Of a stretch of 64,000 nucleotides of DNA, positions 1 through 64,000 are shown piece by piece. The notes below the pieces were generated by a model. That model searched no databases and had not been told where the DNA came from. It saw nothing but the letters and a program-made list of their open reading frames with translations. This stretch comes from Streptomyces profundus (GTDB taxonomy: Bacteria; Actinomycetota; Actinomycetes; Streptomycetales; Streptomycetaceae): assembly GCF_020740535.1 (NCBI RefSeq), contig NZ_CP082362.1, positions 3,966,501-4,030,500 on the forward strand. The letters are read 5' to 3'. Within the stretch, counting starts at the first letter, position 1. Every line of letters begins with the position of its first letter. The position numbers and the translations under genes are program-made.

Positions 1-196
1 TGTGTACTTCATATTCGCCAAGACAACGCCCTGGAGTGCGCTCGAAGCAAGGGGCCCCGCCGCCGGCCCCGACGCCGGGGACGGAAAGCGAAAGTCGGCC
101 ACCACGGAGTGATGACCGACCCACGGACGCCGAGCGGGAAGCGAGTCCCTGGTGACTTCCGGTTGTTACTTGTATTGCTGGGGCAAACCAGCTGAC
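1..196. other. Window edge, no gene recognised
   Basis: No convincing coding sequence was found here. The stretch holds GC-rich short inverted repeats (for example ccccgacgccgggg near position 70) that could belong to a terminator for the leftward gene that follows, but without a clear U tract. Confidence 0.4.
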
Positions 197-763
197 TTAC
201 TTCTTCAACTTGGTGGCCGCGAACCCACCGGCACCGATGGCGACCAGGGCGCCGACCAGCACCAGGTAGAGGCCGACACCAGTGGAGAGATCGACCATCG
301 ACAGGAGCTCGTCGATCTGCGCGCTCGTGGCACCCTCGCTCTCGCCCTCCGCGCGCACCACCCGCTCCGCATCGAGCAGGTTCAGCACGCTGAAGACCAG
401 CACGATCAGCGCGGGCGCAGCTGCGGCAGCGGTGAGCACCAGCTTCTTGGTGGCCAGACCGGCCGCGAAGAGGCCGATGACGGCGATGCCCAGGAGCAGG
501 GTCCAGAGGCCGTCGCCCTCCAAACCCTTGGTGCCCAGAGACTCGCCCATGACATCGGCCGTGGCCCAGTCGAGCAACGAGCCAATGGCGGCGAGCACGC
601 CGCCCGCGATGCCCGCGAAGTGGAGCTGCTGCGGCAGGGCTGACGGCGCGGGGCCGGCGGGCTGGCCGTAGGGGGCCGGCTGACCGTAAGGGGCCGGCTG
701 CTGGGGCTGGCCGTAGGGCTGGCCGCCCGGAGGAGGCGTCTGAGGTTGTCCGTATCCGCTCAT
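197..763 (-). CDS. Small Pro/Gln-rich N-terminus membrane protein, paralogue A
   Basis: A 188-residue protein of unknown function. Residues 1-45 are rich in Pro, Gln, Gly and Tyr with repeated PYGQPA units. Four hydrophobic segments follow (about 49-66, 87-105, 108-130 and 163-183), and the C-terminus is basic (KLKK). The N-terminal tail is probably cytoplasmic. The ATG start has only a weak ribosome site. The next gene upstream encodes a paralogue with the same layout, the same GDG(L/V)WTL motif before the second membrane segment and the same ATxLKK end. The two genes also share leader sequence, which suggests a local duplication. Membrane location is inferred from hydropathy only. Confidence 0.8.
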   Translation of the reverse strand: MSGYGQPQTPPPGGQPYGQPQQPAPYGQPAPYGQPAGPAPSALPQQLHFAGIAGGVLAAIGSLLDWATADVMGESLGTKGLEGDGLWTLLLGIAVIGLFAAGLATKKLVLTAAAAAPALIVLVFSVLNLLDAERVVRAEGESEGATSAQIDELLSMVDLSTGVGLYLVLVGALVAIGAGGFAATKLKK

Positions 764-1016
764 AACGAGAGACCGTAGGAAGGCGTGATCAACCCACGCA
801 AGTTACTTGACTGATAAGACGCTTATGCGCCTTTTATCTTTGCGCACTTGTGTCCCAAGCACCTCAGCCGTCCTCATCCGGAACGAACTTTCCGCTTGGT
901 CCGGATTTCCGCGACGCCTCGCGAACAACCCCATCATGCCCAGACCGACTCCCCGGTATCCCTTTCCCGACAACGGAGTTGGGGTCGCTTCAGTTCCTCC
1001 GCACCGCCCCCACCGG

Positions 1017-1535
1017 CTACTTCTTCAGGTTGGTCGCGGCGAGGATGCCGGCGACGACGCTGGCCAGGGCGCCGGCGGTCACTCCGTAGATGCCCAGGTG
1101 GCTGGTGAAGTCGAAGTTCCCCATGACCACCTCCCACTGGGCGTCCGTGATCGACATCTCGCTTTCGAGGTCGGTGCGGGCCAGCCGCTCGGGGCTCGCC
1201 AGGTTGACGAAGGCGATGAACGCGGCGATCAGTCCCGGGACGCCGGCGATCGCGTTGAGCAGCGGCTTCTTGGCGACCTTGGCGCCGATGCAGAGGCCGA
1301 CGACGACCAGGCCCAGGATCAGGGTCCAGACGCCGTCGCCCGAGGTGCCCCTGATGCCGTCGGGCATGCCCTCGCGGATGCTGTCGCCCTCCACCCTGGT
1401 CCAGGCGAGGAGCGAGCAGACGGTGGCGAGGGCGCCGCCGGCTATGCCGATGATGTGTATTTGCTGAGGGAAAGCCGCCTGCGGCGGCTGCGGCACGGGG
1501 TAGGGCTGAGGGTTGGGGTATCCGTATCCGGTCAT
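1017..1535 (-). CDS. Small Pro-rich N-terminus membrane protein, paralogue B
   Basis: A 172-residue paralogue of the protein encoded downstream at 197-763. It has a short Tyr/Pro/Gln-rich N-terminus (about 1-24), a conserved FPQQIHIIGIAGG entry to the first membrane segment, four predicted membrane segments and a terminal NLKK. The Pro/Gln tail is about half as long as in paralogue A. The ATG is preceded by the same CTACGGTC block seen before paralogue A. About 250 bases separate the two genes, so each is probably transcribed from its own promoter. Function unknown; not assigned to a named family. Confidence 0.8.
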   Translation of the reverse strand: MTGYGYPNPQPYPVPQPPQAAFPQQIHIIGIAGGALATVCSLLAWTRVEGDSIREGMPDGIRGTSGDGVWTLILGLVVVGLCIGAKVAKKPLLNAIAGVPGLIAAFIAFVNLASPERLARTDLESEMSITDAQWEVVMGNFDFTSHLGIYGVTAGALASVVAGILAATNLKK

Positions 1536-1635
1536 GGCGTGACCGTAGAGACCGTGATTAACCTGTGCAACTTCGGTGCCCGATAGGCGGTTTATGCGGC
1601 GCGTACCGGCTTGCCGGGGATGGCAGGCTTAGGGC

Positions 1636-2676
1636 ATGGCCTCTTGGATCACCCGTCGTCTCGTCCTCCCGTGCCTGGTGGCGGCGGGTCTGGGCGCCGC
1701 CGCGAGCGTGCCGGCGGTGGCCGACGACGGTGCGCCGGCCGTTTTCACCATCGAGGACCCGCGCATCACCGAGTCCAGCGGCCTGGCGGCGAGTTCGCTC
1801 CACCCCGGGGTCTACTGGACGCACAACGACAGCGACGACGCGGCCCGGATCTACGCCGTCGACGGGACGACGGGGGAGACCAGGGCCACGATCGACCTGG
1901 ACGGGGTGACGGCCAGGGACGTCGAGGCGATCTCGCTGGGCCCCGAAGGGGACCTCTACATCGCCGATATCGGCGACAACTTCGGCGGCGAGTGGCCCGA
2001 GGTGTGGATCTACCGGATCCCCGAGCCGGGGACGCTGGCCGACGCGCGCCTCACACCGACCGTGCACACCGTCCAGTACGCCGACGGGCCGCGCGACGCC
2101 GAGGCGTTGATGGTGCACCCGGAGACGGGGCGGGTCTATATCGCCAGCAAGAGGGACGACGGCAGCGGCGCGCTGTACGCGGGGCCGGCGGAGCTGTCCA
2201 GCGCCGAGGTGAACGTCTTCGAGCCGATCGCCGACATCGAACTGGAGGTCACCGACGGGGCGTTCTCACCGGACGGCACCCGGCTGCTGCTGCGCGGCTA
2301 CTTCGCCGCGCGGATGTATGTCTGGACGGACGAGGGGCTGCCCGAGCGCCAGGAGCGCCGGGTGCGGGTGCCGTTCCAACGGCAGGGCGAGTCGGTGACG
2401 TTCACTCTGGACGGCCGGTATCTGATGTTCGGCTCGGAGGGCGGGCTGAGCCAGGTCGAACCGGTCGAGCTGGAGGCCGAGTTGCTGCCGGAGAGCGCCC
2501 AGGAGGCAGCGGGCGACGGCGACGGCGCGAGGGACCAGGGGGACGGGGCGGGGTCCGAGGGGGACGGCGAGGGGTCCGACGGGCTGAGCGCCAACGCGAT
2601 CACCGCGCTGCTGGTGGTCGGCGCCATCGCCCTGCTGGCCTCCCGCCGCCTGCCGACCCGGGGCGACAAGGGCTGA
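1636..2676 (+). CDS. Secreted, membrane-anchored beta-propeller-like protein
   Basis: A 346-residue exported protein. Residues 1-29 form a signal peptide with twin Arg, a hydrophobic core and an AVA cleavage site before Asp-Asp. The body resembles esterase-like-phytase or WD/NHL propeller proteins: repeated blade-like strands such as GDLYIADIGDN, GRVYIASK and GRYLMFGSE. Near the C-terminus is an acidic Gly/Asp/Glu linker (about 290-315), then one hydrophobic segment and a short basic tail, so it is probably tethered to the outer face of the membrane with no sortase motif. No catalytic residues can be assigned. It ends about 20 bases from the convergent TetR gene. Confidence 0.8.
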   Translation: MASWITRRLVLPCLVAAGLGAAASVPAVADDGAPAVFTIEDPRITESSGLAASSLHPGVYWTHNDSDDAARIYAVDGTTGETRATIDLDGVTARDVEAISLGPEGDLYIADIGDNFGGEWPEVWIYRIPEPGTLADARLTPTVHTVQYADGPRDAEALMVHPETGRVYIASKRDDGSGALYAGPAELSSAEVNVFEPIADIELEVTDGAFSPDGTRLLLRGYFAARMYVWTDEGLPERQERRVRVPFQRQGESVTFTLDGRYLMFGSEGGLSQVEPVELEAELLPESAQEAAGDGDGARDQGDGAGSEGDGEGSDGLSANAITALLVVGAIALLASRRLPTRGDKG

Positions 2677-2698
2677 GCCGTGACCCCGACGACGCGCC

Positions 2699-3601
2699 CT
2701 AACGGCAGGAGGCGGCGCCGGGATCGGCGTCCGGGGACTCGGGGCGCTCCGCCCGCCGGGCGGCGACAAAGGCCGCGATGCCGTCCAGCACCCGGGTCAG
2801 ACCGAACTCGGTGATCTGCTCGGGGGAGTCGGCGAACGAGTCCTCCTCCAGCGTCATCACCTGGGTGAACTCCTCCCCGGTCAGGGCCGCCTCGATGGCG
2901 GGGCCCTGTATCTCCCAGAACTCCTCCTCCGTGATGTCCGACTCCTCGTTGGCCTGGCGCAGCAGCTCGAAGTGCCGGGCCATCCCGGTGACATAGGCGT
3001 CCAGCGTCATGATCACGCCGACCTTCTCGCGGCCGTTGAGCCCGGTGCCGGCGAGCGCGGCCACCGCCACGTTGAAGCCGAGCAGCGCGTTGGGGCCCAG
3101 CAGGGGCCGCGAGGAGTTGATCTGTAGGAGCCAGGGATGGTCCTGGTAGAGCCGGTAGGTGCCCCAGCCGATGTGTTCCAGCTTGCCGCGCCAGGCGTCG
3201 GGAGCGGCCGGCCGATCGTCGGGCGGGCCGCTCTCCGCCGGCGGCTCGGGCGGGGCCGAGACATGGTCGAGCATCAGGTTCAGCAGTTCGGCCTTGCCGG
3301 GGACGTAGCGGTAGAGCGACATGGTGCCCACGCCCAGCTCGGCGGCGACCCGGCGCATCGAGAGGGCGCCCAGGCCCTCCCGGTCGGCGAGGGTGATGGC
3401 GGCGGTGACCACGCGCTCCAGGGAGAGCCCCGGCTTGGGCCCCCGGCCGCGCGGGCCGCGCCCCTGCCAGAGCAGCTCCAGGCTGCGGACGAGGGTCGCG
3501 CGGTCCCGTCCCTGCGCCGGGCGCTCGCTTCCCACGTCCGCGCTCCCCGTGCTCGCGCTCCCCGCGCGTGCGCCTGTCACGCGCTCACTCTCCGATGTCA
3601 T
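2699..3601 (-). CDS. TetR/AcrR-family repressor
   Basis: A 300-residue TetR regulator. A disordered Ala/Gly/Ser-rich N-terminus of about 55 residues precedes the helix-turn-helix (SLERVVTAAITLADREG, then MRRVAAELGVGTMSLYRYV, about residues 60-105). The C-terminal ligand domain resembles the TetR_C type common beside drug exporters. It is transcribed divergently from the DrrAB-type ABC exporter at 3715-5591; two perfect inverted repeats in the 113-base gap are its likely operators. The natural reading is an autoregulated repressor of that exporter released by an exported compound; the ligand cannot be told from sequence. Confidence 0.92.
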   Translation of the reverse strand: MTSESERVTGARAGSASTGSADVGSERPAQGRDRATLVRSLELLWQGRGPRGRGPKPGLSLERVVTAAITLADREGLGALSMRRVAAELGVGTMSLYRYVPGKAELLNLMLDHVSAPPEPPAESGPPDDRPAAPDAWRGKLEHIGWGTYRLYQDHPWLLQINSSRPLLGPNALLGFNVAVAALAGTGLNGREKVGVIMTLDAYVTGMARHFELLRQANEESDITEEEFWEIQGPAIEAALTGEEFTQVMTLEEDSFADSPEQITEFGLTRVLDGIAAFVAARRAERPESPDADPGAASCR

Positions 3602-3631
3602 CGCCGGCCATCCTAGAACCCGCTATGTGGT

Positions 3632-3667
3632 GCGTACAGCGTACGCTACATTGGGTACGCCGTACCC
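3632..3667. promoter_or_regulatory. Two tandem perfect palindromes, probable TetR operators
   Basis: Two 15-bp perfect inverted repeats lie in the TetR/ABC intergenic gap: GCGTAC-AGC-GTACGC at 3632-3646 and GGGTAC-GCC-GTACCC at 3653-3667. Both have a 6-3-6 layout and a GTAC-N3-GTAC core, and their centres are 21 bp apart, two helical turns. This places two TetR dimers on the same DNA face. They lie 48-83 bases before the exporter start, where the promoter would be. Confidence 0.75.
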
Positions 3668-3714
3668 AGTTGGTTGGTGTCACAGCGTCCGAGCGCGGGA
3701 GGGGAACGTTTCCC

Positions 3715-4722
3715 ATGGGGTCATCCGAGTACTCAGTGGTCGCCGAGGGGCTGCGCAAGCGCTATGGCGACAAGGTCGCCCTGGACGGGCTCGACCTGGA
3801 GGTGAGAAGGGGCACGGTCTGCGGGCTGCTGGGTCCCAACGGGGCCGGCAAGACCACCTCCGTGCGGATCTTCGCCACCCTGCTGCGGGCCGACGGCGGC
3901 CGGGCCGAGGTGGGCGGGGTCGACGTCCGTTCCCAACCGGCGCTGGTGCGCCGGCGGATCGGGCTGACCGGGCAGAACGCGGCGGTGGACGAGATCCTCA
4001 GCGCCCGGCAGAACCTCCGCATGTTCGCCCGGCTCTTCCATCTGGACCACGCCACCTCCCGCCGCAGGACCGAGGAGCTGCTGGAGCAGTTCGGCCTCAC
4101 CGAATCCGCGGACAAGCAGGTCAAGGGGTTCAGCGGCGGCATGCGCCGGCGGCTCGACCTGGCGGCCTCCATGATCCTGGCGCCCGAGGTGCTCTTCCTC
4201 GACGAGCCGACCACCGGGCTCGACCCGCGCGGGCGGAGCGAGGTGTGGGACGCGGTGCGGGCGCTGACGGCCGAGGGCACCACCGTGCTGCTGACCACCC
4301 ACTACCTGGACGAGGCCGACAAGCTCTCCGACCGGATCGCGGTGATCGACCGGGGCCGCAACATCACCGAGGACACCCCGGCCGGCCTCAAGCGCGCGGT
4401 CGGCGGGGACCGCCTTGAGGTGGTGCTCTCCGATCCGTCCGACATCCCGCTCACGGTCCGCACCATGGCGCGGGTCGCCAGGGGTGTGGGGCCCGAGACG
4501 GACGAGGCCGAGTTGCGGGTGCACGCCCCGGTGGACGACGGGGTGGCCGCGCTCACCGCGGTCGCCAGGCAGTTGGAGGAGGCAGGCATCGGCGTGATCG
4601 ACATCGGGCTGCGGCGCCCCACCCTGGACGAGGTCTTCCTGCGGCTCACCGGCAACCCGCCCGATGAGAGTCCCAGCACCGAGGACGCCGCCGCCGCGCG
4701 GAGCAAGGAGCGGATCGTATGA
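3715..4722 (+). CDS. DrrA-type ABC exporter ATP-binding protein
   Basis: A 335-residue ABC ATPase of the daunorubicin-resistance (DrrA) family, energising export of a hydrophobic compound. Visible motifs are Walker [10 protein letters not shown] (about 40-48), signature SGGMRRR, Walker B VLFLDEP followed by the D-loop TTGLDP, and the switch His in TTHYLDEAD; the DUF4162-like C-terminal domain follows. The ATG at 3715 was chosen because a gggagggg ribosome site sits 8 bases upstream; an open frame from 3568 is non-coding. It overlaps the permease gene by ATGA. The divergent TetR and the two palindromes upstream suggest substrate-induced expression. Confidence 0.93.
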
Positions 4723-5591
4723 CCAGCAGCCCGACCCGGACCAGCGACAGCGGCTCGTCCCTCCCGTCACCCTCGGTCGTCCGGTTCGAGCCCGGGCCCG
4801 AACGGCGTGTCTACTGGGCCGTCACCGACTGCCTGACCATCGTCCGACGCGAGTTGACCCACCTTGCCAAGCAACCCTCGCTGATCGCCTGGCAGTTGGG
4901 CTTTCCGATCGTCTCGGTGCTGCTCTTCGTCTATGTCTTCGGCAGCGCCATGGACGTCGGCGACGGCGCGGACTACAAGTCCTTCGCGATGCCGGGCCTC
5001 TTCGCGATGACCATGGCCTTCGGCTTCATGAACACCGCGATGGCGGTCGTGGTGGAGAAGGAACGGGGCGTCATCGACCGCTTCCGTTCGATGCCGATGG
5101 CCCCCTCGGCCGTGGTCACCGGACGCGGTGTCTCCGACGTGCTGCACGCGGCGCTCGATCTGGTGGTGATCGCGATCATCGCGCTGGCCATCGGCTGGCG
5201 CTCGGACGGCGGGCTGGCGGCCACGCTCGCCGCCTTCGGCCTGTTGCTGTTGCTGCGCTTCGCGCTGATCTGGATCGGCGTCTACCTCGGCCTGTTGACG
5301 CCCAACCAGGAGGCGGCGGGCAACCTCTTCGCGGTGGCCTTCCCGTTCGGGATGATCTCCAGCGTGTTCACGCCGCCGTCGATGATGCCGGACTGGCTGG
5401 GCACGATCGCCATGTGGAACCCGGTCTCCTCCACGGCCAACGCCATCCGTGACCTGTTCGGCAACCCGCTGCCCACCGGGGGCAGCTGGATCGAGGAGAA
5501 CGCGCTGCTGATGTCCGTGGTCTGGCCGCTGGTCATCACCGCGGTCTTCCTCCCCCTCGCCGTCCGCCGCTACCAGGCCCTGGGCCGCTAG
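4719..5591 (+). CDS. DrrB-type ABC-2 exporter permease
   Basis: A 290-residue ABC-2 permease partner of the preceding ATPase, with which it shares an ATGA start/stop overlap (translational coupling). A cytoplasmic N-terminus of about 60 residues is followed by six predicted membrane segments. The motif region [14 protein letters not shown] after the second segment is typical of DrrB-like permeases and contacts the ATPase. Length is normal for the family. Substrate unknown; efflux of an antibiotic-like compound is inferred from the DrrAB family and the TetR neighbour. Confidence 0.92.
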
Positions 5592-5614
5592 GCCGGACGA
5601 AAGAGGAGGTGGCC

Positions 5615-6193
5615 ATGACCCCCGGGACCATGTGCGGATCTCAGCTGCCGGTCGAGGACTTCGAGGAGCTCGCCTCGGCGGCGCCGGAGACCGTCTCGCT
5701 GGAGTTCATCGACGGGCGTATCGAGGTGAAGAGGATGCCTGACGGCGATCGCGGAGCCATCATCATGTGGCTGATCAGGCAGTGCATCCAGGCGCGCCCC
5801 GAGTGGGATCTGCACCCGGAACGAGGGCTGGTGGTCGAGGCATACCGCAAGGGGCGGGCGCGGCCGGACGGCGTGCTGGCGCCGGTGGCGCACTTCGCCG
5901 GGCAGGGGGAGTGGGCCGACCCCGAGGGGGTGCTGATGACGGTGGAGATCACCTCGTACGACGCGGACACCGACCGGCGGGACCGGGTGGAGAAGCCCGG
6001 GGCGTATGCGGCGGTCGGCATTCCGGTCTATCTGCTGATCGATCGGGACGACTCCACGGTCACCGTCCACGCCGCGCCGGAGCGGGGGCGGTATCGGGAG
6101 ATCCACACCGTGAGCTTCGGCGAGGTGGCCACGATGCCCGAGCCCGTGGGGTTCGCCCTGGACACCGAGATCCTCAAGCGTTACGTGCGCTGA
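5615..6193 (+). CDS. Uma2-family (DUF820) PD-(D/E)xK nuclease-like protein
   Basis: A 192-residue Uma2/DUF820 protein, a family with a restriction-endonuclease-like fold common in Streptomyces and cyanobacteria. The core residues are visible: RPDGVLAPV (Asp), MTVEITS (Glu with following strand) and the Lys/Tyr helix RVEKPGAYAAVGIPVYLLID. The cellular role of the family is not established. The ATG at 5615 was chosen over a GTG at 5609 because aggagg at 5604-5609 fits it. The gene lies 23 bases after the exporter permease and may be read on the same transcript, ending at the terminator at 6209-6255. Confidence 0.88.
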   Translation: MTPGTMCGSQLPVEDFEELASAAPETVSLEFIDGRIEVKRMPDGDRGAIIMWLIRQCIQARPEWDLHPERGLVVEAYRKGRARPDGVLAPVAHFAGQGEWADPEGVLMTVEITSYDADTDRRDRVEKPGAYAAVGIPVYLLIDRDDSTVTVHAAPERGRYREIHTVSFGEVATMPEPVGFALDTEILKRYVR

Positions 6194-6208
6194 GCCGCAC
6201 ACGACAGA

Positions 6209-6255
6209 CGCCGGTGCCCGCCCCTCGTCCGACGGACAGGGGGCGGGCACCGGCG
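6209..6255. terminator. Bidirectional terminator hairpin
   Basis: A perfect 16-bp stem (6209-6224 with 6240-6255) with a 15-base loop sits between the convergent Uma2 and serC genes. There is no strong U tract, as is usual for such stems in Streptomyces; it can serve both strands. Confidence 0.85.
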
Positions 6256-6274
6256 CTTGGCGCGTCTGGGAGGG

Positions 6275-8744
<2,470 letters not shown>

Positions 8745-8748
<4 letters not shown>

Positions 8749-10040
8749 CTGTGGCCTCCATGGGTGGTGGTCGGCGTGAAGCGCACCGGGAGCGTGGTCA
8801 TGCCGCGCAGCCAGGGTGACGGCCGTCGCTGGAGCGCTTCCGGGGGTATGGACAGGTCAAGGTCGGGCAGCCGGTCGAGGATCACCTCGATTCCGGTCCT
8901 GGCGATGACTTCCGCGATTTCCATCGCGGGAAACGGGCAACGGTGTTCGCCGTGGCTGAAGGAGAAGAAAGCGTTGTTGCTCCCGGGGCTTCCCGGGGCC
9001 CCGGGCAGCCCCGGGCCGCCGGTGGGCGGGCCGACCCGCACCTGGGGGTCGTCGTTGGCGCCCTGGATGCCCAGCAGCAGCAGGTCACCCGCCAGGATGT
9101 GGCGGTCGCCGAGCCGGGTGTCCCTGCTGGCCCAACGCCCCGCGATGATCTGGCTGGGCGCGTCCTCCCAGAGGACCTGCTTCATCGCGTCGCCGACGCT
9201 GTTCCGGCCGCCGAAGAACGAGGCGGCGAACCGGTCGTCGGTCAGCATCAGCCGCAGGGTGTTGCCGATCCAGTCGGCGGTGGGCTGGTGGCCGGCGGCC
9301 GACATCACCATCAGGTCCTGCACCAGCTCCTCGTCGGAGAAGCCCCTGGCCCCGGCGAGCATCCGGGTGGCCACGTCGGCGGCCGGCTGGACGCGCCGCG
9401 CCGCGACCAACCTCCGCATGGAACCGAGCAGATGTTGTTGCCCGGCGATCGCGTCCGCGCCACCGTCGATCATGTCGTGGAGCCCCTTGGCCAGCGCCGG
9501 ACACTCCGCGTCGGGGAAGCCGAAGAGCCGCGCCAGCACCAGGATCGGCAGCGAGCTGGCGAAGTGGCCGATCAGCTCGGCCTCGCCAAGACCGCAGAAG
9601 CCGTCGATCAGCTGGTCGGCGTAGTGCTCGACGATCCCGTGCAGCTCGATCTGGTCGACGGCCTCCAGGGCGTCGCTGACCATCGCGCCGCGCCGGGTGT
9701 GCGCCTCGCCCACGGTGTAGAGGATCGACGGCTGCTTCCGGCCGATCATCGGCAGCATCGGCCAGTCGTCCGCGATATGGGGCCACTGGCTCCACAGATC
9801 CGAGTCGCGGCTGAACAGCACCGGATCGCTGAGGAGTTGGTGCAGCTCGCGGTAGCCGACGACCAGCCAGGCCGGCACGTCCCCCACCAGCACCACGGGC
9901 ACCACCGTGCCGTGCCGCTGCCGCAGCTCCCGGTACATGCGGTGCGGGTCCGAGTGGAACCCGTCGACGCTCAGCGGCACCGCCTCCGGGTCCAGCGGGG
10001 GGCGCGTGCCGGGGGCGGACGGGGAGGCGGGAGTCGTCAC
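8745..10040 (-). CDS. Conservon cytochrome P450, CYP157-like, lacks ExxR
   Basis: A 431-residue P450-like protein. The haem loop FSFSHGEHRC has the axial Cys at residue 368, but the K-helix, where ExxR is expected, reads QVLW at 288-291, so both the Glu and the Arg are missing. This is a known peculiarity of the Streptomyces CYP157 family. A Gly/Pro-rich collagen-like stretch (about 336-355) is inserted just before the haem loop. The I-helix region is SAAGHQPT. The GTG start at 10040 overlaps the cvnD stop as GTGA; an open frame upstream to 10337 is a shadow of cvnD. Catalytic competence is uncertain; role inferred from the conservon. Confidence 0.9.
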
Positions 10041-10648
10041 GGAGTGGCCTCCTGGGCGGTGGACAGCGAGTGCAGATGCTCGACGAGGGTGATCAGCACG
10101 TTCTTGCTCGACGGCCGGGAACGGGCGTCGCAGTCGATCAGCGGGATGGAGTCGGAGAGGTCCAGCGCGTCCCGCACCTGCTCCGCGCTGTGCTCGGCCC
10201 CGCCGAAGTCGTTGCGGGCCACGATGAACGGGGTGCCGTGGTGTTCGAGGCGGTCGATCGCGTACCAGGAGTCGGCCAGCCGTCTGGTGTCCACCAGCAC
10301 CACGGCGCCCAGGGTGCCGGTGAAGAGCCGGTCCCACAGGAACCAGAAGCGTTCCTGGCCCGGGGCACCGAAGAGATAGAGCACGGTGCGCTCGTCGAGC
10401 GTGATCCGCCCGAAGTCGAACGCCACGGTGGTGGACGTCTTGCCCTGGATGGCGGAGATGTCGTCCACCTGCTCCCCGGCCCGCGTCATCACCTCCTCGG
10501 TGTTCAACGGGCGGATGTCGCTGACGGAACGCACCATGGTGGTCTTGCCCACGCCGAAGCCGCCGACGATCACGATCTTCAGACCGTTGTCGGCTGCCCG
10601 GCCGAGTGGGGTGCGTATGGCCAGGCGGTCAGAGGTTGCGGAGTCCAA
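10037..10648 (-). CDS. cvnD: Conservon GTPase CvnD
   Basis: A small Ras/Arf-like GTPase, about 203 residues, of the conservon D family (MglA-like fold). The P-loop GGFGVGKTT, the DFGRITL switch, the GAPGQERF switch II and the RND-type base motif (ARNDF) can be seen. CvnA-D are proposed to form a membrane-associated complex resembling eukaryotic G-protein coupled sensing. The start is uncertain: TTG at 10648 has a GCAGG-like site and is preferred; TTG at 10663 is possible. It overlaps cvnC by about 20 bases and the P450 gene by GTGA. Confidence 0.9.
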   Translation of the reverse strand: MDSATSDRLAIRTPLGRAADNGLKIVIVGGFGVGKTTMVRSVSDIRPLNTEEVMTRAGEQVDDISAIQGKTSTTVAFDFGRITLDERTVLYLFGAPGQERFWFLWDRLFTGTLGAVVLVDTRRLADSWYAIDRLEHHGTPFIVARNDFGGAEHSAEQVRDALDLSDSIPLIDCDARSRPSSKNVLITLVEHLHSLSTAQEATP

Positions 10649-10985
10649 CGAGCACCTGCTCAAGGAGATGTGAGTCGGGAAGGTGGTCCGCCGTGTGGGC
10701 GGTCCTGGGGTGGCGCGCGGTGATCCGGCCCATGTCGAGCAGATCGCTCAACAGGATCCGCACCACCGTGATCGGCATCCGCAGCTCGGCGGCGATCTCG
10801 ACCACCGCCGTGGGGAACTGGCAGATCCGCAGGATCCTGACGTGCTCCGACTGCATCCCAGCCGTCGGCTCCGATTCGCTCACCACCAGCGTGACCAGGT
10901 CGAACGCGGTGGACGCCGCCCGGCTGCGGCCCCTGGTCACGGTATAGAGGCGGTCCGGGTCGTCATCCCGGCCGGGCCGCGTCAC
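10629..10985 (-). CDS. cvnC: Conservon DUF742 protein CvnC
   Basis: A 118-residue DUF742 protein. The N-terminal LYTVTRGRS segment and the winged-helix-like core (HVRILRICQFPTAVVEIAAE, then MPITVVRILLSDLLDMG) are typical. It is thought to bind the histidine-kinase-like CvnA or the GTPase CvnD. The GTG start overlaps the cvnB stop by GTGA, and its 3' end overlaps cvnD. Length is normal for the family. Confidence 0.93.
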   Translation of the reverse strand: MTRPGRDDDPDRLYTVTRGRSRAASTAFDLVTLVVSESEPTAGMQSEHVRILRICQFPTAVVEIAAELRMPITVVRILLSDLLDMGRITARHPRTAHTADHLPDSHLLEQVLVGLRNL

Positions 10986-11452
10986 GCGGGGCCTTCGTCT
11001 TTGTCGGACCGGCCCGGATCCGCGTCCGAGGCGGTGGCCGCGTCGGCTGAGCGCGGCGCCGCGCTCAGATGCTCGCCCAACTGCTCGACCAGCTCGTTCA
11101 TGTTGTGCCCGATCAGCCCGACGTCCGCCTGCTGATCGGCCACGATCGCGAGATGGGCGCCCTCGCCGGCCTCCACGATGAACAGGATGCCGCCGTAGAA
11201 CTCGGTCATGGACTGGCGCACGCCGCCGGTGCCGTCACCGAACTCTATGGAGGCGCCGTGCGACAGGCTCTGGATGCCGGCGGCGATCGCGGCCAGCTGG
11301 TCGCCCTGGTCCTCGGACAGCTCGGGGGTGCGGCACAGCTTGAGGCCGTCCCGCGAGAGCACCAGCGCGTGACGGGCTCCGGGGGTGCGCTCCAGCAGCC
11401 TCTCCAGCAGCCAGTTCAGCTGCTCGTTCGCCCCGGCGGATGATGTGGTCAT
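10982..11452 (-). CDS. cvnB: Conservon roadblock/LC7 protein CvnB
   Basis: A 156-residue roadblock/LC7 domain protein, homologous to GTPase-activating MglB. The core begins LNWLLERLLERTPGARHALVLSRDG and continues with the alternating strand/helix pattern of the fold. The C-terminal 25 residues are a charged disordered tail. It probably dimerises and regulates the CvnD GTPase. The ATG overlaps the cvnA stop by ATGA. Confidence 0.94.
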   Translation of the reverse strand: MTTSSAGANEQLNWLLERLLERTPGARHALVLSRDGLKLCRTPELSEDQGDQLAAIAAGIQSLSHGASIEFGDGTGGVRQSMTEFYGGILFIVEAGEGAHLAIVADQQADVGLIGHNMNELVEQLGEHLSAAPRSADAATASDADPGRSDKDEGPA

Positions 11453-12948
11453 GGTGCTTCTTCCTCTGGGTGGGACGTCGCGTTGCGGGAGGTGTCGGTC
11501 CCCTCGCCCTTCGGTTGCGGTGTCTGCTCCCGTCCCCGCAGGGCCTGGCGGAAGGCGCCGAACCTGGCGGCGGACTCGGCCGGCGAGTGGCCGTTCGCCG
11601 CGGTCGTCTCCTGGGGCGCCCGCTGCCGCATGAGCTCCTGGCGGTTGGCGTTGGCCAGCGTCCGGCCACGGCGCCGCTTCGGCAGGCCGCTGTCGCCGAA
11701 CCGGGGCAGCTCGTCCGTGCTCGACGCGTCGGCCGGCGCGTGCTCCCTCGTGGCGACCGGCCCGTCGAACGGGTCGGGAAGGGCGGGCGCGGCCGGCGCG
11801 ACCGGCGCGGCCGACGGCTGCGGGGCAGCGGCGACGGGGAGCTGGTCGGCCTCCCTGGGACGGGTGATCAGCTCCTGGGGGATCATCAGCAGCACGCCGG
11901 TGCCGCCACGCGCCGACGGCCGGAAGGAGACCGTCAGCCCGTGCTTGCGGGCCAGCCGGCCGACCACGGCGAGGCCGAGGCGGGTGCCGGAGAGGGCCGT
12001 CGGGTCGAGGCGCTCACCCGAGACGGCGCGCTCGGCGCGGCGCAGCGCGATATCGCTCATCACCAGACCGCTGTCCTCCACGGTGATCACCACACCCGTC
12101 TGCACCTCCTCGACATAGACGTGCACCTCGGCGGTGGGCGGCGAGAAGTTGGCGGCGTTGTCCAGCAGTTCGGCCAGCGCGTGCATCACGCCCTCGGCGG
12201 CGTGGCCGGCGACGGCCGCGTTCACCGTGGAGTGCGGACGCACCCGCTGGTAGGCGCCGATCCGGCCCATGGCGCCGCGCAGGATGCTCTCCATCACGAT
12301 CGGCTTGGCCCAGCGGCGCCCGGAGCGCGCGCCGGTGAGCACGGCGAGGCTGTCCGCGAGGCGGCCGGCCTGGGCGGTGCGGTGGTCGAGCAGCAGCAGG
12401 TCGCCCAGCACGTCCTCGTCCGAGTGCCGGTGCTCCATCTCGCGCAGATCGGCCAGCATGCTGATGGCCAGCGCCTGCATCCGGCCGGCCGCGTTGGCGC
12501 AGGCGGCCAGGGCGGCGGCCTTGCCGGCCTCGCCGCGCCCGACCTCCGCGGCCAGCAGCCGCAACACCCGCGCCTCGGGCTCGTCCCCGGGCTGTTCGGT
12601 GGCGGCGAGCGCGGTGTCGGCCGAGGCGCCCGCACGCAGCCGCTCGACCAGCGCGGGCACGATCGCGTCCGCGAAGAGTTCGGCGCGCCGCTCGCGTTCG
12701 GTCAGGGTTGTGGACAGGCGCCGCGTCTCGGCGCGCCCGTGTACGGCGAGCGCCACCGCGGCGCACAGCGCCAGGCCGCCGATGCCGGCACCCCAGGCGA
12801 GGGGCAGCCGCGCGGAGTCGGGCGCGGTGTAGACCGCGACCAACCAGGCCACACCGGTGGCGGCGAGAGAGATCAACAGGGCGAGCAGCGCCTGGCGCAT
12901 GGGGTGACGCTCTGCCCTGGGGCGCGCCTGAAGGGTGTGCGCTGTCAT
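11449..12948 (-). CDS. cvnA: Conservon sensor kinase-like protein CvnA
   Basis: A 499-residue membrane protein, first gene of the conservon. Two membrane segments (about 18-36 and 44-66) are followed by a coiled helical region and a histidine-kinase-type ATPase domain: N-box ALAELLDNAANFS, G1 DSGLVM, and GLAVVGRLARKHGL then GGTGVLL. A canonical phospho-acceptor His box is not clear (the helix reads EHRHSDEDVLGDLLLLDHR), as in other conservon A proteins, so it may bind ATP without acting as a classical kinase. The C-terminal 130 residues are Pro/Ala-rich and disordered. A TATAGT -10-like hexamer lies at 12995-13000 on the minus strand. Confidence 0.93.
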   Translation of the reverse strand: MTAHTLQARPRAERHPMRQALLALLISLAATGVAWLVAVYTAPDSARLPLAWGAGIGGLALCAAVALAVHGRAETRRLSTTLTERERRAELFADAIVPALVERLRAGASADTALAATEQPGDEPEARVLRLLAAEVGRGEAGKAAALAACANAAGRMQALAISMLADLREMEHRHSDEDVLGDLLLLDHRTAQAGRLADSLAVLTGARSGRRWAKPIVMESILRGAMGRIGAYQRVRPHSTVNAAVAGHAAEGVMHALAELLDNAANFSPPTAEVHVYVEEVQTGVVITVEDSGLVMSDIALRRAERAVSGERLDPTALSGTRLGLAVVGRLARKHGLTVSFRPSARGGTGVLLMIPQELITRPREADQLPVAAAPQPSAAPVAPAAPALPDPFDGPVATREHAPADASSTDELPRFGDSGLPKRRRGRTLANANRQELMRQRAPQETTAANGHSPAESAARFGAFRQALRGREQTPQPKGEGTDTSRNATSHPEEEAP

Positions 12949-13158
12949 GAATCGGCGACCTCGGGGGGGATGTCAGGGGCGTTAATTCGCCAACACTATA
13001 GGGTGAGTTGAGGACCGTGGTGATGTCCTGCCGGCCGGAGTTCTTTCGGGGGTTCTCTGGCGGTTCTCCGGAATCGCGTGTGCTTTCTGTGTGTTCGGAC
13101 GCCCCGCCGCGCGGGAAAAGGGTGCAGGCTGGGAGTTATGGAACGGCTAAGGCGCGGG

Positions 13159-15999
13159 ATGGCGGATGAACAGGACGTCGGCGGTGTGACGGAGTTGGCC
13201 GCGGCGCTGCGCGCCCGGATGCGCGGCGAGGTGGAATTCGAGGCGGCCAGCCGCGCGCTGGCGACCATGGACGCCTCCAACTACCGCAGGATTCCGGTCG
13301 GCGTGGTCGCGCCGAGGGACGCGGCGGACGTGGCCGCGGCCCTGGAGGTCTGCCGGGCCCACGGCACGCCCGTGGTGGCGCGCGGCGGCGGCACCAGCAT
13401 CGCGGGTCAGGCCACCGGCACCGGCGTGGTGCTGGACTTCACCCGCCATATGAACGAGGTCGTCTCCCTCGACCCCGAGGCCCGCACCGCCGTGGTCCAG
13501 CCGGGCGTCGTCTGCGACACGCTGCGCGCCGCCGCCGGCCGGCACGGGCTGACGTTCGGCCCCGACCCGTCCACCCACAGCCGCTGCACGCTGGGCGGGA
13601 TGATCGGCAACAACTCGTGCGGCGCGCACTCCGTCGCCTGGGGCACCACGGCCGACAACGTGCGGGATCTTGAAGTGCTCACCTACCGGGGCGAGTCGGC
13701 GCGCCTCGGCCGGGGCCCCACCGGCGTGCCGGCGGGGCTGCGGGAGCGCGTCGACGAGCTGCTCACGGGCGAACTGGCCACGCTGCGCACCGGGTTCCCC
13801 GATCTGCCGCGCCGCATCTCCGGCTACGCGCTGGACGAGCTGCTCCCCGAGCGCGGCCGGGACTGGGCCCGCGCCTTCACCGGCAGCGAGGGCACCCTCG
13901 GCGTGATCACCGAGGCCACGGTCGCGCTGGTCGCCGAGCCCGCCGCCCGGGCGCTCGCCGTGCTGGGCTATCCCGAGGAGGGCGACGCGGCCGACGCGGC
14001 TTCCGGGCTGTTGGCGCACGGCCCGCTGACCGTCGAGGGGATGGCCGTCGACCTGGTGGGCCGGGAGGCGGCGCGGGCGCTGCCGCCCGGCGGCGCCTGG
14101 CTCTTCGTCGAGATCGGCGGCGCCGACCAGGCCGAGGCCACGGCTTCGGCCGCGGCGCTCTGCCGGGCCTTCGCCGGCTCCACCACGGGGCACACGGTGA
14201 TCACCGATCCGGCGGCGCGCCGCGCGCTGTGGCGGATCAGGGAGGACGCCTCCGGTACGGCCACCCGGCTGCCGGACGGCGGCGAGGCATGGCCGGGCTG
14301 GGAGGACTGCGCGGTGCCGCCGGCCCGACTCGGCGGCTATCTGCGGGAGTTCCGCGGCCTGCTGCGCGACCACGGGTTGCGCGGCCTGCCCTACGGGCAC
14401 TTCGGCGACGGCTGCATCCATGTGCGGATCGACTTCGACCTGCTCAGCCGCGAAGGCGTCGCGCGCTTCCGGGAGTTCAGCCAGGACCTGGCCGATCTGG
14501 TGGTGGCGCACGGCGGTTCGCTCTCCGGCGAGCACGGCGACGGGCTCGCCCGCTCCGAGCTGCTGCCCCGGATGTACGGGGAGCGGCTCACCGGGCTCTT
14601 CGACCGGTTCAAGACGGCCTGGGATCCGGACGACGGGCTCAACCCCGGGGTGCTGGCCCGGCCGGCCAGGCTGGACGAACAGCTGCGGTTCACCGGGCTG
14701 CCCACCAGGCCCCCGGTCGCGTTCTCCTATCCGCATGACGACGGGGACTTCTCGGCCGCCGTGCGGCGCTGCGTCGGCGTGGCCAAGTGCCGCAACACCG
14801 AGGCGGGCGCCGGGGTGATGTGCCCCTCGTTCCGGGCCACCGGCGAGGAGACCCACTCCACCAGGGGGCGCGCCAGGCTGCTGCACGAGATGCTGCTGGG
14901 CGACGTGGTCACCGACGGCTGGCGCTCCACGGAGGTGCGGGACGCGCTCGATCTCTGCCTCTCCTGCAAGGGCTGCCGCAGCGACTGCCCGGTGGGCGTC
15001 GACATGGCCACCTACAAGGCCGAGTTCCTGCACCAGCACTATGCCGGCCGGCTGCGTCCCGCCGGGCACTACGCGATGGGCCGGCTGCCGACCTGGCTCC
15101 GGCTGACGTCGGCGCTGCGGCTGGCCGGGCCCGCCAACCTGGCGGCGCGGGTGCCGCCGCTGGCCGCGATCGCCAAGCGGCTCGGCGGCATCGCGCCCGA
15201 GCGCGCCATCCCGCCGCTGGCCCGTGAGTCGTTCACCCGCTGGTGGGCCCGGCAGGGCCGCGCCGGCGGTGACGATCTGCTGCTCTTCCCGGACAGCTTC
15301 ACCAACTACCTGGCGCCCGAGGCCGGCCGTGCCGCCGTCCGGGTCTTCGACGACGCGGGGCTCCGGGTCGGCGTGCCCGAGGGCGCGGTGTGCTGCGGGC
15401 TGACGGAGATCTCCACCGGGCAGCTGGACCGCGCCCGCGCCACCGGCCGCCGCACCCTTGACCGGCTGGCCGAGCCGCTGGCCGCCGGGCGCACGGTCAC
15501 CGTGCTGGAGCCGCCGTGTGCCGCCGCGCTCCGCACGGATCTGCCCGAGCTGCTGCCCGACGATCCACGTGCAGCCCAACTCGCCGGGCAGGTGCGGACG
15601 TTCGCCGAGACACTGGCCGATCTCGCCCCCGACTGGACGCCGCCGAACATCGGCCGCCCGGTCGCCGGCCAGACGCACTGCCACCAACACGCGGTCCTCG
15701 GCGACGTCGCTGACCGCCGGCTGCGGGCCAGGGCCGGCCTCGACGGCGCGCTCTCCGGCGGCTGTTGCGGACTCGCCGGCAACTTCGGCTTCGAGAAGGG
15801 GCACTACGAGGTCTCCGTCGCCTGCGCCGAGGACCAGCTGCTGCCCGCGGTGCGCCAAGCCCCCGACGACGCCGCGCTGTTGGCCGACGGCTACTCCTGC
15901 CGGCTCCAGCTGGAGCAGCTGACGGGCCGCCGCGCCCGCCACCTGGCCGAAACGCTCGCCGACGGCATCGAGGGGCCCGCTCCGACCGGCACCGATTAG
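13159..15999 (+). CDS. FAD-binding and Fe-S (GlcD-GlcF-like fusion) dehydrogenase
   Basis: A 946-residue fusion flavoprotein of the D-lactate/2-hydroxyacid dehydrogenase type. The N-terminal half is a PCMH/VAO FAD domain (IPVGVVAPRD, then VVARGGGTSIAGQATG and FGPDPSTHSRCTLGGMIGNN) with a FAD_oxidase_C domain (SLSGEHGDGLARS). Next come ferredoxin-type Cys clusters (CVGVAKCR with later MCPSF, and CLSCKGCRSDCP) and a CCG domain near the C-terminus (GGCCGLAGNFG). Electrons probably pass from FAD through 4Fe-4S centres to the quinone pool. Starts at 13138 and 13159 are both ATG; 13159 has a better-placed AAGG site. Substrate not determinable. Confidence 0.9.
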   Translation: MADEQDVGGVTELAAALRARMRGEVEFEAASRALATMDASNYRRIPVGVVAPRDAADVAAALEVCRAHGTPVVARGGGTSIAGQATGTGVVLDFTRHMNEVVSLDPEARTAVVQPGVVCDTLRAAAGRHGLTFGPDPSTHSRCTLGGMIGNNSCGAHSVAWGTTADNVRDLEVLTYRGESARLGRGPTGVPAGLRERVDELLTGELATLRTGFPDLPRRISGYALDELLPERGRDWARAFTGSEGTLGVITEATVALVAEPAARALAVLGYPEEGDAADAASGLLAHGPLTVEGMAVDLVGREAARALPPGGAWLFVEIGGADQAEATASAAALCRAFAGSTTGHTVITDPAARRALWRIREDASGTATRLPDGGEAWPGWEDCAVPPARLGGYLREFRGLLRDHGLRGLPYGHFGDGCIHVRIDFDLLSREGVARFREFSQDLADLVVAHGGSLSGEHGDGLARSELLPRMYGERLTGLFDRFKTAWDPDDGLNPGVLARPARLDEQLRFTGLPTRPPVAFSYPHDDGDFSAAVRRCVGVAKCRNTEAGAGVMCPSFRATGEETHSTRGRARLLHEMLLGDVVTDGWRSTEVRDALDLCLSCKGCRSDCPVGVDMATYKAEFLHQHYAGRLRPAGHYAMGRLPTWLRLTSALRLAGPANLAARVPPLAAIAKRLGGIAPERAIPPLARESFTRWWARQGRAGGDDLLLFPDSFTNYLAPEAGRAAVRVFDDAGLRVGVPEGAVCCGLTEISTGQLDRARATGRRTLDRLAEPLAAGRTVTVLEPPCAAALRTDLPELLPDDPRAAQLAGQVRTFAETLADLAPDWTPPNIGRPVAGQTHCHQHAVLGDVADRRLRARAGLDGALSGGCCGLAGNFGFEKGHYEVSVACAEDQLLPAVRQAPDDAALLADGYSCRLQLEQLTGRRARHLAETLADGIEGPAPTGTD

Positions 16000-16499
16000 C
16001 GCCGAGAGGCGTCCACGCGACGGCATCCCATCCGGCGGACGCCGATGGGGGCCCCGGATTCTCTCGCGGAAGCCGGACAGCGGCGGGCGGGGGAATTCCG
16101 GACCGGTGTCCGAAGAGGCGTTCGTCCATCGTGGGAAATGCCGTTCCGCCGCCGGGCCGGCGGGACTGTGCGGCCGGGGCGGTTGGCGCCGGCCGTCGAC
16201 AACGATGCTTTTCCGCCACGTTATTTCCGTGGGCGGCGAGTTCGTTTACCCGTCAAGAAGCCGTGCGTAAACATCGCCGGTAGGGAAAGGCCATGGCCGC
16301 AGGCCCGCGAGCCATGCGCCGTGCCGTCCGCTGGCCGGTTCCCGGCCCCGGAGTTACCGCCGCCGCCCCTCGTTCAGGCGGCCGAATCAGGGGCGTTGGC
16401 TCCCGCTGTTCAGACCCTTGACGCTCCTGAGACGCACTTCTACAGTTGCCGGGTCTGTTCATGAGAATGGCCAAGATTCAAATATGTGAATGGCTGGCT
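16000..16499. other. 500-base non-coding gap before the glucarate gene
   Basis: No gene was recognised in this stretch. It is somewhat less GC-rich than its neighbours after 16200. It holds the sigma-70-like promoter at 16418-16446 and, at 16476-16491, an inverted repeat ATTCA-N6-TGAAT that straddles the leader of the glucarate dehydratase gene. Confidence 0.6.
16418..16446 (+). promoter_or_regulatory. HrdB-like promoter of the glucarate operon
   Basis: TTGACG (16418-16423), a 17-base spacer, then TACAGT (16441-16446) closely fit the vegetative streptomycete consensus. The inferred start point is about 16453, giving a short leader. The inverted repeat ATTCA-aatatg-TGAAT at 16476-16491 lies just downstream and could be a roadblock operator. 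Confidence 0.65.
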
Positions 16500-17759
16500 A
16501 TGCGCATACGTGAGATCCACCTGACCCCCATCGCGTTCCGGGACCCGCCGCTGCTCAACGCCAGCGGGGTGCACGAGCCCTGGGCGCTGCGGACCGTCGT
16601 CGAGGTCGTCACCGACGAGGGCGTGTCGGGGTTGGGGGAGACCTACGGCGACACCTCGCACCTCGACCGGCTGCGGGCCGCCGTGCCCGGGCTGATCGGT
16701 CTTGAGGTGCACGCCCACCACGCGCTCTACGCCCGAGTCGCCGCCAGCATCGGCACGGACGTCTTCGTCGACCAGCACGGACTCACCGGGGCCGGCAGCA
16801 ACCAGAAGACCGTGGACGCGGTCTTCTCCCCGTTCGAGGTCGCCTGTCTCGACATCAGGGGCAAGGCCGCCGGGCTGCGCGTCGCCGACCTGCTCGGCGG
16901 GCCCGTGCGGGACGCCGTCCCCTACAGCGCCTACCTCTTCTACAAGTGGGCGGGACATCCAGGCGCCCCCGAGGACCGCTTCGGCCCCGCGCTCGACCCC
17001 GCCGGCATCGTCGCCCAGGCCAGGCTGTTCGTCGAGGAGTACGGCTTCGGCTCGATCAAGCTCAAGGGCGGCGTGCTGCCGCCCGACCAGGAGATCGACG
17101 CGGTCCTCGCGCTCCGTGACGCGTTCCCCGATCTCCCGCTGCGCATCGACCCCAACGCGGCCTGGACGCCGGCCACCTCGATCCGGGTCGGCCGCGCGCT
17201 CGCCGGCGTCCTTGAGTACCTGGAGGACCCGGCCCCCGAGATCGAGGGGATGGCCCAGGTCGCCCCCGAGGTCCCGATGCCGCTGGCCACCAACATGTGC
17301 GTGGTCACCCACGACCATCTGCCGCCGGCCATCGCCAGGCGCGCCATCGGCGTGCTGCTCACCGACCACCACTACTGGGGCGGGCTGCTGCGCTCCACCC
17401 AGGTCGCCGCGCTCTGCGGCACGTTCGGCCTGGAGCTCTCCATGCACTCCAACACCCATCTGGGGATCAGCCTGGCCGCGATGACCCAACTCGCCGCCGC
17501 CACCCCCAACATCAACCACGCCTGTGACACCCACACCCCCTGGCAGCAGGGACAGGACGTGGTCGCTCCCGGCGCGTTGCGTTTCGTCGACGGCGCGGTC
17601 CCGCTCCCCGAGGGGCCCGGGCTCGGCGTCGAACTCGACCGCGACGCGCTGGCCGTGCTGCACGAGAACTATCTGAAGTGCGGCGTCGAACGCCGCGACG
17701 ACACCGCCTACATGCGGCGCACCGACCCCGCGTTCCAACCCAGACGCGGTCACTGGTGA
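16500..17759 (+). CDS. gudD: Glucarate dehydratase (enolase superfamily)
   Basis: A 419-residue enolase-superfamily enzyme of the glucarate dehydratase group, expected to dehydrate D-glucarate to 5-keto-4-deoxyglucarate. The family Lys-x-Lys is in SIKLKGGV, the metal ligands in IDPNAAW, EDPAPE and ATNMCV, and the catalytic His in MHSNTHLGIS. The ATG at 16500 begins the conserved MRIREIHLTPIAF; in-frame ATGs at 16461 and 16467 cannot be ruled out and no good ribosome site precedes any. A sodium:solute symporter follows, fitting uptake plus first catabolic step. Later pathway enzymes are not in this window. Exact acid-sugar specificity is inferred. Confidence 0.88.
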   Translation: MRIREIHLTPIAFRDPPLLNASGVHEPWALRTVVEVVTDEGVSGLGETYGDTSHLDRLRAAVPGLIGLEVHAHHALYARVAASIGTDVFVDQHGLTGAGSNQKTVDAVFSPFEVACLDIRGKAAGLRVADLLGGPVRDAVPYSAYLFYKWAGHPGAPEDRFGPALDPAGIVAQARLFVEEYGFGSIKLKGGVLPPDQEIDAVLALRDAFPDLPLRIDPNAAWTPATSIRVGRALAGVLEYLEDPAPEIEGMAQVAPEVPMPLATNMCVVTHDHLPPAIARRAIGVLLTDHHYWGGLLRSTQVAALCGTFGLELSMHSNTHLGISLAAMTQLAAATPNINHACDTHTPWQQGQDVVAPGALRFVDGAVPLPEGPGLGVELDRDALAVLHENYLKCGVERRDDTAYMRRTDPAFQPRRGHW

Positions 17760-17817
17760 GTCGCGAGCGGCCCTGGCACCGCCCCCGTTCCCCACCTCCC
17801 CCCCCTTAGGAGCCGCG

Positions 17818-19338
17818 ATGTCCCCACTCGACTGGATCGTGGTCGCCGCCTACTTCTTCGTCGTGGTGGCCATCGGCTGGTGGTCCAAGAAACGCATCCA
17901 CAACGTCGCCGACTTCTTCACCGCCAGCGGGCGCATACCCTGGTGGCTCTCCGGCATCTCGCACCACATGTCCGGCTACAGCGCGGTGATGTTCGTCGCC
18001 TTCGCCGCCGTCGCCTACAACGACGGCATCACCGTCTACTTCTGGTGGCCCCTGACCATCGGCCTCGGCGTGGGCGTCGGCGCCTTCCTCTTCGCCGCCC
18101 GCTGGAACCGGCTGCGCTCCAAACACGACGTCAAGTCGCCCCTGGAGTACCTGACCCGGCGCTACAACCTGCCCACCCAGCAGGTCCTCGCCTACAGCGG
18201 CGCCGCGCTCAAGGTCGTGGACATCGCCGCCAAGTGGGTCGCGATCTCCATCCTGCTGAAGGGCTTCGCCGACATCCCGCTCGAAGTCGGCATCATCTTC
18301 ACCGGCATCGCCACCATGGCCTATATGACGGTCGGCGGGCTCTGGGCCGATGTCCTCACCGACATGGGCCAGTTCGTCATCCAGGCGGTCGCCGGCTTCG
18401 CGATGCTCTTCGCCGTGATGGCCAAGCTCGGCGCCGACTTCCCGTTCACCATGTGGGGCGACCTGCCGGACGGACACGGCGACCCGATCAGCGGCTCGGT
18501 CACCACCTGGCTGGTGATCGCGTTCCTCTTCGTCAAGACCTTCGAGTACAACGGCGGCATGTGGAACCTGGCGCAGCGTTACATGGCGGCGCCCTCAGGG
18601 TCGGCGGCCAAGCGTTCGGCGCTGCTCTCCAGCGTGCTCTGGCTGATCTGGCCGCTGATCCTCTTCCTGCCGATGGTCGCCGCGCCGCTGATCGTGCCCG
18701 GGCTCACCTCGGGCGAGGAGTCCTATGTGGCGCTCTCCCAGGAGCTGTTGCCGGCCGGCCTGATCGGCCTGATGTTGGCCGGTTTCTTCTCCCACACGAT
18801 GGCCATGGTCGCCTCCGACTCCAATGTGATCACCGCCGTGATCACCCGGGACCTCGCGCCCGTGCTGGCGCCCAAGGTCCGCCGGCTCACCGAGGCCGCC
18901 CAGCTGACGTTCGCCCGGATCACCACCGTGCTCTTCGTCAGCCTCAGCATGCTGATCGCCATCACCACCAGAGGCGAGGGCTTCGTCCTTGACACGGTGG
19001 TGCAGCTGGTCGCCGCCACCATGGGGCCGATCTCCATCCCGCTGATGCTCGGCCTGCTGCCCTGGTTCCGCCGGGTCGGCCCCACGGCCGCCATCATCTC
19101 CTGGGCGGGGGGCCTGCTGGTCTGGTACATCGTCCGCTACCAGATCGACAGCTCGACGGAGGCCGCCATCGTCGGCCTGCCCCTGGTGACCTCGCTCGTC
19201 CTCTATATCGGCATCGGCTTCCTCTATCCCGAATCGACGCCGGAACGCGACGCGTTGGTGCTCTCCCTCGACACCGACCCGGACGAGGACGACGACACGG
19301 GGGACCGACCGGGCCGCGACCAGGTGCCGGCCCCCTAG
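17818..19338 (+). CDS. Sodium:solute symporter (SSS family)
   Basis: A 506-residue integral membrane transporter of the SSS family with about 13 predicted membrane helices. Family features include the N-terminal DWIVVAAYF helix, GWWSKKRIHNVADFFTASGRIPWW and the SGYSAVMFV Ser-rich segment. The C-terminus is an acidic cytoplasmic tail (DTDPDEDDDTGD). A good AGGAG site lies 5 bases before the ATG. It is 58 bases after the glucarate dehydratase gene, so the likely substrate is an aldarate such as glucarate; this is contextual inference. A strong hairpin at 19370-19407 ends the operon. Confidence 0.93.
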   Translation: MSPLDWIVVAAYFFVVVAIGWWSKKRIHNVADFFTASGRIPWWLSGISHHMSGYSAVMFVAFAAVAYNDGITVYFWWPLTIGLGVGVGAFLFAARWNRLRSKHDVKSPLEYLTRRYNLPTQQVLAYSGAALKVVDIAAKWVAISILLKGFADIPLEVGIIFTGIATMAYMTVGGLWADVLTDMGQFVIQAVAGFAMLFAVMAKLGADFPFTMWGDLPDGHGDPISGSVTTWLVIAFLFVKTFEYNGGMWNLAQRYMAAPSGSAAKRSALLSSVLWLIWPLILFLPMVAAPLIVPGLTSGEESYVALSQELLPAGLIGLMLAGFFSHTMAMVASDSNVITAVITRDLAPVLAPKVRRLTEAAQLTFARITTVLFVSLSMLIAITTRGEGFVLDTVVQLVAATMGPISIPLMLGLLPWFRRVGPTAAIISWAGGLLVWYIVRYQIDSSTEAAIVGLPLVTSLVLYIGIGFLYPESTPERDALVLSLDTDPDEDDDTGDRPGRDQVPAP

Positions 19339-19369
19339 GGCCCGCGATCCGCGCGATCCACCCCGCACC

Positions 19370-19407
19370 CCGGGGCCCCCGTCCACCTGCCAGGACGGGG
19401 GCCCCGG
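19370..19407. terminator. Bidirectional terminator hairpin
   Basis: A perfect 14-bp stem (19370-19383 with 19394-19407) with a 10-base loop stands between the convergent symporter and PhzF genes. Confidence 0.85.
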
Positions 19408-19437
19408 TCGTTCGCGCCCGGCCGGCGCCGGCCGTTG

Positions 19438-20337
19438 TCAGATGGTCAACGTGCCCGAGGCCACCAGCACCGTGTGGCCGCCCACCGAGGTGGCGACCAG
19501 CTCGCCGTCCCGCCACCGTGCCGACGCCTCGATCACACTGGGCCGGCCCATCGCCACGCCCTGGTCGACGGTCAGGGACAACGTGCCGCCCGAGCCGCCG
19601 GGGCCGGCCGCGTGCCCGGCCGCGACCCCGGCCACCAGGCCGGCCGCCGCCGCACCCGTCGCGGGGTCCTCCACCACCCCCATGCCGGGGATGAACGAGC
19701 GGGCGTGCAGCCGCGCCCCGTCCGTCAACTCGCCGGCGAACACATAGAGATCGGAGGAGAAGCCGCCGACCTCAGGGCCGAAGCCGGCCGCCCACGCCGC
19801 CTGGTTCAACACCGCCCGGTCCACCGCCGCGCCGTCGGCCAGCCGCGCGTAGCAGAACGGCACCCCGACCGAGCCGAACCAGCACTCCAGCACGTCGCTC
19901 TCCGACAGCGAGAGCGCCGCCGCGACCGCGCGCGGCTCCGGACGGTCGTCCGTGGTCACATGGGGAGCGGTCATCGTCAGCTCGGCATAGCTCCCGTCGA
20001 CCCGCACCGAGACCAGGCCCACGCCCTCCTCGAAGAGCACCACACCACCGGTCGCCGCCGGATCGACCAGCTGCTGCCCCACCAGCACGGCGGCTGCCCC
20101 CACCGTGGGGTGCCCGGCGAACGGCAGCTCGACCGCCGGGGTCAGGATGCGCAGCCGCGCGCTGTGCGCCGGGTCCTCGGGCGGCAGCACGAAGACCGTC
20201 TCGGAGAAGTTGAACTCTCGCGCGATGTCGGCGAGTTGGGCATCCGTCAGCCCTTCGGCGCCCGGCACGACGGCCAGTTGGTTCCCCCCGAAGGGGCGGT
20301 CGGTGAACACGTCCGCGATATGGAAGGAGAGGCTCAT
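19438..20337 (-). CDS. PhzF-family isomerase-like protein
   Basis: A 299-residue PhzF/YHI9-like protein with two diaminopimelate-epimerase-like halves. The family start FHIADVFTDRPFGGNQLAVV and the ARxFNFSETVFV motif containing the catalytic Glu (SETVFV) are clear, as is the FAGHPTVGAA phosphate-binding loop and the C-terminal DPATGAAAAGL. PhzF enzymes catalyse 1,5-H shifts or epimerisations; this one is not in a phenazine cluster, so its substrate is unknown. The ATG at 20337 starts the conserved fold; the longer open frame to 20619 is non-coding overlap with the citrate synthase gene. Confidence 0.92.
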   Translation of the reverse strand: MSLSFHIADVFTDRPFGGNQLAVVPGAEGLTDAQLADIAREFNFSETVFVLPPEDPAHSARLRILTPAVELPFAGHPTVGAAAVLVGQQLVDPAATGGVVLFEEGVGLVSVRVDGSYAELTMTAPHVTTDDRPEPRAVAAALSLSESDVLECWFGSVGVPFCYARLADGAAVDRAVLNQAAWAAGFGPEVGGFSSDLYVFAGELTDGARLHARSFIPGMGVVEDPATGAAAAGLVAGVAAGHAAGPGGSGGTLSLTVDQGVAMGRPSVIEASARWRDGELVATSVGGHTVLVASGTLTI

Positions 20338-20422
20338 CCCGGCAGCGTAGATCGCCCCCGCGCCGGGGGCGGGGCCATTTCCCGGCACGATCGACAGGAC
20401 CGGGCCCCAACCGCCCGGGGCC

Positions 20423-21508
20423 CTAACCGCCCAGGGCGCTCGCCGGACGCGCCGGCGGGCCGACATAGCGCGCGGAGGGGCGCACGAGCCGCCCCGTGCG
20501 CTTCTGCTCCAGGATGTGCGCCGACCAGCCGGCCGTCCTGGCACAGGTGAACATCGCGGTGAACATGTGCGCCGGCACCTCGGCGAAGTCCAGCACGATC
20601 GCCGCCCAGAACTCCACATTGGTGGCCAGCACCCGATCCGGGCGCCGCTCGGCCAACTCGGCCAGCGCCGCCCGCTCCAACGCCTCGGCCACCTCGAACC
20701 TGGGCGCGCCCAACTCCCGCGCGGTGCGCCGCAACACCCGGGCCCGTGGGTCCTCGGCGCGGTACACCCGATGGCCGAAGCCCATCAGCCGCTCGCCGCC
20801 GTCCAGCGCCCGCCGCACATAGCCCTCGGCGTCCCCGGTCCGCTCGATCTCCTCGATCATGCCCAGCACCCGGGACGGCGCGCCGCCGTGCAGCGGCCCC
20901 GACATCGCGCCCACCGCGCCGGAGAGCGCCGCCGCCACATCGGCCCCGGTGGACGCGATCACCCGGGCGGTGAACGTGGAGGCGTTCATCCCGTGCTCGG
21001 CGGCCGACGTCCAGTACGCGTCAAGCGCGGCCACGTGCCGGGGGTCGGGATCGCCGCGCCAGCGCCGCAGGAACCGCTCGGTGATGCTCTCCGCCCCGTC
21101 GATCTCCCGCTGCGGCACCATCGGCAGGCCCAGGCCGCGCGCCGACTGCGCGACAAAGCTCAGCGCCATCACCGCGGCCCGCGCCAGATCCTCCCTGGCC
21201 CGCTCCGCGTCGATGTCCAGCAGCGGACGCAGCCCCCAGACCGGCGCGAGCAGCGCCAGCGCGGACTGCACATCGACGCGGACGTCGCCCGAGTGCACCG
21301 GGATCGGGAACGGCTCGGCCGGCGGCAGCCCCGGCTCGAACGCCCCGTCCACCAGCAGGCCCCACACCTTGCCGAAGGAGACGTGGCCCACCAACTCCTC
21401 GATATCCACCCCCCGGTAGCGCAGCGACCCCCCGTCGCGGTCCGGTTCGGCGATCTCCGTCTCGAAGGCGACGACGCCCTCCAGACCCGGTACGAAGTCG
21501 GCGGACAT
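20423..21508 (-). CDS. Citrate synthase (type I-like, second isoform)
   Basis: A 361-residue citrate synthase-fold protein, condensing acetyl-CoA with oxaloacetate (or methylcitrate synthesis with propionyl-CoA). Catalytic regions visible are ADHGMNAST-like [21 protein letters not shown] and [15 protein letters not shown], plus the late Asp-containing segment. It is shorter than the main hexameric enzyme (about 430 aa) and has the form seen in the citrate synthase-like gene beside pdxH in streptomycetes. A GAGGAG site precedes the ATG. It is divergent from pdxH across a 183-base gap. Confidence 0.9.
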
Positions 21509-21691
21509 CAGGCGGCTCCTCGCGGCTCGTGCGGCGGCTCATCCAGCGGTCCTGCCGGCGCTCCGGCCGGCGGTCGGTCTGGTGGTCTGTCTGGCGGCCA
21601 CCTTAACCACGCGTGTCCCTCCGGCGCGGGCTCGGGGAACGATTCTCCCGGGCGTGGGCCTCTGTCAGACCCATGTTGCAAGATATGGCGC

Positions 21692-22471
21692 GTGTCCCAC
21701 GCCGAGAACGCCGACCAACCCCGCCGTCCCGCCGCCCGGCGCGCCAAGCGCGGGCGACGCGCCTCGCCCGCCGCCCTCGGGCAGGTCGCGCCCCAGCAGG
21801 AGCCCCCACCGCCCCCGCCGCCCGAGCGGCGGGATCCGGCCTCGATGCGCGCGCACTACCGCGAAGTCGGCTTCGCCGAGGAGGAGTTGGCCGCCGAGCC
21901 GATCGCCCAGTTCCAACGCTGGTTCGACGACACGGTGCACGGCGGCCTGCACGAGCCCAACGCGATGATCCTGGCCACGGTGGACCAGGCCGGCCGGCCC
22001 AGCCAGCGCACGGTCCTGCTCAAGGGCTTCGACGAGCGGGGCTTCGTCTTCTTCAGCAACTACGCCTCCCGCAAGGGCCGGGAGATCGAGGGCAACCCGC
22101 AGGTCTCCCTGCTCTTCCCCTGGCACCCGATCGCCCGCCAGGTGATCGTCCAGGGCCCGGTCGCCCGCACCGGGCGGGACGAGACGGCGGCGTACTTCCG
22201 CACCCGGCCGCACGGCTCCCAGCTGGGCGCCTGGGCCAGCGAGCAGTCGGCGCCCGTCGCCTCAAGGGCCGCGCTCGACGGCATGTACGCGGAGCTGGCC
22301 GCCCGCTATCCGGAGGGCGAGGACGTGCCGGCCCCACCCAACTGGGGCGGATACCGGGTGCGTCCCGAGGCCGTCGAGTTCTGGCAGGGCCGCGCCAACC
22401 GCCTGCACGACCGGCTGCGCTACGAGCGCGCCGCCGACGGCGGCTGGTCCGTGGGGCGGCTCTGCCCCTGA
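21692..22471 (+). CDS. pdxH: Pyridoxamine 5'-phosphate oxidase
   Basis: A 259-residue FMN enzyme oxidising pyridoxine or pyridoxamine 5'-phosphate to PLP. The PdxH core starts at about residue 50 ([10 protein letters not shown]) and includes [38 protein letters not shown] and the C-terminal [14 protein letters not shown]. The first 50 residues are a basic, Pro-rich extension (seven consecutive Pro) not usual for the family. The GTG at 21692 lies only about 6 bases after an AAGATAT -10-like block, so translation may be leaderless; a start at the internal ATG 21845 is an alternative. A 15-bp hairpin follows the gene. Confidence 0.92.
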
Positions 22472-22486
22472 GGCGCCACGACGGCG

Positions 22487-22526
22487 GACGGGCCGAAGGA
22501 GGGCGCTCGCACTCCTTCGGCCCGTC
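22487..22526. terminator. Terminator hairpin after pdxH, also ends the leftward RNA
   Basis: A perfect 15-bp stem (22487-22501 with 22512-22526) with a 10-base loop. It lies 16 bases after the pdxH stop and can end transcription from either side. Confidence 0.88.
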
Positions 22527-22679
22527 GGGCACAAAAGCAACGATCCGCGAGCCTTTGGTCCCCTGGGCGCTGAGCGCCGCGGGGAGCCGGCCGGACTTAC
22601 CGGCGGCTCGCGGATCGGGTGACTGCTTGGGATAGGCCGGCGGTCGCCGGCTTCGCCACGTGTCGTGTGAACCAGCGGC

Positions 22680-22718
22680 CTAGGCCGCAGCCACCTCACG
22701 CGTCCGGTTGTCATACAT
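22680..22718 (-). CDS. 12-residue micro-ORF with strong ribosome site
   Basis: An ATG ORF encoding MYDNRTREVAAA and ending at a TAG that sits in the centre of the palindrome GCGGCCTAGGCCGC. A GGGAGGTGG ribosome site (22727-22735) lies about 11 bases before the ATG. In a region with no longer gene on this strand, the site strength is notable. It may be a leader peptide controlling folding of the RNA that follows, or a small peptide. No known family is recognised. Confidence 0.4.
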   Translation of the reverse strand: MYDNRTREVAAA

Positions 22719-22751
22719 CTGACGAACCACCTCCCTTCTCGTGTGACTCAG

Positions 22752-22781
22752 ACGTTAGGCGAACTCCACCACCGGCGCCAA
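22752..22781 (-). promoter_or_regulatory. Candidate promoter for the leftward micro-ORF RNA
   Basis: On the minus strand, TTGGCG (22776-22781), an 18-base spacer and TAACGT (22752-22757) fit a vegetative promoter loosely; the start would be near 22745, about 27 bases before the micro-ORF ATG. Confidence 0.35.
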
Positions 22782-22855
22782 GGGATTTTCGTCCCGCCCC
22801 CGGGAGGACCTCCGCCCCGGTCTCGGTGCGACAACGACCTTGGTTCAAACTCTAT

Positions 22856-22869
22856 GTGACGGACGTCAC
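22856..22869. promoter_or_regulatory. Crp-type inverted repeat before the PAS/GAF gene
   Basis: GTGACG-GA-CGTCAC is a perfect 6-2-6 inverted repeat, preceded by T, giving TGTGA-N6-TCACC. It fits the GTG-N6-GNCAC motif described for streptomycete Crp. It lies 67 bases before the GTG start of the PAS/GAF gene. Confidence 0.5.
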
Positions 22870-22935
22870 CGTGCAGTTGAATGGATCGGCGCGCACTCGA
22901 CCGGTGCCCACTCTTCTGTGCTGGGGGTACAGCAG

Positions 22936-24369
22936 GTGACCACTCACTCCGAGGCAGCTCATCCCGATCACTTCGAGGCCACGCAGGCCGCCGGCCACCC
23001 CGAGGGGGCGACTCCGCCGGACCAGGAGGCGGTCCCCGACGACCGGCTGCTCTCCGCGCTGCTCGACGGCATGGACGCGGCCCTGTTCGCTCTCGACACC
23101 ACGGGCCGCGTCACCCACTGGAACCAGCGCGCCGAGGGGCTGCTGGGCTGGACCGCGGAACAGGCCGTCGGCCGCGCCGGGCTCGGCGGCTGGCTGGTCC
23201 GCGAGGCGGACGAGGCCGAGGCCGTCGCCGGGCTGCTGGCCGTGGCGCGGCCCGCGGCCGACGCCGGCCCCGACGCCCGCCAGGTGCGGCACCTCCCCTT
23301 CCGGCGAGCCGACGGGGGCCGGGCGCTGATGCGCGTCGCCAGCACCGCGATCCGCGACGCGGCGGGCCGCCCCGTCGGCGTCTACTGCGCCTTCGGCGAG
23401 GTGCTCGCCCAACTCGACCTGGAACGCGATCTGGCCCTGAGCGCCGCGCTGTTGGGCGAGGCCGCCTGGGGCGTCCTGCTGGTGGACGCCGACCTCCGCG
23501 TGGTCGCGGCCAACGGCAGGGCCGCCGACGCGCTCTCCGCCGCGCCCGTCGGACTGCTGGGGGAGCCGCTCGCCGAGTTCCTCTCCGGCGGGTTCGACGA
23601 GCTGGAGAGCGCGCTCGAACACAGCCTCGCCGGCCAGCCGCCCCGTGACCCCGTCGAGCTGTGGGTCACCCTGCGGGACGAAGGGCTCGCCGGCCCGGCC
23701 CTCTTCGACGACCACCGCCCAGGCGAACAGCGCCGCTGCCTGGTGAGCGGCTTCGTCCGGCTCGGCTCCACCGCCGGCGACGACGCGGCGCCGCTCGGCG
23801 TGGCCTGGATCTTCCAGGACGTCACCGAGACCAGGCGGGCCGGACAGGGCGCCGCGCGGCAGCGCTTCCGCGACAGCCAGCTCAGCCGCGCCTCCCGCGC
23901 CGCCGCCGACTGCCCCGACCCGATGGAAGCGGCCGTCCTCCACCTGCACTACGCCCTGGCGGGCTTCGCCGACCACGCCCTCCTCGACACGACGAGCGAC
24001 GCGGGCGGCCTCACCAGGATCGCCGAGAGCCCCGGCAGCTTCGCCGGGCCCAACATGGCGCGGGGGCTGCCGATCCGCTATCGCGCGGGTCACCCGGCGC
24101 TCCAGGCGGTGGACTGCGGGGTGCCGGTCAGGGCGACCGGCGGGGTCTCCCGTTCAGCTTGGGCCCACGACCACCGCTGGCCGGCCGACGTCCAGCACGC
24201 GCTCTGCGTCCCCGTCCGCAGCCGGGGCCGGGTCCTCGGCGCCCTGACCTTCCTCCGAGGCGAGGGCCGCCGCCCCTTCGACCGCCTGGACGCCGCCTAC
24301 GGCGAAGAGGTGGCCCTCCGCGTCGGCGCCGCCCTCGACCTCTCCCACCTCCTCACCACGGCGCGCTAG
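22936..24369 (+). CDS. PAS/GAF sensory protein
   Basis: A 477-residue cytoplasmic sensor. Residues about 32-160 form a PAS domain (LLDGMDAALFALDTTGRVTHWN then RAEGLLGWTAEQAVG); a second PAS-like region spans about 170-300 (WGVLLVDADLRVVAANGRAADAL), and the C-terminal 150 residues form a GAF domain (HALCVPVRSRGRVLGALTFLRG). No output domain (kinase, phosphatase, HTH) is present, so it probably acts by protein contact. The GTG at 22936 was chosen; an open frame starting at 22840 has no support. A Crp-like site lies upstream. Confidence 0.88.
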   Translation: MTTHSEAAHPDHFEATQAAGHPEGATPPDQEAVPDDRLLSALLDGMDAALFALDTTGRVTHWNQRAEGLLGWTAEQAVGRAGLGGWLVREADEAEAVAGLLAVARPAADAGPDARQVRHLPFRRADGGRALMRVASTAIRDAAGRPVGVYCAFGEVLAQLDLERDLALSAALLGEAAWGVLLVDADLRVVAANGRAADALSAAPVGLLGEPLAEFLSGGFDELESALEHSLAGQPPRDPVELWVTLRDEGLAGPALFDDHRPGEQRRCLVSGFVRLGSTAGDDAAPLGVAWIFQDVTETRRAGQGAARQRFRDSQLSRASRAAADCPDPMEAAVLHLHYALAGFADHALLDTTSDAGGLTRIAESPGSFAGPNMARGLPIRYRAGHPALQAVDCGVPVRATGGVSRSAWAHDHRWPADVQHALCVPVRSRGRVLGALTFLRGEGRRPFDRLDAAYGEEVALRVGAALDLSHLLTTAR

Positions 24370-24777
24370 CCCCGCCACCCCCTGCCGGCGGCCCCCCCCG
24401 CAGGGGGCGGCCCCCGGCCGGGGGCGGCGCCGCGTCGGGGTGGTGCGTGGGTGCCGTGGCCCGGCGGCGGCTGGCCGTGACGCCGCGCCCGTCCGTTGGC
24501 CTGCCTGCCTGCCTGCTTGCCCGGCATCGGCGCCGCGTCGGGGTGGCGCTGGTTCGGCGATCGGCCTGCGGCTGGCCTGCCGGCCCGGCAACGGCGCCGT
24601 ACCCGGTCCGGTGTGGCTCGCTGCCCGCTGGCCTGCCGGCCGGACAGCCTGCCGTCCCTACGCCGTGTCGGGGCCGTGGCCCGGCGGTCCGGTGGCCGGT
24701 TGTGCGAACAAACCGGCCACCGCCCTGGGACAGGGACGTCGGCCCGAGCCCGTCGTGGCCAGGCTCCCGCCAGGGTG
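24370..24777. other. Repeat-rich non-coding gap with terminator
   Basis: No gene was recognised. The 400 bases are made of diverged GC-rich repeats: a 16-base palindrome at 24410-24425, the string gcgccgcgtcggggtgg near 24427 and again near 24529, gccgtggcccggcgg near 24453 and 24674, and a CTGC microsatellite near 24500. The terminator at 24690-24722 closes the region. Confidence 0.6.
24690..24722. terminator. Bidirectional terminator hairpin
   Basis: A perfect 12-bp stem CGGTGGCCGGTT (24690-24701) with AACCGGCCACCG (24711-24722) and a 9-base loop, between the convergent PAS/GAF and SIS genes. Confidence 0.85.
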
Positions 24778-25533
24778 CTAGCGGCGCCAGAGGATCTGGT
24801 CGGGGTGTTCGCGGAAGACGCGTTCGTTCCACGCCCCGCCGCCGTCCACGTTGGCGGAGCGCAGCAGCGGGGGTTCGACGCCGCGGTCGGCCAGCCGGCC
24901 GGCGGCCTCGGCGAAGACGGCCTGGAGCAGCGCGCAGGTCACCACCGTGGACGCGGGGGCGAACGGCGCCCCGATCCGTTCGCTGCTGAGCGTCGCGTCA
25001 CCGATCGGGATGGCGCTGTCGAGGACCACGTCGCAGTGGTCCTTGAGGAAGGTGCCCGACGGATGGCGGGAGGCCGTGCCGGTGGCATAGCCGACGGAGG
25101 TGACGCCGAGCACGGTGAGGCCGCGTTCCCGCGCGTGCTGGGCCAGCTCGATGGGGAGGGTGTTGCGCCCGGAGAGCGAGATGACGATGAGCAGGTCGCC
25201 GGGGGCGGCCGGGCTGTTGTCGAGTGTGGCCGGGGCCAGCCCGCTGACGCGTTCCAGCGCGCTCCCCAGAGTGGCGGGGGAGACGTCGACGCCCGTGGTG
25301 CCAGGGATGGCCAGAAGATTGACCAGCGCCAGCCCCCCTGCCCGGTAGACTAGATCCTGGGCGGGCAGCGCGGAGTGCCCCGCGCCACTGGCGAACACCT
25401 TGCCGCCGGCGGTCACGGTGTCGGCGATCAACGTGGCGGCCTCGGCGATAGGCGCCGCCTCCTGATCTCTGACTCGGCGCAGCAGTTCGATCGCGGCATC
25501 GAAGAACTGGTGGGCGAGGGTGTCTTCGCGCAT
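24778..25533 (-). CDS. SIS (sugar isomerase) domain protein
   Basis: A 251-residue SIS-domain protein, a fold that binds phosphosugars. The Ser/Thr-rich loops are visible as FASGAGHSALPAQD and VISLSGRNTLPIE, and the VLGVTSVGYAT strand. It resembles the conserved Streptomyces SIS protein located next to the iron regulator gene dmdR1, from which it is divergent across 183 bases. The ATG at 25533 starts the conserved MREDTLAHQFFDAA; the longer open frame to 25620 is not supported. Possible roles are an amino-sugar phosphate isomerase or a phosphosugar-sensing protein. Confidence 0.9.
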   Translation of the reverse strand: MREDTLAHQFFDAAIELLRRVRDQEAAPIAEAATLIADTVTAGGKVFASGAGHSALPAQDLVYRAGGLALVNLLAIPGTTGVDVSPATLGSALERVSGLAPATLDNSPAAPGDLLIVISLSGRNTLPIELAQHARERGLTVLGVTSVGYATGTASRHPSGTFLKDHCDVVLDSAIPIGDATLSSERIGAPFAPASTVVTCALLQAVFAEAAGRLADRGVEPPLLRSANVDGGGAWNERVFREHPDQILWRR

Positions 25534-25716
25534 CTGCGGTGCGTCCCTTGCTGCTGGCCGGTGGCGGCGATCCGGGTCTGATAGGGCACACCGTAATGGT
25601 CCAGACCAGTTCGGTGTCAATACGCGCGCGCTCGGTTACCTGAGAGCCGGGTCCGTTTTCAGCGGGGTGCGTCAGAATTGCAACAGGGCCACCGCACGAG
25701 AAATCGAGGGGCACTT

Positions 25717-26409
25717 ATGTCCGGACTGATCGATACCACCGAGATGTACCTCCGCACCATCCTGGAGCTGGAGGAGGAAGGGGTGGTCCCGATGCGTGCC
25801 CGCATCGCCGAGCGGCTTGAGCAGAGCGGCCCCACGGTGAGCCAGACGGTGGCCAGGATGGAGCGCGACGGTCTGCTCACCATCGCTGGCGACCGCCATC
25901 TGGAGCTGACGGAGCAGGGGCGTCGGCTGGCACAGCGCGTGATGCGCAAGCATCGGCTCGCGGAGTGCCTGCTGGTCGATGTGATCGGCCTGGAGTGGGA
26001 GCAGGTGCACGCGGAGGCGTGTCGTTGGGAGCACGTGATGAGCGACGCCGTGGAGCGGCGGGTGCTCGAACTGCTGAACCATCCGACGGAGTCGCCCTAC
26101 GGGAACCCCATTCCGGGGTTGGCTGAGCTGGGTGAGACCACCGAGGTCGACGCCTTCCTCGCCGAGGGCGTGGTGGCGCTCTCCGATCTGGACGTGGACG
26201 GTGGAAAGACCGTGATCGTCCGGCGGATCGGCGAGCCGGTGCAGACGGACCAGCAGGTCATGCAGACGCTGCGGCGGGCCGGCGTGCAGCCGGGCGCCTC
26301 GGTGAGCGTGTCGTCGGCCGCGGCCGGTGGCGTCCAGGTCGGGAGCGGGGGCGAGTCGGCGGAGCTGGACTCCGAGGTGGCGTCGCACGTCTTCGTCGCC
26401 AAGGCGTGA
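25717..26409 (+). CDS. dmdR1: Iron-dependent repressor DmdR1 (DtxR family)
   Basis: A 230-residue DtxR/IdeR-type repressor. The helix-turn-helix spans about residues 26-50. All metal ligands fall at the same numbers as in DtxR: Met10, His79, Glu83, His98, Cys102, Glu105 and His106. The SH3-like C-terminal domain ends at residue 230. With Fe(II) bound it represses siderophore and iron-uptake genes. The ATG at 25717 gives the known length; the upstream frame from 25678 is leader. A long uninterrupted ORF runs antisense to the whole gene, as described for adm in S. coelicolor. A U-tract terminator follows. Confidence 0.96.
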   Translation: MSGLIDTTEMYLRTILELEEEGVVPMRARIAERLEQSGPTVSQTVARMERDGLLTIAGDRHLELTEQGRRLAQRVMRKHRLAECLLVDVIGLEWEQVHAEACRWEHVMSDAVERRVLELLNHPTESPYGNPIPGLAELGETTEVDAFLAEGVVALSDLDVDGGKTVIVRRIGEPVQTDQQVMQTLRRAGVQPGASVSVSSAAAGGVQVGSGGESAELDSEVASHVFVAKA

Positions 26410-26427
26410 CCGGGTAGGTGCAGAAGG

Positions 26428-26470
26428 AGCGGTCGGTCGCCATCGGTGACCGACCGCTTCTCTTTTTGTT
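26428..26470 (+). terminator. Rho-independent terminator of dmdR1
   Basis: An 11-bp stem AGCGGTCGGTC (26428-26438) with GACCGACCGCT (26448-26458) is followed by a T-rich tract (26459-26470), the most classical intrinsic terminator in the window. Confidence 0.93.
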
Positions 26471-26607
26471 CGCCGTCTTCCGCTCTGGCGTCAACTCGCA
26501 AGGTCTGTCCACTCGTGAGGGGGAAGTGCGCCCTCATCTCCTTCTGTTCGAATGTCTGTTCGGTATTCTGGGTCGTGGTGATCGGTCGAGGGAGAGGAGG
26601 GGCGGCC

Positions 26608-27453
26608 ATGGGGCGCACGATCGAGGTGTCGGGCCAGGGGGAACTGCCCCTGGTGGTGCGAGAGTTCGGCCGCCCCGGGGAGCGGCGTCCCGGTGCGCTG
26701 CTGCTGCACGGGCTGATGGGCCACGCGGACCACTGGGCGCCCACCGGGCGGTGGCTCGCCCGCCGCTTCCGGACGGTGGCGCTGGATCAGCGTGGGCACG
26801 GCCGCAGCGCCAAGCCGCCCGCCGGGCCCTGGGGGCGGGACGCGTTCGTCGCGGATGCCGAGGCGGTTCTCGAGGAGCTGGGTCTTGCCCCGGCGCTGCT
26901 GGTGGGCCACGGCATGGGGGCGCTCACCGCCTGGCAGTTGGCGGCGCGCCGGCCGGATCTGGTGCGGGCGCTGGTGATCTGCGAGATGCGGGCCTCCCCG
27001 CCGAGCGCCGAGGCGCAGCGGGGTTGGCGGCGCTGGCTGGGGTCGTGGCCGCTGCCCTTCGCCTCGGTCGAGGAGGTCCGGAGCTGGTTCGCCGAGCGGG
27101 ATCCGACGCTCAACGCGCCCCAGCCGGCGCGGGGTTCGTTCTTCGCCGAGGTCATGGCCCGCCGTTCGGACGGCTGGCGGCCGGTGTTCAGCCGGGAGCA
27201 GATGGCCGCCGTCAGGGACGGCTTCGCGCATGACGCCTTCTGGGAGGAGCTGGCCGAGGTCTTCTGTCCCACGCTGGTCGTCCGGGGGGTGGATGGCGAG
27301 TTGGGTCGTGCGGAGGCGCAGGAGATGGTGCGGGCGCTGCCCAGGGGGCGGTACGCGGACATCCCCAAAGCGGGGCATCTGCCGCATCTGGAACGCCCGG
27401 ATGCATGGCAGGAGACTCTCCAACATTTCGTTGAGGGCGCGTTGATAACGTGA
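26608..27453 (+). CDS. Alpha/beta-hydrolase-fold protein lacking the nucleophile Ser
   Basis: A 281-residue alpha/beta hydrolase-fold protein. The oxyanion region LLLHGLMGHADHW, the DQRGHGRS strand, the acid-bearing VRGVDGELG and the terminal His in KAGHLPHLERP are intact. The nucleophile elbow reads GHGMG at 100-104, where GHSMG is expected, so residue 102 is Gly and the usual Ser is missing (codon ggc). It may be a non-hydrolytic binding protein or use another chemistry. The ATG at 26608 has a gaggagg site 7 bases upstream. The gene follows dmdR1 after a terminator. Confidence 0.88.
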   Translation: MGRTIEVSGQGELPLVVREFGRPGERRPGALLLHGLMGHADHWAPTGRWLARRFRTVALDQRGHGRSAKPPAGPWGRDAFVADAEAVLEELGLAPALLVGHGMGALTAWQLAARRPDLVRALVICEMRASPPSAEAQRGWRRWLGSWPLPFASVEEVRSWFAERDPTLNAPQPARGSFFAEVMARRSDGWRPVFSREQMAAVRDGFAHDAFWEELAEVFCPTLVVRGVDGELGRAEAQEMVRALPRGRYADIPKAGHLPHLERPDAWQETLQHFVEGALIT

Positions 27454-27516
27454 GCTCGGGCGCTGACCTCGTCGGTGCCTCGCAAAGATTGTCATGATCA
27501 CTTTATGGGGGGCCCG

Positions 27517-28329
27517 ATGAGTCTCATAACCCGACGTACCCGTGTGGCAGCCGCCGCGATGGCGACGGCCGCCATGGTGGCGCTGGCCGGTTGTTCCAGC
27601 GACGACAGCAACGACGAGGAGACTCCGTCCACGGACTCCGAGAGCACGCCCGAGGAGGAGCCCGAGGACGAGGCTCCCGAGGCCGGCGGCTCCTTCGGCG
27701 ACCTGGAGGCCGACGAGATCGGCGACCAGGCGCTGGACGCGCTGCTGGGGGCCGACTCCCTGCGGATGGCGGGCAGCGTCGAGCAGGCGGGGGACGAGAT
27801 CTCCCTCGATCTGCACCTCAGCCGCGAGGGCGACTGCGCCGGCTCCGTCTCCGTCGCCTCGCAGGGCTCCTTCGAGATCATCAAGCTGGGCGACGAGGTC
27901 TGGATGAAGCCGGACACCACGTTCTGGCAGACCGCGGTCGGCACCGCCGACCAGGAGATCCTCACCCAGATCGACGGGTTCTACCTCTACGGCCCCGCCA
28001 ACGAGGCCCCGATGAACTCCTCGGCCGAGTCCTGCAACCTGGAGACCTTCCTCGGTTCCATCGGTGCGACCAGCTCCATCGGTCTTACCAAGGGCGAGGA
28101 GACCGACGTGAACGGCACCCCGGTGCTCACGCTGCACGACGGTGAGGACGCCACGATCCTGGTCGCGTCCGAGGGCGAGCCCTACCCGCTGCGCATCGAG
28201 AGCAGCGACCCGTCGGCCCCCTCCGTGATCGACTTCAGCGCGTTCGACGAGCCGGTCCCCACCGACCAGCCCGCCGCCGAGGAGGTCATCACCATCGAGG
28301 ACCTGCAGTCCGGCGCCTTCCTCAACTGA
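27517..28329 (+). CDS. Lipoprotein, tandem paralogue 1
   Basis: A 270-residue lipoprotein. The signal peptide (RRTRVAAAAMATAAMVALAGC) ends in a lipobox LAGC, with Cys near residue 26; an acidic Glu/Asp/Ser/Pro linker follows (about 30-55). The mature domain has the alternating strand pattern of LolA/LppX-like lipid-binding proteins, as seen in LDLHLSREGDCAGSV, then IIKLGDEVWMKPD and the C-terminal DFSAFDEPVP. Together with the next gene it is a tandem duplicate. ATGs at 27505 and 27517 are both possible; 27517 follows a GGGGGG run. Function: extracytoplasmic binding, inferred. Confidence 0.88.
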   Translation: MSLITRRTRVAAAAMATAAMVALAGCSSDDSNDEETPSTDSESTPEEEPEDEAPEAGGSFGDLEADEIGDQALDALLGADSLRMAGSVEQAGDEISLDLHLSREGDCAGSVSVASQGSFEIIKLGDEVWMKPDTTFWQTAVGTADQEILTQIDGFYLYGPANEAPMNSSAESCNLETFLGSIGATSSIGLTKGEETDVNGTPVLTLHDGEDATILVASEGEPYPLRIESSDPSAPSVIDFSAFDEPVPTDQPAAEEVITIEDLQSGAFLN

Positions 28330-28362
28330 TCGGCCGCGGCAGCCCGCAAGGGCGGACACACC

Positions 28363-28407
28363 ACGAGCGCCGGGGGCAACGGATCACCGTTGCCGCCCGG
28401 CGCTCGT
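28363..28407 (+). terminator. Terminator between the lipoprotein paralogues
   Basis: A long stem of 20 bp with one bulged G (28363-28382 with 28387-28407) and a 4-base loop, just after the first lipoprotein gene. It implies that the two paralogues are separately transcribed. Confidence 0.85.
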
Positions 28408-28559
28408 CGCGTTCCCGTCGCCGTTCCCGTTCCGCGCACGGACGCCCCCAAGTGCCGGGCGGCGATTGGCGCTCAGTGGGCGCGGGTTGGCGCGGATCGC
28501 GATGGTGCTGACTCCTTCGGCGCGTCAGAGTGATGGTTTGCGCACTGTTTGGGGGGCCG

Positions 28560-29378
28560 ATGAGTGTGATGACCGGACGTACCCGGGTGACCGCCGCCGC
28601 GATGGCGGCGGCGATGGTGGCGCTGGCCGGTTGTGCCGGCGGCGACAGCGACGGTGGGCGGCCCTGGCCGAGGGAGCCCGAGCCCACGGAGTCGGGGCCC
28701 ACGCCCGAGGAGGAGCCCGCGGACGACGTCCCCGAGGCCGACGGTCCGTTCGGTGGCCTCGACGGGCAGGAGATCGGCGATCTGGCGCAGGAGGCGCTGT
28801 TGGGGGTCGACTCCCTGCGGATGACGGGCACCAGCGAGGAGGCCGGGGAGGATGTCACCCTGGATCTGCACCTCAACCGCGCGGGCGACTGTGCCGGCAC
28901 CATCTCCGCGGCCCCCGTGGGGTCCTTCGAGATCATCAAGCAGGGCGACGAGGTCTGGATGCAGCCGCATATCTCCCTCTGGGAGAACCTGCTGGGGTCC
29001 GCCGCAGGGCCTGAGGCGCTGGCCCACGTCGAGGGTCGGTACCTCCATGGGCCCGTCGGCGAGCCCCCGATGGAAGGCGCGGCCGAGTCCTGCGATCTGG
29101 CGAACTTCCTCGGCAACCTCCGTGGGTCCTCCGCCGGCCTGGTCAGGGGCGAGGAGACGGAGGTGAACGGCATCCCCGCGCTCACCCTGCTCGACGGCGA
29201 GGACAAGGTGCTGGTCGCCACCGAGGGCGAGCCCTATCCGCTGCGCTTCGCGACCAGGGACCCGACGGCGCCGACGATCGACTTCAGCGCGTTCGACGAG
29301 CCGGTCCCCACCGACCTGCCCCCCGCTGACCAGATCATCACCGTCGACGACCTGCGGTCCGGCGCCTTCCTCAACTGA
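28560..29378 (+). CDS. Lipoprotein, tandem paralogue 2
   Basis: A 272-residue lipoprotein, paralogue of the product of 27517-28329. It has the same signal and lipobox (MVALAGC), acidic linker, LDLHLNRAGDCAGTI core, IIKQGDEVWMQP and the identical end SGAFLN. The upstream sequences are also related (GCTGAC... about 45 bases before and GGGGGG immediately before the ATG), so the duplication included the promoter. Divergence is greatest in the linker and around residues 140-190. Both genes lie between terminators. Confidence 0.88.
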   Translation: MSVMTGRTRVTAAAMAAAMVALAGCAGGDSDGGRPWPREPEPTESGPTPEEEPADDVPEADGPFGGLDGQEIGDLAQEALLGVDSLRMTGTSEEAGEDVTLDLHLNRAGDCAGTISAAPVGSFEIIKQGDEVWMQPHISLWENLLGSAAGPEALAHVEGRYLHGPVGEPPMEGAAESCDLANFLGNLRGSSAGLVRGEETEVNGIPALTLLDGEDKVLVATEGEPYPLRFATRDPTAPTIDFSAFDEPVPTDLPPADQIITVDDLRSGAFLN

Positions 29379-29445
29379 GCCGACCGAGCCGACCGAGCCG
29401 ACGGATCGGACGGATCGGACGGGTCGCACGGATCGGACGGGTCAG
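29377..29445. repeat. Short tandem repeats after the second lipoprotein gene
   Basis: Three copies of GAGCCGACC begin inside the stop codon region (29377-29403), followed by four imperfect copies of a GGATCGGAC/GGGTCGCAC unit up to about 29443. Confidence 0.75.
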
Positions 29446-29459
29446 CCCCGGCAGACGGC

Positions 29460-29491
29460 GCGGGCGGCGGGGGAGCCCCGTCGCCGCCCGC
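29460..29491. terminator. Bidirectional terminator hairpin
   Basis: Stem GCGGGCGGCG (29460-29469) with CGCCGCCCGC (29482-29491), with GGGG/CCCC pairing inside, between the convergent lipoprotein and ABC permease genes. Confidence 0.75.
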
Positions 29492-29502
29492 CGCCCGCGT
29501 GC

Positions 29503-31113
29503 TCAGCTCCTGCTCACCGCGGCCAGGATCTCCGGCAGCCGGTCGGCGACCCGGCGCGCCGCGAGCCACAGCGCGAACCAGCAGACGGCCAGGCCGTAGC
29601 CGAACCCGATCGGCACCAGCAGCCAGCCCAGCGCCTCCCCGTGCCACCAGTGCGCCAGCAGCCCCACCGGCGCCGCGATCACGGCGCCGGCCAGCATGCC
29701 GCCCAGGACGCCGCCCCAGGCCAACCCGGCCTGTCCCGGCGCGACGTTCTTCATCGCGCCCTCCTGCGGGATCGAGTAGGGCAGCCAGGCGCTGGCCACG
29801 GCGCCCACCGCCAGCATCGAGCCCAGCAACGCCAGGCACAGGCCCAGGGCGGTCGGCCCGCCCTCCCAGTCGCCGAGCAGGGCCGCCGTACCGATCACGA
29901 CCAGCACGGTGAAGGGCAGCCCGAGCAGGCAGATCGCCAGCGTCCTGGCCCGCAGTTCCACGAACGCCTCGTGGCTCGACCTGATCGTCTGGGCCACCAG
30001 CCAGAAGCCGCTGTAGTCCCCGCCGAACTGGTTGTACATCAACAGCCCGAGCAGGCCCGGCGCCCAGCAGGCCACATAGACGCTGCTCCCGCCCTGGACG
30101 CTCAGCACCACGGGCAGCAGCAGGCCCATGCCGAGCGAAGTGGCCCAGGACATCTTGGCCTTGGGGTCGCGCCACGCGTACCGCAGGACGCGCAGCATGA
30201 CGGTGCCGGTGCGCCCGGTGGGCAGCCAGCCGGCGAGGCCGCCCGCACGGCCCGTCCCGGCCCGGTCGGTCGGGGCGTCGGCCTGCAGGGTGGAGGCGTC
30301 GGGGGCGGTCAACAGCCTGGTCAGGGTCGTCCGCCACCACCAGAGCAGCAGCCCGAGCGCCGCGACGGTGGCGGCCAGCGCCAGCACCGCCCAGGCGTGG
30401 GAGCCCTCGTCGGCCAGCTGGACGGCCCGCACGGCGGTGGCCGGGGGCAGCCAGCGCAGCACGTCGGCCATGGTGCCGAGCGGCGCCAGGCTGCCGTCCT
30501 CGTCGGTCATCCGGCTGATGGCCAGGTTGAGGCCCTGGAGCCCGAAGGCCACCAACAGGCCGCTGAGCACCGCCAGATCGCGTCCCCTGCGGCTGTTGAG
30601 CAGCCGGGCGTTGGCGGTCGCCAGGGCGCGGGTCAGGGTCACGCACACCAGCATCACCAGCGGCACCGCGACCACGGCGGCGAGCAGCGCGGCCGTGCCG
30701 TGCGCCGTGGCCACCATCGCGCCGAGCACCAGCAGCAGGGTGAACAGCGGGCCGCTGCCCACCAGACCTGAGACCAGCTGGGCGGTCATCAGCGGCGCCG
30801 GCCGGAGCGGCAGCATCGCGAGGCGTCCCGGGTCGAGCGTCTCGTCGCCGCCGATGAAGAGCGGCAGGAAGGCCCAGCCGACGGCGACGAAGGCGACCAG
30901 CACGATGCCGGCGTCGGGGCCGTACTCGTGCCCGCGCAGGCCGACCATGCCCAGCAGCCCCAGGCCGCCGAAGAGCACCGAGAGGATCACCGTGCCGACG
31001 AACGCCGTCGACTTCCCCTTGGACTGGCGCACACCGTTGCGCAGCAGCGCGAGCTTCATCCGGACGAAGGCGGTGGTGACGGTGCCGGTGCTCGGGGTGG
31101 CGAGCGCGCTCAC
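29503..31113 (-). CDS. ABC transporter permease, 12-TM type
   Basis: A 536-residue hydrophobic protein with about 12 predicted membrane segments, resembling the large ABC-2 type permeases paired with the ATPase encoded just upstream. It begins with a cytoplasmic stretch (VRMKLALLRNGVRQSKGK) and includes a central soluble loop rich in Asp/Thr/Gly. The GTG at 31113 overlaps the ATPase stop as GTGA, so translation is coupled. The frame stays open upstream to 31848 because of GC bias, but that part overlaps the ATPase gene and is rejected. Substrate unknown. Confidence 0.88.
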   Translation of the reverse strand: MSALATPSTGTVTTAFVRMKLALLRNGVRQSKGKSTAFVGTVILSVLFGGLGLLGMVGLRGHEYGPDAGIVLVAFVAVGWAFLPLFIGGDETLDPGRLAMLPLRPAPLMTAQLVSGLVGSGPLFTLLLVLGAMVATAHGTAALLAAVVAVPLVMLVCVTLTRALATANARLLNSRRGRDLAVLSGLLVAFGLQGLNLAISRMTDEDGSLAPLGTMADVLRWLPPATAVRAVQLADEGSHAWAVLALAATVAALGLLLWWWRTTLTRLLTAPDASTLQADAPTDRAGTGRAGGLAGWLPTGRTGTVMLRVLRYAWRDPKAKMSWATSLGMGLLLPVVLSVQGGSSVYVACWAPGLLGLLMYNQFGGDYSGFWLVAQTIRSSHEAFVELRARTLAICLLGLPFTVLVVIGTAALLGDWEGGPTALGLCLALLGSMLAVGAVASAWLPYSIPQEGAMKNVAPGQAGLAWGGVLGGMLAGAVIAAPVGLLAHWWHGEALGWLLVPIGFGYGLAVCWFALWLAARRVADRLPEILAAVSRS

Positions 31114-31976
31114 CGCGCGCTTCCCAGCCAGTCGAGCCGCTGGCCGGCGGGGTTGCCCTGGACGCCGACGAGTTCGAGGAACGCGCTGTGCAGCGACTCG
31201 GCGTCGCCGCGCACCTCGGCCAGCGGCCCGTGCGCCCTGATCCGGCCGGCGGCCAGCACGGCGACCCAGTCGCAGAGCGACTCGACCAGCTCCATCACAT
31301 GGCTGGAGAAGACCACCGTGGCGCCCGAAGCGGTGTAGCGCTCCAGCACCCCCCTGATGGCCTGCGCCGACACCGGGTCGACGCCCTCGAAGGGCTCGTC
31401 GAGGAAGAGCACCTCGGGGTTGTGGAGCAGGGCCGAGGCCAGCCCGATCTTCTTGCGCATGCCGGTCGAGTAGTCCACCACCAGCTTGTGCTGGCTCGCC
31501 GACAGGTCGAGCACGTCGAGCAGTTGGTCGGCGCGGCGCTCCAGCTCCGTCGCCGGCAGGCCGCGCATCCTGCCCATGTAGGTCAACAGCTCGCGGCCGG
31601 AGAGTCGTTCGAAGAGGCGGAGCCCCTCGGGCAGGACGCCGATCCTGGTCTTCACATCCGCCGGATCCCGCCAGACGTCCCGGCCCACCACCTCGACCTG
31701 TCCCGAGTCCGGCCGGAGCAGGCCGGTGATCATCGAGAGGGTGGTGGTCTTGCCCGCCCCGTTGGGCCCGACCAGGCCGACGAACCGGCCGGCCGGCAGG
31801 TCCAGGTCGATGCCGGAGACCGCCACCTGCTCGCCGAAGCTCTTCCACAGCCCGCGAACCCGCACCGCGACCGCGTCACCGGCCGGCCGGGCCGGTTGGT
31901 CGGGTTGGACGGGTTGGACGGGTTGGTCGGAGGGGCTGCTGGGTGGCGTTATGTCCTGTTCCCCGTTGTCGGTCAT
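31110..31976 (-). CDS. ABC transporter ATP-binding protein
   Basis: A 288-residue ABC ATPase. Walker A is GPNGAGKTT (about 65-73), the signature is the variant YSTGMRKK, Walker B is VLFLDEP with the loop FEGVDP, and the switch His is in FSSHVMELVE. The N-terminal 30 residues are a Pro/Gln/Asp linker with repeated QPVQP. The ATG at 31976 is preferred over a GTG at 31985. A TATAGG hexamer at 31986-31991 (minus strand) would start transcription close to the ATG, so the mRNA may be nearly leaderless. Partner of the following permease; export or immunity function inferred. Confidence 0.92.
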   Translation of the reverse strand: MTDNGEQDITPPSSPSDQPVQPVQPDQPARPAGDAVAVRVRGLWKSFGEQVAVSGIDLDLPAGRFVGLVGPNGAGKTTTLSMITGLLRPDSGQVEVVGRDVWRDPADVKTRIGVLPEGLRLFERLSGRELLTYMGRMRGLPATELERRADQLLDVLDLSASQHKLVVDYSTGMRKKIGLASALLHNPEVLFLDEPFEGVDPVSAQAIRGVLERYTASGATVVFSSHVMELVESLCDWVAVLAAGRIRAHGPLAEVRGDAESLHSAFLELVGVQGNPAGQRLDWLGSAR

Positions 31977-31991
31977 GCGGCACACCCTATA

Positions 31992-32485
31992 AGCCCGCTA
32001 TCGGACCGATATGTACGGACGGGGCGCCGTGGCGCCGGGGAGCCGGCGGGAGTTCGACCGGCGGCCCGACCGGGAGTTCAACCGTGGCGCGCGGGGCGGG
32101 AGACCGGCGCGCGTGGCGAACTACCCGGCGCGGGTATGGGGGAACGCGCCCCGCCGTCCCCGGCCCCACGCGCCCCCCGCGCGCTGCCGGCGCCGGCGGC
32201 AACACGCCGCCGGGTCACGGCCGTTCGCCCGGCGATCCGGGCTGGTCCCTCGGCCGGGGGCCGGCCGCGCCCAGCGCCCGGCGCCGCGCCGCGCGGCCGG
32301 CCCCCGGGCCCCGCTGGCCGCGTTCGCCCCACTTCGTGCGCCGGGTCCCACGCCCGGGGCGCATGGATGCATCGATGGGGGCATACGGGATGGACCCGTT
32401 ACCGAACGGGCATTGTTCTGCCCGGGATCACCCGGGCGCTGTCCCGGGACCAGCCCGGCGTGCCGGTCAGCCAAGGGAGCCACCG
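31992..32485. other. Non-coding upstream region of the NsdA-like gene
   Basis: About 490 bases without a supported gene. Notable are small hairpins close to the next gene: CCGTT-accg-AACGG at 32397-32410, GGGC-N8-GCCC at 32411-32426 and CCCGGG pairs at 32425-32440. The run of three hairpins may structure the leader of the downstream mRNA. Confidence 0.5.
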
Positions 32486-33901
32486 ATGTCTGCCAGACCA
32501 CTGATCGCCCGACAGCCCAACGAACGCCTGTTGGCGCTGATTCGGGAGGCCAACTGCTCCAACGCGGGACTGGCCCGGCGGGTCAACATGTGCGCGGCGG
32601 AACGCGCGCTGGACTTCCGCTACGACAAGACCTCGGTGGCGCGCTGGATCCGTGGCCAGCAGCCGCGCGGGCGGGCCCCGGAGCTGATCGCCGAGGCCCT
32701 CGGCCGCAAGCTGGGCCGTCCGGTCACCGTGGACGAGATCGGCATGGGCGCCACCCGGCAGCTGACGTCGTCCGTCGGGCTGCACTTCGCCGCCGGGCTC
32801 ACCGAGTGCCTGGAGCAGGCGGCCGAGCTGTGGCGCACCGACGTGGGGCGGAACGAGGGGGCGGCAGACGGAGCCGCGCATCCGTACGCCCCCGGCGGCT
32901 CCCAGGTGGCGCCGGCGGCGCTGGTCGAGCCCAGCAGGGACTGGCTGATCACCCCGCCCGACGCGGAGGTGGCCAGGGCCAGCGGGCCCAGGGTCGGCGA
33001 GGCCGATGTGGCCGCCGTCGTCTCCACCACGGCCGCGCTGGTGGATCTGGACCGCCGCTGGGGCTCGGGCCATGTCCGGCCGCTGGTGGTGCACTACCTC
33101 AACGGCACGGTCGCCGGGCTGCTGGCCGGCTCCTACCAGGAGGCCACCGGCCGCGAGCTGTTCGCCGCCGCCGCCCGACTCACCGAGCTGGCCGGCTATA
33201 TGGCGATCGACAGCGGGCTGCCCGGCCTCGCCCAGCGCTACTACATCCAGGCGCTCCGGCTGGCCCAGGCCTCGGGGGACCGGGGCTTCGGCGGCTATGT
33301 GCTGGCCGCCGGAATGAGCCACCTCGCCGCCGAGTTGGGGAACCCGCGCGAGGTGATCCAGCTGGCCAGGGCCGCCCAGGAGGGCACCAGGGGCCGGGTG
33401 CCCGCGCGCGCCGAGTCGCTCTTCCTCGCCGCCGAGGCGCGCGGCCACGCCCAGCTGGGCGACCGCGAGAGCTGCCGGCGGGCCGCTTCCGAGGCGCTGG
33501 CGGCACACGAACGCGCCGGGGGCGACGGCGACGAGCCGGCCTGGATCAGCCATTTCGACACGGCCTATCTGGCCGACGAGCTGGCCCACTGCCACCGCGA
33601 CCTCGGCCAGGGCCGCGCCGCGCAGCGCCGGGCGGCCGAGGCGCTGGCCGCGCACCCGGAGAAGCGCACCAGAAGGCGCGCGATAGGCATGCTCATCATG
33701 GCGACGGGACAGCTCCAGGAAGGTGATCTGGAACACGCCTGCCACACCGCGAACGAGGCCGGCGGACTGCTCGGCGGCCTCCGCTCCGGGCGCGGCGTGG
33801 AGTACTTCGGCGACTTCAGGGCCCGTCTGGAGCCTCATCGGGACCATCAGCTGGTCCGCGACTTCGCCAACCGCTGGTCACCGGCGCCGACTCCGGTCTG
33901 A
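32486..33901 (+). CDS. NsdA-like developmental regulator with TPR-type repeats
   Basis: A 471-residue soluble protein of the streptomycete NsdA-like family. The N-terminus (NERLLALIREANCSNAGLARRVN then DKTSVARWIRGQQPRGRAP) is a helix-turn-helix-like domain unique to this group. The rest is alpha-helical and TPR-like (LAQRYYIQALRLAQASGD, AAQRRAAEALAAHPEK, DLEHACHTANEAGGLL). NsdA is a negative regulator of antibiotic production and sporulation in S. coelicolor, and several paralogues exist per genome, so the exact orthologue cannot be told here. The start has an AAGGGAG site 6 bases upstream. Confidence 0.87.
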   Translation: MSARPLIARQPNERLLALIREANCSNAGLARRVNMCAAERALDFRYDKTSVARWIRGQQPRGRAPELIAEALGRKLGRPVTVDEIGMGATRQLTSSVGLHFAAGLTECLEQAAELWRTDVGRNEGAADGAAHPYAPGGSQVAPAALVEPSRDWLITPPDAEVARASGPRVGEADVAAVVSTTAALVDLDRRWGSGHVRPLVVHYLNGTVAGLLAGSYQEATGRELFAAAARLTELAGYMAIDSGLPGLAQRYYIQALRLAQASGDRGFGGYVLAAGMSHLAAELGNPREVIQLARAAQEGTRGRVPARAESLFLAAEARGHAQLGDRESCRRAASEALAAHERAGGDGDEPAWISHFDTAYLADELAHCHRDLGQGRAAQRRAAEALAAHPEKRTRRRAIGMLIMATGQLQEGDLEHACHTANEAGGLLGGLRSGRGVEYFGDFRARLEPHRDHQLVRDFANRWSPAPTPV

Positions 33902-33996
33902 TTCCACGCACTTGACGGCCGGCGGGCGGCACACGAGGCTGCGAAGAGCCGGTACCGTGGCCCGGCGAGCGGCGTTGAACGAACGAGGAGCCCCGG

Positions 33997-35544
33997 GTGA
34001 CGAGCCACAACGGACGGGACGACGAGCCACGCGAGGGCGTGATACTGCCCCCGGGCGGCGCGCCCAGCGGTGAGCCCCGCCCGGCCCCGACGCCGGCCGC
34101 CCCGCCCGCGGGCCAGCCGTGGAACCAGCCGTGGGGCCCGGGTCAGGCGGGCCAGGAGCGGCAGCCCGCGCTCCCCACCCCCACGCAGCAGGTGCCTCGG
34201 CTGCCCCCGTCGCCCGAGCCGCCCCGGCCGCCGCGGCTGCCCCCGGGCGGCGGTCAGCACGCGCTGCCGACGCAGGTGACGCCGGTGATCCCCAGCGTCC
34301 CGCCGCGGGTGCCCCCCGTGGACAACGAGGGCGCTACCGAGCTGATCCCGCAGATCGAGACCACCACCCAGCTGCGGGCCATCTCGCCCAAGGACCTGCG
34401 GCGGGCCCAGCCAGGGCCACGGGGCGGCCGGCACGGACAGGCCCCGCCGCCGCCCGGCCAACCGGCCGCTCCCGCCCCCGACGAGGGCGCGACCGAGCTG
34501 ATCCCGCTGGTCACCGACCGGCATCCGAACGAGGCGGCCACCGAGCTGATCCAGCCGGTACCGGCCGCCGGCCCCGAGGACACCACCCAGCTGCGCCCGG
34601 TGCCGCCCCGCCAGCCGGGCCGGCACCGTTCCCCCGAGCGTTCCCCCGAGCCGACCGGCGGCGCGGACGAGACCCAGGCGTTGCCCGCCGTCGACGGCGA
34701 GTTCGGCCAGCTCTTCCGCTCCGCCGCCGACCGCGAGCCGCCGCCGCCCGCCTGGGGCGGCCAGCCGCAGGGCCGGCACGGCGGGCCGCCCCAGGGGCAC
34801 GGCGGCCCTGGGGCGCGGCAGTACGCCGGCGGTCCCCCGGGGCCCGAGCGCCGTGGCAACCCGAAGGTGCTGATCGGGGCCGTGATCGTGGGCTGCGCCC
34901 TGGTCGGCCTGATCGGCGGCTATCTGCTGAGCGGTGACAGCGGCGACGGCGACGCGCCGGGTGACCCGCTCTCGCCCGAGGCGCAGGCCGAGGACCAGGG
35001 CGGAGCCGAGGGCGAGGCCGCGGGCGGGGACACCGAGAAGGAGGAGAGCGACGCCGGCGGCGAGGAGGAGGCCGATCAGGGGGCGGCCGAGGCCCAGGCC
35101 GAGGCGCTCTCCGCACTCCTGGCGGACAGCAACGACAGCCGCGACTCGGTCATCGAGTCGGTCGCCAACATCCGCGCCTGCCAACACCTCGACCGCGCCG
35201 CCGACGACCTTCGGGCCGCCGCCGACCAGCGCAACGGTCTGGTGACGCGGCTCAACGAACTGACGCTGGACGAACTGCCGCAGGGCGACGAGCTGATCCA
35301 GGCGCTCACCGACGCGTGGCACGCCTCGGCCGAGGCCGACGACCACTACGCGGCCTGGGCCGACGAGGCCAGGGACGGCGACGGGAACGTCTGCCGGGGC
35401 GGCCAGGCCCGGCACACCGCCGTCGCCGGCGAGGGCGACGCGGCCAGCGGGCGCGCCACCGAGGCCAAGGAGCGCGCCGCCGCGCTCTGGAACCCGCTGG
35501 CCAGCCAGTACGGCCTTCCGGAGAGGGCGGCCACCCAGCTGTGA
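33997..35544 (+). CDS. Pro-rich single-pass membrane protein with repeated T(E/Q)L motifs
   Basis: A 515-residue protein of unknown function. Residues 1-287 are cytoplasmic, Pro/Gly/Gln-rich and disordered, with repeated motifs: EGATELIP (111-118), TTQLR (123-127), EGATELIP (163-170), AATELIQ (180-186), TTQLR (196-200) and DETQALP (224-230). One membrane helix (about 291-311) follows, then an acidic linker and an extracytoplasmic helical domain with AC/Cys pairs (IRACQHLD, GNVCRGG). A GAGGAG site precedes the GTG start. The Thr motifs resemble Ser/Thr kinase and FHA recognition sites. It is followed closely by the next gene. Confidence 0.82.
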   Translation: MTSHNGRDDEPREGVILPPGGAPSGEPRPAPTPAAPPAGQPWNQPWGPGQAGQERQPALPTPTQQVPRLPPSPEPPRPPRLPPGGGQHALPTQVTPVIPSVPPRVPPVDNEGATELIPQIETTTQLRAISPKDLRRAQPGPRGGRHGQAPPPPGQPAAPAPDEGATELIPLVTDRHPNEAATELIQPVPAAGPEDTTQLRPVPPRQPGRHRSPERSPEPTGGADETQALPAVDGEFGQLFRSAADREPPPPAWGGQPQGRHGGPPQGHGGPGARQYAGGPPGPERRGNPKVLIGAVIVGCALVGLIGGYLLSGDSGDGDAPGDPLSPEAQAEDQGGAEGEAAGGDTEKEESDAGGEEEADQGAAEAQAEALSALLADSNDSRDSVIESVANIRACQHLDRAADDLRAAADQRNGLVTRLNELTLDELPQGDELIQALTDAWHASAEADDHYAAWADEARDGDGNVCRGGQARHTAVAGEGDAASGRATEAKERAAALWNPLASQYGLPERAATQL

Positions 35545-35618
35545 ACGGTGAACCCGTAGCATCGGTCGACGTGCAAGGTACGGAAAGGTCTTCCCGTCGG
35601 CCACGCGGTTCCTCCACC

Positions 35619-36065
35619 ATGGCGGGTATGCCGCTCAACGACATGCCGTGGTGGCGCTGGCGGGCCAACGTTCGCTCGGCGCTGCACATGCTCTCCGACC
35701 CCGTGTTCCACGAGACGTGCTGGCTGCCCGGCCTGCCCGGCTACGGCGACGTCACCGACGCCGTCTACCGGCTCGTCGAGGACACCTGGCTGGACAACTG
35801 GTCGGCCGAGAAGTACGTCGGTGCCGTCTTCAGGGACGCGGACGAGGCCGCGCTGGTGGATGTCGCGGTGCTGCGGGTGCTGCGGATCATGCACCAGGTC
35901 GGCGCTGACGCGCCGGTGGGGGACTATCTGGCGCACGCCAACTGGCCGGAGGCCGTGCAGGCGGCGCGCGAGGCGCACCAGTTGCTGTCGGTCAACGACG
36001 GTGAGGATCCGAACGTGCCCCCGCGCACGCTGGACGATCTGGCCGCCGGCGCGCGCAGCGTCTGA
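35619..36065 (+). CDS. Conserved actinobacterial protein of unknown function
   Basis: A protein of about 148 residues with a highly conserved core (PWWRWRANVRSALHMLSDP, then YGDVTDAVYRLVEDTWLDNW and VLRVLRIMHQVG), widely conserved in streptomycetes but with no assigned function. It is soluble and mainly helical. The start is uncertain: ATG 35619 is used, but in-frame GTGs at 35541 (overlapping the preceding stop as GTGA) and 35571 would add 26 or 16 residues and no good ribosome site decides between them. Confidence 0.82.
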   Translation: MAGMPLNDMPWWRWRANVRSALHMLSDPVFHETCWLPGLPGYGDVTDAVYRLVEDTWLDNWSAEKYVGAVFRDADEAALVDVAVLRVLRIMHQVGADAPVGDYLAHANWPEAVQAAREAHQLLSVNDGEDPNVPPRTLDDLAAGARSV

Positions 36066-36098
36066 CGCGCCCCCGCCGATGTGCCAGGCTTGGCGACC

Positions 36099-36992
36099 AT
36101 GACGACCTCAACGGACCGGGGCGCCGCCCGGGGCGACGGGCAGAGCGACCAGTACGTGCTGACCCTGTCCTGCCCGGACAAGCCAGGCATCGTGCACGCG
36201 GTCTCCAGCTACCTGTTCATGACCGGCTGCAACATCGAGGACAGCCAGCAGTTCGGCGACCGCGACACCGGACTGTTCTTCATGCGCGTGCACTTCACCG
36301 GACAGGCCCCCGTCACTCTCGAAAAGCTGCGGGCCAGCTTCGCCGCCGTCGGTGACACGTTCCAGATGGAGTGGCAGCTGCACCGCGCCGACGAGAGGAT
36401 GCGCGTGCTGCTGATGGTCAGCAAGTTCGGCCACTGCCTCAACGACCTGCTCTTCCGCACCCGGATCGGCGCGCTGCCCATCGAGATCGCCGGCGTGGTC
36501 TCCAACCATCCGACGTTCGAGGAGCTGGTCGGCTCCTACGGCGTCCCGTTCCACCACATCCCCGTCACGGCGGACAGCAAGCCGCAGGCGGAGGCGGCCG
36601 TGCTGGACATCGTGCGGGCCGAGCAGGTCGAACTGGTCGTCCTGGCCCGCTACATGCAGGTGATCTCGGACGATCTCTGCAAGCAGCTCGCCGGGCGGCT
36701 GATCAACATCCACCACTCGTTCCTGCCGAGCTTCAAGGGCGCCAAGCCGTACCACCAGGCGCACGCCCGGGGCGTGAAGCTGATCGGCGCGACCGCGCAC
36801 TATGTCACGGCCGAACTGGACGAGGGCCCGATCATCGAGCAGGAGGTCGAGCGCGTCGGGCACGGCCTCACCCCGAACCAGCTGGTCGCGGTGGGCCGGG
36901 ACGTCGAGTGCCGGGCCCTGGCCAGGGCGGTGCACTGGCACAGCGAACACCGCGTGCTGCTCAACGGCCGCCGCACGGTCGTCTTCGACTGA
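36099..36992 (+). CDS. purU: Formyltetrahydrofolate deformylase
   Basis: A 297-residue PurU, hydrolysing 10-formyl-THF to formate and THF. The N-terminal ACT domain spans about 10-90 (LTLSCPDKPGIVHAVSSYL), and the formyltransferase-like domain contains the catalytic triad Asn-His-Asp in INIHHS and ELDEGPII. Length is normal. The ATG at 36099 starts the gene; the GTG at 36081 is less likely. It lies 34 bases after the preceding gene and could be co-transcribed. It is convergent with the anti-sigma gene, only 17 bases apart. Confidence 0.95.
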   Translation: MTTSTDRGAARGDGQSDQYVLTLSCPDKPGIVHAVSSYLFMTGCNIEDSQQFGDRDTGLFFMRVHFTGQAPVTLEKLRASFAAVGDTFQMEWQLHRADERMRVLLMVSKFGHCLNDLLFRTRIGALPIEIAGVVSNHPTFEELVGSYGVPFHHIPVTADSKPQAEAAVLDIVRAEQVELVVLARYMQVISDDLCKQLAGRLINIHHSFLPSFKGAKPYHQAHARGVKLIGATAHYVTAELDEGPIIEQEVERVGHGLTPNQLVAVGRDVECRALARAVHWHSEHRVLLNGRRTVVFD

Positions 36993-37009
36993 GACCGGCG
37001 GGGCCCGCG

Positions 37010-38365
37010 TCAGAGCCGGGACATCGCCGCTGCCGCCGCGAGCACGTCGTGGACGATATCGGGGTCGCCCTCGGTGCCGGACGCGGCGTCCTCCGGGGTG
37101 ACGCGGCCGGCCGCCAGCTGGCAGAACACCACGTCGTCCAGGGCGACATGGGCCACCGACGCCCTGGCGGCCGTGCGGTTGACGCCGGCCACGGGGGAGT
37201 CCAGCGGGATGAACCAGTCGCCGCCGCCCGCGCCCTCGATCTCCAGATGCAGCGTGCGCCCAGGCGAACCGGCCGTGGTCAGCCTGGCGGGGGAGCGGGC
37301 CAGGCCGGCTCTGCGCCGCCCCGCGATGCTGTGCGGCAGCCGCCGCGCGGCCAGATCGACCAGCAGCCGCAGATGCGGGGCCAACGGCGGCTCGTACGGG
37401 TACTCGACGGCCTCGGCGACATCGCCCGCGTGCACCCAGCAGGCGAACGCCCGGTCCAGATAGAGGTCGGAGAGCGAGAGCGCGCCGCCCTCCGCCGGGA
37501 GGTGGCTCGGGCCGTAGCCGGAGCGGGGCACCCGGCGCTCGCCCATCCGCCCGCCCGTGCGGGAGGCGGCCCAGACCAGCGCCCTGGTCTGCGCGCGCCA
37601 GGGCTGCCAGGCGTCCGTCGGCCGGCAGGACCGCCGCTCGTCGGCCGCCCACCTGGCCAGCGTGCGGGCCACCGGATCGTCCGGGTCGGTCAGCCCCGGC
37701 TGGCCGGCCAGCGGATCGGGCAGCCCCATCGTCCGCGCCAACAGCCCGTCCACGGCGAGCAGATGGTCCAGCACCCCGGAGACGGTGGTGGACCGCCTCA
37801 GCTCCGACTCCTCGGCGAACCAGCGCAGCCGGACGGCCGTCAGCCACTCGTCCTCCGCCATGTCGTGCAGCAGCGCGTCGAACCTGGCGGCCTCCGCGTC
37901 CAGCGGCGCGGCCCAGGTGGGCACGGGCAGCCGCGCCGGGCGGCGGGACAGGCAGTCGTCCAACACGTCGGCCCGCAGTTCGGGATCCAGATCCAGGCTC
38001 CGGCGCGGCTCCAACAGCATCGCCGCGTCCCGCAGTCGCATCCCCTCGTCGGCACAGCGGGCGCAGTGCCCGAGATGCGACTCGACGCGTTCGACCTCCT
38101 CGTCCGAGCAGGCGGACAGGGCCCAGGCGCCCAGCAGGGACAACACCTCCTGGTGGTGTCCCCGGTGCTCGTCCCGCGCGTTGTCCGGGGGATCCTCCGG
38201 CTCCTCGACCCACTCCTCGTCGCCGAACGGGCGCGTCACCTGATCCCTGGGCATGGCCGTGCCGCGACGCGGTTCGGGCACCCGGCTCACGGCGTCCATG
38301 GCGCTCGCGCCGTCGCGTGCGCCGGCGTGCTCCTGCTCCCAGCCGCCGGGGCGCGAGCCGCTCAC
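37010..38365 (-). CDS. Zinc-finger anti-sigma protein with MDMPI-like domain
   Basis: A 451-residue protein translated from a GTG that overlaps the stop of the sigma factor gene as GTGA. Residues about 60-120 hold the ZAS/zf-HC2 anti-sigma motif HLGHCARC (His-x3-Cys-x2-Cys). The rest matches the mycothiol-dependent maleylpyruvate isomerase N-terminal (DinB-like four-helix) domain: AVRLRWFAEESELRR, DHLLAVDGLLARTMG and DRAFACWVHAGDVAEAV, with a C-terminal beta domain. This combination is typical for a redox- or thiol-responsive anti-sigma factor. It should bind the upstream-encoded sigma factor. Confidence 0.88.
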   Translation of the reverse strand: MSGSRPGGWEQEHAGARDGASAMDAVSRVPEPRRGTAMPRDQVTRPFGDEEWVEEPEDPPDNARDEHRGHHQEVLSLLGAWALSACSDEEVERVESHLGHCARCADEGMRLRDAAMLLEPRRSLDLDPELRADVLDDCLSRRPARLPVPTWAAPLDAEAARFDALLHDMAEDEWLTAVRLRWFAEESELRRSTTVSGVLDHLLAVDGLLARTMGLPDPLAGQPGLTDPDDPVARTLARWAADERRSCRPTDAWQPWRAQTRALVWAASRTGGRMGERRVPRSGYGPSHLPAEGGALSLSDLYLDRAFACWVHAGDVAEAVEYPYEPPLAPHLRLLVDLAARRLPHSIAGRRRAGLARSPARLTTAGSPGRTLHLEIEGAGGGDWFIPLDSPVAGVNRTAARASVAHVALDDVVFCQLAAGRVTPEDAASGTEGDPDIVHDVLAAAAAMSRL

Positions 38366-38910
38366 CTGGCCTCCCCGGTCATGTCCGCCGGCGCGTCCGG
38401 GCTGTACTGCGCCGCTGACGACAGCAGCTGGAGCCCGAGCCGCAGCCGCCGTCTGGCCTCGTCCTCGCTGATCCCCAGGCGCTCCGCCATCTGCCGGTAG
38501 TCCTGCCGCTGGAACCTGGTCAGCTCCAGGGCGGCGCGCAGCGGCGCCGGCATGGCCGTGACGATGTAGTCCGCCCGCGCGGCCGTGGAGGCGGCGCGGA
38601 CCTGCGCCGAGACGCCGGGCCCCGCGGCGGCGCCCCGCAGCCTGGCGACGGCGAGCCGGTGCGCCAGAGCCGCGATCCACGACCGCATGGTGCCCTGCCG
38701 GGGGTCGAAGTCGTCCGGCGACTCCCAGATGGCGCCGAACACCTCACGGGTGACCTGCCCGGTGGCCTCGTCGTCGTCCAGCACCCGCCGCGCTATCCCG
38801 TAGGCGAGGGAGGCGAAGCGGTCGTACAGCTCGGCCAGGGCCGCCGCTTCCCCGCGACGGAGCCGCTCGCGCATGTTCCGGTCCCAGTGTGGCGGCGTCT
38901 CGTGCGCCAT
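38362..38910 (-). CDS. ECF-type RNA polymerase sigma factor
   Basis: A 182-residue sigma-70 family protein of the ECF class. Region 2 (ALAELYDRFASLAYGIARRVL, then REVFGAIWESPDDFD and GTMRSWIAALAHRLAVARLR) and region 4 (ALELTRFQRQDYRQMAERLG and the recognition helix) are present. The core acidic motif usually reading DAEDxxQ is DEATGQVTREVF here, within family variation. It is coupled to the zinc-finger anti-sigma gene. A similar locus with a STAS gene next to it is known in S. coelicolor (SCO4409-4410). Confidence 0.92.
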   Translation of the reverse strand: MAHETPPHWDRNMRERLRRGEAAALAELYDRFASLAYGIARRVLDDDEATGQVTREVFGAIWESPDDFDPRQGTMRSWIAALAHRLAVARLRGAAAGPGVSAQVRAASTAARADYIVTAMPAPLRAALELTRFQRQDYRQMAERLGISEDEARRRLRLGLQLLSSAAQYSPDAPADMTGEAR

Positions 38911-39186
38911 TCGGCCCCCATTCCCGTCCGCCTGACGACAACCTCCGGCCCCGTAGGCACGTCAAATGTAGTGTGCGGTGCGCTCACCGCGCGCCCCCGC
39001 GAGTTGACCTTCCCCCGGCTCGCCGGGGAACGCCCGCCTTCGCGCCGCCGCCGGGCGGCGGCGGGTGGCCGGGATGAGCCGGGATCGGCCGGATGAAGGG
39101 TGGCGGGACGGCCCGCGGCCGAGTTGTGACGCGTGCCGAAGGGGAAAGTGGGCAGGTCGCGTAAGAGGACGACGGAAGGAAAGACG

Positions 39187-39564
39187 ATGACGGCGCTGCG
39201 GGTGCGGGCGGAGCAGTGGGGGGAGTGGACCGTGCTGCGCGTCGTCGGCGAGCTGGATCTGGCGACGTCACCGACCGTGCGTCAACGGGTGCACGACGCG
39301 GTCGCCGACGGGCACAGACGCCTGGTGCTCGATCTGTCCGAGGTCCTCTTCTGCGACTCCAGCGGGGTGGGCGTGCTGGTCGGAGCGCGGCGGTTGATGC
39401 GTTCCTGCGCCGGTGAGCTGCGGCTGATCCTGCCGGCCAGGGGCGCGGAGGACGGCTCCCATGTGAACCGCGTGCTGGCCGCGCTCGGCGTGCGCCGGCT
39501 CTTCGACTGCCACCCCGACCTGGCCTCGGCCGTCGGGGACGCCAACGCCTCGCTCTCCGCCTGA
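39187..39564 (+). CDS. Anti-sigma factor antagonist (STAS domain)
   Basis: A 125-residue STAS protein like SpoIIAA/RsbV. The core phosphorylation motif is LFCDSSGVGVLVGARR, with Ser in the DSS position that a partner kinase phosphorylates. In its dephosphorylated form it would sequester an anti-sigma kinase. The ATG at 39187 is preferred because aaggaa lies 7 bases before it; the frame upstream to 39133 is basic leader. The ATPase-like kinase gene at 39850 is its likely partner. Confidence 0.93.
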   Translation: MTALRVRAEQWGEWTVLRVVGELDLATSPTVRQRVHDAVADGHRRLVLDLSEVLFCDSSGVGVLVGARRLMRSCAGELRLILPARGAEDGSHVNRVLAALGVRRLFDCHPDLASAVGDANASLSA

Positions 39565-39849
39565 CGGTTCCTTCTCCCGAGCCCTCGCGCGCCGGTAGTG
39601 CGCCCCCTCGCGCTGGCGCGCGCCGTCCTTCACCGCGACGCAACCTGTGAAGTGGCTCTCGTGAGCCTTGCCTTACTCCTGTTCGAGCGAACGTTTCAGG
39701 GCTCGTACAGCCACCCGCCGGCTTACTCCTTTGCGCCGGATTATTCCGGAAGCGCTTGTTGTCCGACTCGCCCGTCAATCATGCTGTCCTGAGCTGGGGT
39801 TGTGCCTCGGTGTGAGGTGTTTTGTCCGGCGGTTCGGATGGTGTGAACG
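39565..39849. other. Intergenic region before the anti-sigma kinase-like gene
   Basis: A 285-base gap that is AT-richer than average, with small inverted repeats GTTCG-AG-CGAAC near 39690 and CCGG-N6-CCGG near 39736. No gene and no clear promoter consensus were recognised. Confidence 0.5.
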
Positions 39850-40341
39850 GTGCAGGAGCAGGAAAGACAGTTGGAGGTGGCCGCCGAGCCCTCGGAGGTG
39901 GCCCGTGCGCGGAGCTGGGTGCGGGCACAGCTGGGGCGAGGGCGGCCGTGCCCTGCCTGCCCCGACGCGGCGCCGGGCGACACCCTGGTGCTGTTGGTCT
40001 CCGAGTTGGTGACCAACGCCGTGGTCCACACCGGCCGTCCGGCCGTGCTGCGGCTGGCGGTTCGGCGCCCGGAGGCGTCGCGCGCCGAGCGCGGCTGCGC
40101 CGGGGTGCCGGTGCGCCTTGAGGTGGTGGACGGCGGCGGCCAGGCGCCGATGCCCCGCCAGGCCACCCGCTGTGACACCGGCGGGCGCGGCCTGGAGCTG
40201 GTCGAGGTGCTGGCCGACCGCTGGGGCTGGCAGTGGGAGGGCGAGGGGAAACGCGTCTGGTGCGAGTTGGACTGCTCGCCCCCGGGTCAACCCCCGGACG
40301 AGGTCTCTCCGGAGGGGCGCAAGGTTCCGGCCAGGTATTGA
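39850..40341 (+). CDS. Anti-sigma-factor kinase-like ATPase (HATPase_c)
   Basis: A 163-residue GHKL ATPase of the RsbW/SpoIIAB type. N-box VLLVSELVTNAVVHT, G1 VDGGGQAPM and G2 DTGGRGLELVEVLADRWG are clear. Such small proteins are abundant in streptomycetes and bind STAS proteins and/or sigma factors. GTG 39850 is the start. It lies 285 bases after the STAS gene on the same strand; partnership with it is inferred from location. A hairpin at 40487-40520 follows. Confidence 0.9.
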   Translation: MQEQERQLEVAAEPSEVARARSWVRAQLGRGRPCPACPDAAPGDTLVLLVSELVTNAVVHTGRPAVLRLAVRRPEASRAERGCAGVPVRLEVVDGGGQAPMPRQATRCDTGGRGLELVEVLADRWGWQWEGEGKRVWCELDCSPPGQPPDEVSPEGRKVPARY

Positions 40342-40486
40342 CGTCCTGTATTGGCTTGATGACCCTGTGAAGGGTTCCGTTCGGCCGTGGAGGCCGGCTC
40401 GAACGGGGCGGGGTGATGCGTTGCGAGGGGACGTCGAGGCCGGTCGGAACGGCCAGGGCCCTCGGCGAGTGCGGATCACCCGGTGT

Positions 40487-40520
40487 GGGGCCCCTCCCTC
40501 TCACCGGGGAGGGGAACCCC
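40487..40520. terminator. Terminator hairpin
   Basis: CCCCTCCC (40491-40498) pairs with GGGAGGGG (40507-40514), extended by GGGG/CCCC pairs at the base, between the convergent ATPase and monooxygenase genes. Confidence 0.65.
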
Positions 40521-40537
40521 CTCTCGCGGCCCTGCCG

Positions 40538-41719
40538 TCAGCGGGCCGCGTCCCGCCGCTCGGCGACGACCGCGCCGGCGATACGGGGTGCGTCCAGGCC
40601 GAGTTCGCGCAGGCCCCCGCTGATCGGATTGGTGTAGCCGGTGAAGTACAGCCCGGGGGCGCTCGGATGGGTCTCCCGCCCGTGCACCAGCGGACGCCCG
40701 TCGCCGTCCAGCAGGCCCAGATGGCCGACCAGCGGTTCGAGACCGCGTCGGTAGCCGGTGGCGGCGATCACCACGTCGGGGGTCACGCTGTTCCCGTCGG
40801 CCAGCAGCACCCGTGCCCCGTCGAAGGACTCCACGGCGGCCACCGGCAGCACCTGCCGCCGCTTCACCGCGCGGACCAGGCCCCGGTCCAGCACCGGGAT
40901 CGCGCCCTCCAACACCCGTGAGTAGAGGCCGGGCCCGGGGCGCGGCAGCCCGTGCGCGCTGAGGTCGGGCAGCAGCCGGGTCAGCGGGCGGGCGGCGCGG
41001 TCCACCAGGCCGACGGGCAGCCGGCGGCAGAGGATCGCGCTGGCCTGGGACGGCCAGCCGAGGGTGGAGCGGCGCAGGATGTGCGGCGGGGTGCGCACCG
41101 AGAGCCAGACCTGTCCGGCGCCGGCCCTGGCCAGTTCGGCGGCTATCTCGGCGCCGGTGTTGCCGACCCCGACGACCAGCACGTCACGACCGGCGTAGGG
41201 CGAGGGCTCGCGGTAGGCGCGGGCGTGCAGCAGCTCGCCGCCGAACGCGTCGGCGCCCGGCCAGTCGGGCAGCCTGGGCGTGTGGTTGAAGCCGGTGGCC
41301 ACCACCACGGCCGAGGCGCGCAGCCTGCGTCCGCCGGTCGCCGTCAGCAGCCAGCCGCCGTCGGCCTCGGCGCGTTCCACCCGGAACACCTCGACGCCGG
41401 CCGCGAGATCGATCCTGTGGTGGCGGGTGTACTGCTCCAGATAGCGGACGAAGTCGCCCCTGGACACCCAGCGTCCGGCGGACCTGGGTATGGAGAGCCC
41501 GGGGAGCGCGGACCAGCGCCGGGTGGTGTGCAGACGCAACCCCTCGTAGTGGCCGCGCCAACTGGCGCCCACATCGGGCGACTTCTCCACCACCACGGCA
41601 CGGACGCCCCGTTGGGCGAGCGCCGCGGCGACTGCGAGGCCGCCTGGCCCCGCGCCGATCACATGCACGGGGGCGGTGGGGTCCGGCGGTACGGGCGGAT
41701 TCGGCATGGGCAGGAGCAT
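40538..41719 (-). CDS. Flavin-containing monooxygenase
   Basis: A 393-residue FAD/NADPH monooxygenase. It carries the FAD Rossmann motif GAGPGGLAVAAALA near the N-terminus, the FMO fingerprint FGGELLHARAY (FxGxxxHxxxY), a second Rossmann motif VGVGNTGAEIAAELA for NADPH and the late ATGYRRGLEP motif. It probably inserts oxygen into a soft nucleophile or ketone; substrate unknown. The start may be ATG 41719 or 41707 (MPNPPV), which has similar weak ribosome support. The gene is single, beside a TetR gene, which could be its regulator. Confidence 0.9.
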   Translation of the reverse strand: MLLPMPNPPVPPDPTAPVHVIGAGPGGLAVAAALAQRGVRAVVVEKSPDVGASWRGHYEGLRLHTTRRWSALPGLSIPRSAGRWVSRGDFVRYLEQYTRHHRIDLAAGVEVFRVERAEADGGWLLTATGGRRLRASAVVVATGFNHTPRLPDWPGADAFGGELLHARAYREPSPYAGRDVLVVGVGNTGAEIAAELARAGAGQVWLSVRTPPHILRRSTLGWPSQASAILCRRLPVGLVDRAARPLTRLLPDLSAHGLPRPGPGLYSRVLEGAIPVLDRGLVRAVKRRQVLPVAAVESFDGARVLLADGNSVTPDVVIAATGYRRGLEPLVGHLGLLDGDGRPLVHGRETHPSAPGLYFTGYTNPISGGLRELGLDAPRIAGAVVAERRDAAR

Positions 41720-41841
41720 ACGCAGCCGCCGCCCCGGCGAGGGCTGGGGCGGCGGCTGTGTGCCGGCGGGACGCGCCGGCGTGTCACATCGGCGGGACGC
41801 GCCGTCCCGGAGACAGGGGCCGGGCGGCAGCGCCCGTTCCC

Positions 41842-42489
41842 TTACTTCGCGGGCTTACGGCCGGTGACGCCCAGATACACCAACAGGGAGAGCGCCGGCC
41901 GGAGTTCGGACTGCTTGGCGCCCAGCGACTGAAGGCTCTTGGGCTGGGCCGACACCGCGGCCAGCATGGCCACCAGCGAACCGGCGAGCGCCGCGGGCGA
42001 GGCGGGCGGCTTGGTTCTGCCCCGGCCGAGTTGGCTCTCGATCGACTCGGTCAACGGCTTCACCACGGCGCCCTGCACCCGGGTTCTGATCCGGACGAAT
42101 CGCCGGTCCCCCTCGGCCGCGCCGAGGTCGATCACCCGGAGGATAGCGTCATGTTTGCGCCAGAAGCCGAGGAGGCCGTCCACGAGCTTGTCGGCCGTCT
42201 CCTTGCCCGCCTTGCCGGTCCACGACCGGCCGGCGACCAACTCAGAGAGCGCCGCGCTGTCGCGCACCGTCTCCTCGGCGATCTCCAGGACGGCGGCCTC
42301 GACATCCGGGAAATACTGGTAGAAAGTGGCCGGTGATGTGCCCGCTTTGCGAGCTACGTCAATGACCTTGACGTCTCGGTAGGGGGAGCTGTTGAGCATT
42401 TTTCCCAGGCAGTCGAGGAGCTTCTGCCGCGTCGCCTGACCGCGTCGGCCGGCAACCCTGCCGTCGACGGTCGTTACCTTTCCTGTCAT
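41842..42489 (-). CDS. TetR-family regulator upstream of afsK
   Basis: A 215-residue TetR regulator. The HTH lies at about 20-65 (TRQKLLDCLGKMLNSSPYRDVKVIDVARKAGTSPATF gives the helices; the recognition helix is SPATFYQYFP). The C-terminal domain is alpha-helical and of the class found widely in Actinobacteria. The ATG at 42489 is preferred over the longer open frame. It is divergent from afsK across a 253-base gap with an inverted repeat at 42510-42533, its likely operator. A TetR gene at this place is part of the syntenic afsK region. Confidence 0.9.
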   Translation of the reverse strand: MTGKVTTVDGRVAGRRGQATRQKLLDCLGKMLNSSPYRDVKVIDVARKAGTSPATFYQYFPDVEAAVLEIAEETVRDSAALSELVAGRSWTGKAGKETADKLVDGLLGFWRKHDAILRVIDLGAAEGDRRFVRIRTRVQGAVVKPLTESIESQLGRGRTKPPASPAALAGSLVAMLAAVSAQPKSLQSLGAKQSELRPALSLLVYLGVTGRKPAK

Positions 42490-42507
42490 GCCAGTCAGCT
42501 TATCGAC

Positions 42508-42533
42508 GCGCGATCTAGGCGCGATTTGATCGC
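42508..42533. promoter_or_regulatory. Candidate TetR operator between tetR and afsK
   Basis: GCGATC (42510-42515) and GATCGC (42528-42533) form an inverted repeat with a 12-base spacer, and GCGCGAT is repeated directly at 42508-42514 and 42519-42525, an 11-base period. It lies about 20 bases upstream of the tetR start, suited to autoregulation. Confidence 0.45.
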
Positions 42534-42742
42534 ATCCGAATGGGGAATGGGCCCGTTGGTCGGGGGTGATCCCCAAGGCCGGTGGGGGATGTCCGGCATC
42601 CCGGCAGATCCGGCCCCCGAGTTCGTCTCTGTCAGTCCCGGGGGGAAGAATCGTCTCGGAAGCCCGCTCCTGTCAGGTGGCAATGAGATGCTGCCTGGGG
42701 GGCTGGACGAGGCAAGCGCTCAGACGGGGAGGTGGCAAGCAC

Positions 42743-45190
42743 ATGGTGGGGCAGCTGACGCAGCACGATCCCCGGCGGATCGGGCCGTTCGAGGTGCTCG
42801 GACGGCTGGGCGCCGGCGGCATGGGGCTGGTGTATCTGGCCCGTTCGGCATCGGGCCGGCGGGTCGCGATCAAGACCGTGCGCAGCGAACTCGCCGAGGA
42901 CCAGCTGTTCCGGGTGCGTTTCACCAGGGAGGTGGAGGCGGCCCGCGCGGTCAGCGGCTTCTACACCGCCGCCGTGGTGGACGCGGATCCCCGCGCCGCC
43001 GTGCCCTGGCTGGCCACCGCCTATGTGCCGGCCCCCTCCCTTGAGGAGATCGTCAGCGAGTGCGGGCCGCTGCCGGCCCAGGCGGTGCGCTGGCTGGCCG
43101 CCGGCATCGCCGAGGCGCTCCAGTCGATCCACGGCGCCGGCCTGGTCCACCGGGACCTCAAGCCCTCCAATGTGCTGGTCGTCGAGGACGGCCCCCGGGT
43201 GATCGACTTCGGCATCGCCTCCGGCGTCTCCAACACCCGGCTCACCATGACCAACGTCGCGGTCGGTACCCCCGCCTACATGTCGCCCGAGCAGGCCAGG
43301 GACTCCCGCAGCGTCAACGGCGCGAGCGATGTCTTCTCCCTCGCCTCCACCCTGGTCTTCGCCGCCACCGGGCACCCGCCCTACCACGGCGGCAACCCGG
43401 TGGAGACGGTCTTCATGCTGCTGCGGGAGCGCCCCGACCTCTCCGGGCTGCCCGACGAACTGCTCCCGCTCATCGAGTCGTTGATGGAGCACAAGCCGGA
43501 CGACCGGCCGAGCCCGGCGGATCTCCAGGCGCAGCTCGCCCCCTACCTCTTCGCCGCCGGGGACGACGGCGGCAGCGCGTCCGCCTGGCTGCCGCCGGGC
43601 GCCGTCGCCATGATCGAGACCCGCAGGGGCCGCACCAACAGCCCCGGTCCGCCCCGGCAGAACACCGGCGGCGGCTGGGGCGGCGCCGAGGCGCCGCCGT
43701 CCCCGCCGCCCTCGTCCGTGCGGCCCCCGCCCTCGCCCGTGCCCCCGTCCCGTGCGCACGAGGCGCCGCAGGGCCCGCCGGCGCAGCCGTCGGGGTCCGC
43801 CCCGATGGCGCCGCCGCCGATGCCGTCGATGCCGCCGCCCCCGCTGCCCAGCACGCCGCCGCCACCGACCAACAGCCCCGCCTCGCCGGCGCCCGAGCCG
43901 CCGCCCATGGTGCCGCCGCCGGGCGAGCATCAGGGCCCGGACTGGGCGAGACCGCCCACCGCCCATCAGCAGGCCGCGGTGCCCAGCCCCAACACGGCGC
44001 ATCCCGGCCAGATGCACCAGCCGGGATCGACGGCGGACCACCCGATGGCGCGGGACGCCGGCGAGGCGGCGCCCCGGTGGCGGCCCTGGCGCTTCCGCAT
44101 GAACAACGACCTCTGGGGTTCGCCCACGGTCGCCGGTGGCGCGCTCTACGTCACCTCGCTTGAGGTGCACGCGCTCGATGTGGCCACCGGCAGGCGCCGG
44201 TTCCGCACCCGGGAGGTCGCCTGGTCGATGGCGGTCACCGGCGGTGTCGTGCTGGCCTCGGACGGTCCCAGCCTCTACGCGCTGGACGCGGCCGAGGGGT
44301 CCGACCGCTGGCGGGTGCCGACCGACGGCTGGATCTACGCCCTGAGCGCCGAACGCGGCACGGTGATCACCGCCTCCCGAGGCGGCCTGGTCCAGGCCTG
44401 GGAGGCGGGCAACGGCGAGCAGCTGTGGGAGCTCTCCGGCGCCCAGAGCGATTTCGAGTCGCAGGACGCGGCCCCGGTGCTGCGGGACGGCGTGGTCTAC
44501 GCCTGGGGCGAGGGCCAGCTCTATGTCCTGGAGGCGCGCACCGGCTCCGAGCTGTGGCGCTATCCGGTCGGTGACACCTCGGTCACGGGCGGGGTCCCCG
44601 TCCGCGTCACGCCGACCGACCAGGGCGTCGTCTATGTCGCGGCCGGTTCCCGGGTGCTGGCGTTGGACGCCGCCTCGGGCGCGGAGCGCTGGCGCTTCGA
44701 CGCGCCGGCGGCGATCCTCTGCCCGCCGACCCACCAGCCGGCCGGCGGCCGGGACGCCGGCCTCTACTTCACCGACTACCTGGGCACGGTCTACGCCCTG
44801 GACGTCTCCACCGGCGACGACCGCTGGCGCATCGCCACGGAGTCCCGGCAGTCGACGGAGCCGGTGGTGGTCTCGGACGGCCTGGTGCATCTGGGCAGCG
44901 GCACCGCGATGTACACGCTGGACGCGGTCAGCGGCACCCCGCGCTGGCGGTTCGCCGCCGGCGAGGCGATCGTCGGCTCGCCGGTGGTCTCCGACGGCCG
45001 GCTGCACTTCGGCTCCGAGGACCACTGCCTCTACACCCTGGACGCGGTCAGCGGGCGGCTGAGCTGGAAGCTGGAGACCGGCGGCGCCATCACGGGCACC
45101 CCGGCCGCCTCCGGCGGCATGGTCTTCGCCTGTAGCAAGGACCACTGCGTCTACGCCCTCGACGCCGCCCGCGGCACCCGCCAGTCCTGA
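42743..45190 (+). CDS. afsK: Serine/threonine protein kinase AfsK
   Basis: An 815-residue Ser/Thr kinase, orthologue of AfsK, which phosphorylates AfsR and also acts in polar growth. Residues 14-275 are the kinase domain: GAGGMGLVYLAR, VAIK (Lys44), HRDLKPSN (Asp138), DFG (155-157), and the activation loop with Thr168, the autophosphorylation site in S. coelicolor AfsK. Residues about 290-440 are a Pro-rich linker. The C-terminal half is a PQQ-type beta-propeller with about nine repeats of the VYALDxxTGxxxWR pattern; no membrane helix separates them. The ATG at 42743 has a GGAGGTGG site. Confidence 0.97.
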   Translation: MVGQLTQHDPRRIGPFEVLGRLGAGGMGLVYLARSASGRRVAIKTVRSELAEDQLFRVRFTREVEAARAVSGFYTAAVVDADPRAAVPWLATAYVPAPSLEEIVSECGPLPAQAVRWLAAGIAEALQSIHGAGLVHRDLKPSNVLVVEDGPRVIDFGIASGVSNTRLTMTNVAVGTPAYMSPEQARDSRSVNGASDVFSLASTLVFAATGHPPYHGGNPVETVFMLLRERPDLSGLPDELLPLIESLMEHKPDDRPSPADLQAQLAPYLFAAGDDGGSASAWLPPGAVAMIETRRGRTNSPGPPRQNTGGGWGGAEAPPSPPPSSVRPPPSPVPPSRAHEAPQGPPAQPSGSAPMAPPPMPSMPPPPLPSTPPPPTNSPASPAPEPPPMVPPPGEHQGPDWARPPTAHQQAAVPSPNTAHPGQMHQPGSTADHPMARDAGEAAPRWRPWRFRMNNDLWGSPTVAGGALYVTSLEVHALDVATGRRRFRTREVAWSMAVTGGVVLASDGPSLYALDAAEGSDRWRVPTDGWIYALSAERGTVITASRGGLVQAWEAGNGEQLWELSGAQSDFESQDAAPVLRDGVVYAWGEGQLYVLEARTGSELWRYPVGDTSVTGGVPVRVTPTDQGVVYVAAGSRVLALDAASGAERWRFDAPAAILCPPTHQPAGGRDAGLYFTDYLGTVYALDVSTGDDRWRIATESRQSTEPVVVSDGLVHLGSGTAMYTLDAVSGTPRWRFAAGEAIVGSPVVSDGRLHFGSEDHCLYTLDAVSGRLSWKLETGGAITGTPAASGGMVFACSKDHCVYALDAARGTRQS

Positions 45191-45258
45191 CCGGCACTCC
45201 GACGGCCAACGACCCCGAGGAATCGCTCGCCCCGGCCCTGGGGCCCGTCGGGCCCTGG

Positions 45259-45312
45259 CACGGCCCTCCGGGCTTCCGGGCGGAGGCCGTGGCGCCCCTC
45301 CGGCCGGAGGGG
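45259..45312 (+). terminator. Terminator hairpins after afsK
   Basis: A 12-bp stem with one bulge (45259-45270 with 45281-45291) is followed at once by an 18-base perfect palindrome CCCCTCCGG/CCGGAGGGG (45295-45312). Confidence 0.7.
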
Positions 45313-45356
45313 GCTGTTCGGGGCCGCCCGGCCCGGCTGTTCGGGGCCGCCCGGCC
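45312..45356. repeat. Perfect 22-base direct repeat
   Basis: The 22 bases at 45312-45333 recur exactly at 45335-45356, 23 bases apart, in the gap after afsK. The unit begins GGCTGTTCGGGG. Confidence 0.9.
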
Positions 45357-45433
45357 TGAGGAGCACGCGACGCACCGCCGTCCCGGGAGGGGCGGCGGTG
45401 GCGCGCGATGGGGGTGATCAGTCGGACGGCGGC

Positions 45434-45985
45434 CTAGGCCACGTCGCGACGGCCGTGTTCCTCCTGGTCACCGTGTGCGGTGTGTTCGTCGTGGCGCCTG
45501 CGCCACGGGCCCTGCCGCACCTCGCCGCCCCGCTCCTCACGGTCTCCCCGACCGTGCCCATGCCGCTCGGCCAGGTGTCGGCCGGCCATGGTCGACGCCG
45601 CGTACAGCATCAGCAGACCGGAGCCCAGCGCGGCCAGCATCGCCCACTTGATGCCGCCCTGCCCGATGAGCAGGCTGTCGGTGGTGTTGTACTGCCGCAC
45701 CAACCACAGGATGGTGAAGCCCAGAATCGCCACGCCCGAGAGCGCGGTGAGCAGGCGGGACCTCAGCAGAATGCCCGCGACGGCGAGGGCGGCGGCGACC
45801 AGCATCGGCAGGAAGAGTCCCGCGAACAACGCCGCGTTACTCCCTGTGACACCGGCCCCGTTGAACAGGTCCCACCATCGGTAGTGTCGTCCGTCGCGTC
45901 CTCCGTACCAGTTGAAGAACACGCTGCCGATTCCCACTATCGCGGCTATCAGAGCGAGTACCGCCCCGATCGAGTTACGCACCAT
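45434..45985 (-). CDS. Small membrane protein with charged C-terminal tail
   Basis: A 183-residue protein with four predicted membrane segments (about 4-24, 49-72, 77-97, 107-132) and a 55-residue His/Arg/Glu-rich cytoplasmic tail (HGHGRGDREERG... ). The ATG at 45985 follows a GGGAGG site; the longer open frame to 46090 is discarded. A hypothetical membrane protein gene is present at this position between afsK and the rest in S. coelicolor, so it may be conserved there. Function unknown. Confidence 0.8.
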   Translation of the reverse strand: MVRNSIGAVLALIAAIVGIGSVFFNWYGGRDGRHYRWWDLFNGAGVTGSNAALFAGLFLPMLVAAALAVAGILLRSRLLTALSGVAILGFTILWLVRQYNTTDSLLIGQGGIKWAMLAALGSGLLMLYAASTMAGRHLAERHGHGRGDREERGGEVRQGPWRRRHDEHTAHGDQEEHGRRDVA

Positions 45986-46080
45986 GACGAGCCTCCCTAG
46001 GCACGACGGTCTGATTCCGGCTCGTGTTTCGACGCTACGCGCACCCCACCGGGCTCGCACCCCGAACGGAGGCGCCCCGG

Positions 46081-47925
46081 ATGCGGGCATTAACCTCAGC
46101 CGCCATGAGCTTCGTCGCGCGTCCGTTGCCCCTGCTCACCTCCGTCGTCGCCTTTGTCACCCTGGAACTGCTGCGTCTGGCGGCGACCGCGCTCAGCGAG
46201 ACCGGGGCCGTCGCGGTGGCGGCGGTCCCCGCGTTGGCGTGCCTGGCCGGCCCGTTGACCTGGTGGCTCGGCAGCCGCCAGGCCCTGACCGTCGCGGTGG
46301 GCGCGCTGGCCGGTGCCCGGCTGCTGGTGCAGTTCCCGGTGGGGCGTTCGGCCGCTCTGGTCGGCCTGGCGCTGGCCGCCGCCCTGGTGTCGCTGGTGTT
46401 GGTGGTGCGGCGCGCGATGGGCGACGCGGCGGCCGGGCCCGGGCGGGTGGCCAGGGGGATCGCCCTGGCGGTGGCCGTCGACCTGGCGCTTCGGCTGCCG
46501 CTCGACCTGCTGGATCCGCTCTGGGGCGGCCAGCTGCTCGGCTGGCTGCTGGTGCTCGCGCTGGTGGCGCTGCTCGGCCCGCTGGCCAGGGCGGCGCAGT
46601 CCGAGCCGTTGAGCAGGCCGCACGGCGGCGCGCAACTGGCGCTGCTGGGCGTGGCGTTGGCGCTCTATGTGGTGCTGCTCGGCGCGCCGGGCGCGCTGTC
46701 GGCGGTGAGCGGGCTCTCGCTGACCGCCACCGGCTTCTGGCTGGGCGCCGGCGCGCTGGCGGGGGTCGCGCTGCTCTCCGTGCCCTCGCCGGCGCGGCTG
46801 GGCGGGGCCGGCGGTCATGTGGTCCCCGTGGTGCTGCCGCTGGCGGTGCTGCTCTGCGCGGTGGACGTGTCCTGGCTGGCGGTGCCGGCGGCGGTGCTGG
46901 GGCTCGCCGTGCTGCCGGCGGTGCTCCGGCGCGCGCTGGCGGCGCCGCTGGGGTTCGGCCGGGGCCAGCAGGTGGATCTGGCGTTCGCCGGTGCCGGTGC
47001 GGGGCTGGCCTGTGTGCTGCTGGTGGTGGGCTACGAATTCCACCTGATGCCTTGGGCGTTCGCCACGGCGCTGGCCCTCGCGCTGGCCGCGCCCGCGTTC
47101 CGGGTGGCGTCCCAGCCGCCGCTGGCCCGTGCCTTCGCCCCCGTGGTGCTGGCCGCGCTGCTGTTGGCGTGGCCGCCGCTGGCCGGCGCGCTGCGCGGCG
47201 TTCCCGAGCCGCTGCCCACGGACACGGCCGGTGGCATGTACCGGCTGCTCACCTGGAACGTGCACGGGGCCGTCGACCAGAGCGGGGCGCTGTCCCCGGA
47301 CGCGATCCGGAGCGTGATCGAGGAGTCGGGCGCGCAGGTGGTGGTCCTCCAGGAGGTGCCGAGGGGCAGCCCCGGCTCCGGTGGGCTCGATCTCGCCGCC
47401 TTTCTGGAGCGCCGCCTCGATGTGGAGACGGTCTGGAGCCCGGGGGCGGACGCGCGGTTCGGCAACCTGATCCTCACCAGCCTGCCGGTGGTGGCCAGGG
47501 AGACGGGCGAACTCCCGCGGGCCGGGGGCGATATGGACCGCTCCTACGCGAGCGTCACGGTGCGGCTGACGGATGGTGAGACGGCCAGGATCGTGGGCAC
47601 CCATCTGCATGGCGGCGCCTCGGCTGGGCCGCGGCTGGCCCAGCTGGAGCCGCTGCTCGACGAGGTGGCCGACGATCCGACGGCGGTGCTCGCCGGCGAT
47701 CTCAACGCCCGCCCGGACAGCGGGGAGATCGAGGCGATCGAGGCGCGCGGCCTGCACAGCGCGCAGGACGGGGCGGGGGATCCGAGCCTGGACACCGCCG
47801 TGGAGCCGCCGCGCCGGGTGGACTGGATCTTCGGGGCGCCGAAGATCGCCTTCGGCGGCTTCGAGCTGGTCGACACCACGGCCTCCGATCATCTGCCGCT
47901 GGTGGTGACGGTCTTCCTGGAGTGA
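46081..47925 (+). CDS. Membrane-anchored endonuclease/exonuclease/phosphatase (EEP) protein
   Basis: A 614-residue protein. The first 380 residues hold about 11 membrane helices; the C-terminal 230 residues are an EEP-superfamily domain: LLTWNVHGAV, VVVLQEVPRG, FGNLILTS, GTHLHGGAS, LAGDLNARPDS, and RVDWIF...SDHLPLVVTV with the catalytic Asp-His. The domain is normally a Mg-dependent phosphodiesterase, so it may act on a lipid or nucleotide at the membrane. The ATG at 46081 has a GGAGG site 8 bases upstream; the ATG at 46105 is an alternative without one. Confidence 0.9.
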   Translation: MRALTSAAMSFVARPLPLLTSVVAFVTLELLRLAATALSETGAVAVAAVPALACLAGPLTWWLGSRQALTVAVGALAGARLLVQFPVGRSAALVGLALAAALVSLVLVVRRAMGDAAAGPGRVARGIALAVAVDLALRLPLDLLDPLWGGQLLGWLLVLALVALLGPLARAAQSEPLSRPHGGAQLALLGVALALYVVLLGAPGALSAVSGLSLTATGFWLGAGALAGVALLSVPSPARLGGAGGHVVPVVLPLAVLLCAVDVSWLAVPAAVLGLAVLPAVLRRALAAPLGFGRGQQVDLAFAGAGAGLACVLLVVGYEFHLMPWAFATALALALAAPAFRVASQPPLARAFAPVVLAALLLAWPPLAGALRGVPEPLPTDTAGGMYRLLTWNVHGAVDQSGALSPDAIRSVIEESGAQVVVLQEVPRGSPGSGGLDLAAFLERRLDVETVWSPGADARFGNLILTSLPVVARETGELPRAGGDMDRSYASVTVRLTDGETARIVGTHLHGGASAGPRLAQLEPLLDEVADDPTAVLAGDLNARPDSGEIEAIEARGLHSAQDGAGDPSLDTAVEPPRRVDWIFGAPKIAFGGFELVDTTASDHLPLVVTVFLE

Positions 47926-47944
47926 GCCGGGCCGGCGGCATGCC

Positions 47945-48505
47945 TCAGGCCGCCCCGTAGTGGAGGTGGACCACGCCGCTGGCGAAGGTGTGCTGGTCGA
48001 GCGGGCGGAGGCGTTCGCGGGCGCCGGGCGGAAGCCCTGGCTGGCCGGCGCCCAGCGTGAGCGGGGTGAGGAAGACGTGGTATTCGTCGATCAGCCCGGC
48101 GCCGGCCGCGTGCGTGGCCAGGGTGGGCCCCGAGACGGTGATGTCGGCGGTGGCGGAGGCTTTGAGCGCGCGCACCGCGAGCGGGTCGAACTCCCGCTCA
48201 AGGCGGGTGCGCGCGCTGCGGACGCCCTCCAGGGTGCGGGAGTAGACGATCTTGTCGGCGGCGCGCCAGAGGTGGGCGAAGTCCAGCGTGGCCGGGCTCT
48301 GTTCGGGCTGGGTGTGGGCGCTCTCCCAATACACCATCTCCGCGTACATCCGTCTGCCGTAGAGGTAGGTGCCGATGGGGCGCTCCAGGTCGTTGATGAA
48401 CTGATGGACCTCCTCGTCCGGCTCGCCCCAGGCGTAGTCGCCGTCCGCGTCGGTGTGAAAGCCGTCGAGCGACATGATCACGGAGTAGATCAGCTTGGCC
48501 GGCAT
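47945..48505 (-). CDS. Dihydrofolate reductase-like (RibD_C) family protein
   Basis: A 186-residue protein of the RibD C-terminal/dihydrofolate reductase-like fold. KLIYSVIMSLDGFHTDADGDY at the N-terminus, YGRRMYAEMVYWE, and the TVSGPTLATHAAGAGLIDEYHVFLTP block are family hallmarks (NADPH-binding). Enzyme substrate unknown in this group. The ATG at 48505 follows a GAAGGG site. It is convergent with the EEP gene, 19 bases apart, and divergent from the next gene. Confidence 0.9.
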   Translation of the reverse strand: MPAKLIYSVIMSLDGFHTDADGDYAWGEPDEEVHQFINDLERPIGTYLYGRRMYAEMVYWESAHTQPEQSPATLDFAHLWRAADKIVYSRTLEGVRSARTRLEREFDPLAVRALKASATADITVSGPTLATHAAGAGLIDEYHVFLTPLTLGAGQPGLPPGARERLRPLDQHTFASGVVHLHYGAA

Positions 48506-48644
48506 GGTGGTCGTCCCTTCGGTGGCTGGCTGCCTTCGCCGAGCATGCCAGCCGCCACTGACAGTGGTGCCGGATACGCGGCACGGATGGGGCAAGACCT
48601 CAAGTCCCCCTGTGTGACATGCCGTTGTGTGATGAGGTAGTCAT

Positions 48645-49676
48645 ATGGACGTCAATCGGATCGTGGTGGAGACCGGTGGCTATCGGGCCGTCACCCCGTG
48701 GGAGGACGAGACCTGGCGCGAGGAGGCGCTCGACTGGATCACCGCGGCCCTGGCCCGGCGGCGGCTGGTGGCGGACGGGCAGGTGTGGGCACGGCTGCGC
48801 CCCTGGTCGGTGGTGTTGCGGGTGCCGGTACTCCGGACGGACGGGGTCGGAGCGGTCTGGTTCAAGGCGAACCCGCCGAGATCGGCGTTCGAGCCGGCCG
48901 TGATGGCGGCCCTCTCCCGCTGGGTGCCGGAGCGGGTGCTGGAGCCCATCGCGGTGGACACCGCCCGCGGTTGGTCCCTGCTCCCCGACGGCGGCTCGCT
49001 CTTCGCCGAGGTCCTGACCAACAACCCCGAGGACGTCAACGCCTGGGCCGAGATGCTGCGCCAGTACGCGCTGCTGCAACGGGAGTTGGAGCCCCATGTC
49101 GATCAGCTCGCCACGCTCGGGGTGCCCGACTTCCGGCCCCGGCGGCTGGCCGAGCGGTTCCTCGCGCTGGTCGAGTCGACCAGTGTGCTGCGAGGGCCGG
49201 AGCGCGCGGCGCTGCGCGCGCTGGCGCCCCGCTTCGAGGGCTGGTGCCAGGAGCTGGCGCAGTCCCCCGTGAGCTGCTCCCTCGACCAGTCGGACCTGCA
49301 CCCCGCCTCGGTGCTCACCGGCGGTCGGCGCCCGCTGGACGACGGTCGGTTGACGGGCGGCGGGGCCTACCGTTTCTTCGACTGGGGCGACGCGTCCGTC
49401 ACCCACCCCTTCATGAGCCTGCTGGTGCTCGGCCGGGTGCTGGGCGAGCGCTTCGACCAGGACCAGTCCGTCCGCGCCCGGGTGCTGGACGCCTACCTGG
49501 ACGCCTGGGTGCAGCCCGGCACCAGCCTCGCCGAGCTGCGCTCCTGGGTCGATCTGGCCTGCCGGGTGGCCGTGGTCTGCCGGGCCGACACCTGGGACCG
49601 GGTCTTCCCGACCATGCTGCTGACCACGGCCGACCGGGACGCCCATATCGCCCGCTGGCTGCGGGAGTTGCTCTGA
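48645..49676 (+). CDS. Aminoglycoside phosphotransferase-like protein (degenerate)
   Basis: A 343-residue protein of the APH/choline-kinase fold, related to streptomycete hypothetical phosphotransferases. The Mg/catalytic loop, canonically HxDxxxxN, reads SLDQSDLHPASVL, retaining the Asp of SDLHP but lacking His and Asn; the DFG-equivalent is FFDWGDASV. The glycine-poor N-lobe is not typical. It may be catalytically altered. A GATGAGG site precedes the ATG by 7 bases. No resistance role should be assumed. Confidence 0.8.
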   Translation: MDVNRIVVETGGYRAVTPWEDETWREEALDWITAALARRRLVADGQVWARLRPWSVVLRVPVLRTDGVGAVWFKANPPRSAFEPAVMAALSRWVPERVLEPIAVDTARGWSLLPDGGSLFAEVLTNNPEDVNAWAEMLRQYALLQRELEPHVDQLATLGVPDFRPRRLAERFLALVESTSVLRGPERAALRALAPRFEGWCQELAQSPVSCSLDQSDLHPASVLTGGRRPLDDGRLTGGGAYRFFDWGDASVTHPFMSLLVLGRVLGERFDQDQSVRARVLDAYLDAWVQPGTSLAELRSWVDLACRVAVVCRADTWDRVFPTMLLTTADRDAHIARWLRELL

Positions 49677-49697
49677 CGCCCGGCCGGCCGCGCGGCC

Positions 49698-50390
49698 CTA
49701 ACGCCCGCCCGTGGGGCGGCGGCGCGCCTTGACGGTCTGGTCGGTGCGGGTGGTGGGCTCGCCGGTGGTCGGGTGGTGCTGCACGCGCTTGTGCCGCTCG
49801 GCGCGCAGCACCTCCCACTCCGCCGGGTCCAGCGCCAGGGCGGCCACCGTCTCCTCCGGGGTGGGGAAGGGCACGTCCGTCGGATGCCCGTGCTCCCACT
49901 CGGGGAACCCCGCGTGCGCCTCGATCAGCAGGGTGCCGCCCGGGGCCACCGCCGAGGCGGCGCCGCGCAGCACCTTCGGGCCGAGCGTCGCGTCGGTGAA
50001 GTGCAGGAAGTGGGTGGTGACCAGGTCGAAGAGCCCGGCGGGGAAGGACTCCGTCAGATCGTGCCGCCGCCAGTCCACCCGGTCGGCGACGCCGGCCGCC
50101 GCCGCGTGCTCGGCCGCCCTGGCGAGCGCCACCCCTGACACGTCGACGCCGGTGACCCGCCAGCCGCGGCCGGCCAGATGGATCGCGTCCCCGCCCTCGC
50201 CGCAGCCCAGGTCGAGCGCGGTGCCGGGGGCGAGGCCGGCGGTCTCCTCGACCATCGCCGCGTTGGGCTCGCCGCTCCAGAGGTGGTCACTGGCGGCGTA
50301 ACGCTCGTCCCAGTACCGCTCGTTGGCGAGTGGATCCCCGGAGTCCGGGGGCAGTAGCGGTCCGTGCTCGTGCGGTCGGTGTGTGCTCAT
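49698..50390 (-). CDS. Class I SAM-dependent methyltransferase
   Basis: A 230-residue SAM methyltransferase, similar to thiopurine/heavy-metal-type (TehB-like) enzymes. Motif I is ALDLGCGEGGDAIHLA (about 58-73), the acidic strand VTGVDVSGVAL, motif II LFDLVTTHFLHF and motif III APGGTLLIEAH. It is translated from an ATG that overlaps the thioredoxin reductase-like gene stop by ATGA. Coupling with a CxxC flavoprotein suggests a joint redox/detoxification or resistance role, for example of an alkylable or thiol-reactive compound; substrate unknown. Confidence 0.9.
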   Translation of the reverse strand: MSTHRPHEHGPLLPPDSGDPLANERYWDERYAASDHLWSGEPNAAMVEETAGLAPGTALDLGCGEGGDAIHLAGRGWRVTGVDVSGVALARAAEHAAAAGVADRVDWRRHDLTESFPAGLFDLVTTHFLHFTDATLGPKVLRGAASAVAPGGTLLIEAHAGFPEWEHGHPTDVPFPTPEETVAALALDPAEWEVLRAERHKRVQHHPTTGEPTTRTDQTVKARRRPTGGR

Positions 50391-51388
50391 GCCGCTCCCT
50401 CCATGGCCAGGGCCTGCGCGGCCTCGGCCTTGATCAGATCCATGTTGACGGCCGCGCCGGCGCGCTGGCCCGCGCTCGCCGCCGCGACCAACTGCTCGGT
50501 GACGCTGGCGACGTTGCCGGCGACCCAGACGCCCGGCACCGCGGTGCGCCCCGTGAAGTCGGAGGGGACCTCGCTTCCCAGCACCACCCCGTCCCTGACC
50601 ACCTCCTCGGCGCGCAACCCGAGGCCCGCCAGCGGCTCGGCGCGCGCGGTGAGGAGGGGCGTCACCACCAGGGCCCGGCAGGGCACGTGCGTCCCGTCCG
50701 CCAGCGTGACGCCCCGGAGCCCGCCTTCGGCCGTCTCGACCCTGGCCACCGTGCCGGGCGTCACCCCGATGCCACGGGCGGCGAGCAGCCGCAGGTCCGC
50801 CTCGTCGAAGGCGGGCGCCGTGTGGCTCAGCACGGTGACCGAGGGGCTCCACTGCCGCCAGAGCAGCGCCTGGTCGACGGCGAGCGCGGGGTGCCTCGCC
50901 AGCACGGCGATCGGCTGGTCCCGCACCTCCCAGCCGTGGCAGTAGGGGCAGTGCAGCACCTCCCGGCCCCAGCGGTCGGCCAGGCCGGGGATGTCGGGCA
51001 GCTCGTCCACCAGGCCGGTGGCCACCAGCAGCCGGCGGGCGCGGACGGCGGCTCCCTCGGCCAGCGTCACCAGGAACCCCGCCTCGGCGTCCTCGCCGCC
51101 CTCGGGGCCACCGAGCGGGGTGACGGTGCGCACGGTGGCCCGGACGATCTCGGCGCCGTAGCCGGTCGCCTCGGCCCTGCCGGCGGCCAGGATCTCGGCG
51201 GGTGGGGCGCCGTCCCTGGTCAGAAAGCCGTGTGCGTGCGCGGCCAGGGCGTTGCGCGGCCGGCCGCCGTCGATCACCAGGACCGAGCGGCGGGCCCTGG
51301 CCAGCGTCAGCGCGCCGCTGAGGCCCGCCGCTCCACCCCCGATGATCACCACCTCGTAGCGGCCCTCGCGCGGGGTCTCTGCGTCCAT
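50387..51388 (-). CDS. Thioredoxin reductase-like FAD oxidoreductase
   Basis: A 333-residue class II pyridine nucleotide-disulfide oxidoreductase. FAD motif VVIIGGGAAGLSGALTLAR, redox Cys pair CPYC in LHCPYCHGWEV, and the late AVPGVWVAGNVASVTEQL (FAD-binding) are visible. The NADPH-binding Rossmann motif is weak (PIAVLARHPA). Such proteins reduce disulfides or act on gliotoxin/holomycin-like dithiols (HlmI-type). The ATG at 51388 follows a GGGAGC site. It is co-translated with the methyltransferase and divergent from an XRE/cupin regulator. Confidence 0.9.
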   Translation of the reverse strand: MDAETPREGRYEVVIIGGGAAGLSGALTLARARRSVLVIDGGRPRNALAAHAHGFLTRDGAPPAEILAAGRAEATGYGAEIVRATVRTVTPLGGPEGGEDAEAGFLVTLAEGAAVRARRLLVATGLVDELPDIPGLADRWGREVLHCPYCHGWEVRDQPIAVLARHPALAVDQALLWRQWSPSVTVLSHTAPAFDEADLRLLAARGIGVTPGTVARVETAEGGLRGVTLADGTHVPCRALVVTPLLTARAEPLAGLGLRAEEVVRDGVVLGSEVPSDFTGRTAVPGVWVAGNVASVTEQLVAAASAGQRAGAAVNMDLIKAEAAQALAMEGAA

Positions 51389-51454
51389 GTCGGCCTGCTC
51401 CCTGTCGTCCGGCTCCGTCGTCCTCCGCTGGCGACGATGCGGGAATGGGGGCGG

Positions 51455-51484
51455 GTTTGACAAACATCGTTGCCGTGTCGGCAA
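51455..51484. promoter_or_regulatory. Palindromic operator/promoter between the reductase and regulator genes
   Basis: GTTTG-A-CAAAC (51455-51465) is a perfect palindrome and contains the forward -35 hexamer TTGACA (51457-51462). A second perfect repeat TTGCC-GTGTC-GGCAA (51470-51484) sits where the -10 would be. This matches an autoregulated divergent promoter. Confidence 0.55.
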
Positions 51485-51492
51485 ATGGAAGG

Positions 51493-52167
51493 ATGACGGA
51501 AGAGCACGGGCAGCGGAGAGCGGACCTACGAGAGGCCACCGGGACGGACGCCGACGAGGGGGGCGCGCTCGCCAGCGTGCTGAGCGGCGTGGGCCCCCGC
51601 CTGCGCGCCCTGCGGCGGGAACGCGAGATCACCCTGGTCGCGCTGAGCGAGCGGACCGGGATATCCGTGAGCACCCTCTCCCGGCTGGAGTCGGGCCGGC
51701 GCCGGCCCACCCTGGAGCTGCTGCTGCCGCTGGCCACGGCCTACCATGTGCCGCTCGACGAGCTGGTGGGGGCGCCCGCCACCGGCGACCCCCGGATCCA
51801 CCCGCGCCCCTTCACCCGCTTCGGGCAGACCTTTGTGCCGCTCACCCGCTATCTGGGCGGGCTGCACGCCTACAAGCAGATCCTCCCGCCGGGGTACAAC
51901 TGCGGCGCCGACGGGCGGCCGGGGGAGCCGCGCACTCATGAGGGGTTCGAGTGGCTCTACGTCCTCTCGGGCCGGGTGACGATGACGCTGGGGGACCGGC
52001 AGTTGACGCTCGCCGCGGGCGAGGCCGCCGAGTTCGACACCAGGGTGCCGCACGCGCTGGCCAACCCCGATCCCCAACCCGCCGAGTTCCTCAGCCTGTT
52101 CGGGGCCCAGGGCGAACGCATCCATGTCCGCGCCCGATCGGGCGGCGCCCCGCCTCAGGGGCCCTGA
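51493..52167 (+). CDS. XRE-family regulator with cupin domain
   Basis: A 224-residue transcription regulator with an N-terminal XRE helix-turn-helix (LRALRREREITLVALSERTG, SVSTLSRLESGRRRPT, about 40-90) and a C-terminal cupin_2 domain (HEGFEWLYVLSGRVTMTLGD then LAAGEAAEFDTRVPHAL). The ATG at 51493 was chosen because a longer frame from 51445 would read through the TTGACA promoter element. It is divergent from the CxxC reductase/methyltransferase pair and probably controls it. Its ligand is unknown; the cupin metal residues are only partly conserved. Confidence 0.9.
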   Translation: MTEEHGQRRADLREATGTDADEGGALASVLSGVGPRLRALRREREITLVALSERTGISVSTLSRLESGRRRPTLELLLPLATAYHVPLDELVGAPATGDPRIHPRPFTRFGQTFVPLTRYLGGLHAYKQILPPGYNCGADGRPGEPRTHEGFEWLYVLSGRVTMTLGDRQLTLAAGEAAEFDTRVPHALANPDPQPAEFLSLFGAQGERIHVRARSGGAPPQGP

Positions 52168-52426
52168 CCCCCGCCGCACGCGAAGAGGCCCCGGACTCCC
52201 ACCGAAGCGGGCGCCCGGGGCGCATCGGGCGTCGGCCCCCGACCGACATCCGATGTACTGGTGGTCGAGCTGGGCCTGATCCGGACGATGCCCCCTCCAC
52301 GCCGCCCGAATCACCACCCGCCCGGACCCTGTCCGGCGACTCCCCCGTCGCCGCCGAACAGGTCCACCGGGGAGGCCGGCCGCGCACCCCTGTGCGGCCG
52401 GACATGGATGAGCATGTCAGGCGGCC

Positions 52427-52444
52427 ATAAACGAGTGATAAACG
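52427..52444. repeat. ATAAACG direct repeat, 11-base period
   Basis: ATAAACG at 52427-52433 and again at 52438-52444, with agtg between. The same layout recurs in diverged form at 53172-53189 next to afsR. Confidence 0.8.
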
Positions 52445-52447
52445 TCT

Positions 52448-52476
52448 GCGGGCGGTCCCCCGGGGGGACCGCCCGC
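52448..52476. terminator. Terminator of the small secreted peptide gene
   Basis: A 14-bp perfect inverted repeat (52448-52461 with 52463-52476) lies 33 bases downstream of the stop of the leftward peptide gene. Confidence 0.8.
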
Positions 52477-52508
52477 TGGTGGCATGCCGTCGGAGCAACG
52501 GCGGTTGG

Positions 52509-52634
52509 TCAGTCGCCTGACTGCGAGGTGCCGCCGCCGCTGATGAAGTGGTCGGCCTGGGCGGTGCCGGCCACTCCGACCAACAGCGCGGTGGTCAGGG
52601 CGGCACCGATAGCGAACCTTCTGAAGCGGATCAT
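52509..52634 (-). CDS. 41-residue secreted peptide
   Basis: A short ORF encoding a 41-residue preprotein. The N-terminus is basic (MIRFRRFA), then a hydrophobic core (IGAALTTALLVGVAG) and a signal peptidase site TAQA before Asp-His, leaving a mature peptide of 14 residues starting DHFISGGGTS. A clear ribosome site (GTGAGGAG, 8 bases spacing) and a strong terminator 33 bases downstream support a real gene, although it is too short for most gene finders. The DHFIS motif resembles the DHWVS repeated in the AfsS-like product of the next gene upstream. No known family is recognised; role unknown. Confidence 0.75.
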   Translation of the reverse strand: MIRFRRFAIGAALTTALLVGVAGTAQADHFISGGGTSQSGD

Positions 52635-52787
52635 GCCGGGTCTCCTCACTGCGAATGCCGAACTGCGCTCGATGTGTCGGCGCGTCGATTTACGGAACGT
52701 CAGATGCGAGGTGAAGCGGAAGTGCCCATATGTGAGGGCCGGTTCCCCGGAGTCCGGGTACCGGCCCTCGTACGACCATTGTGCGGC

Positions 52788-53036
52788 TCAGGACACCCAG
52801 TGGTCCACCGGGGCGATGGGGCCCGGCTTCTCCTTGGGCTCACCGGAGACCCAGTGGTCCTCGGTGCCGACCTCCCCGTCCCCGTCCTCCCCGCTCTTCC
52901 TGGCCTCCGGGGCGTCACGCTCGGGCTTGGTCCCCGGGACCTTGGGCTCGCCGGAGACCCAGTGGTCCTTGGGACCGACGGGGCCTGGCGTGGTGTCCTG
53001 CTCGCTCTCCTGCGTGTGCGACGTGGTGTCGGTCAA
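52788..53036 (-). CDS. afsS: AfsS-like small regulatory protein, TTG start
   Basis: An 82-residue acidic protein directly downstream of afsR, where afsS lies in S. coelicolor. It has three repeats carrying Asp-His-Trp-Val-Ser: GPKDHWVSGEPK (21-32), GTEDHWVSGEPK (57-68) and APVDHWVS (75-82, the C-terminus). This matches the repeat architecture of AfsS (T-P-x-D-N-H-x-P repeats), though the sequence has drifted. The start is a TTG at 53036, preceded by AAGGAG with a 6-base spacer; no ATG/GTG start fits. AfsS is thought to stimulate antibiotic gene transcription as an effector of AfsR; function here is by position and repeats. Confidence 0.78.
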   Translation of the reverse strand: MTDTTSHTQESEQDTTPGPVGPKDHWVSGEPKVPGTKPERDAPEARKSGEDGDGEVGTEDHWVSGEPKEKPGPIAPVDHWVS

Positions 53037-53093
53037 CGTCAGCTCCTTGACGGTACGGCTGATCCGGGCGACACGGACACGCCAGCGGTCCCC

Positions 53094-53115
53094 TCGTTCG
53101 CCGGTCGTTCCCTGG
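53094..53115. promoter_or_regulatory. 11-bp direct repeat, candidate AfsR/PhoP site before afsS
   Basis: TCGTTCGCCGG and TCGTTCCCTGG are adjacent 11-mers with 9 of 11 identities, 58-80 bases upstream of the afsS start. The AfsR site at S. coelicolor afsS, and PHO boxes (GTTCA-type 11-bp units), have this period; the fit is to layout and GTTC core, not a confirmed site. Confidence 0.5.
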
Positions 53116-53171
53116 CCGGAAACGTCCGCCCCCGTGGTCAGCGAATGGTGGGCAGAGACTGACACGCAAAA

Positions 53172-53195
53172 ATAAATGATCGGTAAACGTGTCAA
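53172..53195 (-). promoter_or_regulatory. Candidate afsS promoter with AT-rich 11-bp repeat
   Basis: On the minus strand a perfect TTGACA (53190-53195) is followed by an AT-rich stretch holding CGTTTAC-CGAT-CATTTAT, i.e. repeated xTAAAxG units with an 11-base period; a TATTTT hexamer lies 15 bases after the -35. It falls just after the afsR stop codon. Confidence 0.4.
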
Positions 53196-53213
53196 CTCGG
53201 TTCGCTTTGGGCT

Positions 53214-56150
53214 CTAGACGCCCGCAGGAGCCAGAAGGTTCCGTGCCATGGCCGCCTCGGGGCTGCCGAACCGTTCGAAAATCGTCAGTGCCTCCTGCCA
53301 ACAGGCCCGGGCCCGGTCCGTCTGGCCGAGGGAGTCGAGGGCCTGGCCTAGCATCAACAGCACCGTGCCGCGCCGCCATTCGCCGCCGATGCCGCCCAGC
53401 GCCAGCGCCCGTTCCGCGTGCTGCGCCGCCTCGGCCGGGCTGCCGGCGGCCAACCGCAGCTCGCCGAGCCGGAAGTTCGTCACGCCCTCCCAGAGCCGCT
53501 GCCGGCTCTCCTGGAACCCGGCGAGCGCCTCGGTGAACTCGGCCAGCGCCTCCTCGTGCCGCTTGGCCTGGCTCAGCGCGACGGCCAGCGCGTAGCGCGC
53601 GTTGGCCAACCGCGTCGCCGACTTCGCGCCGCTCTGGTACTGGGTCAGGCACTGCGCGGCCAGCTCGATGGCGCTGTCGACGCGCCCGGTGTCCAGGTGC
53701 ACCCGGGAGAGGTTGGCCAGCGCGCTGGCCTCGCTCGGCAGGTTGCCGTCCGCGCGGAACCGCTCGATGGCGCGGGTGAGACAGCTCTCGGCCCGCTCCA
53801 TGTCGCCCCGGTAGATGGCGATGATCCCCCGGTCGTTGAGCGCGGCCGAGATGGCGTAGGCGTCGTCGGCCGCCGTGCCCAGCAGCATGGCGCGCTGCGC
53901 CTCGGCGTCGGCCTCGTCGAACCGGCCGGCGACGGAGTAGCTGTGGGCCAGCAGCGCGTGCAGCCGGGCCTGGGCCTGATCGTCCTCCGCCGCCCGCGCG
54001 GCGGCCAGCACGGCGTGCGCCACTTGGTCGAACTGGTAGGAGAACGCGCCCGACTCGCCCAGGTCCTGGGCGGCGAGCAGGGTGTCGACGCAGCGCCGCA
54101 GCAGCGTCGTGCCGGACGGCTGGCGCACGCAGGCCAGCACGCACTCGGCCTCGGCGAAGAACCAGTCGAGCGCCGCCGCGAGATCGGGGAAGGACAGCCC
54201 CGGGTGCTCCGTGATCGCCAGATGGTCGACCAGCCGGTCGCCCGGGCGCTCCATCGCGTAGACCTGGGCGCAGCTGGCCAGGTAGAAGTCCAACAGGCGG
54301 GTGCTGGCGGCCTCGCGCTCGGCCGGCGGCTGCTCGTCCCGTTCGGCGCAGGCCCGGGCGAACAGCCGCACCAGGTCGTGCATCCGGTACCGGCCGGGGG
54401 CCGCCGACTCCACCAGCGAGGTGTCCACCAGGGACTCCAGCAGCTCCTCGGTGGTCTCCGCGTCGCGGTTGAGCAGCGCGGAGGCCGCGGCCAGCGAGAT
54501 GTCCGGGCCCTCCGTCAGCCCCAACAGCCGGAACGTGCGGGCCTGTTCGTCCTCCAGCTGGCCGTACCCCAGCTCGAAGGTGGCTTTGACGGCCTGGTCG
54601 CCCGCCTTCAGCTCGTCCAGCCGGCGGCGCTCGTCGCTGAGCTTGCGCGCCAGCGTGGACACCGTCCAGGTGCGGCGGGCCACCAGCCGGGCGGCGGCGA
54701 TCCGGATCGCCAGCGGGAGGAACCCGCAGGCGCCGACCACGGCCATGGCGGCCTTGCGCTCGCCGCGCACCCGTTCGTCGCCGACGATCCTGGTGAAGAG
54801 GGTCAGCGCCTCGTCGGGGCTCATCACGTCCAGGTCGACCAGATGCGCCCCCGCCAGGTCGACCATCCGCAGCCGGCTGGTGATCAGGCTGGCGCAGCCG
54901 GGCGTGCCGGGCAGCAGGTCCCGCACCTGGGCGGCGTCCCTGGCGTTGTCCAGCAGGGTGAGCACCCGGCGGCCGTCGAGCAACGAGCGGTAGAGCGCGG
55001 CGCGTTCGTCCACCCCGTCCGGTATCGACTGGTCGGAGATGCCCAACGCCCGGAGGAACGAGGCCAGCACGGCGGCCGGATCGGCCGGTGCCGCGCCCGC
55101 GCCCTGGAGGTCCACATAGAGCTGGCCGTCGGGGAAGTGGTCCCGCGCCGCGTGCGCCACCTGCACGGCGAGCGTGGTCTTGCCGACCCCGCCGATCCCG
55201 GCCACCGCCGAGACGGCCATCACCTGGCCACCGGCCGAGGAGAGTTGGGCGCCGAGCTCCGCGACGAACGAGGCCCGTCCGGTGAAGTCGGGCACGGCGG
55301 CCGGCAGCTGCGCGGGGCGGATGCTGGGGGTCGGCGCGCTGCTCTGCTGCGCCGGGAGGTTGAGGCCCGGGTCGGCGTTCAGGATGCGCTGCTGGATCTC
55401 GGACAGCTCGGCGCGCGGCTCCACGCCCAGCTCGTCGATCAACAGCCGCCTGGCGTCGGCGTAGACGGCCAGCGCCTCGGCCTGCCGGCCGGCCCGGTAG
55501 AGCGCCAGCATCAGCAGCTCGCGCAGCCGCTCCCGCAGGGGGTAGGTGGTGGTGAGCTCGGTCAGCTCGGAGATGGAGTCCGCGTGCAGGCCGGCCTGGA
55601 GGCCGACGTCCAGGCGCTGTTCGCGCAGGCCGAGCCGCCGCTCGGCCAGCCGGGTGCGCTGCACCTCGGCCTCGGGGCCCGGCACGCCGGCGATCGCCTC
55701 GCCGTCCCAGAGGTCGAGCGCCTCGCCGAACAGCTCGTGCGCCTGCGTCAACTCGCCGGCGCCCGCCGCCTGCTCGGCGGCCGAGGCGATCCGTGCCACC
55801 TCGTCCAGGTCGAGCTGGTCGTGGGGGTCGAGCCGCAGCGCGTAGCCGCCGAACTGGCTCACCAGCACCGCCGCCCTGGGCCCGAAGGACTTCCGCAGCC
55901 GGGAGGCGTAGGTGCGCAGGGCGGCGACCGCCTGCTGCGGAGGCTCGTCCCCCCACAGCGCGTCGACCAGCTCGGACACGGACACCGGCCGCCCGCGCCG
56001 CAGCAACAGGACGGCCAGCAGCGCGCGTTGCTGCGGTGACCCGGCGGGCAGTAGTCGGCCGCCCTGCCAGGCACGAATCGGGCCAAGCACCGCAAAGCGC
56101 AAGGCGGGTGTGTAACCCCCCGTGTTCCCCGTCCCCTCACCAACGGCCAT
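53214..56150 (-). CDS. afsR: Global regulator AfsR (SARP with NB-ARC and TPR domains)
   Basis: A 978-residue regulator. An N-terminal winged-helix plus bacterial transcriptional activation domain of the SARP type (about 14-265: LRFAVLGPIRAW, VSVSELVDALWGDEPP, ALRTYASRLRKSFG) is followed by an NB-ARC STAND ATPase (Walker A GIGGVGKTT; VLTLLDNARD Walker B-like), and TPR repeats in the C-terminal third. AfsK phosphorylates AfsR, which then binds the afsS promoter. Its gene neighbours afsS and the AfsK gene 8 kb away support orthology. The ATG has an AGAGGAC site. Length (993 in S. coelicolor) fits. Confidence 0.97.
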   Translation of the reverse strand: MAVGEGTGNTGGYTPALRFAVLGPIRAWQGGRLLPAGSPQQRALLAVLLLRRGRPVSVSELVDALWGDEPPQQAVAALRTYASRLRKSFGPRAAVLVSQFGGYALRLDPHDQLDLDEVARIASAAEQAAGAGELTQAHELFGEALDLWDGEAIAGVPGPEAEVQRTRLAERRLGLREQRLDVGLQAGLHADSISELTELTTTYPLRERLRELLMLALYRAGRQAEALAVYADARRLLIDELGVEPRAELSEIQQRILNADPGLNLPAQQSSAPTPSIRPAQLPAAVPDFTGRASFVAELGAQLSSAGGQVMAVSAVAGIGGVGKTTLAVQVAHAARDHFPDGQLYVDLQGAGAAPADPAAVLASFLRALGISDQSIPDGVDERAALYRSLLDGRRVLTLLDNARDAAQVRDLLPGTPGCASLITSRLRMVDLAGAHLVDLDVMSPDEALTLFTRIVGDERVRGERKAAMAVVGACGFLPLAIRIAAARLVARRTWTVSTLARKLSDERRRLDELKAGDQAVKATFELGYGQLEDEQARTFRLLGLTEGPDISLAAASALLNRDAETTEELLESLVDTSLVESAAPGRYRMHDLVRLFARACAERDEQPPAEREAASTRLLDFYLASCAQVYAMERPGDRLVDHLAITEHPGLSFPDLAAALDWFFAEAECVLACVRQPSGTTLLRRCVDTLLAAQDLGESGAFSYQFDQVAHAVLAAARAAEDDQAQARLHALLAHSYSVAGRFDEADAEAQRAMLLGTAADDAYAISAALNDRGIIAIYRGDMERAESCLTRAIERFRADGNLPSEASALANLSRVHLDTGRVDSAIELAAQCLTQYQSGAKSATRLANARYALAVALSQAKRHEEALAEFTEALAGFQESRQRLWEGVTNFRLGELRLAAGSPAEAAQHAERALALGGIGGEWRRGTVLLMLGQALDSLGQTDRARACWQEALTIFERFGSPEAAMARNLLAPAGV

Positions 56151-56363
56151 GGCGTCCTCTGCTTCTAACCTCTGCGCGTATGGGGCGAACGTTGGAGTCT
56201 ATCTGCCCGAACCGGCATGGATAAAGACCGGGTGGCCGAAGTCCTCGCAGTGTGGCATGGACTCGACCAACGGGGGAGAAGGATTCTCCTGGGACGTACG
56301 ACTCCCGGCCATGTGTTCCTCGCCTCATAGGGGCCAGGGGTGCATCCTCTTATCCTCGGAAGC

Positions 56364-58979
56364 ATGACGACAAGTGCGCACGTTCCCACGGCCAACGCGA
56401 TGCGTCGAGCGCTGCGGAGGGCCGATGACGGGGTGGCCCTGGACGTGGCGGAGGCGACCGTTCTGCTCCAGGCACGCGGCGCTGACCTGGAGCGCCTCTC
56501 CCAGGCGGCGTCCCGGGTGCGGGACGCGGGGCTGGCGGCGGCCGGCCGACCAGGAGTGATCACCTACTCGAAGAAGGTCTTTGTTCCGCTCACGCGACTC
56601 TGTCGGGATCGTTGCCACTACTGCACGTTCGTGACCGTTCCGGGGAAGCTTCGCCGCGATGGGCATGGCATGTTTCTGTCCCCGGACGAGGTGTTGGACA
56701 TCGCCAGGGCCGGCGCGGCCCTGGGCTGCAAGGAGGCGCTCTTCACTCTCGGCGACCGCCCTGAGGACCGCTGGCCCGAGGCCCGCGAGTGGCTGGCCGC
56801 CGCAGGCTACGACGACACCCTCTCCTATGTACGGGCCATGGCCATCCGGGTGTTGGAGGAGACCGGGCTGCTGCCGCATCTCAACCCGGGCGTGCTGACC
56901 TGGACGGACTTCCAGCGGCTCAAGCCCGTCGCGCCCTCGATGGGGATGATGCTGGAGACCACCGCCACCCGGCTCTGGTCCGAGCCGGGCGGCCCGCACC
57001 ACGGCTCCCCCGACAAGGAGCCCGCGGTGCGGCTGCGCGCGCTGGAGGCGGCCGGACGCTCCAGCGTCCCCTTCACCAGCGGCATCCTGCTGGGCATCGG
57101 GGAGAACCACACCGAACGCGCCGAGTCGCTCTTCGCGTTGCGCAAGGTGGCCCGCACCTACCGGGGCGTTCAGGAGATCATCGTGCAGAACTTCCGCGCC
57201 AAGCCGGACACGGCGATGCGCGGCATGCCGGACGCCGAGCTGGCGGAGCTGGCCGCCACCGTCGCCGTGGCCCGGCTGCTGCTGGGCCCCGACGCGCGGC
57301 TCCAGGCGCCGCCCAACCTGGTCGACGAGGAGTACGCGCCGCTGATCCGCGCCGGCATCGACGACTGGGGCGGCGTCTCCCCGCTCACCCCCGACCACGT
57401 CAACCCGGAGCGCCCCTGGCCGGCGATCGACGAACTGGCGGAGCGCACCGCGGCGGCCGGCTTCGAGCTGCGCGAACGGCTCACCATCTACCCGGAGTTC
57501 ATCCGCCGCGGCGAGCCCTGGCTGGACCCGAGGCTGCTGCCGCACGTCACCGCGCTCGCCGATCCCGAGACGGGTCTCGCCCGCCAGGACGCCATGCCGC
57601 GCGGCCTGCCCTGGCAGGAGCCCGACGAACCGCTCACCGCCGGCGGCCGGGTCGACCTGCACCACACCATCGACACCGAGGGCCGCACCGGCGACCGCCG
57701 CGCCGACTTCGACGAGGTCTACGGCGACTGGTCCGAGCTCCGCGAGCTGGCCGCCCCCGGGCTCGTCCCGGACAGCAGGGAGCCCACGCGGCTGGACGCC
57801 GAGGTCCGCGAGGCGCTGCGGGTGGCCGCCGACGACCCCACGCGGCTGACGGACCAGGGGGCCCTCGCCCTGCTGCACGCGGAGGGCCCCGCCCTGGACG
57901 CGCTGGCCTCGGTCGCCGACGACCTGCGCCGCTCGGTGGTCGGCGACGAGGTCACCTATGTGGTGACCCGCAACATCAACTTCACCAACATCTGCTACAC
58001 CGGCTGCCGGTTCTGCGCCTTCGCCCAGCGCCGCACCGACGCCGACGCCTACACCCTCTCCCTGGACCAGGTCGCCGACCGGGCCCAGCAGGCGTGGGAG
58101 GTCGGCGCCATCGAGGTGTGCATGCAGGGCGGCATCCACCCCGACCTGCCGGGCACCGCCTACTTCGACCTGGTGCGCGCGGTGCGGGAGCGCGTCCCCG
58201 AGATGCATATCCACGCCTTCTCCCCGATGGAGGTCGTCAACGGCGCCACTCGCACCGGGATGTCGATCAGGGAGTGGCTGCTCGCCGCCAAGGAGGCGGG
58301 GCTCGACACCATCCCCGGCACCGCGGCGGAAATCCTGGACGACGAGGTGCGCTGGGTGCTGACCAAGGGAAAGCTCCCCGCTGACACCTGGATCGAGGTC
58401 ATCAGCACCGCGCACGAGCTGGGGCTGCGGTCCTCGTCCACCATGATGTACGGCCATGTGGACCAGCCCCGGCACTGGTTGGGGCATCTGCGCACGCTGG
58501 CCGGGATGCAGCGCGCCAACCAGGAGAAGGGAGTCGCCGGCTTCACGGAGTTCGTCACGCTGCCCTTCGTCCACACCAACGCCCCGGTCTACCTCGCGGG
58601 AATCGCCCGCCCGGGGCCCACCGCGCGCGACAATCGGGCGGTGACCTCGATGGCGCGGTTGCTGCTCCACCCCTACATCACCAATATCCAGACCAGTTGG
58701 GTCAAGCTCGGTGCCGAGGGCGCAGCCGCGATGCTGCGTTCGGGCGCCAACGATCTGGGGGGAACCCTGATGGAGGAGACCATCTCCCGCATGGCCGGCT
58801 CGGCCTATGGCTCGCACCGCTCGGTGGCGGAGCTGACGGCCATCGCCGAGCTGGCCGGCCGCCCGTCCAGGCCGCGCACCACCACCTATGGCGAGGTGCC
58901 GGCGGAACGGGTCGACGCCGCGCTGGCCGCCGACGGCCGACTGCCCAAGCTGCTGCCGGTGGTGGGGGGAGTCGAGTGA
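56364..58979 (+). CDS. fbiC: F420 precursor (FO) synthase FbiC
   Basis: An 871-residue fusion of CofG and CofH radical-SAM domains, making 7,8-didemethyl-8-hydroxy-5-deazariboflavin (FO), the chromophore of cofactor F420. The first [4Fe-4S] motif is CRDRCHYC (80-87) and the second CYTGCRFC (544-551). The fusion form is typical of Actinobacteria. The ATG at 56364 was chosen with a GGAAG site; the frame upstream from 56340 is leader. It is coupled to an ADP-ribosylglycohydrolase gene (GTGA). The gap before it holds the repeat GGAGAA-gga-TTCTCC (56275-56289). Confidence 0.97.
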
Positions 58980-60094
58980 CCGCCCCGGTCGGCGGCGCGC
59001 TCTGGGGGCGCGCCGACCAACAGGACTTCCGCAGCCGGGTGCGCGGCTGCCTGCTGGGCGGCGCGATAGGCGACGCGCTGGGCGCCGGCGTGGAGTTCGA
59101 CTCGCTGGCGGCGATACGCGAGGCGCACGGCCCCGAAGGCGTCACGGACTATGTGCCGGCCTACGGGCGCCGAGGCGCCATCACCGACGACACCCAGATG
59201 ACCCTGTTCACCGTGGACGGACTGATCCGCGCCCATGTCCGCCGCGACACCGGCGCCTGGCATCCGCCCACCGATGTGCACGCCGCGCACCGCCGCTGGT
59301 ACCGCACCCAGCACGAGTGGGGGCCGGACGAACGCCGCCCCGGCGACGGCTGGTTGGCGCGTGAGGAGTGGCTCTACAGCCAGCGCGCCCCCGGCCGGGC
59401 CTGCCTCTCCGGGCTCGGCGACGCCGCCATGGGCACCGTCGACCAGCCGAAGAACCCGGACTCCAAGGGCTGCGGCACGGTGATGCGGTCCGCGCCGTTC
59501 GGCCTGCTGGTGGGCTGGGAGCCGCAGTTGGTCTTCCAGCTCGGCGTCGAGTGCGCCGCGCAGACCCATGGCCACCCCACCGGGATGCTGGCCGCCGGCG
59601 CCTTCGCCGCCATCGTGCACGCGGTGGTGCGCGGCGACGAGCTGGACGCGGCGGTGCAGAAGGCGCTGGCGCAACTCGCCACCCGCCCTGGGCACGAGGA
59701 GACCACCGAGGCCCTCAAGCAGGCGCTCGGCGCGGTCCGCCAGGGCCTGCCGAGCCCCGAGCGGGTCGCCGCGCTGGGGGAGGGCTGGACGGCCGAGGAG
59801 TCGCTGGCCATCGGCGTCTACTGCGCCCTGGTGGCCCAGGACATCCGCCATGGCCTGCTGCTGGCGGTCAACCACGGCGGCGACTCCGACTCCACCGGCT
59901 CCGTCTGCGGCAACCTGCTGGGCGCCCTGCACGGCGAGACGGCCCTCCCGCCCGCCTGGCTGGCCGAGTTGGAGGGGCGTGCCACGATCCTGGAGCTGGC
60001 CGACGACTTCTCGATGGAGATGACGCAGGGGCCGGCGCTGCACGGCCCGGGGGACTCGGCCAAGGTCTGGTTGGAGCGCTACCCGCGCGGTTGA
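58976..60094 (+). CDS. ADP-ribosylglycohydrolase-family protein
   Basis: A 372-residue ADP-ribosylglycohydrolase (DraG/ARH) family protein. Core motifs: [10 protein letters not shown] (about 25-35), [10 protein letters not shown] with the conserved metal-binding TDDT, and the C-terminal [18 protein letters not shown] (DxDSTG) are all intact, so it should hydrolyse ADP-ribosyl groups. The GTG at 58976 overlaps the fbiC stop as GTGA; a ggtggggg tract precedes it. Co-translation with FO synthesis is unexplained. It may be specific for ADP-ribose on proteins or small molecules. Confidence 0.93.
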
Positions 60095-60116
60095 CGCCCC
60101 GGGGCCCCGGCCCGCC

Positions 60117-61256
60117 TCAGGGCGAGTCGGGGCCTCCCGATCCACAGGAGTCCCGGACGGTCAGGCGCGGGTGCAGCACCACATGCCGCGTCGCCGGGGG
60201 CCAGGCCGCCGCCGGGGCGTCCATCCGGTCCAACAGCAACTGGGCGGCCACCACACCCAGTTGGTGCTTGGCCGGGGTCACGGCCGTGAGCGGGACCTCG
60301 GCCAGTGAGGCGATCTCGTCGTCGTAGGCGATCAGCGCCATGTCCTCGGGGGTGTGCAGGCCCCTGGCGCGCAGCCGCTGGAGCAGCTCGATCGCGTCGT
60401 AGTCCGAGTGCACCAGCGCCGCGCGGGTGCCGGTGGCCAACAGCTCGTCGATGAACGGGTCGTACGGCTTGGCGCCGGTCTGGTAGCTGGGCAGGGAGCC
60501 GCCGCCCTCCAGCAGGGGCGCCCCCCGGTGCAGGCCCAGGCTCGCGACGGCGTGCTCGTACCCCTCGCGGATCAGCGGGGCGGTCGGGGTGCGGTTGAGG
60601 TACAGGCCGACGGAGCGATGGCCGAGCTCCCGCAGCCGACGCACCGCGGTGTAGGCGCCCATCCGATGGTCGGATATCACGAACTCGCAGTGTTCATACG
60701 GGTCTTCGGGCCGCCGTTCCAGCAGCACGAACGGCAGCCCGGTGGCGCGCAGATGGTCGAGGGTGGCTCCCGGAAGGTAGTGCCCGCCGGTGGACGCGAT
60801 CAACAGACCGGCGGCGCCCGACGCGCACAGCTCGTCGATCTGCTGGATGTCGCGCGGCTGGCCGTAGTCGGTCAGCCCGATGACGATCCGGGCGTGCCGC
60901 CCGGACGCCACCGTCCGCACCCCGGCCACCACGCTCGGGTAGTAGTAGGTGGCCGACGGCACCAGCAGCCCGATGGTGCGGCCGGCCTGGCCCTCGTCGG
61001 CCTCATCGGCGACGGCGCCGAGTTGGTCGAGCCGGGCGGGCTGTTCCGCGCTGGTCTCGGCCGGCTCCGCGCGCGTGCCGGGAAGTATCGCCCCGCCGCG
61101 CACCTTGGTCAGCTGCCCCATCTCGGCCAGCTCCGCCAGGTCGCGTCTGATGGTGCCGGCCGACACCTCGAAGCGCGCGGCGAGTTCGGCGACGCGCACG
61201 GCCCCACTGGCGCGCAGCTCCCGCAGCAGCAAGTCCTGCCGTTGTTCTACGAGCAT
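60117..61256 (-). CDS. DeoR-HTH / LacI-sensor hybrid regulator
   Basis: A 379-residue regulator in which a DeoR-type helix-turn-helix (RQDLLLRELRASGAVRVAELAARFEVS, then GTIRRDLAELAEMGQLTKVRGG; residues 5-56) is joined to a LacI/PBP1-like sugar-sensor domain from about 90 onwards (RTIGLLVPSATYYYPSVVAGV, HRMGAYTAVRRLRELGHRSVGLY). Such hybrids control carbohydrate genes in actinobacteria. It is divergent from the ABC sugar-binding protein gene, so it probably represses it until a sugar binds. ATG start at 61256. Confidence 0.92.
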   Translation of the reverse strand: MLVEQRQDLLLRELRASGAVRVAELAARFEVSAGTIRRDLAELAEMGQLTKVRGGAILPGTRAEPAETSAEQPARLDQLGAVADEADEGQAGRTIGLLVPSATYYYPSVVAGVRTVASGRHARIVIGLTDYGQPRDIQQIDELCASGAAGLLIASTGGHYLPGATLDHLRATGLPFVLLERRPEDPYEHCEFVISDHRMGAYTAVRRLRELGHRSVGLYLNRTPTAPLIREGYEHAVASLGLHRGAPLLEGGGSLPSYQTGAKPYDPFIDELLATGTRAALVHSDYDAIELLQRLRARGLHTPEDMALIAYDDEIASLAEVPLTAVTPAKHQLGVVAAQLLLDRMDAPAAAWPPATRHVVLHPRLTVRDSCGSGGPDSP

Positions 61257-61333
61257 CTCGGCAACCCCTCTCGGTCCATTGTTGAGCTTAGTGGTTGTTC
61301 GTAGGTGATCATCAACGTTTCTGCGTACTTCTC

Positions 61334-61358
61334 TTGACTCGTGAACGGACCTGGTTCA
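61334..61358. promoter_or_regulatory. Promoter/operator of the sugar ABC operon
   Basis: A TTGACT -35-like hexamer (61334-61339) is followed by the inverted repeat TGAAC-N7-GTTCA (61342-61346 with 61354-61358), lying where the core promoter would be. It is a plausible binding site for the divergent regulator. Confidence 0.45.
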
Positions 61359-61398
61359 TCGTGCATGGCATCCGTCACTCAAGGAAGCGGAGCCGTTT

Positions 61399-62712
61399 GT
61401 GTTTCCTCACCGATGCCATGCGACGTCGCGGAGCATCCTGATCAGCGCCGCCACAGGTGCGTTGCTCGCCTCCTGCGCGCTCACCGGCGGCGCCTCCGAC
61501 GAGGGGCCCACCACCATCACGTACTGGTCCTGGATCTCCGGTTCCCAACAGATCGTGGACCGGTTCAACGAGACCCACGACGACATACAGGTGGACTTCC
61601 AGCTGATACCCGGCGGTGGCGACGGTGGGTACTCGAAGATGTTCAACGCGGTGCGGGCCGGCAAGGCACCCGACGTGGTGACCGTGGAGTATCCGCAGCT
61701 CAACAGCTTTATCACACAGGACCTGCTGCGCCCGATCACGGACTACGGAGTGACGGAGCTGGCCGACCAGTACCCGGAGTGGACCTGGGAGCAGGTCGCC
61801 CCGTCCGGCGCCGACGTGTACGCGCTGCCCAAGGACGTCGCCCCCACGGTGCTCTACTACCGGGCGGACCTCTTCGACGAGTACGGCCTGGAACCGCCCG
61901 CCACCTGGGACGAGTTCCGCTCCACCGCCGAACAGCTCCAGGTGCTGGAGCCGGAGGCGGCCCTCACCACCTTCGGCCACAACGACGCCGGCCTGCTCTC
62001 CGGCCTCGCCTGGCAGGCCGGCGCCGAGTGGTTCGACACCTCCACCGGGGAGTGGAAGGTCAACACCACCGACGAGCACACCGTGCGGATGGCCAGGTTC
62101 TGGGACGGGCTGATCGCCGACGGGCTGGTCAACGCCGAGCCGCAGTACGCCGAGAAGCACATCACCGACCTCCAGAACGGCAGGTCGCTGACCATGATCG
62201 GCGCCCCCTGGACGGCGGCCAACCTCTCCCGCTTCCTCCCCGAACAGGCCGGCCTCTGGGACGTGGCGCCCATCCCCAACTGGGGCGAGGAGGCCACCGC
62301 CGGCAACTTCGGCGGCTCGACCATGGCCCTGCCCAAGGGCTCGCCCAACCCGGACGCGGCCATCGAGTTCGCCCGCTGGGTGTCCACCTCCCCGGACGCG
62401 GTGGCCGCCGCGGCGCCGGTCAGCACCGCCTACCCGGCGAACGTCAACCTCCAGGACACCTGGGCCCAGGAGGTCAGCTCGGTCAACGAGTGGGTCGAGG
62501 GCATGCGGCTGCCCGACGTCACCTCCCCGGCCGCGCAGGAGATCAACCCCGCCTGGGAGTGGGGCCCCGACATGACGGAGAGCTTCTCCCGACTCGGCGA
62601 CGCGGCCAGCTCCCGGGTCGGCAGAGCCGGCGGCCTTGAGGCCGCGCTGCGCGACTGGCAGGACGGCACCGTCGACCAACTGCGGCTACGCGGCTACAAC
62701 GCCAGCGACTAG
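61399..62712 (+). CDS. Sugar ABC transporter substrate-binding lipoprotein
   Basis: A 437-residue extracellular solute-binding protein of family 1. The N-terminal signal ends at lipobox LLASC (about residues 22-26). The mature protein has the ITYWSWISGSQQIVDRFN start and the DVYALPKDVAPTVLYYRADLF hinge typical of ABC sugar receptors. GTG 61399 is preceded by GGAG at 61389-61392, 6 bases away. The sugar is unknown. It is followed by permease genes and divergent from the DeoR/LacI hybrid. Confidence 0.93.
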   Translation: MFPHRCHATSRSILISAATGALLASCALTGGASDEGPTTITYWSWISGSQQIVDRFNETHDDIQVDFQLIPGGGDGGYSKMFNAVRAGKAPDVVTVEYPQLNSFITQDLLRPITDYGVTELADQYPEWTWEQVAPSGADVYALPKDVAPTVLYYRADLFDEYGLEPPATWDEFRSTAEQLQVLEPEAALTTFGHNDAGLLSGLAWQAGAEWFDTSTGEWKVNTTDEHTVRMARFWDGLIADGLVNAEPQYAEKHITDLQNGRSLTMIGAPWTAANLSRFLPEQAGLWDVAPIPNWGEEATAGNFGGSTMALPKGSPNPDAAIEFARWVSTSPDAVAAAAPVSTAYPANVNLQDTWAQEVSSVNEWVEGMRLPDVTSPAAQEINPAWEWGPDMTESFSRLGDAASSRVGRAGGLEAALRDWQDGTVDQLRLRGYNASD

Positions 62713-62767
62713 CGGCACAGCGACGCGTCCCCCTGCCCCCGATCCGACCTGACTCCTGGGACAGCCC

Positions 62768-63708
62768 ATGGCCTCACTCACCTCCACCCGATCACCCCGG
62801 GTCGGCGGACCACCCCGCCCCAAGCACGGAAGGCGCGGCTCAGGCCCCCTCCTGCTGCTCGCCCCGTTCTTCGTCCTCTTCTTCTTCACCTATGTCGGCC
62901 CGATCCTCTACGCCGTCGGCCTGAGCTTCTTCCGGGAGCGCTTCGACGGCATCGGCGGGACGGGCCACGGAAGGTCTTCGCCGGCTTCCACAACTACACG
63001 CGCGCGCTCACCGACACCGAGTTCCTCCAGGGCGTCGGGCGGGTGCTGCTCTACGGCGCGATCTACGTTCCGCTGCTGATCGCGCTGGCCGCGCTCTTCG
63101 CCCTGCTGCTGGACAGCGCCCTCACCGGCTTCCGCAGGACCTTCCAGACGGTGCTCTTCCTCCCGCACATCGTGCCGGGTCTGATCGCCTCCATCGTCTG
63201 GCTGTACCTCTACACCCCGGGCCTGAGCCCGGTGATCGACGGTCTTGAGGTCTTCGGCCTGGAGATCGACTTCCTCAACGGCGCCGCCACCCTCTTCTCC
63301 CTGGTGAACATCGCGGTCTGGAGCAACCTCGGCTTCAACGTGGTGCTGATCTTCGTCGCCCTCCAGGCGATCCCGCGCAGCACCATCGAGGCGGCCAAGC
63401 TGGACGGCGCGAGCGAGGGCCTGATCGCGTTCCGGGTGAAGCTGCCGCAGGTCTTCCCCGCCGTGATGGTGGCGACGCTCTTCACCATGATCGGCTCGCT
63501 CCAGCTCTTCACCGAGCCGTTCATCATCCAGTCCTCGGGCCTGAGCGACGTCAGCTCCACCTGGACGCCCAACATGCTGGCCTACACCGCGGCGTTCCAG
63601 TCCAACGACTACCACTACGCGGCCACCGTCTCCGTGCTGATCGCGCTCCTGGCCGGCGTGCTGTCCTTCACCGTCACCAAGCTCTCCAACAGAAGGGCAC
63701 TGCGATGA
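62768..63708 (+). pseudogene. Sugar ABC permease (MalF-like), frameshifted
   Basis: A MalF-type permease gene that is split by a frameshift. The first frame (from ATG 62768) encodes the N-terminal segment and membrane helix (LLLAPFFVLFFFTYVGPIL, ERFDGIGG). The second frame encodes the rest (KVFAGFHNY, EAAKLDGAS EAA loop, LSNRRALR) and ends at 63708. The switch must occur around 62954-62972; insertion of one G in the GGG run near 62957-62959 restores ERFDGIGGDGPRKVFAGFHNY. Thus either a sequencing error or a real inactivating mutation. If corrected, the protein would be about 313 residues, normal for the family. Its stop overlaps the next gene by ATGA. Confidence 0.85.
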
Positions 63709-64000
63709 CCGCCCCGGTGAACTCCGTGGGTAGAGCGGGTACCGCGCACACCGACGACCGCGCCTGGTGGATGCGTCGCTCCTTCGCCACGCTGATCTGT
63801 CTCCTGGCCGCGCTGTACACCCTGATGCCGCTGATCTGGCTGCTGTTCGGCGTCACCAAGACCCTGCCCGACCTGTACAGCAGCAACGGCTTCGCGCCGT
63901 CAGCCGGCTTCCACGTCTGGGACAACATCACCGACCTGTTCGCCAGGGACGGCGGACTCTACGGCCGCTGGCTGCTGAACACGGCGATCTACGCCTTCGG
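63705..64000 (+). CDS. Sugar ABC permease (MalG-like), truncated by the window edge
   Basis: The 5' end of the second permease gene, starting ATG 63705, which overlaps the TGA of the first permease. The visible 98 codons give a hydrophilic N-terminus of about 25 residues, a first membrane segment (LICLLAALYTLMPLIWLLFG) and the start of the periplasmic region typical of MalG-type permeases (TLPDLYSSNGFAP). The remainder lies outside this window. Confidence 0.9.
   Translation, partial: MTAPVNSVGRAGTAHTDDRAWWMRRSFATLICLLAALYTLMPLIWLLFGVTKTLPDLYSSNGFAPSAGFHVWDNITDLFARDGGLYGRWLLNTAIYAF

Follow-up and report, generated by a model that had tools for sequence, protein, structure and literature searches.

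Downstream of afsR and afsS in Streptomyces profundus lies a gene for a predicted secreted peptide of 41 aa, whose mature part carries the short motif that the neighboring AfsS protein repeats. Computation showed that this gene belongs to a family with its own signal peptide, that the motifs of peptide and AfsS match within a species, and that the AfsS motif co-varies with the C-terminal TPR domain of AfsR. Read from the sequences, these results suggest that a secreted AfsS-motif peptide beside AfsR may be an unrecognized peptide signal in the control of antibiotics. Both AfsR and AfsS belong to the classic global regulators of antibiotic production; AfsS is also named AfsR2 (SCO4425 in S. coelicolor). 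The co-variation supplies candidates for a ligand and for the domain that binds it, along with a putatively secreted form suited to synthesis and addition to cultures, and the motif–TPR reading yields species-specific predictions. A 2026 paper (PMC13011467) calls the way in which AfsS activates its clusters still unknown, and whether any inducer binds the AfsR sensor domain was an open question as of 2024 (PMC10936776). If true, our reading would provide a cheap handle on silent antibiotic clusters; it would also add signaling by peptides to a phylum in which small molecules are described as the typical signals (PMC10075063).

The window, i.e., the whole 64-kb stretch of S. profundus DNA under analysis, contains the peptide gene on its minus strand, with an ATG at 52634 and the stop codon at 52509-52511 (Table 1). 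The product consists of MIRFRRFAIGAALTTALLVGVAGTAQA (signal peptide) and DHFISGGGTSQSGD (mature part of 14 residues, starting with DHFIS). Signal peptides were assigned by a simple rule (K/R, a hydrophobic stretch and an AxA-type site), by which the predicted Sec-type signal peptide of this ORF ends in AQA. An in-frame GTG at 52649, five codons upstream of the ATG, is also open but adjoins the ribosome site. A previous sequence-only reading had proposed a secreted 41-aa peptide with an AQA site and a ribosome site, and the ORF, the rule-based signal peptide and the GAGGAG were all confirmed. A GGAG-type site also precedes the gene in nine relatives displayed, although this is no independent test because our locus scan demanded a ribosome site. 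The terminator proposed in that reading was borne out in part: a GC-rich hairpin follows the gene (-42.2 kcal/mol for a 69-nt stretch around it, z -5.4), but it has no U tract, and a terminator scan requiring one returned none in 52400-53300. Lying between convergent genes, the hairpin may serve both. The convergent gene (51445-52167, plus strand) encodes an HTH-cupin regulator, and its start is overlapped by a divergent pyridine-nucleotide-disulphide oxidoreductase gene (50387-51484, minus strand). Searches of the peptide and AfsS against Pfam and NCBIfam gave nothing over a cutoff, and a plasmid search with the peptide gene region gave no match.

Table 1. Features of the afsR–afsS–peptide region; positions refer to the 64-kb window.
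Feature	Position	Strand	Basis or remark
Gene of the predicted secreted AfsS-motif peptide, 41 aa	52509..52634	-	sequence
Signal peptide codons of the 41-aa ORF	52554-52634	-	
Mature part of the 41-aa ORF	52512-52553	-	
Motif DHFIS in the peptide gene	52539-52553	-	
Ribosome binding site GAGGAG, 7 nt before the ATG of the peptide gene	52642..52647	-	
GC-rich 13-pair hairpin after the peptide gene, possible terminator	52448..52476	-	
Hairpin separating afsS from the peptide gene, possible terminator of afsS	52734..52769	-	z -4.4, 63-nt stretch
afsS orthologue, 82 aa, TTG start with AAGGAG upstream, DHWVS x3	52788..53036	-	
Degenerate afs-box-like direct repeat CGTTTACCGAT CATTTATTTTT, upstream of afsS	53168..53189	-	3 mismatches to GTTCA-N6-GTTCA
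afsR (SARP, NOD/NB-ARC, arm and TPR domains)	53214..56150	-	NF053617
TPR sensor domain of AfsR, residues 766-978	53217..53855	-	

The peptide gene begins 153 bp after afsS, which in turn follows afsR. With 1547 bits against the NF053617 equivalog (cutoff 1430), the window protein of 978 aa is a true AfsR; the boundary of its TPR domain at residue 766 was transferred from the S. coelicolor numbering in PMC10936776. This AfsR also matches the HaaT and FxSxx-system TPR models below their cutoffs, and a link to cyclophane RiPPs was considered. The DHWVS copies of the window afsS have their first bases at 52967, 52859 and 52805. It has been published that afsS is activated by AfsR. A GTTCA-N6-GTTCA repeat with at most one mismatch, resembling the published afs box (consensus CGTT(T/C)ATCGNN; PMC10972967), was located between afsR and afsS, upstream of the latter, in 44 of 54 loci. 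By contrast, none of the 54 loci had such a repeat within the 170 nt scanned upstream of the peptide gene, which is therefore not obviously an AfsR target; control through an afs box of its own was rejected.

A strong AfsR was present in 241 of the 246 Streptomyces genomes searched. Our set of 230 AfsR loci combines two collections (151 loci, and 79 from named genomes), which overlap in species, so that 230 is not a species count; the sample is also biased towards AfsR sequences near that of the window. Left out of it were L014 (contig end), L025 (incomplete), L026-L030 (another family), L191 (the second AfsR match of its genome) and L239-L243 (not AfsR-anchored). A first scan for D-x-H motifs returned several small, predicted secreted ORFs after afsS bearing the AfsS motif of the same species, and a second, motif-free scan was run to remove the D-x-H bias of the first. 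Here, ORFs of 35-125 aa on the same strand were accepted if they had a rule-based signal peptide and a ribosome site and started 330-1760 nt into a stretch opening ~60 nt before the end of the AfsR match. Such an ORF was found after afsS in 60 of the 230 loci, three families among them looking spurious (L045, L155 with L209, and L197). No peptide gene was found by this rule in 170 loci, and the rule overlooks some real cases (L002, L012 and L020 were found by other rules). At L147, without a peptide gene by rule, AfsS has 63 aa, the length reported for S. coelicolor AfsS in PMC2267785. When a relaxed scan was combined with a match to the AfsS core, 53, 43 and 35 of 222 loci passed at thresholds of 24, 27 and 29, respectively, compared with 2, 1 and 1 in the reverse complement of the same loci. 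Conservation in relatives, the lack of which had been named as an argument against the sequence-only reading, is thus present: relatives carry the gene. Eleven regions after AfsR paralogues (L244-L254, three of them in the S. profundus genome) contained neither an AfsS-like repeat protein nor an AfsS-motif secreted ORF, and the arrangement may hence be special to true AfsR.

The peptide motif was compared with that of the AfsS encoded in the same locus. Across 48 non-redundant pairs, the mean best six-residue score was 29.35 for cognate AfsS–peptide pairs vs. 21.61 for non-cognate ones, and the observed cognate mean lay above all 20,000 permutations. From this set, L040 and L181 (no picked AfsS) and ten redundant pairs had been dropped, while the spurious-looking L045, L155 and L197 were kept (L209 repeats L155); these three were excluded from the codon, afs-box/31-locus, curated-pair and pair tests. 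When peptides were swapped between related loci with different AfsS cores, the cognate pairing was better in 17 of 18 non-overlapping pairs and, with near-identical loci collapsed, in 15 of 16 (one-sided p 2.6e-4); each locus was used once, and pairs may share deeper branches. In 44 curated cognate pairs, core positions 1-5 agreed in 98, 70, 93, 43 and 82 percent; when non-cognate pairs were sampled and their best match taken, the values were 71, 29, 70, 23 and 42 percent. One exception was L112, which looks real but encodes a peptide unlike its AfsS, and which was excluded from the codon comparison and the curated-pair set. In the six-frame translation of the window, DH[FWY][ILVM][ST] occurs four times, i.e., in the three AfsS repeats and in this peptide. 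The coupling between AfsS and peptide motifs is computationally strong, and a chance match of DHFIS was rejected by the permutation, the swap tests, the relaxed-scan control and the motif count in the window. Hence, the earlier observation on this ORF was confirmed and its link to AfsS supported: the resemblance of the mature 14-mer, starting with DHFIS, to the DHWVS repeats next door is no coincidence.

By rule, the repeat protein was picked in 222 of the 230 loci, with 86 different core pentamers that include some register and picking errors. AfsS cores are repeated inside one AfsS and differ between species, being unusually variable for an intracellular regulator. With a motif this variable, the aromatic residue is not its defining feature; the Asp-His-aromatic motif initially described is indeed shared with AfsS, but that form is specific to the lineage of the window. 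AfsS/peptide pairs comprise DHWVS/DHFIS (window), DHYAS/DHYSS (S. zhaozhouensis), DHQIT/DHQVT, DEHHGT/DEHHSS and DKHMP/DRHMP (S. natalensis), and the matching persists where His is lost in both proteins, as in DRYAS/DRYTS (S. triticirhizae), DNYGT/DNWGT (S. hainanensis), DSNRP/DNNRP and DNGMP/DNPMP (S. albicerus). Among the named relatives, the two closest to the window have AfsR genes 77-78 percent identical to its own, and across these three the motif shifts in both proteins. Of 44 peptides, 33 carry the motif behind an AxA-like site and 15 have it at the C-terminus; with its position varying in this way, no single mature form is evident. The number of copies per peptide is one in the window and 1-7 in relatives.

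For 107 clean, non-redundant loci, we then correlated how far AfsS cores differ with how far each AfsR domain differs. These loci remained from 115 AfsR sequences after eight had been discarded, seven as likely mis-extracted (wrong frame) and L035 as just over a cut; before this removal, the values were 0.155 (raw TPR), 0.443 (partial TPR) and -0.375 (partial NOD). Raw correlations with the AfsS motif in the 107 loci were 0.63 for TPR, 0.42 for the arm, 0.20 for SARP and 0.18 for NOD. Given the other three domains, the partial correlation was 0.53 for TPR (1/1000), 0.105 for the arm (27/1000), 0.007 for SARP and -0.055 for NOD, and a rank version showed the same picture (arm 0.127). The AfsS core motif co-varies with the C-terminal TPR domain of AfsR, weakly with the arm, and not with SARP or NOD, in distance correlations from which residual phylogenetic structure is not fully excluded. 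Since the arm diverges as fast as TPR (mean identity 0.545 and 0.575 in 123 sequences, seven of them mis-extracted), the rate of change does not explain the difference between the two. With SARP and NOD held constant, TPR held 18 of the best 20 and 42 of the best 50 among the 283 variable arm and TPR columns, of which 165 are in TPR. Further, none of the 211 variable five-residue windows outside TPR tracked this domain as well as the AfsS core did (best partial correlation 0.370 vs. 0.528; raw 0.390 vs. 0.633). Cutting such a window out of its own control left the outcome unchanged, and both this control and the column scan gave the same outcome with or without the windows' own domain regressed out. 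The exact AfsS core was predicted by the nearest neighbor, near relatives excluded, in 36 of the 107 loci from TPR, 26 from the arm, seven from NOD and four from SARP; with near relatives kept, TPR predicted 42 and the arm 39.

Modeling of AfsR residues 609-978 (arm and TPR) gave a TPR superhelix with a mean pLDDT of 93. Its best matches among solved structures were LGN and then, scoring lower, kinesin light chain TPR domains, many being peptide complexes; no RRNPP receptor was among the 50 structures listed. A preset list of positions, which we took to line the TPR groove, showed no enrichment (p 0.28). According to PMC10936776, NOD and TPR inhibit the SARP domain of AfsR, ATP binding relieves this inhibition, and whether the sensor domain binds an inducer remains elusive.

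We give an even chance to a mechanism in which the exported peptide shows, outside the cell, the AfsS motif, this motif is a ligand of the AfsR TPR domain, and signaling runs via re-import. The AfsS motif would most likely be a ligand of the C-terminal TPR domain, and AfsS, produced under AfsR control, would bind there and feed back on AfsR. The Sec-exported peptide would present outside what AfsS carries in several copies inside; once cleaved by signal peptidase and perhaps trimmed, it would re-enter the producer and its kin, e.g., through an oligopeptide permease, and there act on this TPR domain. AfsR activity would thereby also reflect neighbors of the same motif type. Our inferences here concern secretion, re-import and signaling, as well as physical binding and the sign of the effect. 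Several results count against this mechanism: the non-significant correlation of the peptides' own motif with TPR in 31 loci, the groove positions without enrichment, the 170 loci lacking a peptide gene by rule, the missing afs box before the peptide gene, the varying motif position, the near-equal prediction of the AfsS core by TPR and arm when near relatives are kept, and the lack of an RRNPP receptor among the 50 structures listed. The wider proposal, that AfsR as a STAND-type protein senses a species-specific pentapeptide via its TPR domain, is held more tentatively, at somewhat under an even chance. AfsS would supply the motif inside; outside, a dedicated secreted peptide would do so in about a fifth to a quarter of the loci examined. 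Such pherotype-like antibiotic communication would also explain the role of AfsS.

A different and, in our judgement, unlikely course would be that the peptide acts extracellularly on another receptor with the same motif recognition (a membrane kinase, a transporter or a wall protein), re-import being unnecessary. Export is the feature of the peptide most directly predicted, and its own motif, compared directly with TPR in 31 loci, showed no significant correlation (partial r 0.096, 158/1000), while AfsS in the same loci reached 0.30; both points suit another receptor, which would, however, have to change in step with the AfsS motif.

A role as an exported sink or by-product is also rather improbable; the peptide would then be a copy of an AfsS repeat joined to a signal peptide, with little function and a similarity due to gene exchange. 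Patchy occurrence would agree with this, as would the slightly higher use of the same codon for identical residues in cognate pairs (47 of 95, 0.49) than in non-cognate pairs (0.41; repeats within AfsS, 0.52). The difference between 0.49 and 0.41 places the likeness mostly at the protein level, with a slight excess, and recent gene conversion as the chief cause of the matching was rejected by this comparison. Residues match though codons often differ (in the window, those for W/F, V/I and S of DHWVS and DHFIS), and the peptide follows lineage-specific motif changes, both of which speak against a by-product. So does a pooled pN/pS of 0.60 between related peptide genes, a value to which some loci contribute in several pairs and in which two pairs exceed 1. 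Common descent with AfsS is not demonstrated either, given one copy, no repeat array, no afs box and a codon match slightly above chance; the term "relative" of AfsS, used in the sequence-only reading, is justified by the shared motif but not by these other features.

We regard as quite improbable that the co-variation between AfsS and TPR reflects shared history, with the 3' part of afsR recombining linked with afsS and the peptide gene as a third linked gene. The three genes are neighbors and the distance correlations contain phylogenetic signal, as such a history would have it. Yet the AfsS–TPR signal stayed at 0.509 after synonymous distances were removed, and synonymous distances of the TPR region, given all amino-acid distances, added 0.003. 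In addition, the signal declines from 0.45 to 0.28 on approaching afsS, whereas linkage would give the reverse; this is evidence against linked recombination, which was rejected as an artefact on both counts. Finally, an N-terminal Asp-X-His is the albumin-type (ATCUN) metal motif and directly follows the predicted cleavage site in many relatives, but a copper- or nickel-binding peptide is highly improbable and this motif was rejected as the conserved function, as His stands second in the window peptide (DHF) and is absent from both proteins in several lineages.

Returning to peptide signaling through the AfsR TPR domain, the closest likeness is AfsS itself, with the same short species-specific motif and a gene that adjoins the peptide gene after afsR. 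AfsS has no signal peptide, at least two motif copies and an afs box upstream, whereas the window peptide has a rule-based signal peptide, a single copy and no detectable afs box before its gene. The RRNPP systems of Bacillota (Rap-Phr, PlcR-PapR, NprR) are similar in having a small, putatively Sec-exported propeptide near a TPR regulator gene and in peptide codes that are both diversified and matched. We applied five RRNPP criteria as given in PMC10075063. The window peptide, at 41 aa, fits a propeptide of 10-100 aa. For a Sec-secreted propeptide, there is here a signal peptide by simple rule; for receptor TPRs that bind the peptide, AfsR has TPRs with which the AfsS motif co-varies, the motif of the peptide itself not significantly so. 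The receptor should have 250-500 aa, but AfsR is a SARP/NB-ARC activator of 978 aa, and peptide and receptor genes should be directly adjacent, but afsS lies in between. As receptor length and adjacency depart from the scheme (two of five), and Sec export and peptide binding by the TPRs are predicted features here, the system was not classed as RRNPP. Also unlike RRNPP, an intracellular multi-copy bearer of the motif (AfsS) sits between the two genes, which are those of Streptomyces hosts. NosP provides a precedent for a SARP responding to a peptide (Li et al. 2018): its reported ligands, peptidyl and small-molecule, derive from the nosiheptide precursor. There, the ligand is tied to the precursor of one antibiotic, as opposed to a dedicated secreted peptide of a global regulator. 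Full-text literature searches covering few subscription papers, together with passages of PMC10936776, PMC2267785, PMC10972967, PMC13011467, PMC10075063, PMC6930871 and PMC3424136, turned up neither a secreted peptide with the AfsS motif nor binding between AfsS and AfsR.

When 61 genomes were searched with a profile of the peptide alignment, many weak signal-peptide matches and few clear ones were returned. A profile search of proteins listed 50 (7990 best candidates scored); those with names were entries called hypothetical, uncharacterized, secreted or lipoprotein, and all organism names that could be read were Streptomyces. Two different predicted secreted AfsS-motif ORFs lie downstream of afsR in a single locus at L064, L171 and L181, which suggests duplication. 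The S. profundus genome encodes, at ~4.87 Mb (L239:5016-5156), a second small and putatively secreted ORF whose signal peptide (MTRTKKFIAALCLALGLVGAVAAPALADKQRPVPGADVVTFGNTKP) is of the same type; this ORF lies away from afsR, has no D-x-H motif and outscored the window peptide in the profile search of the genomes.
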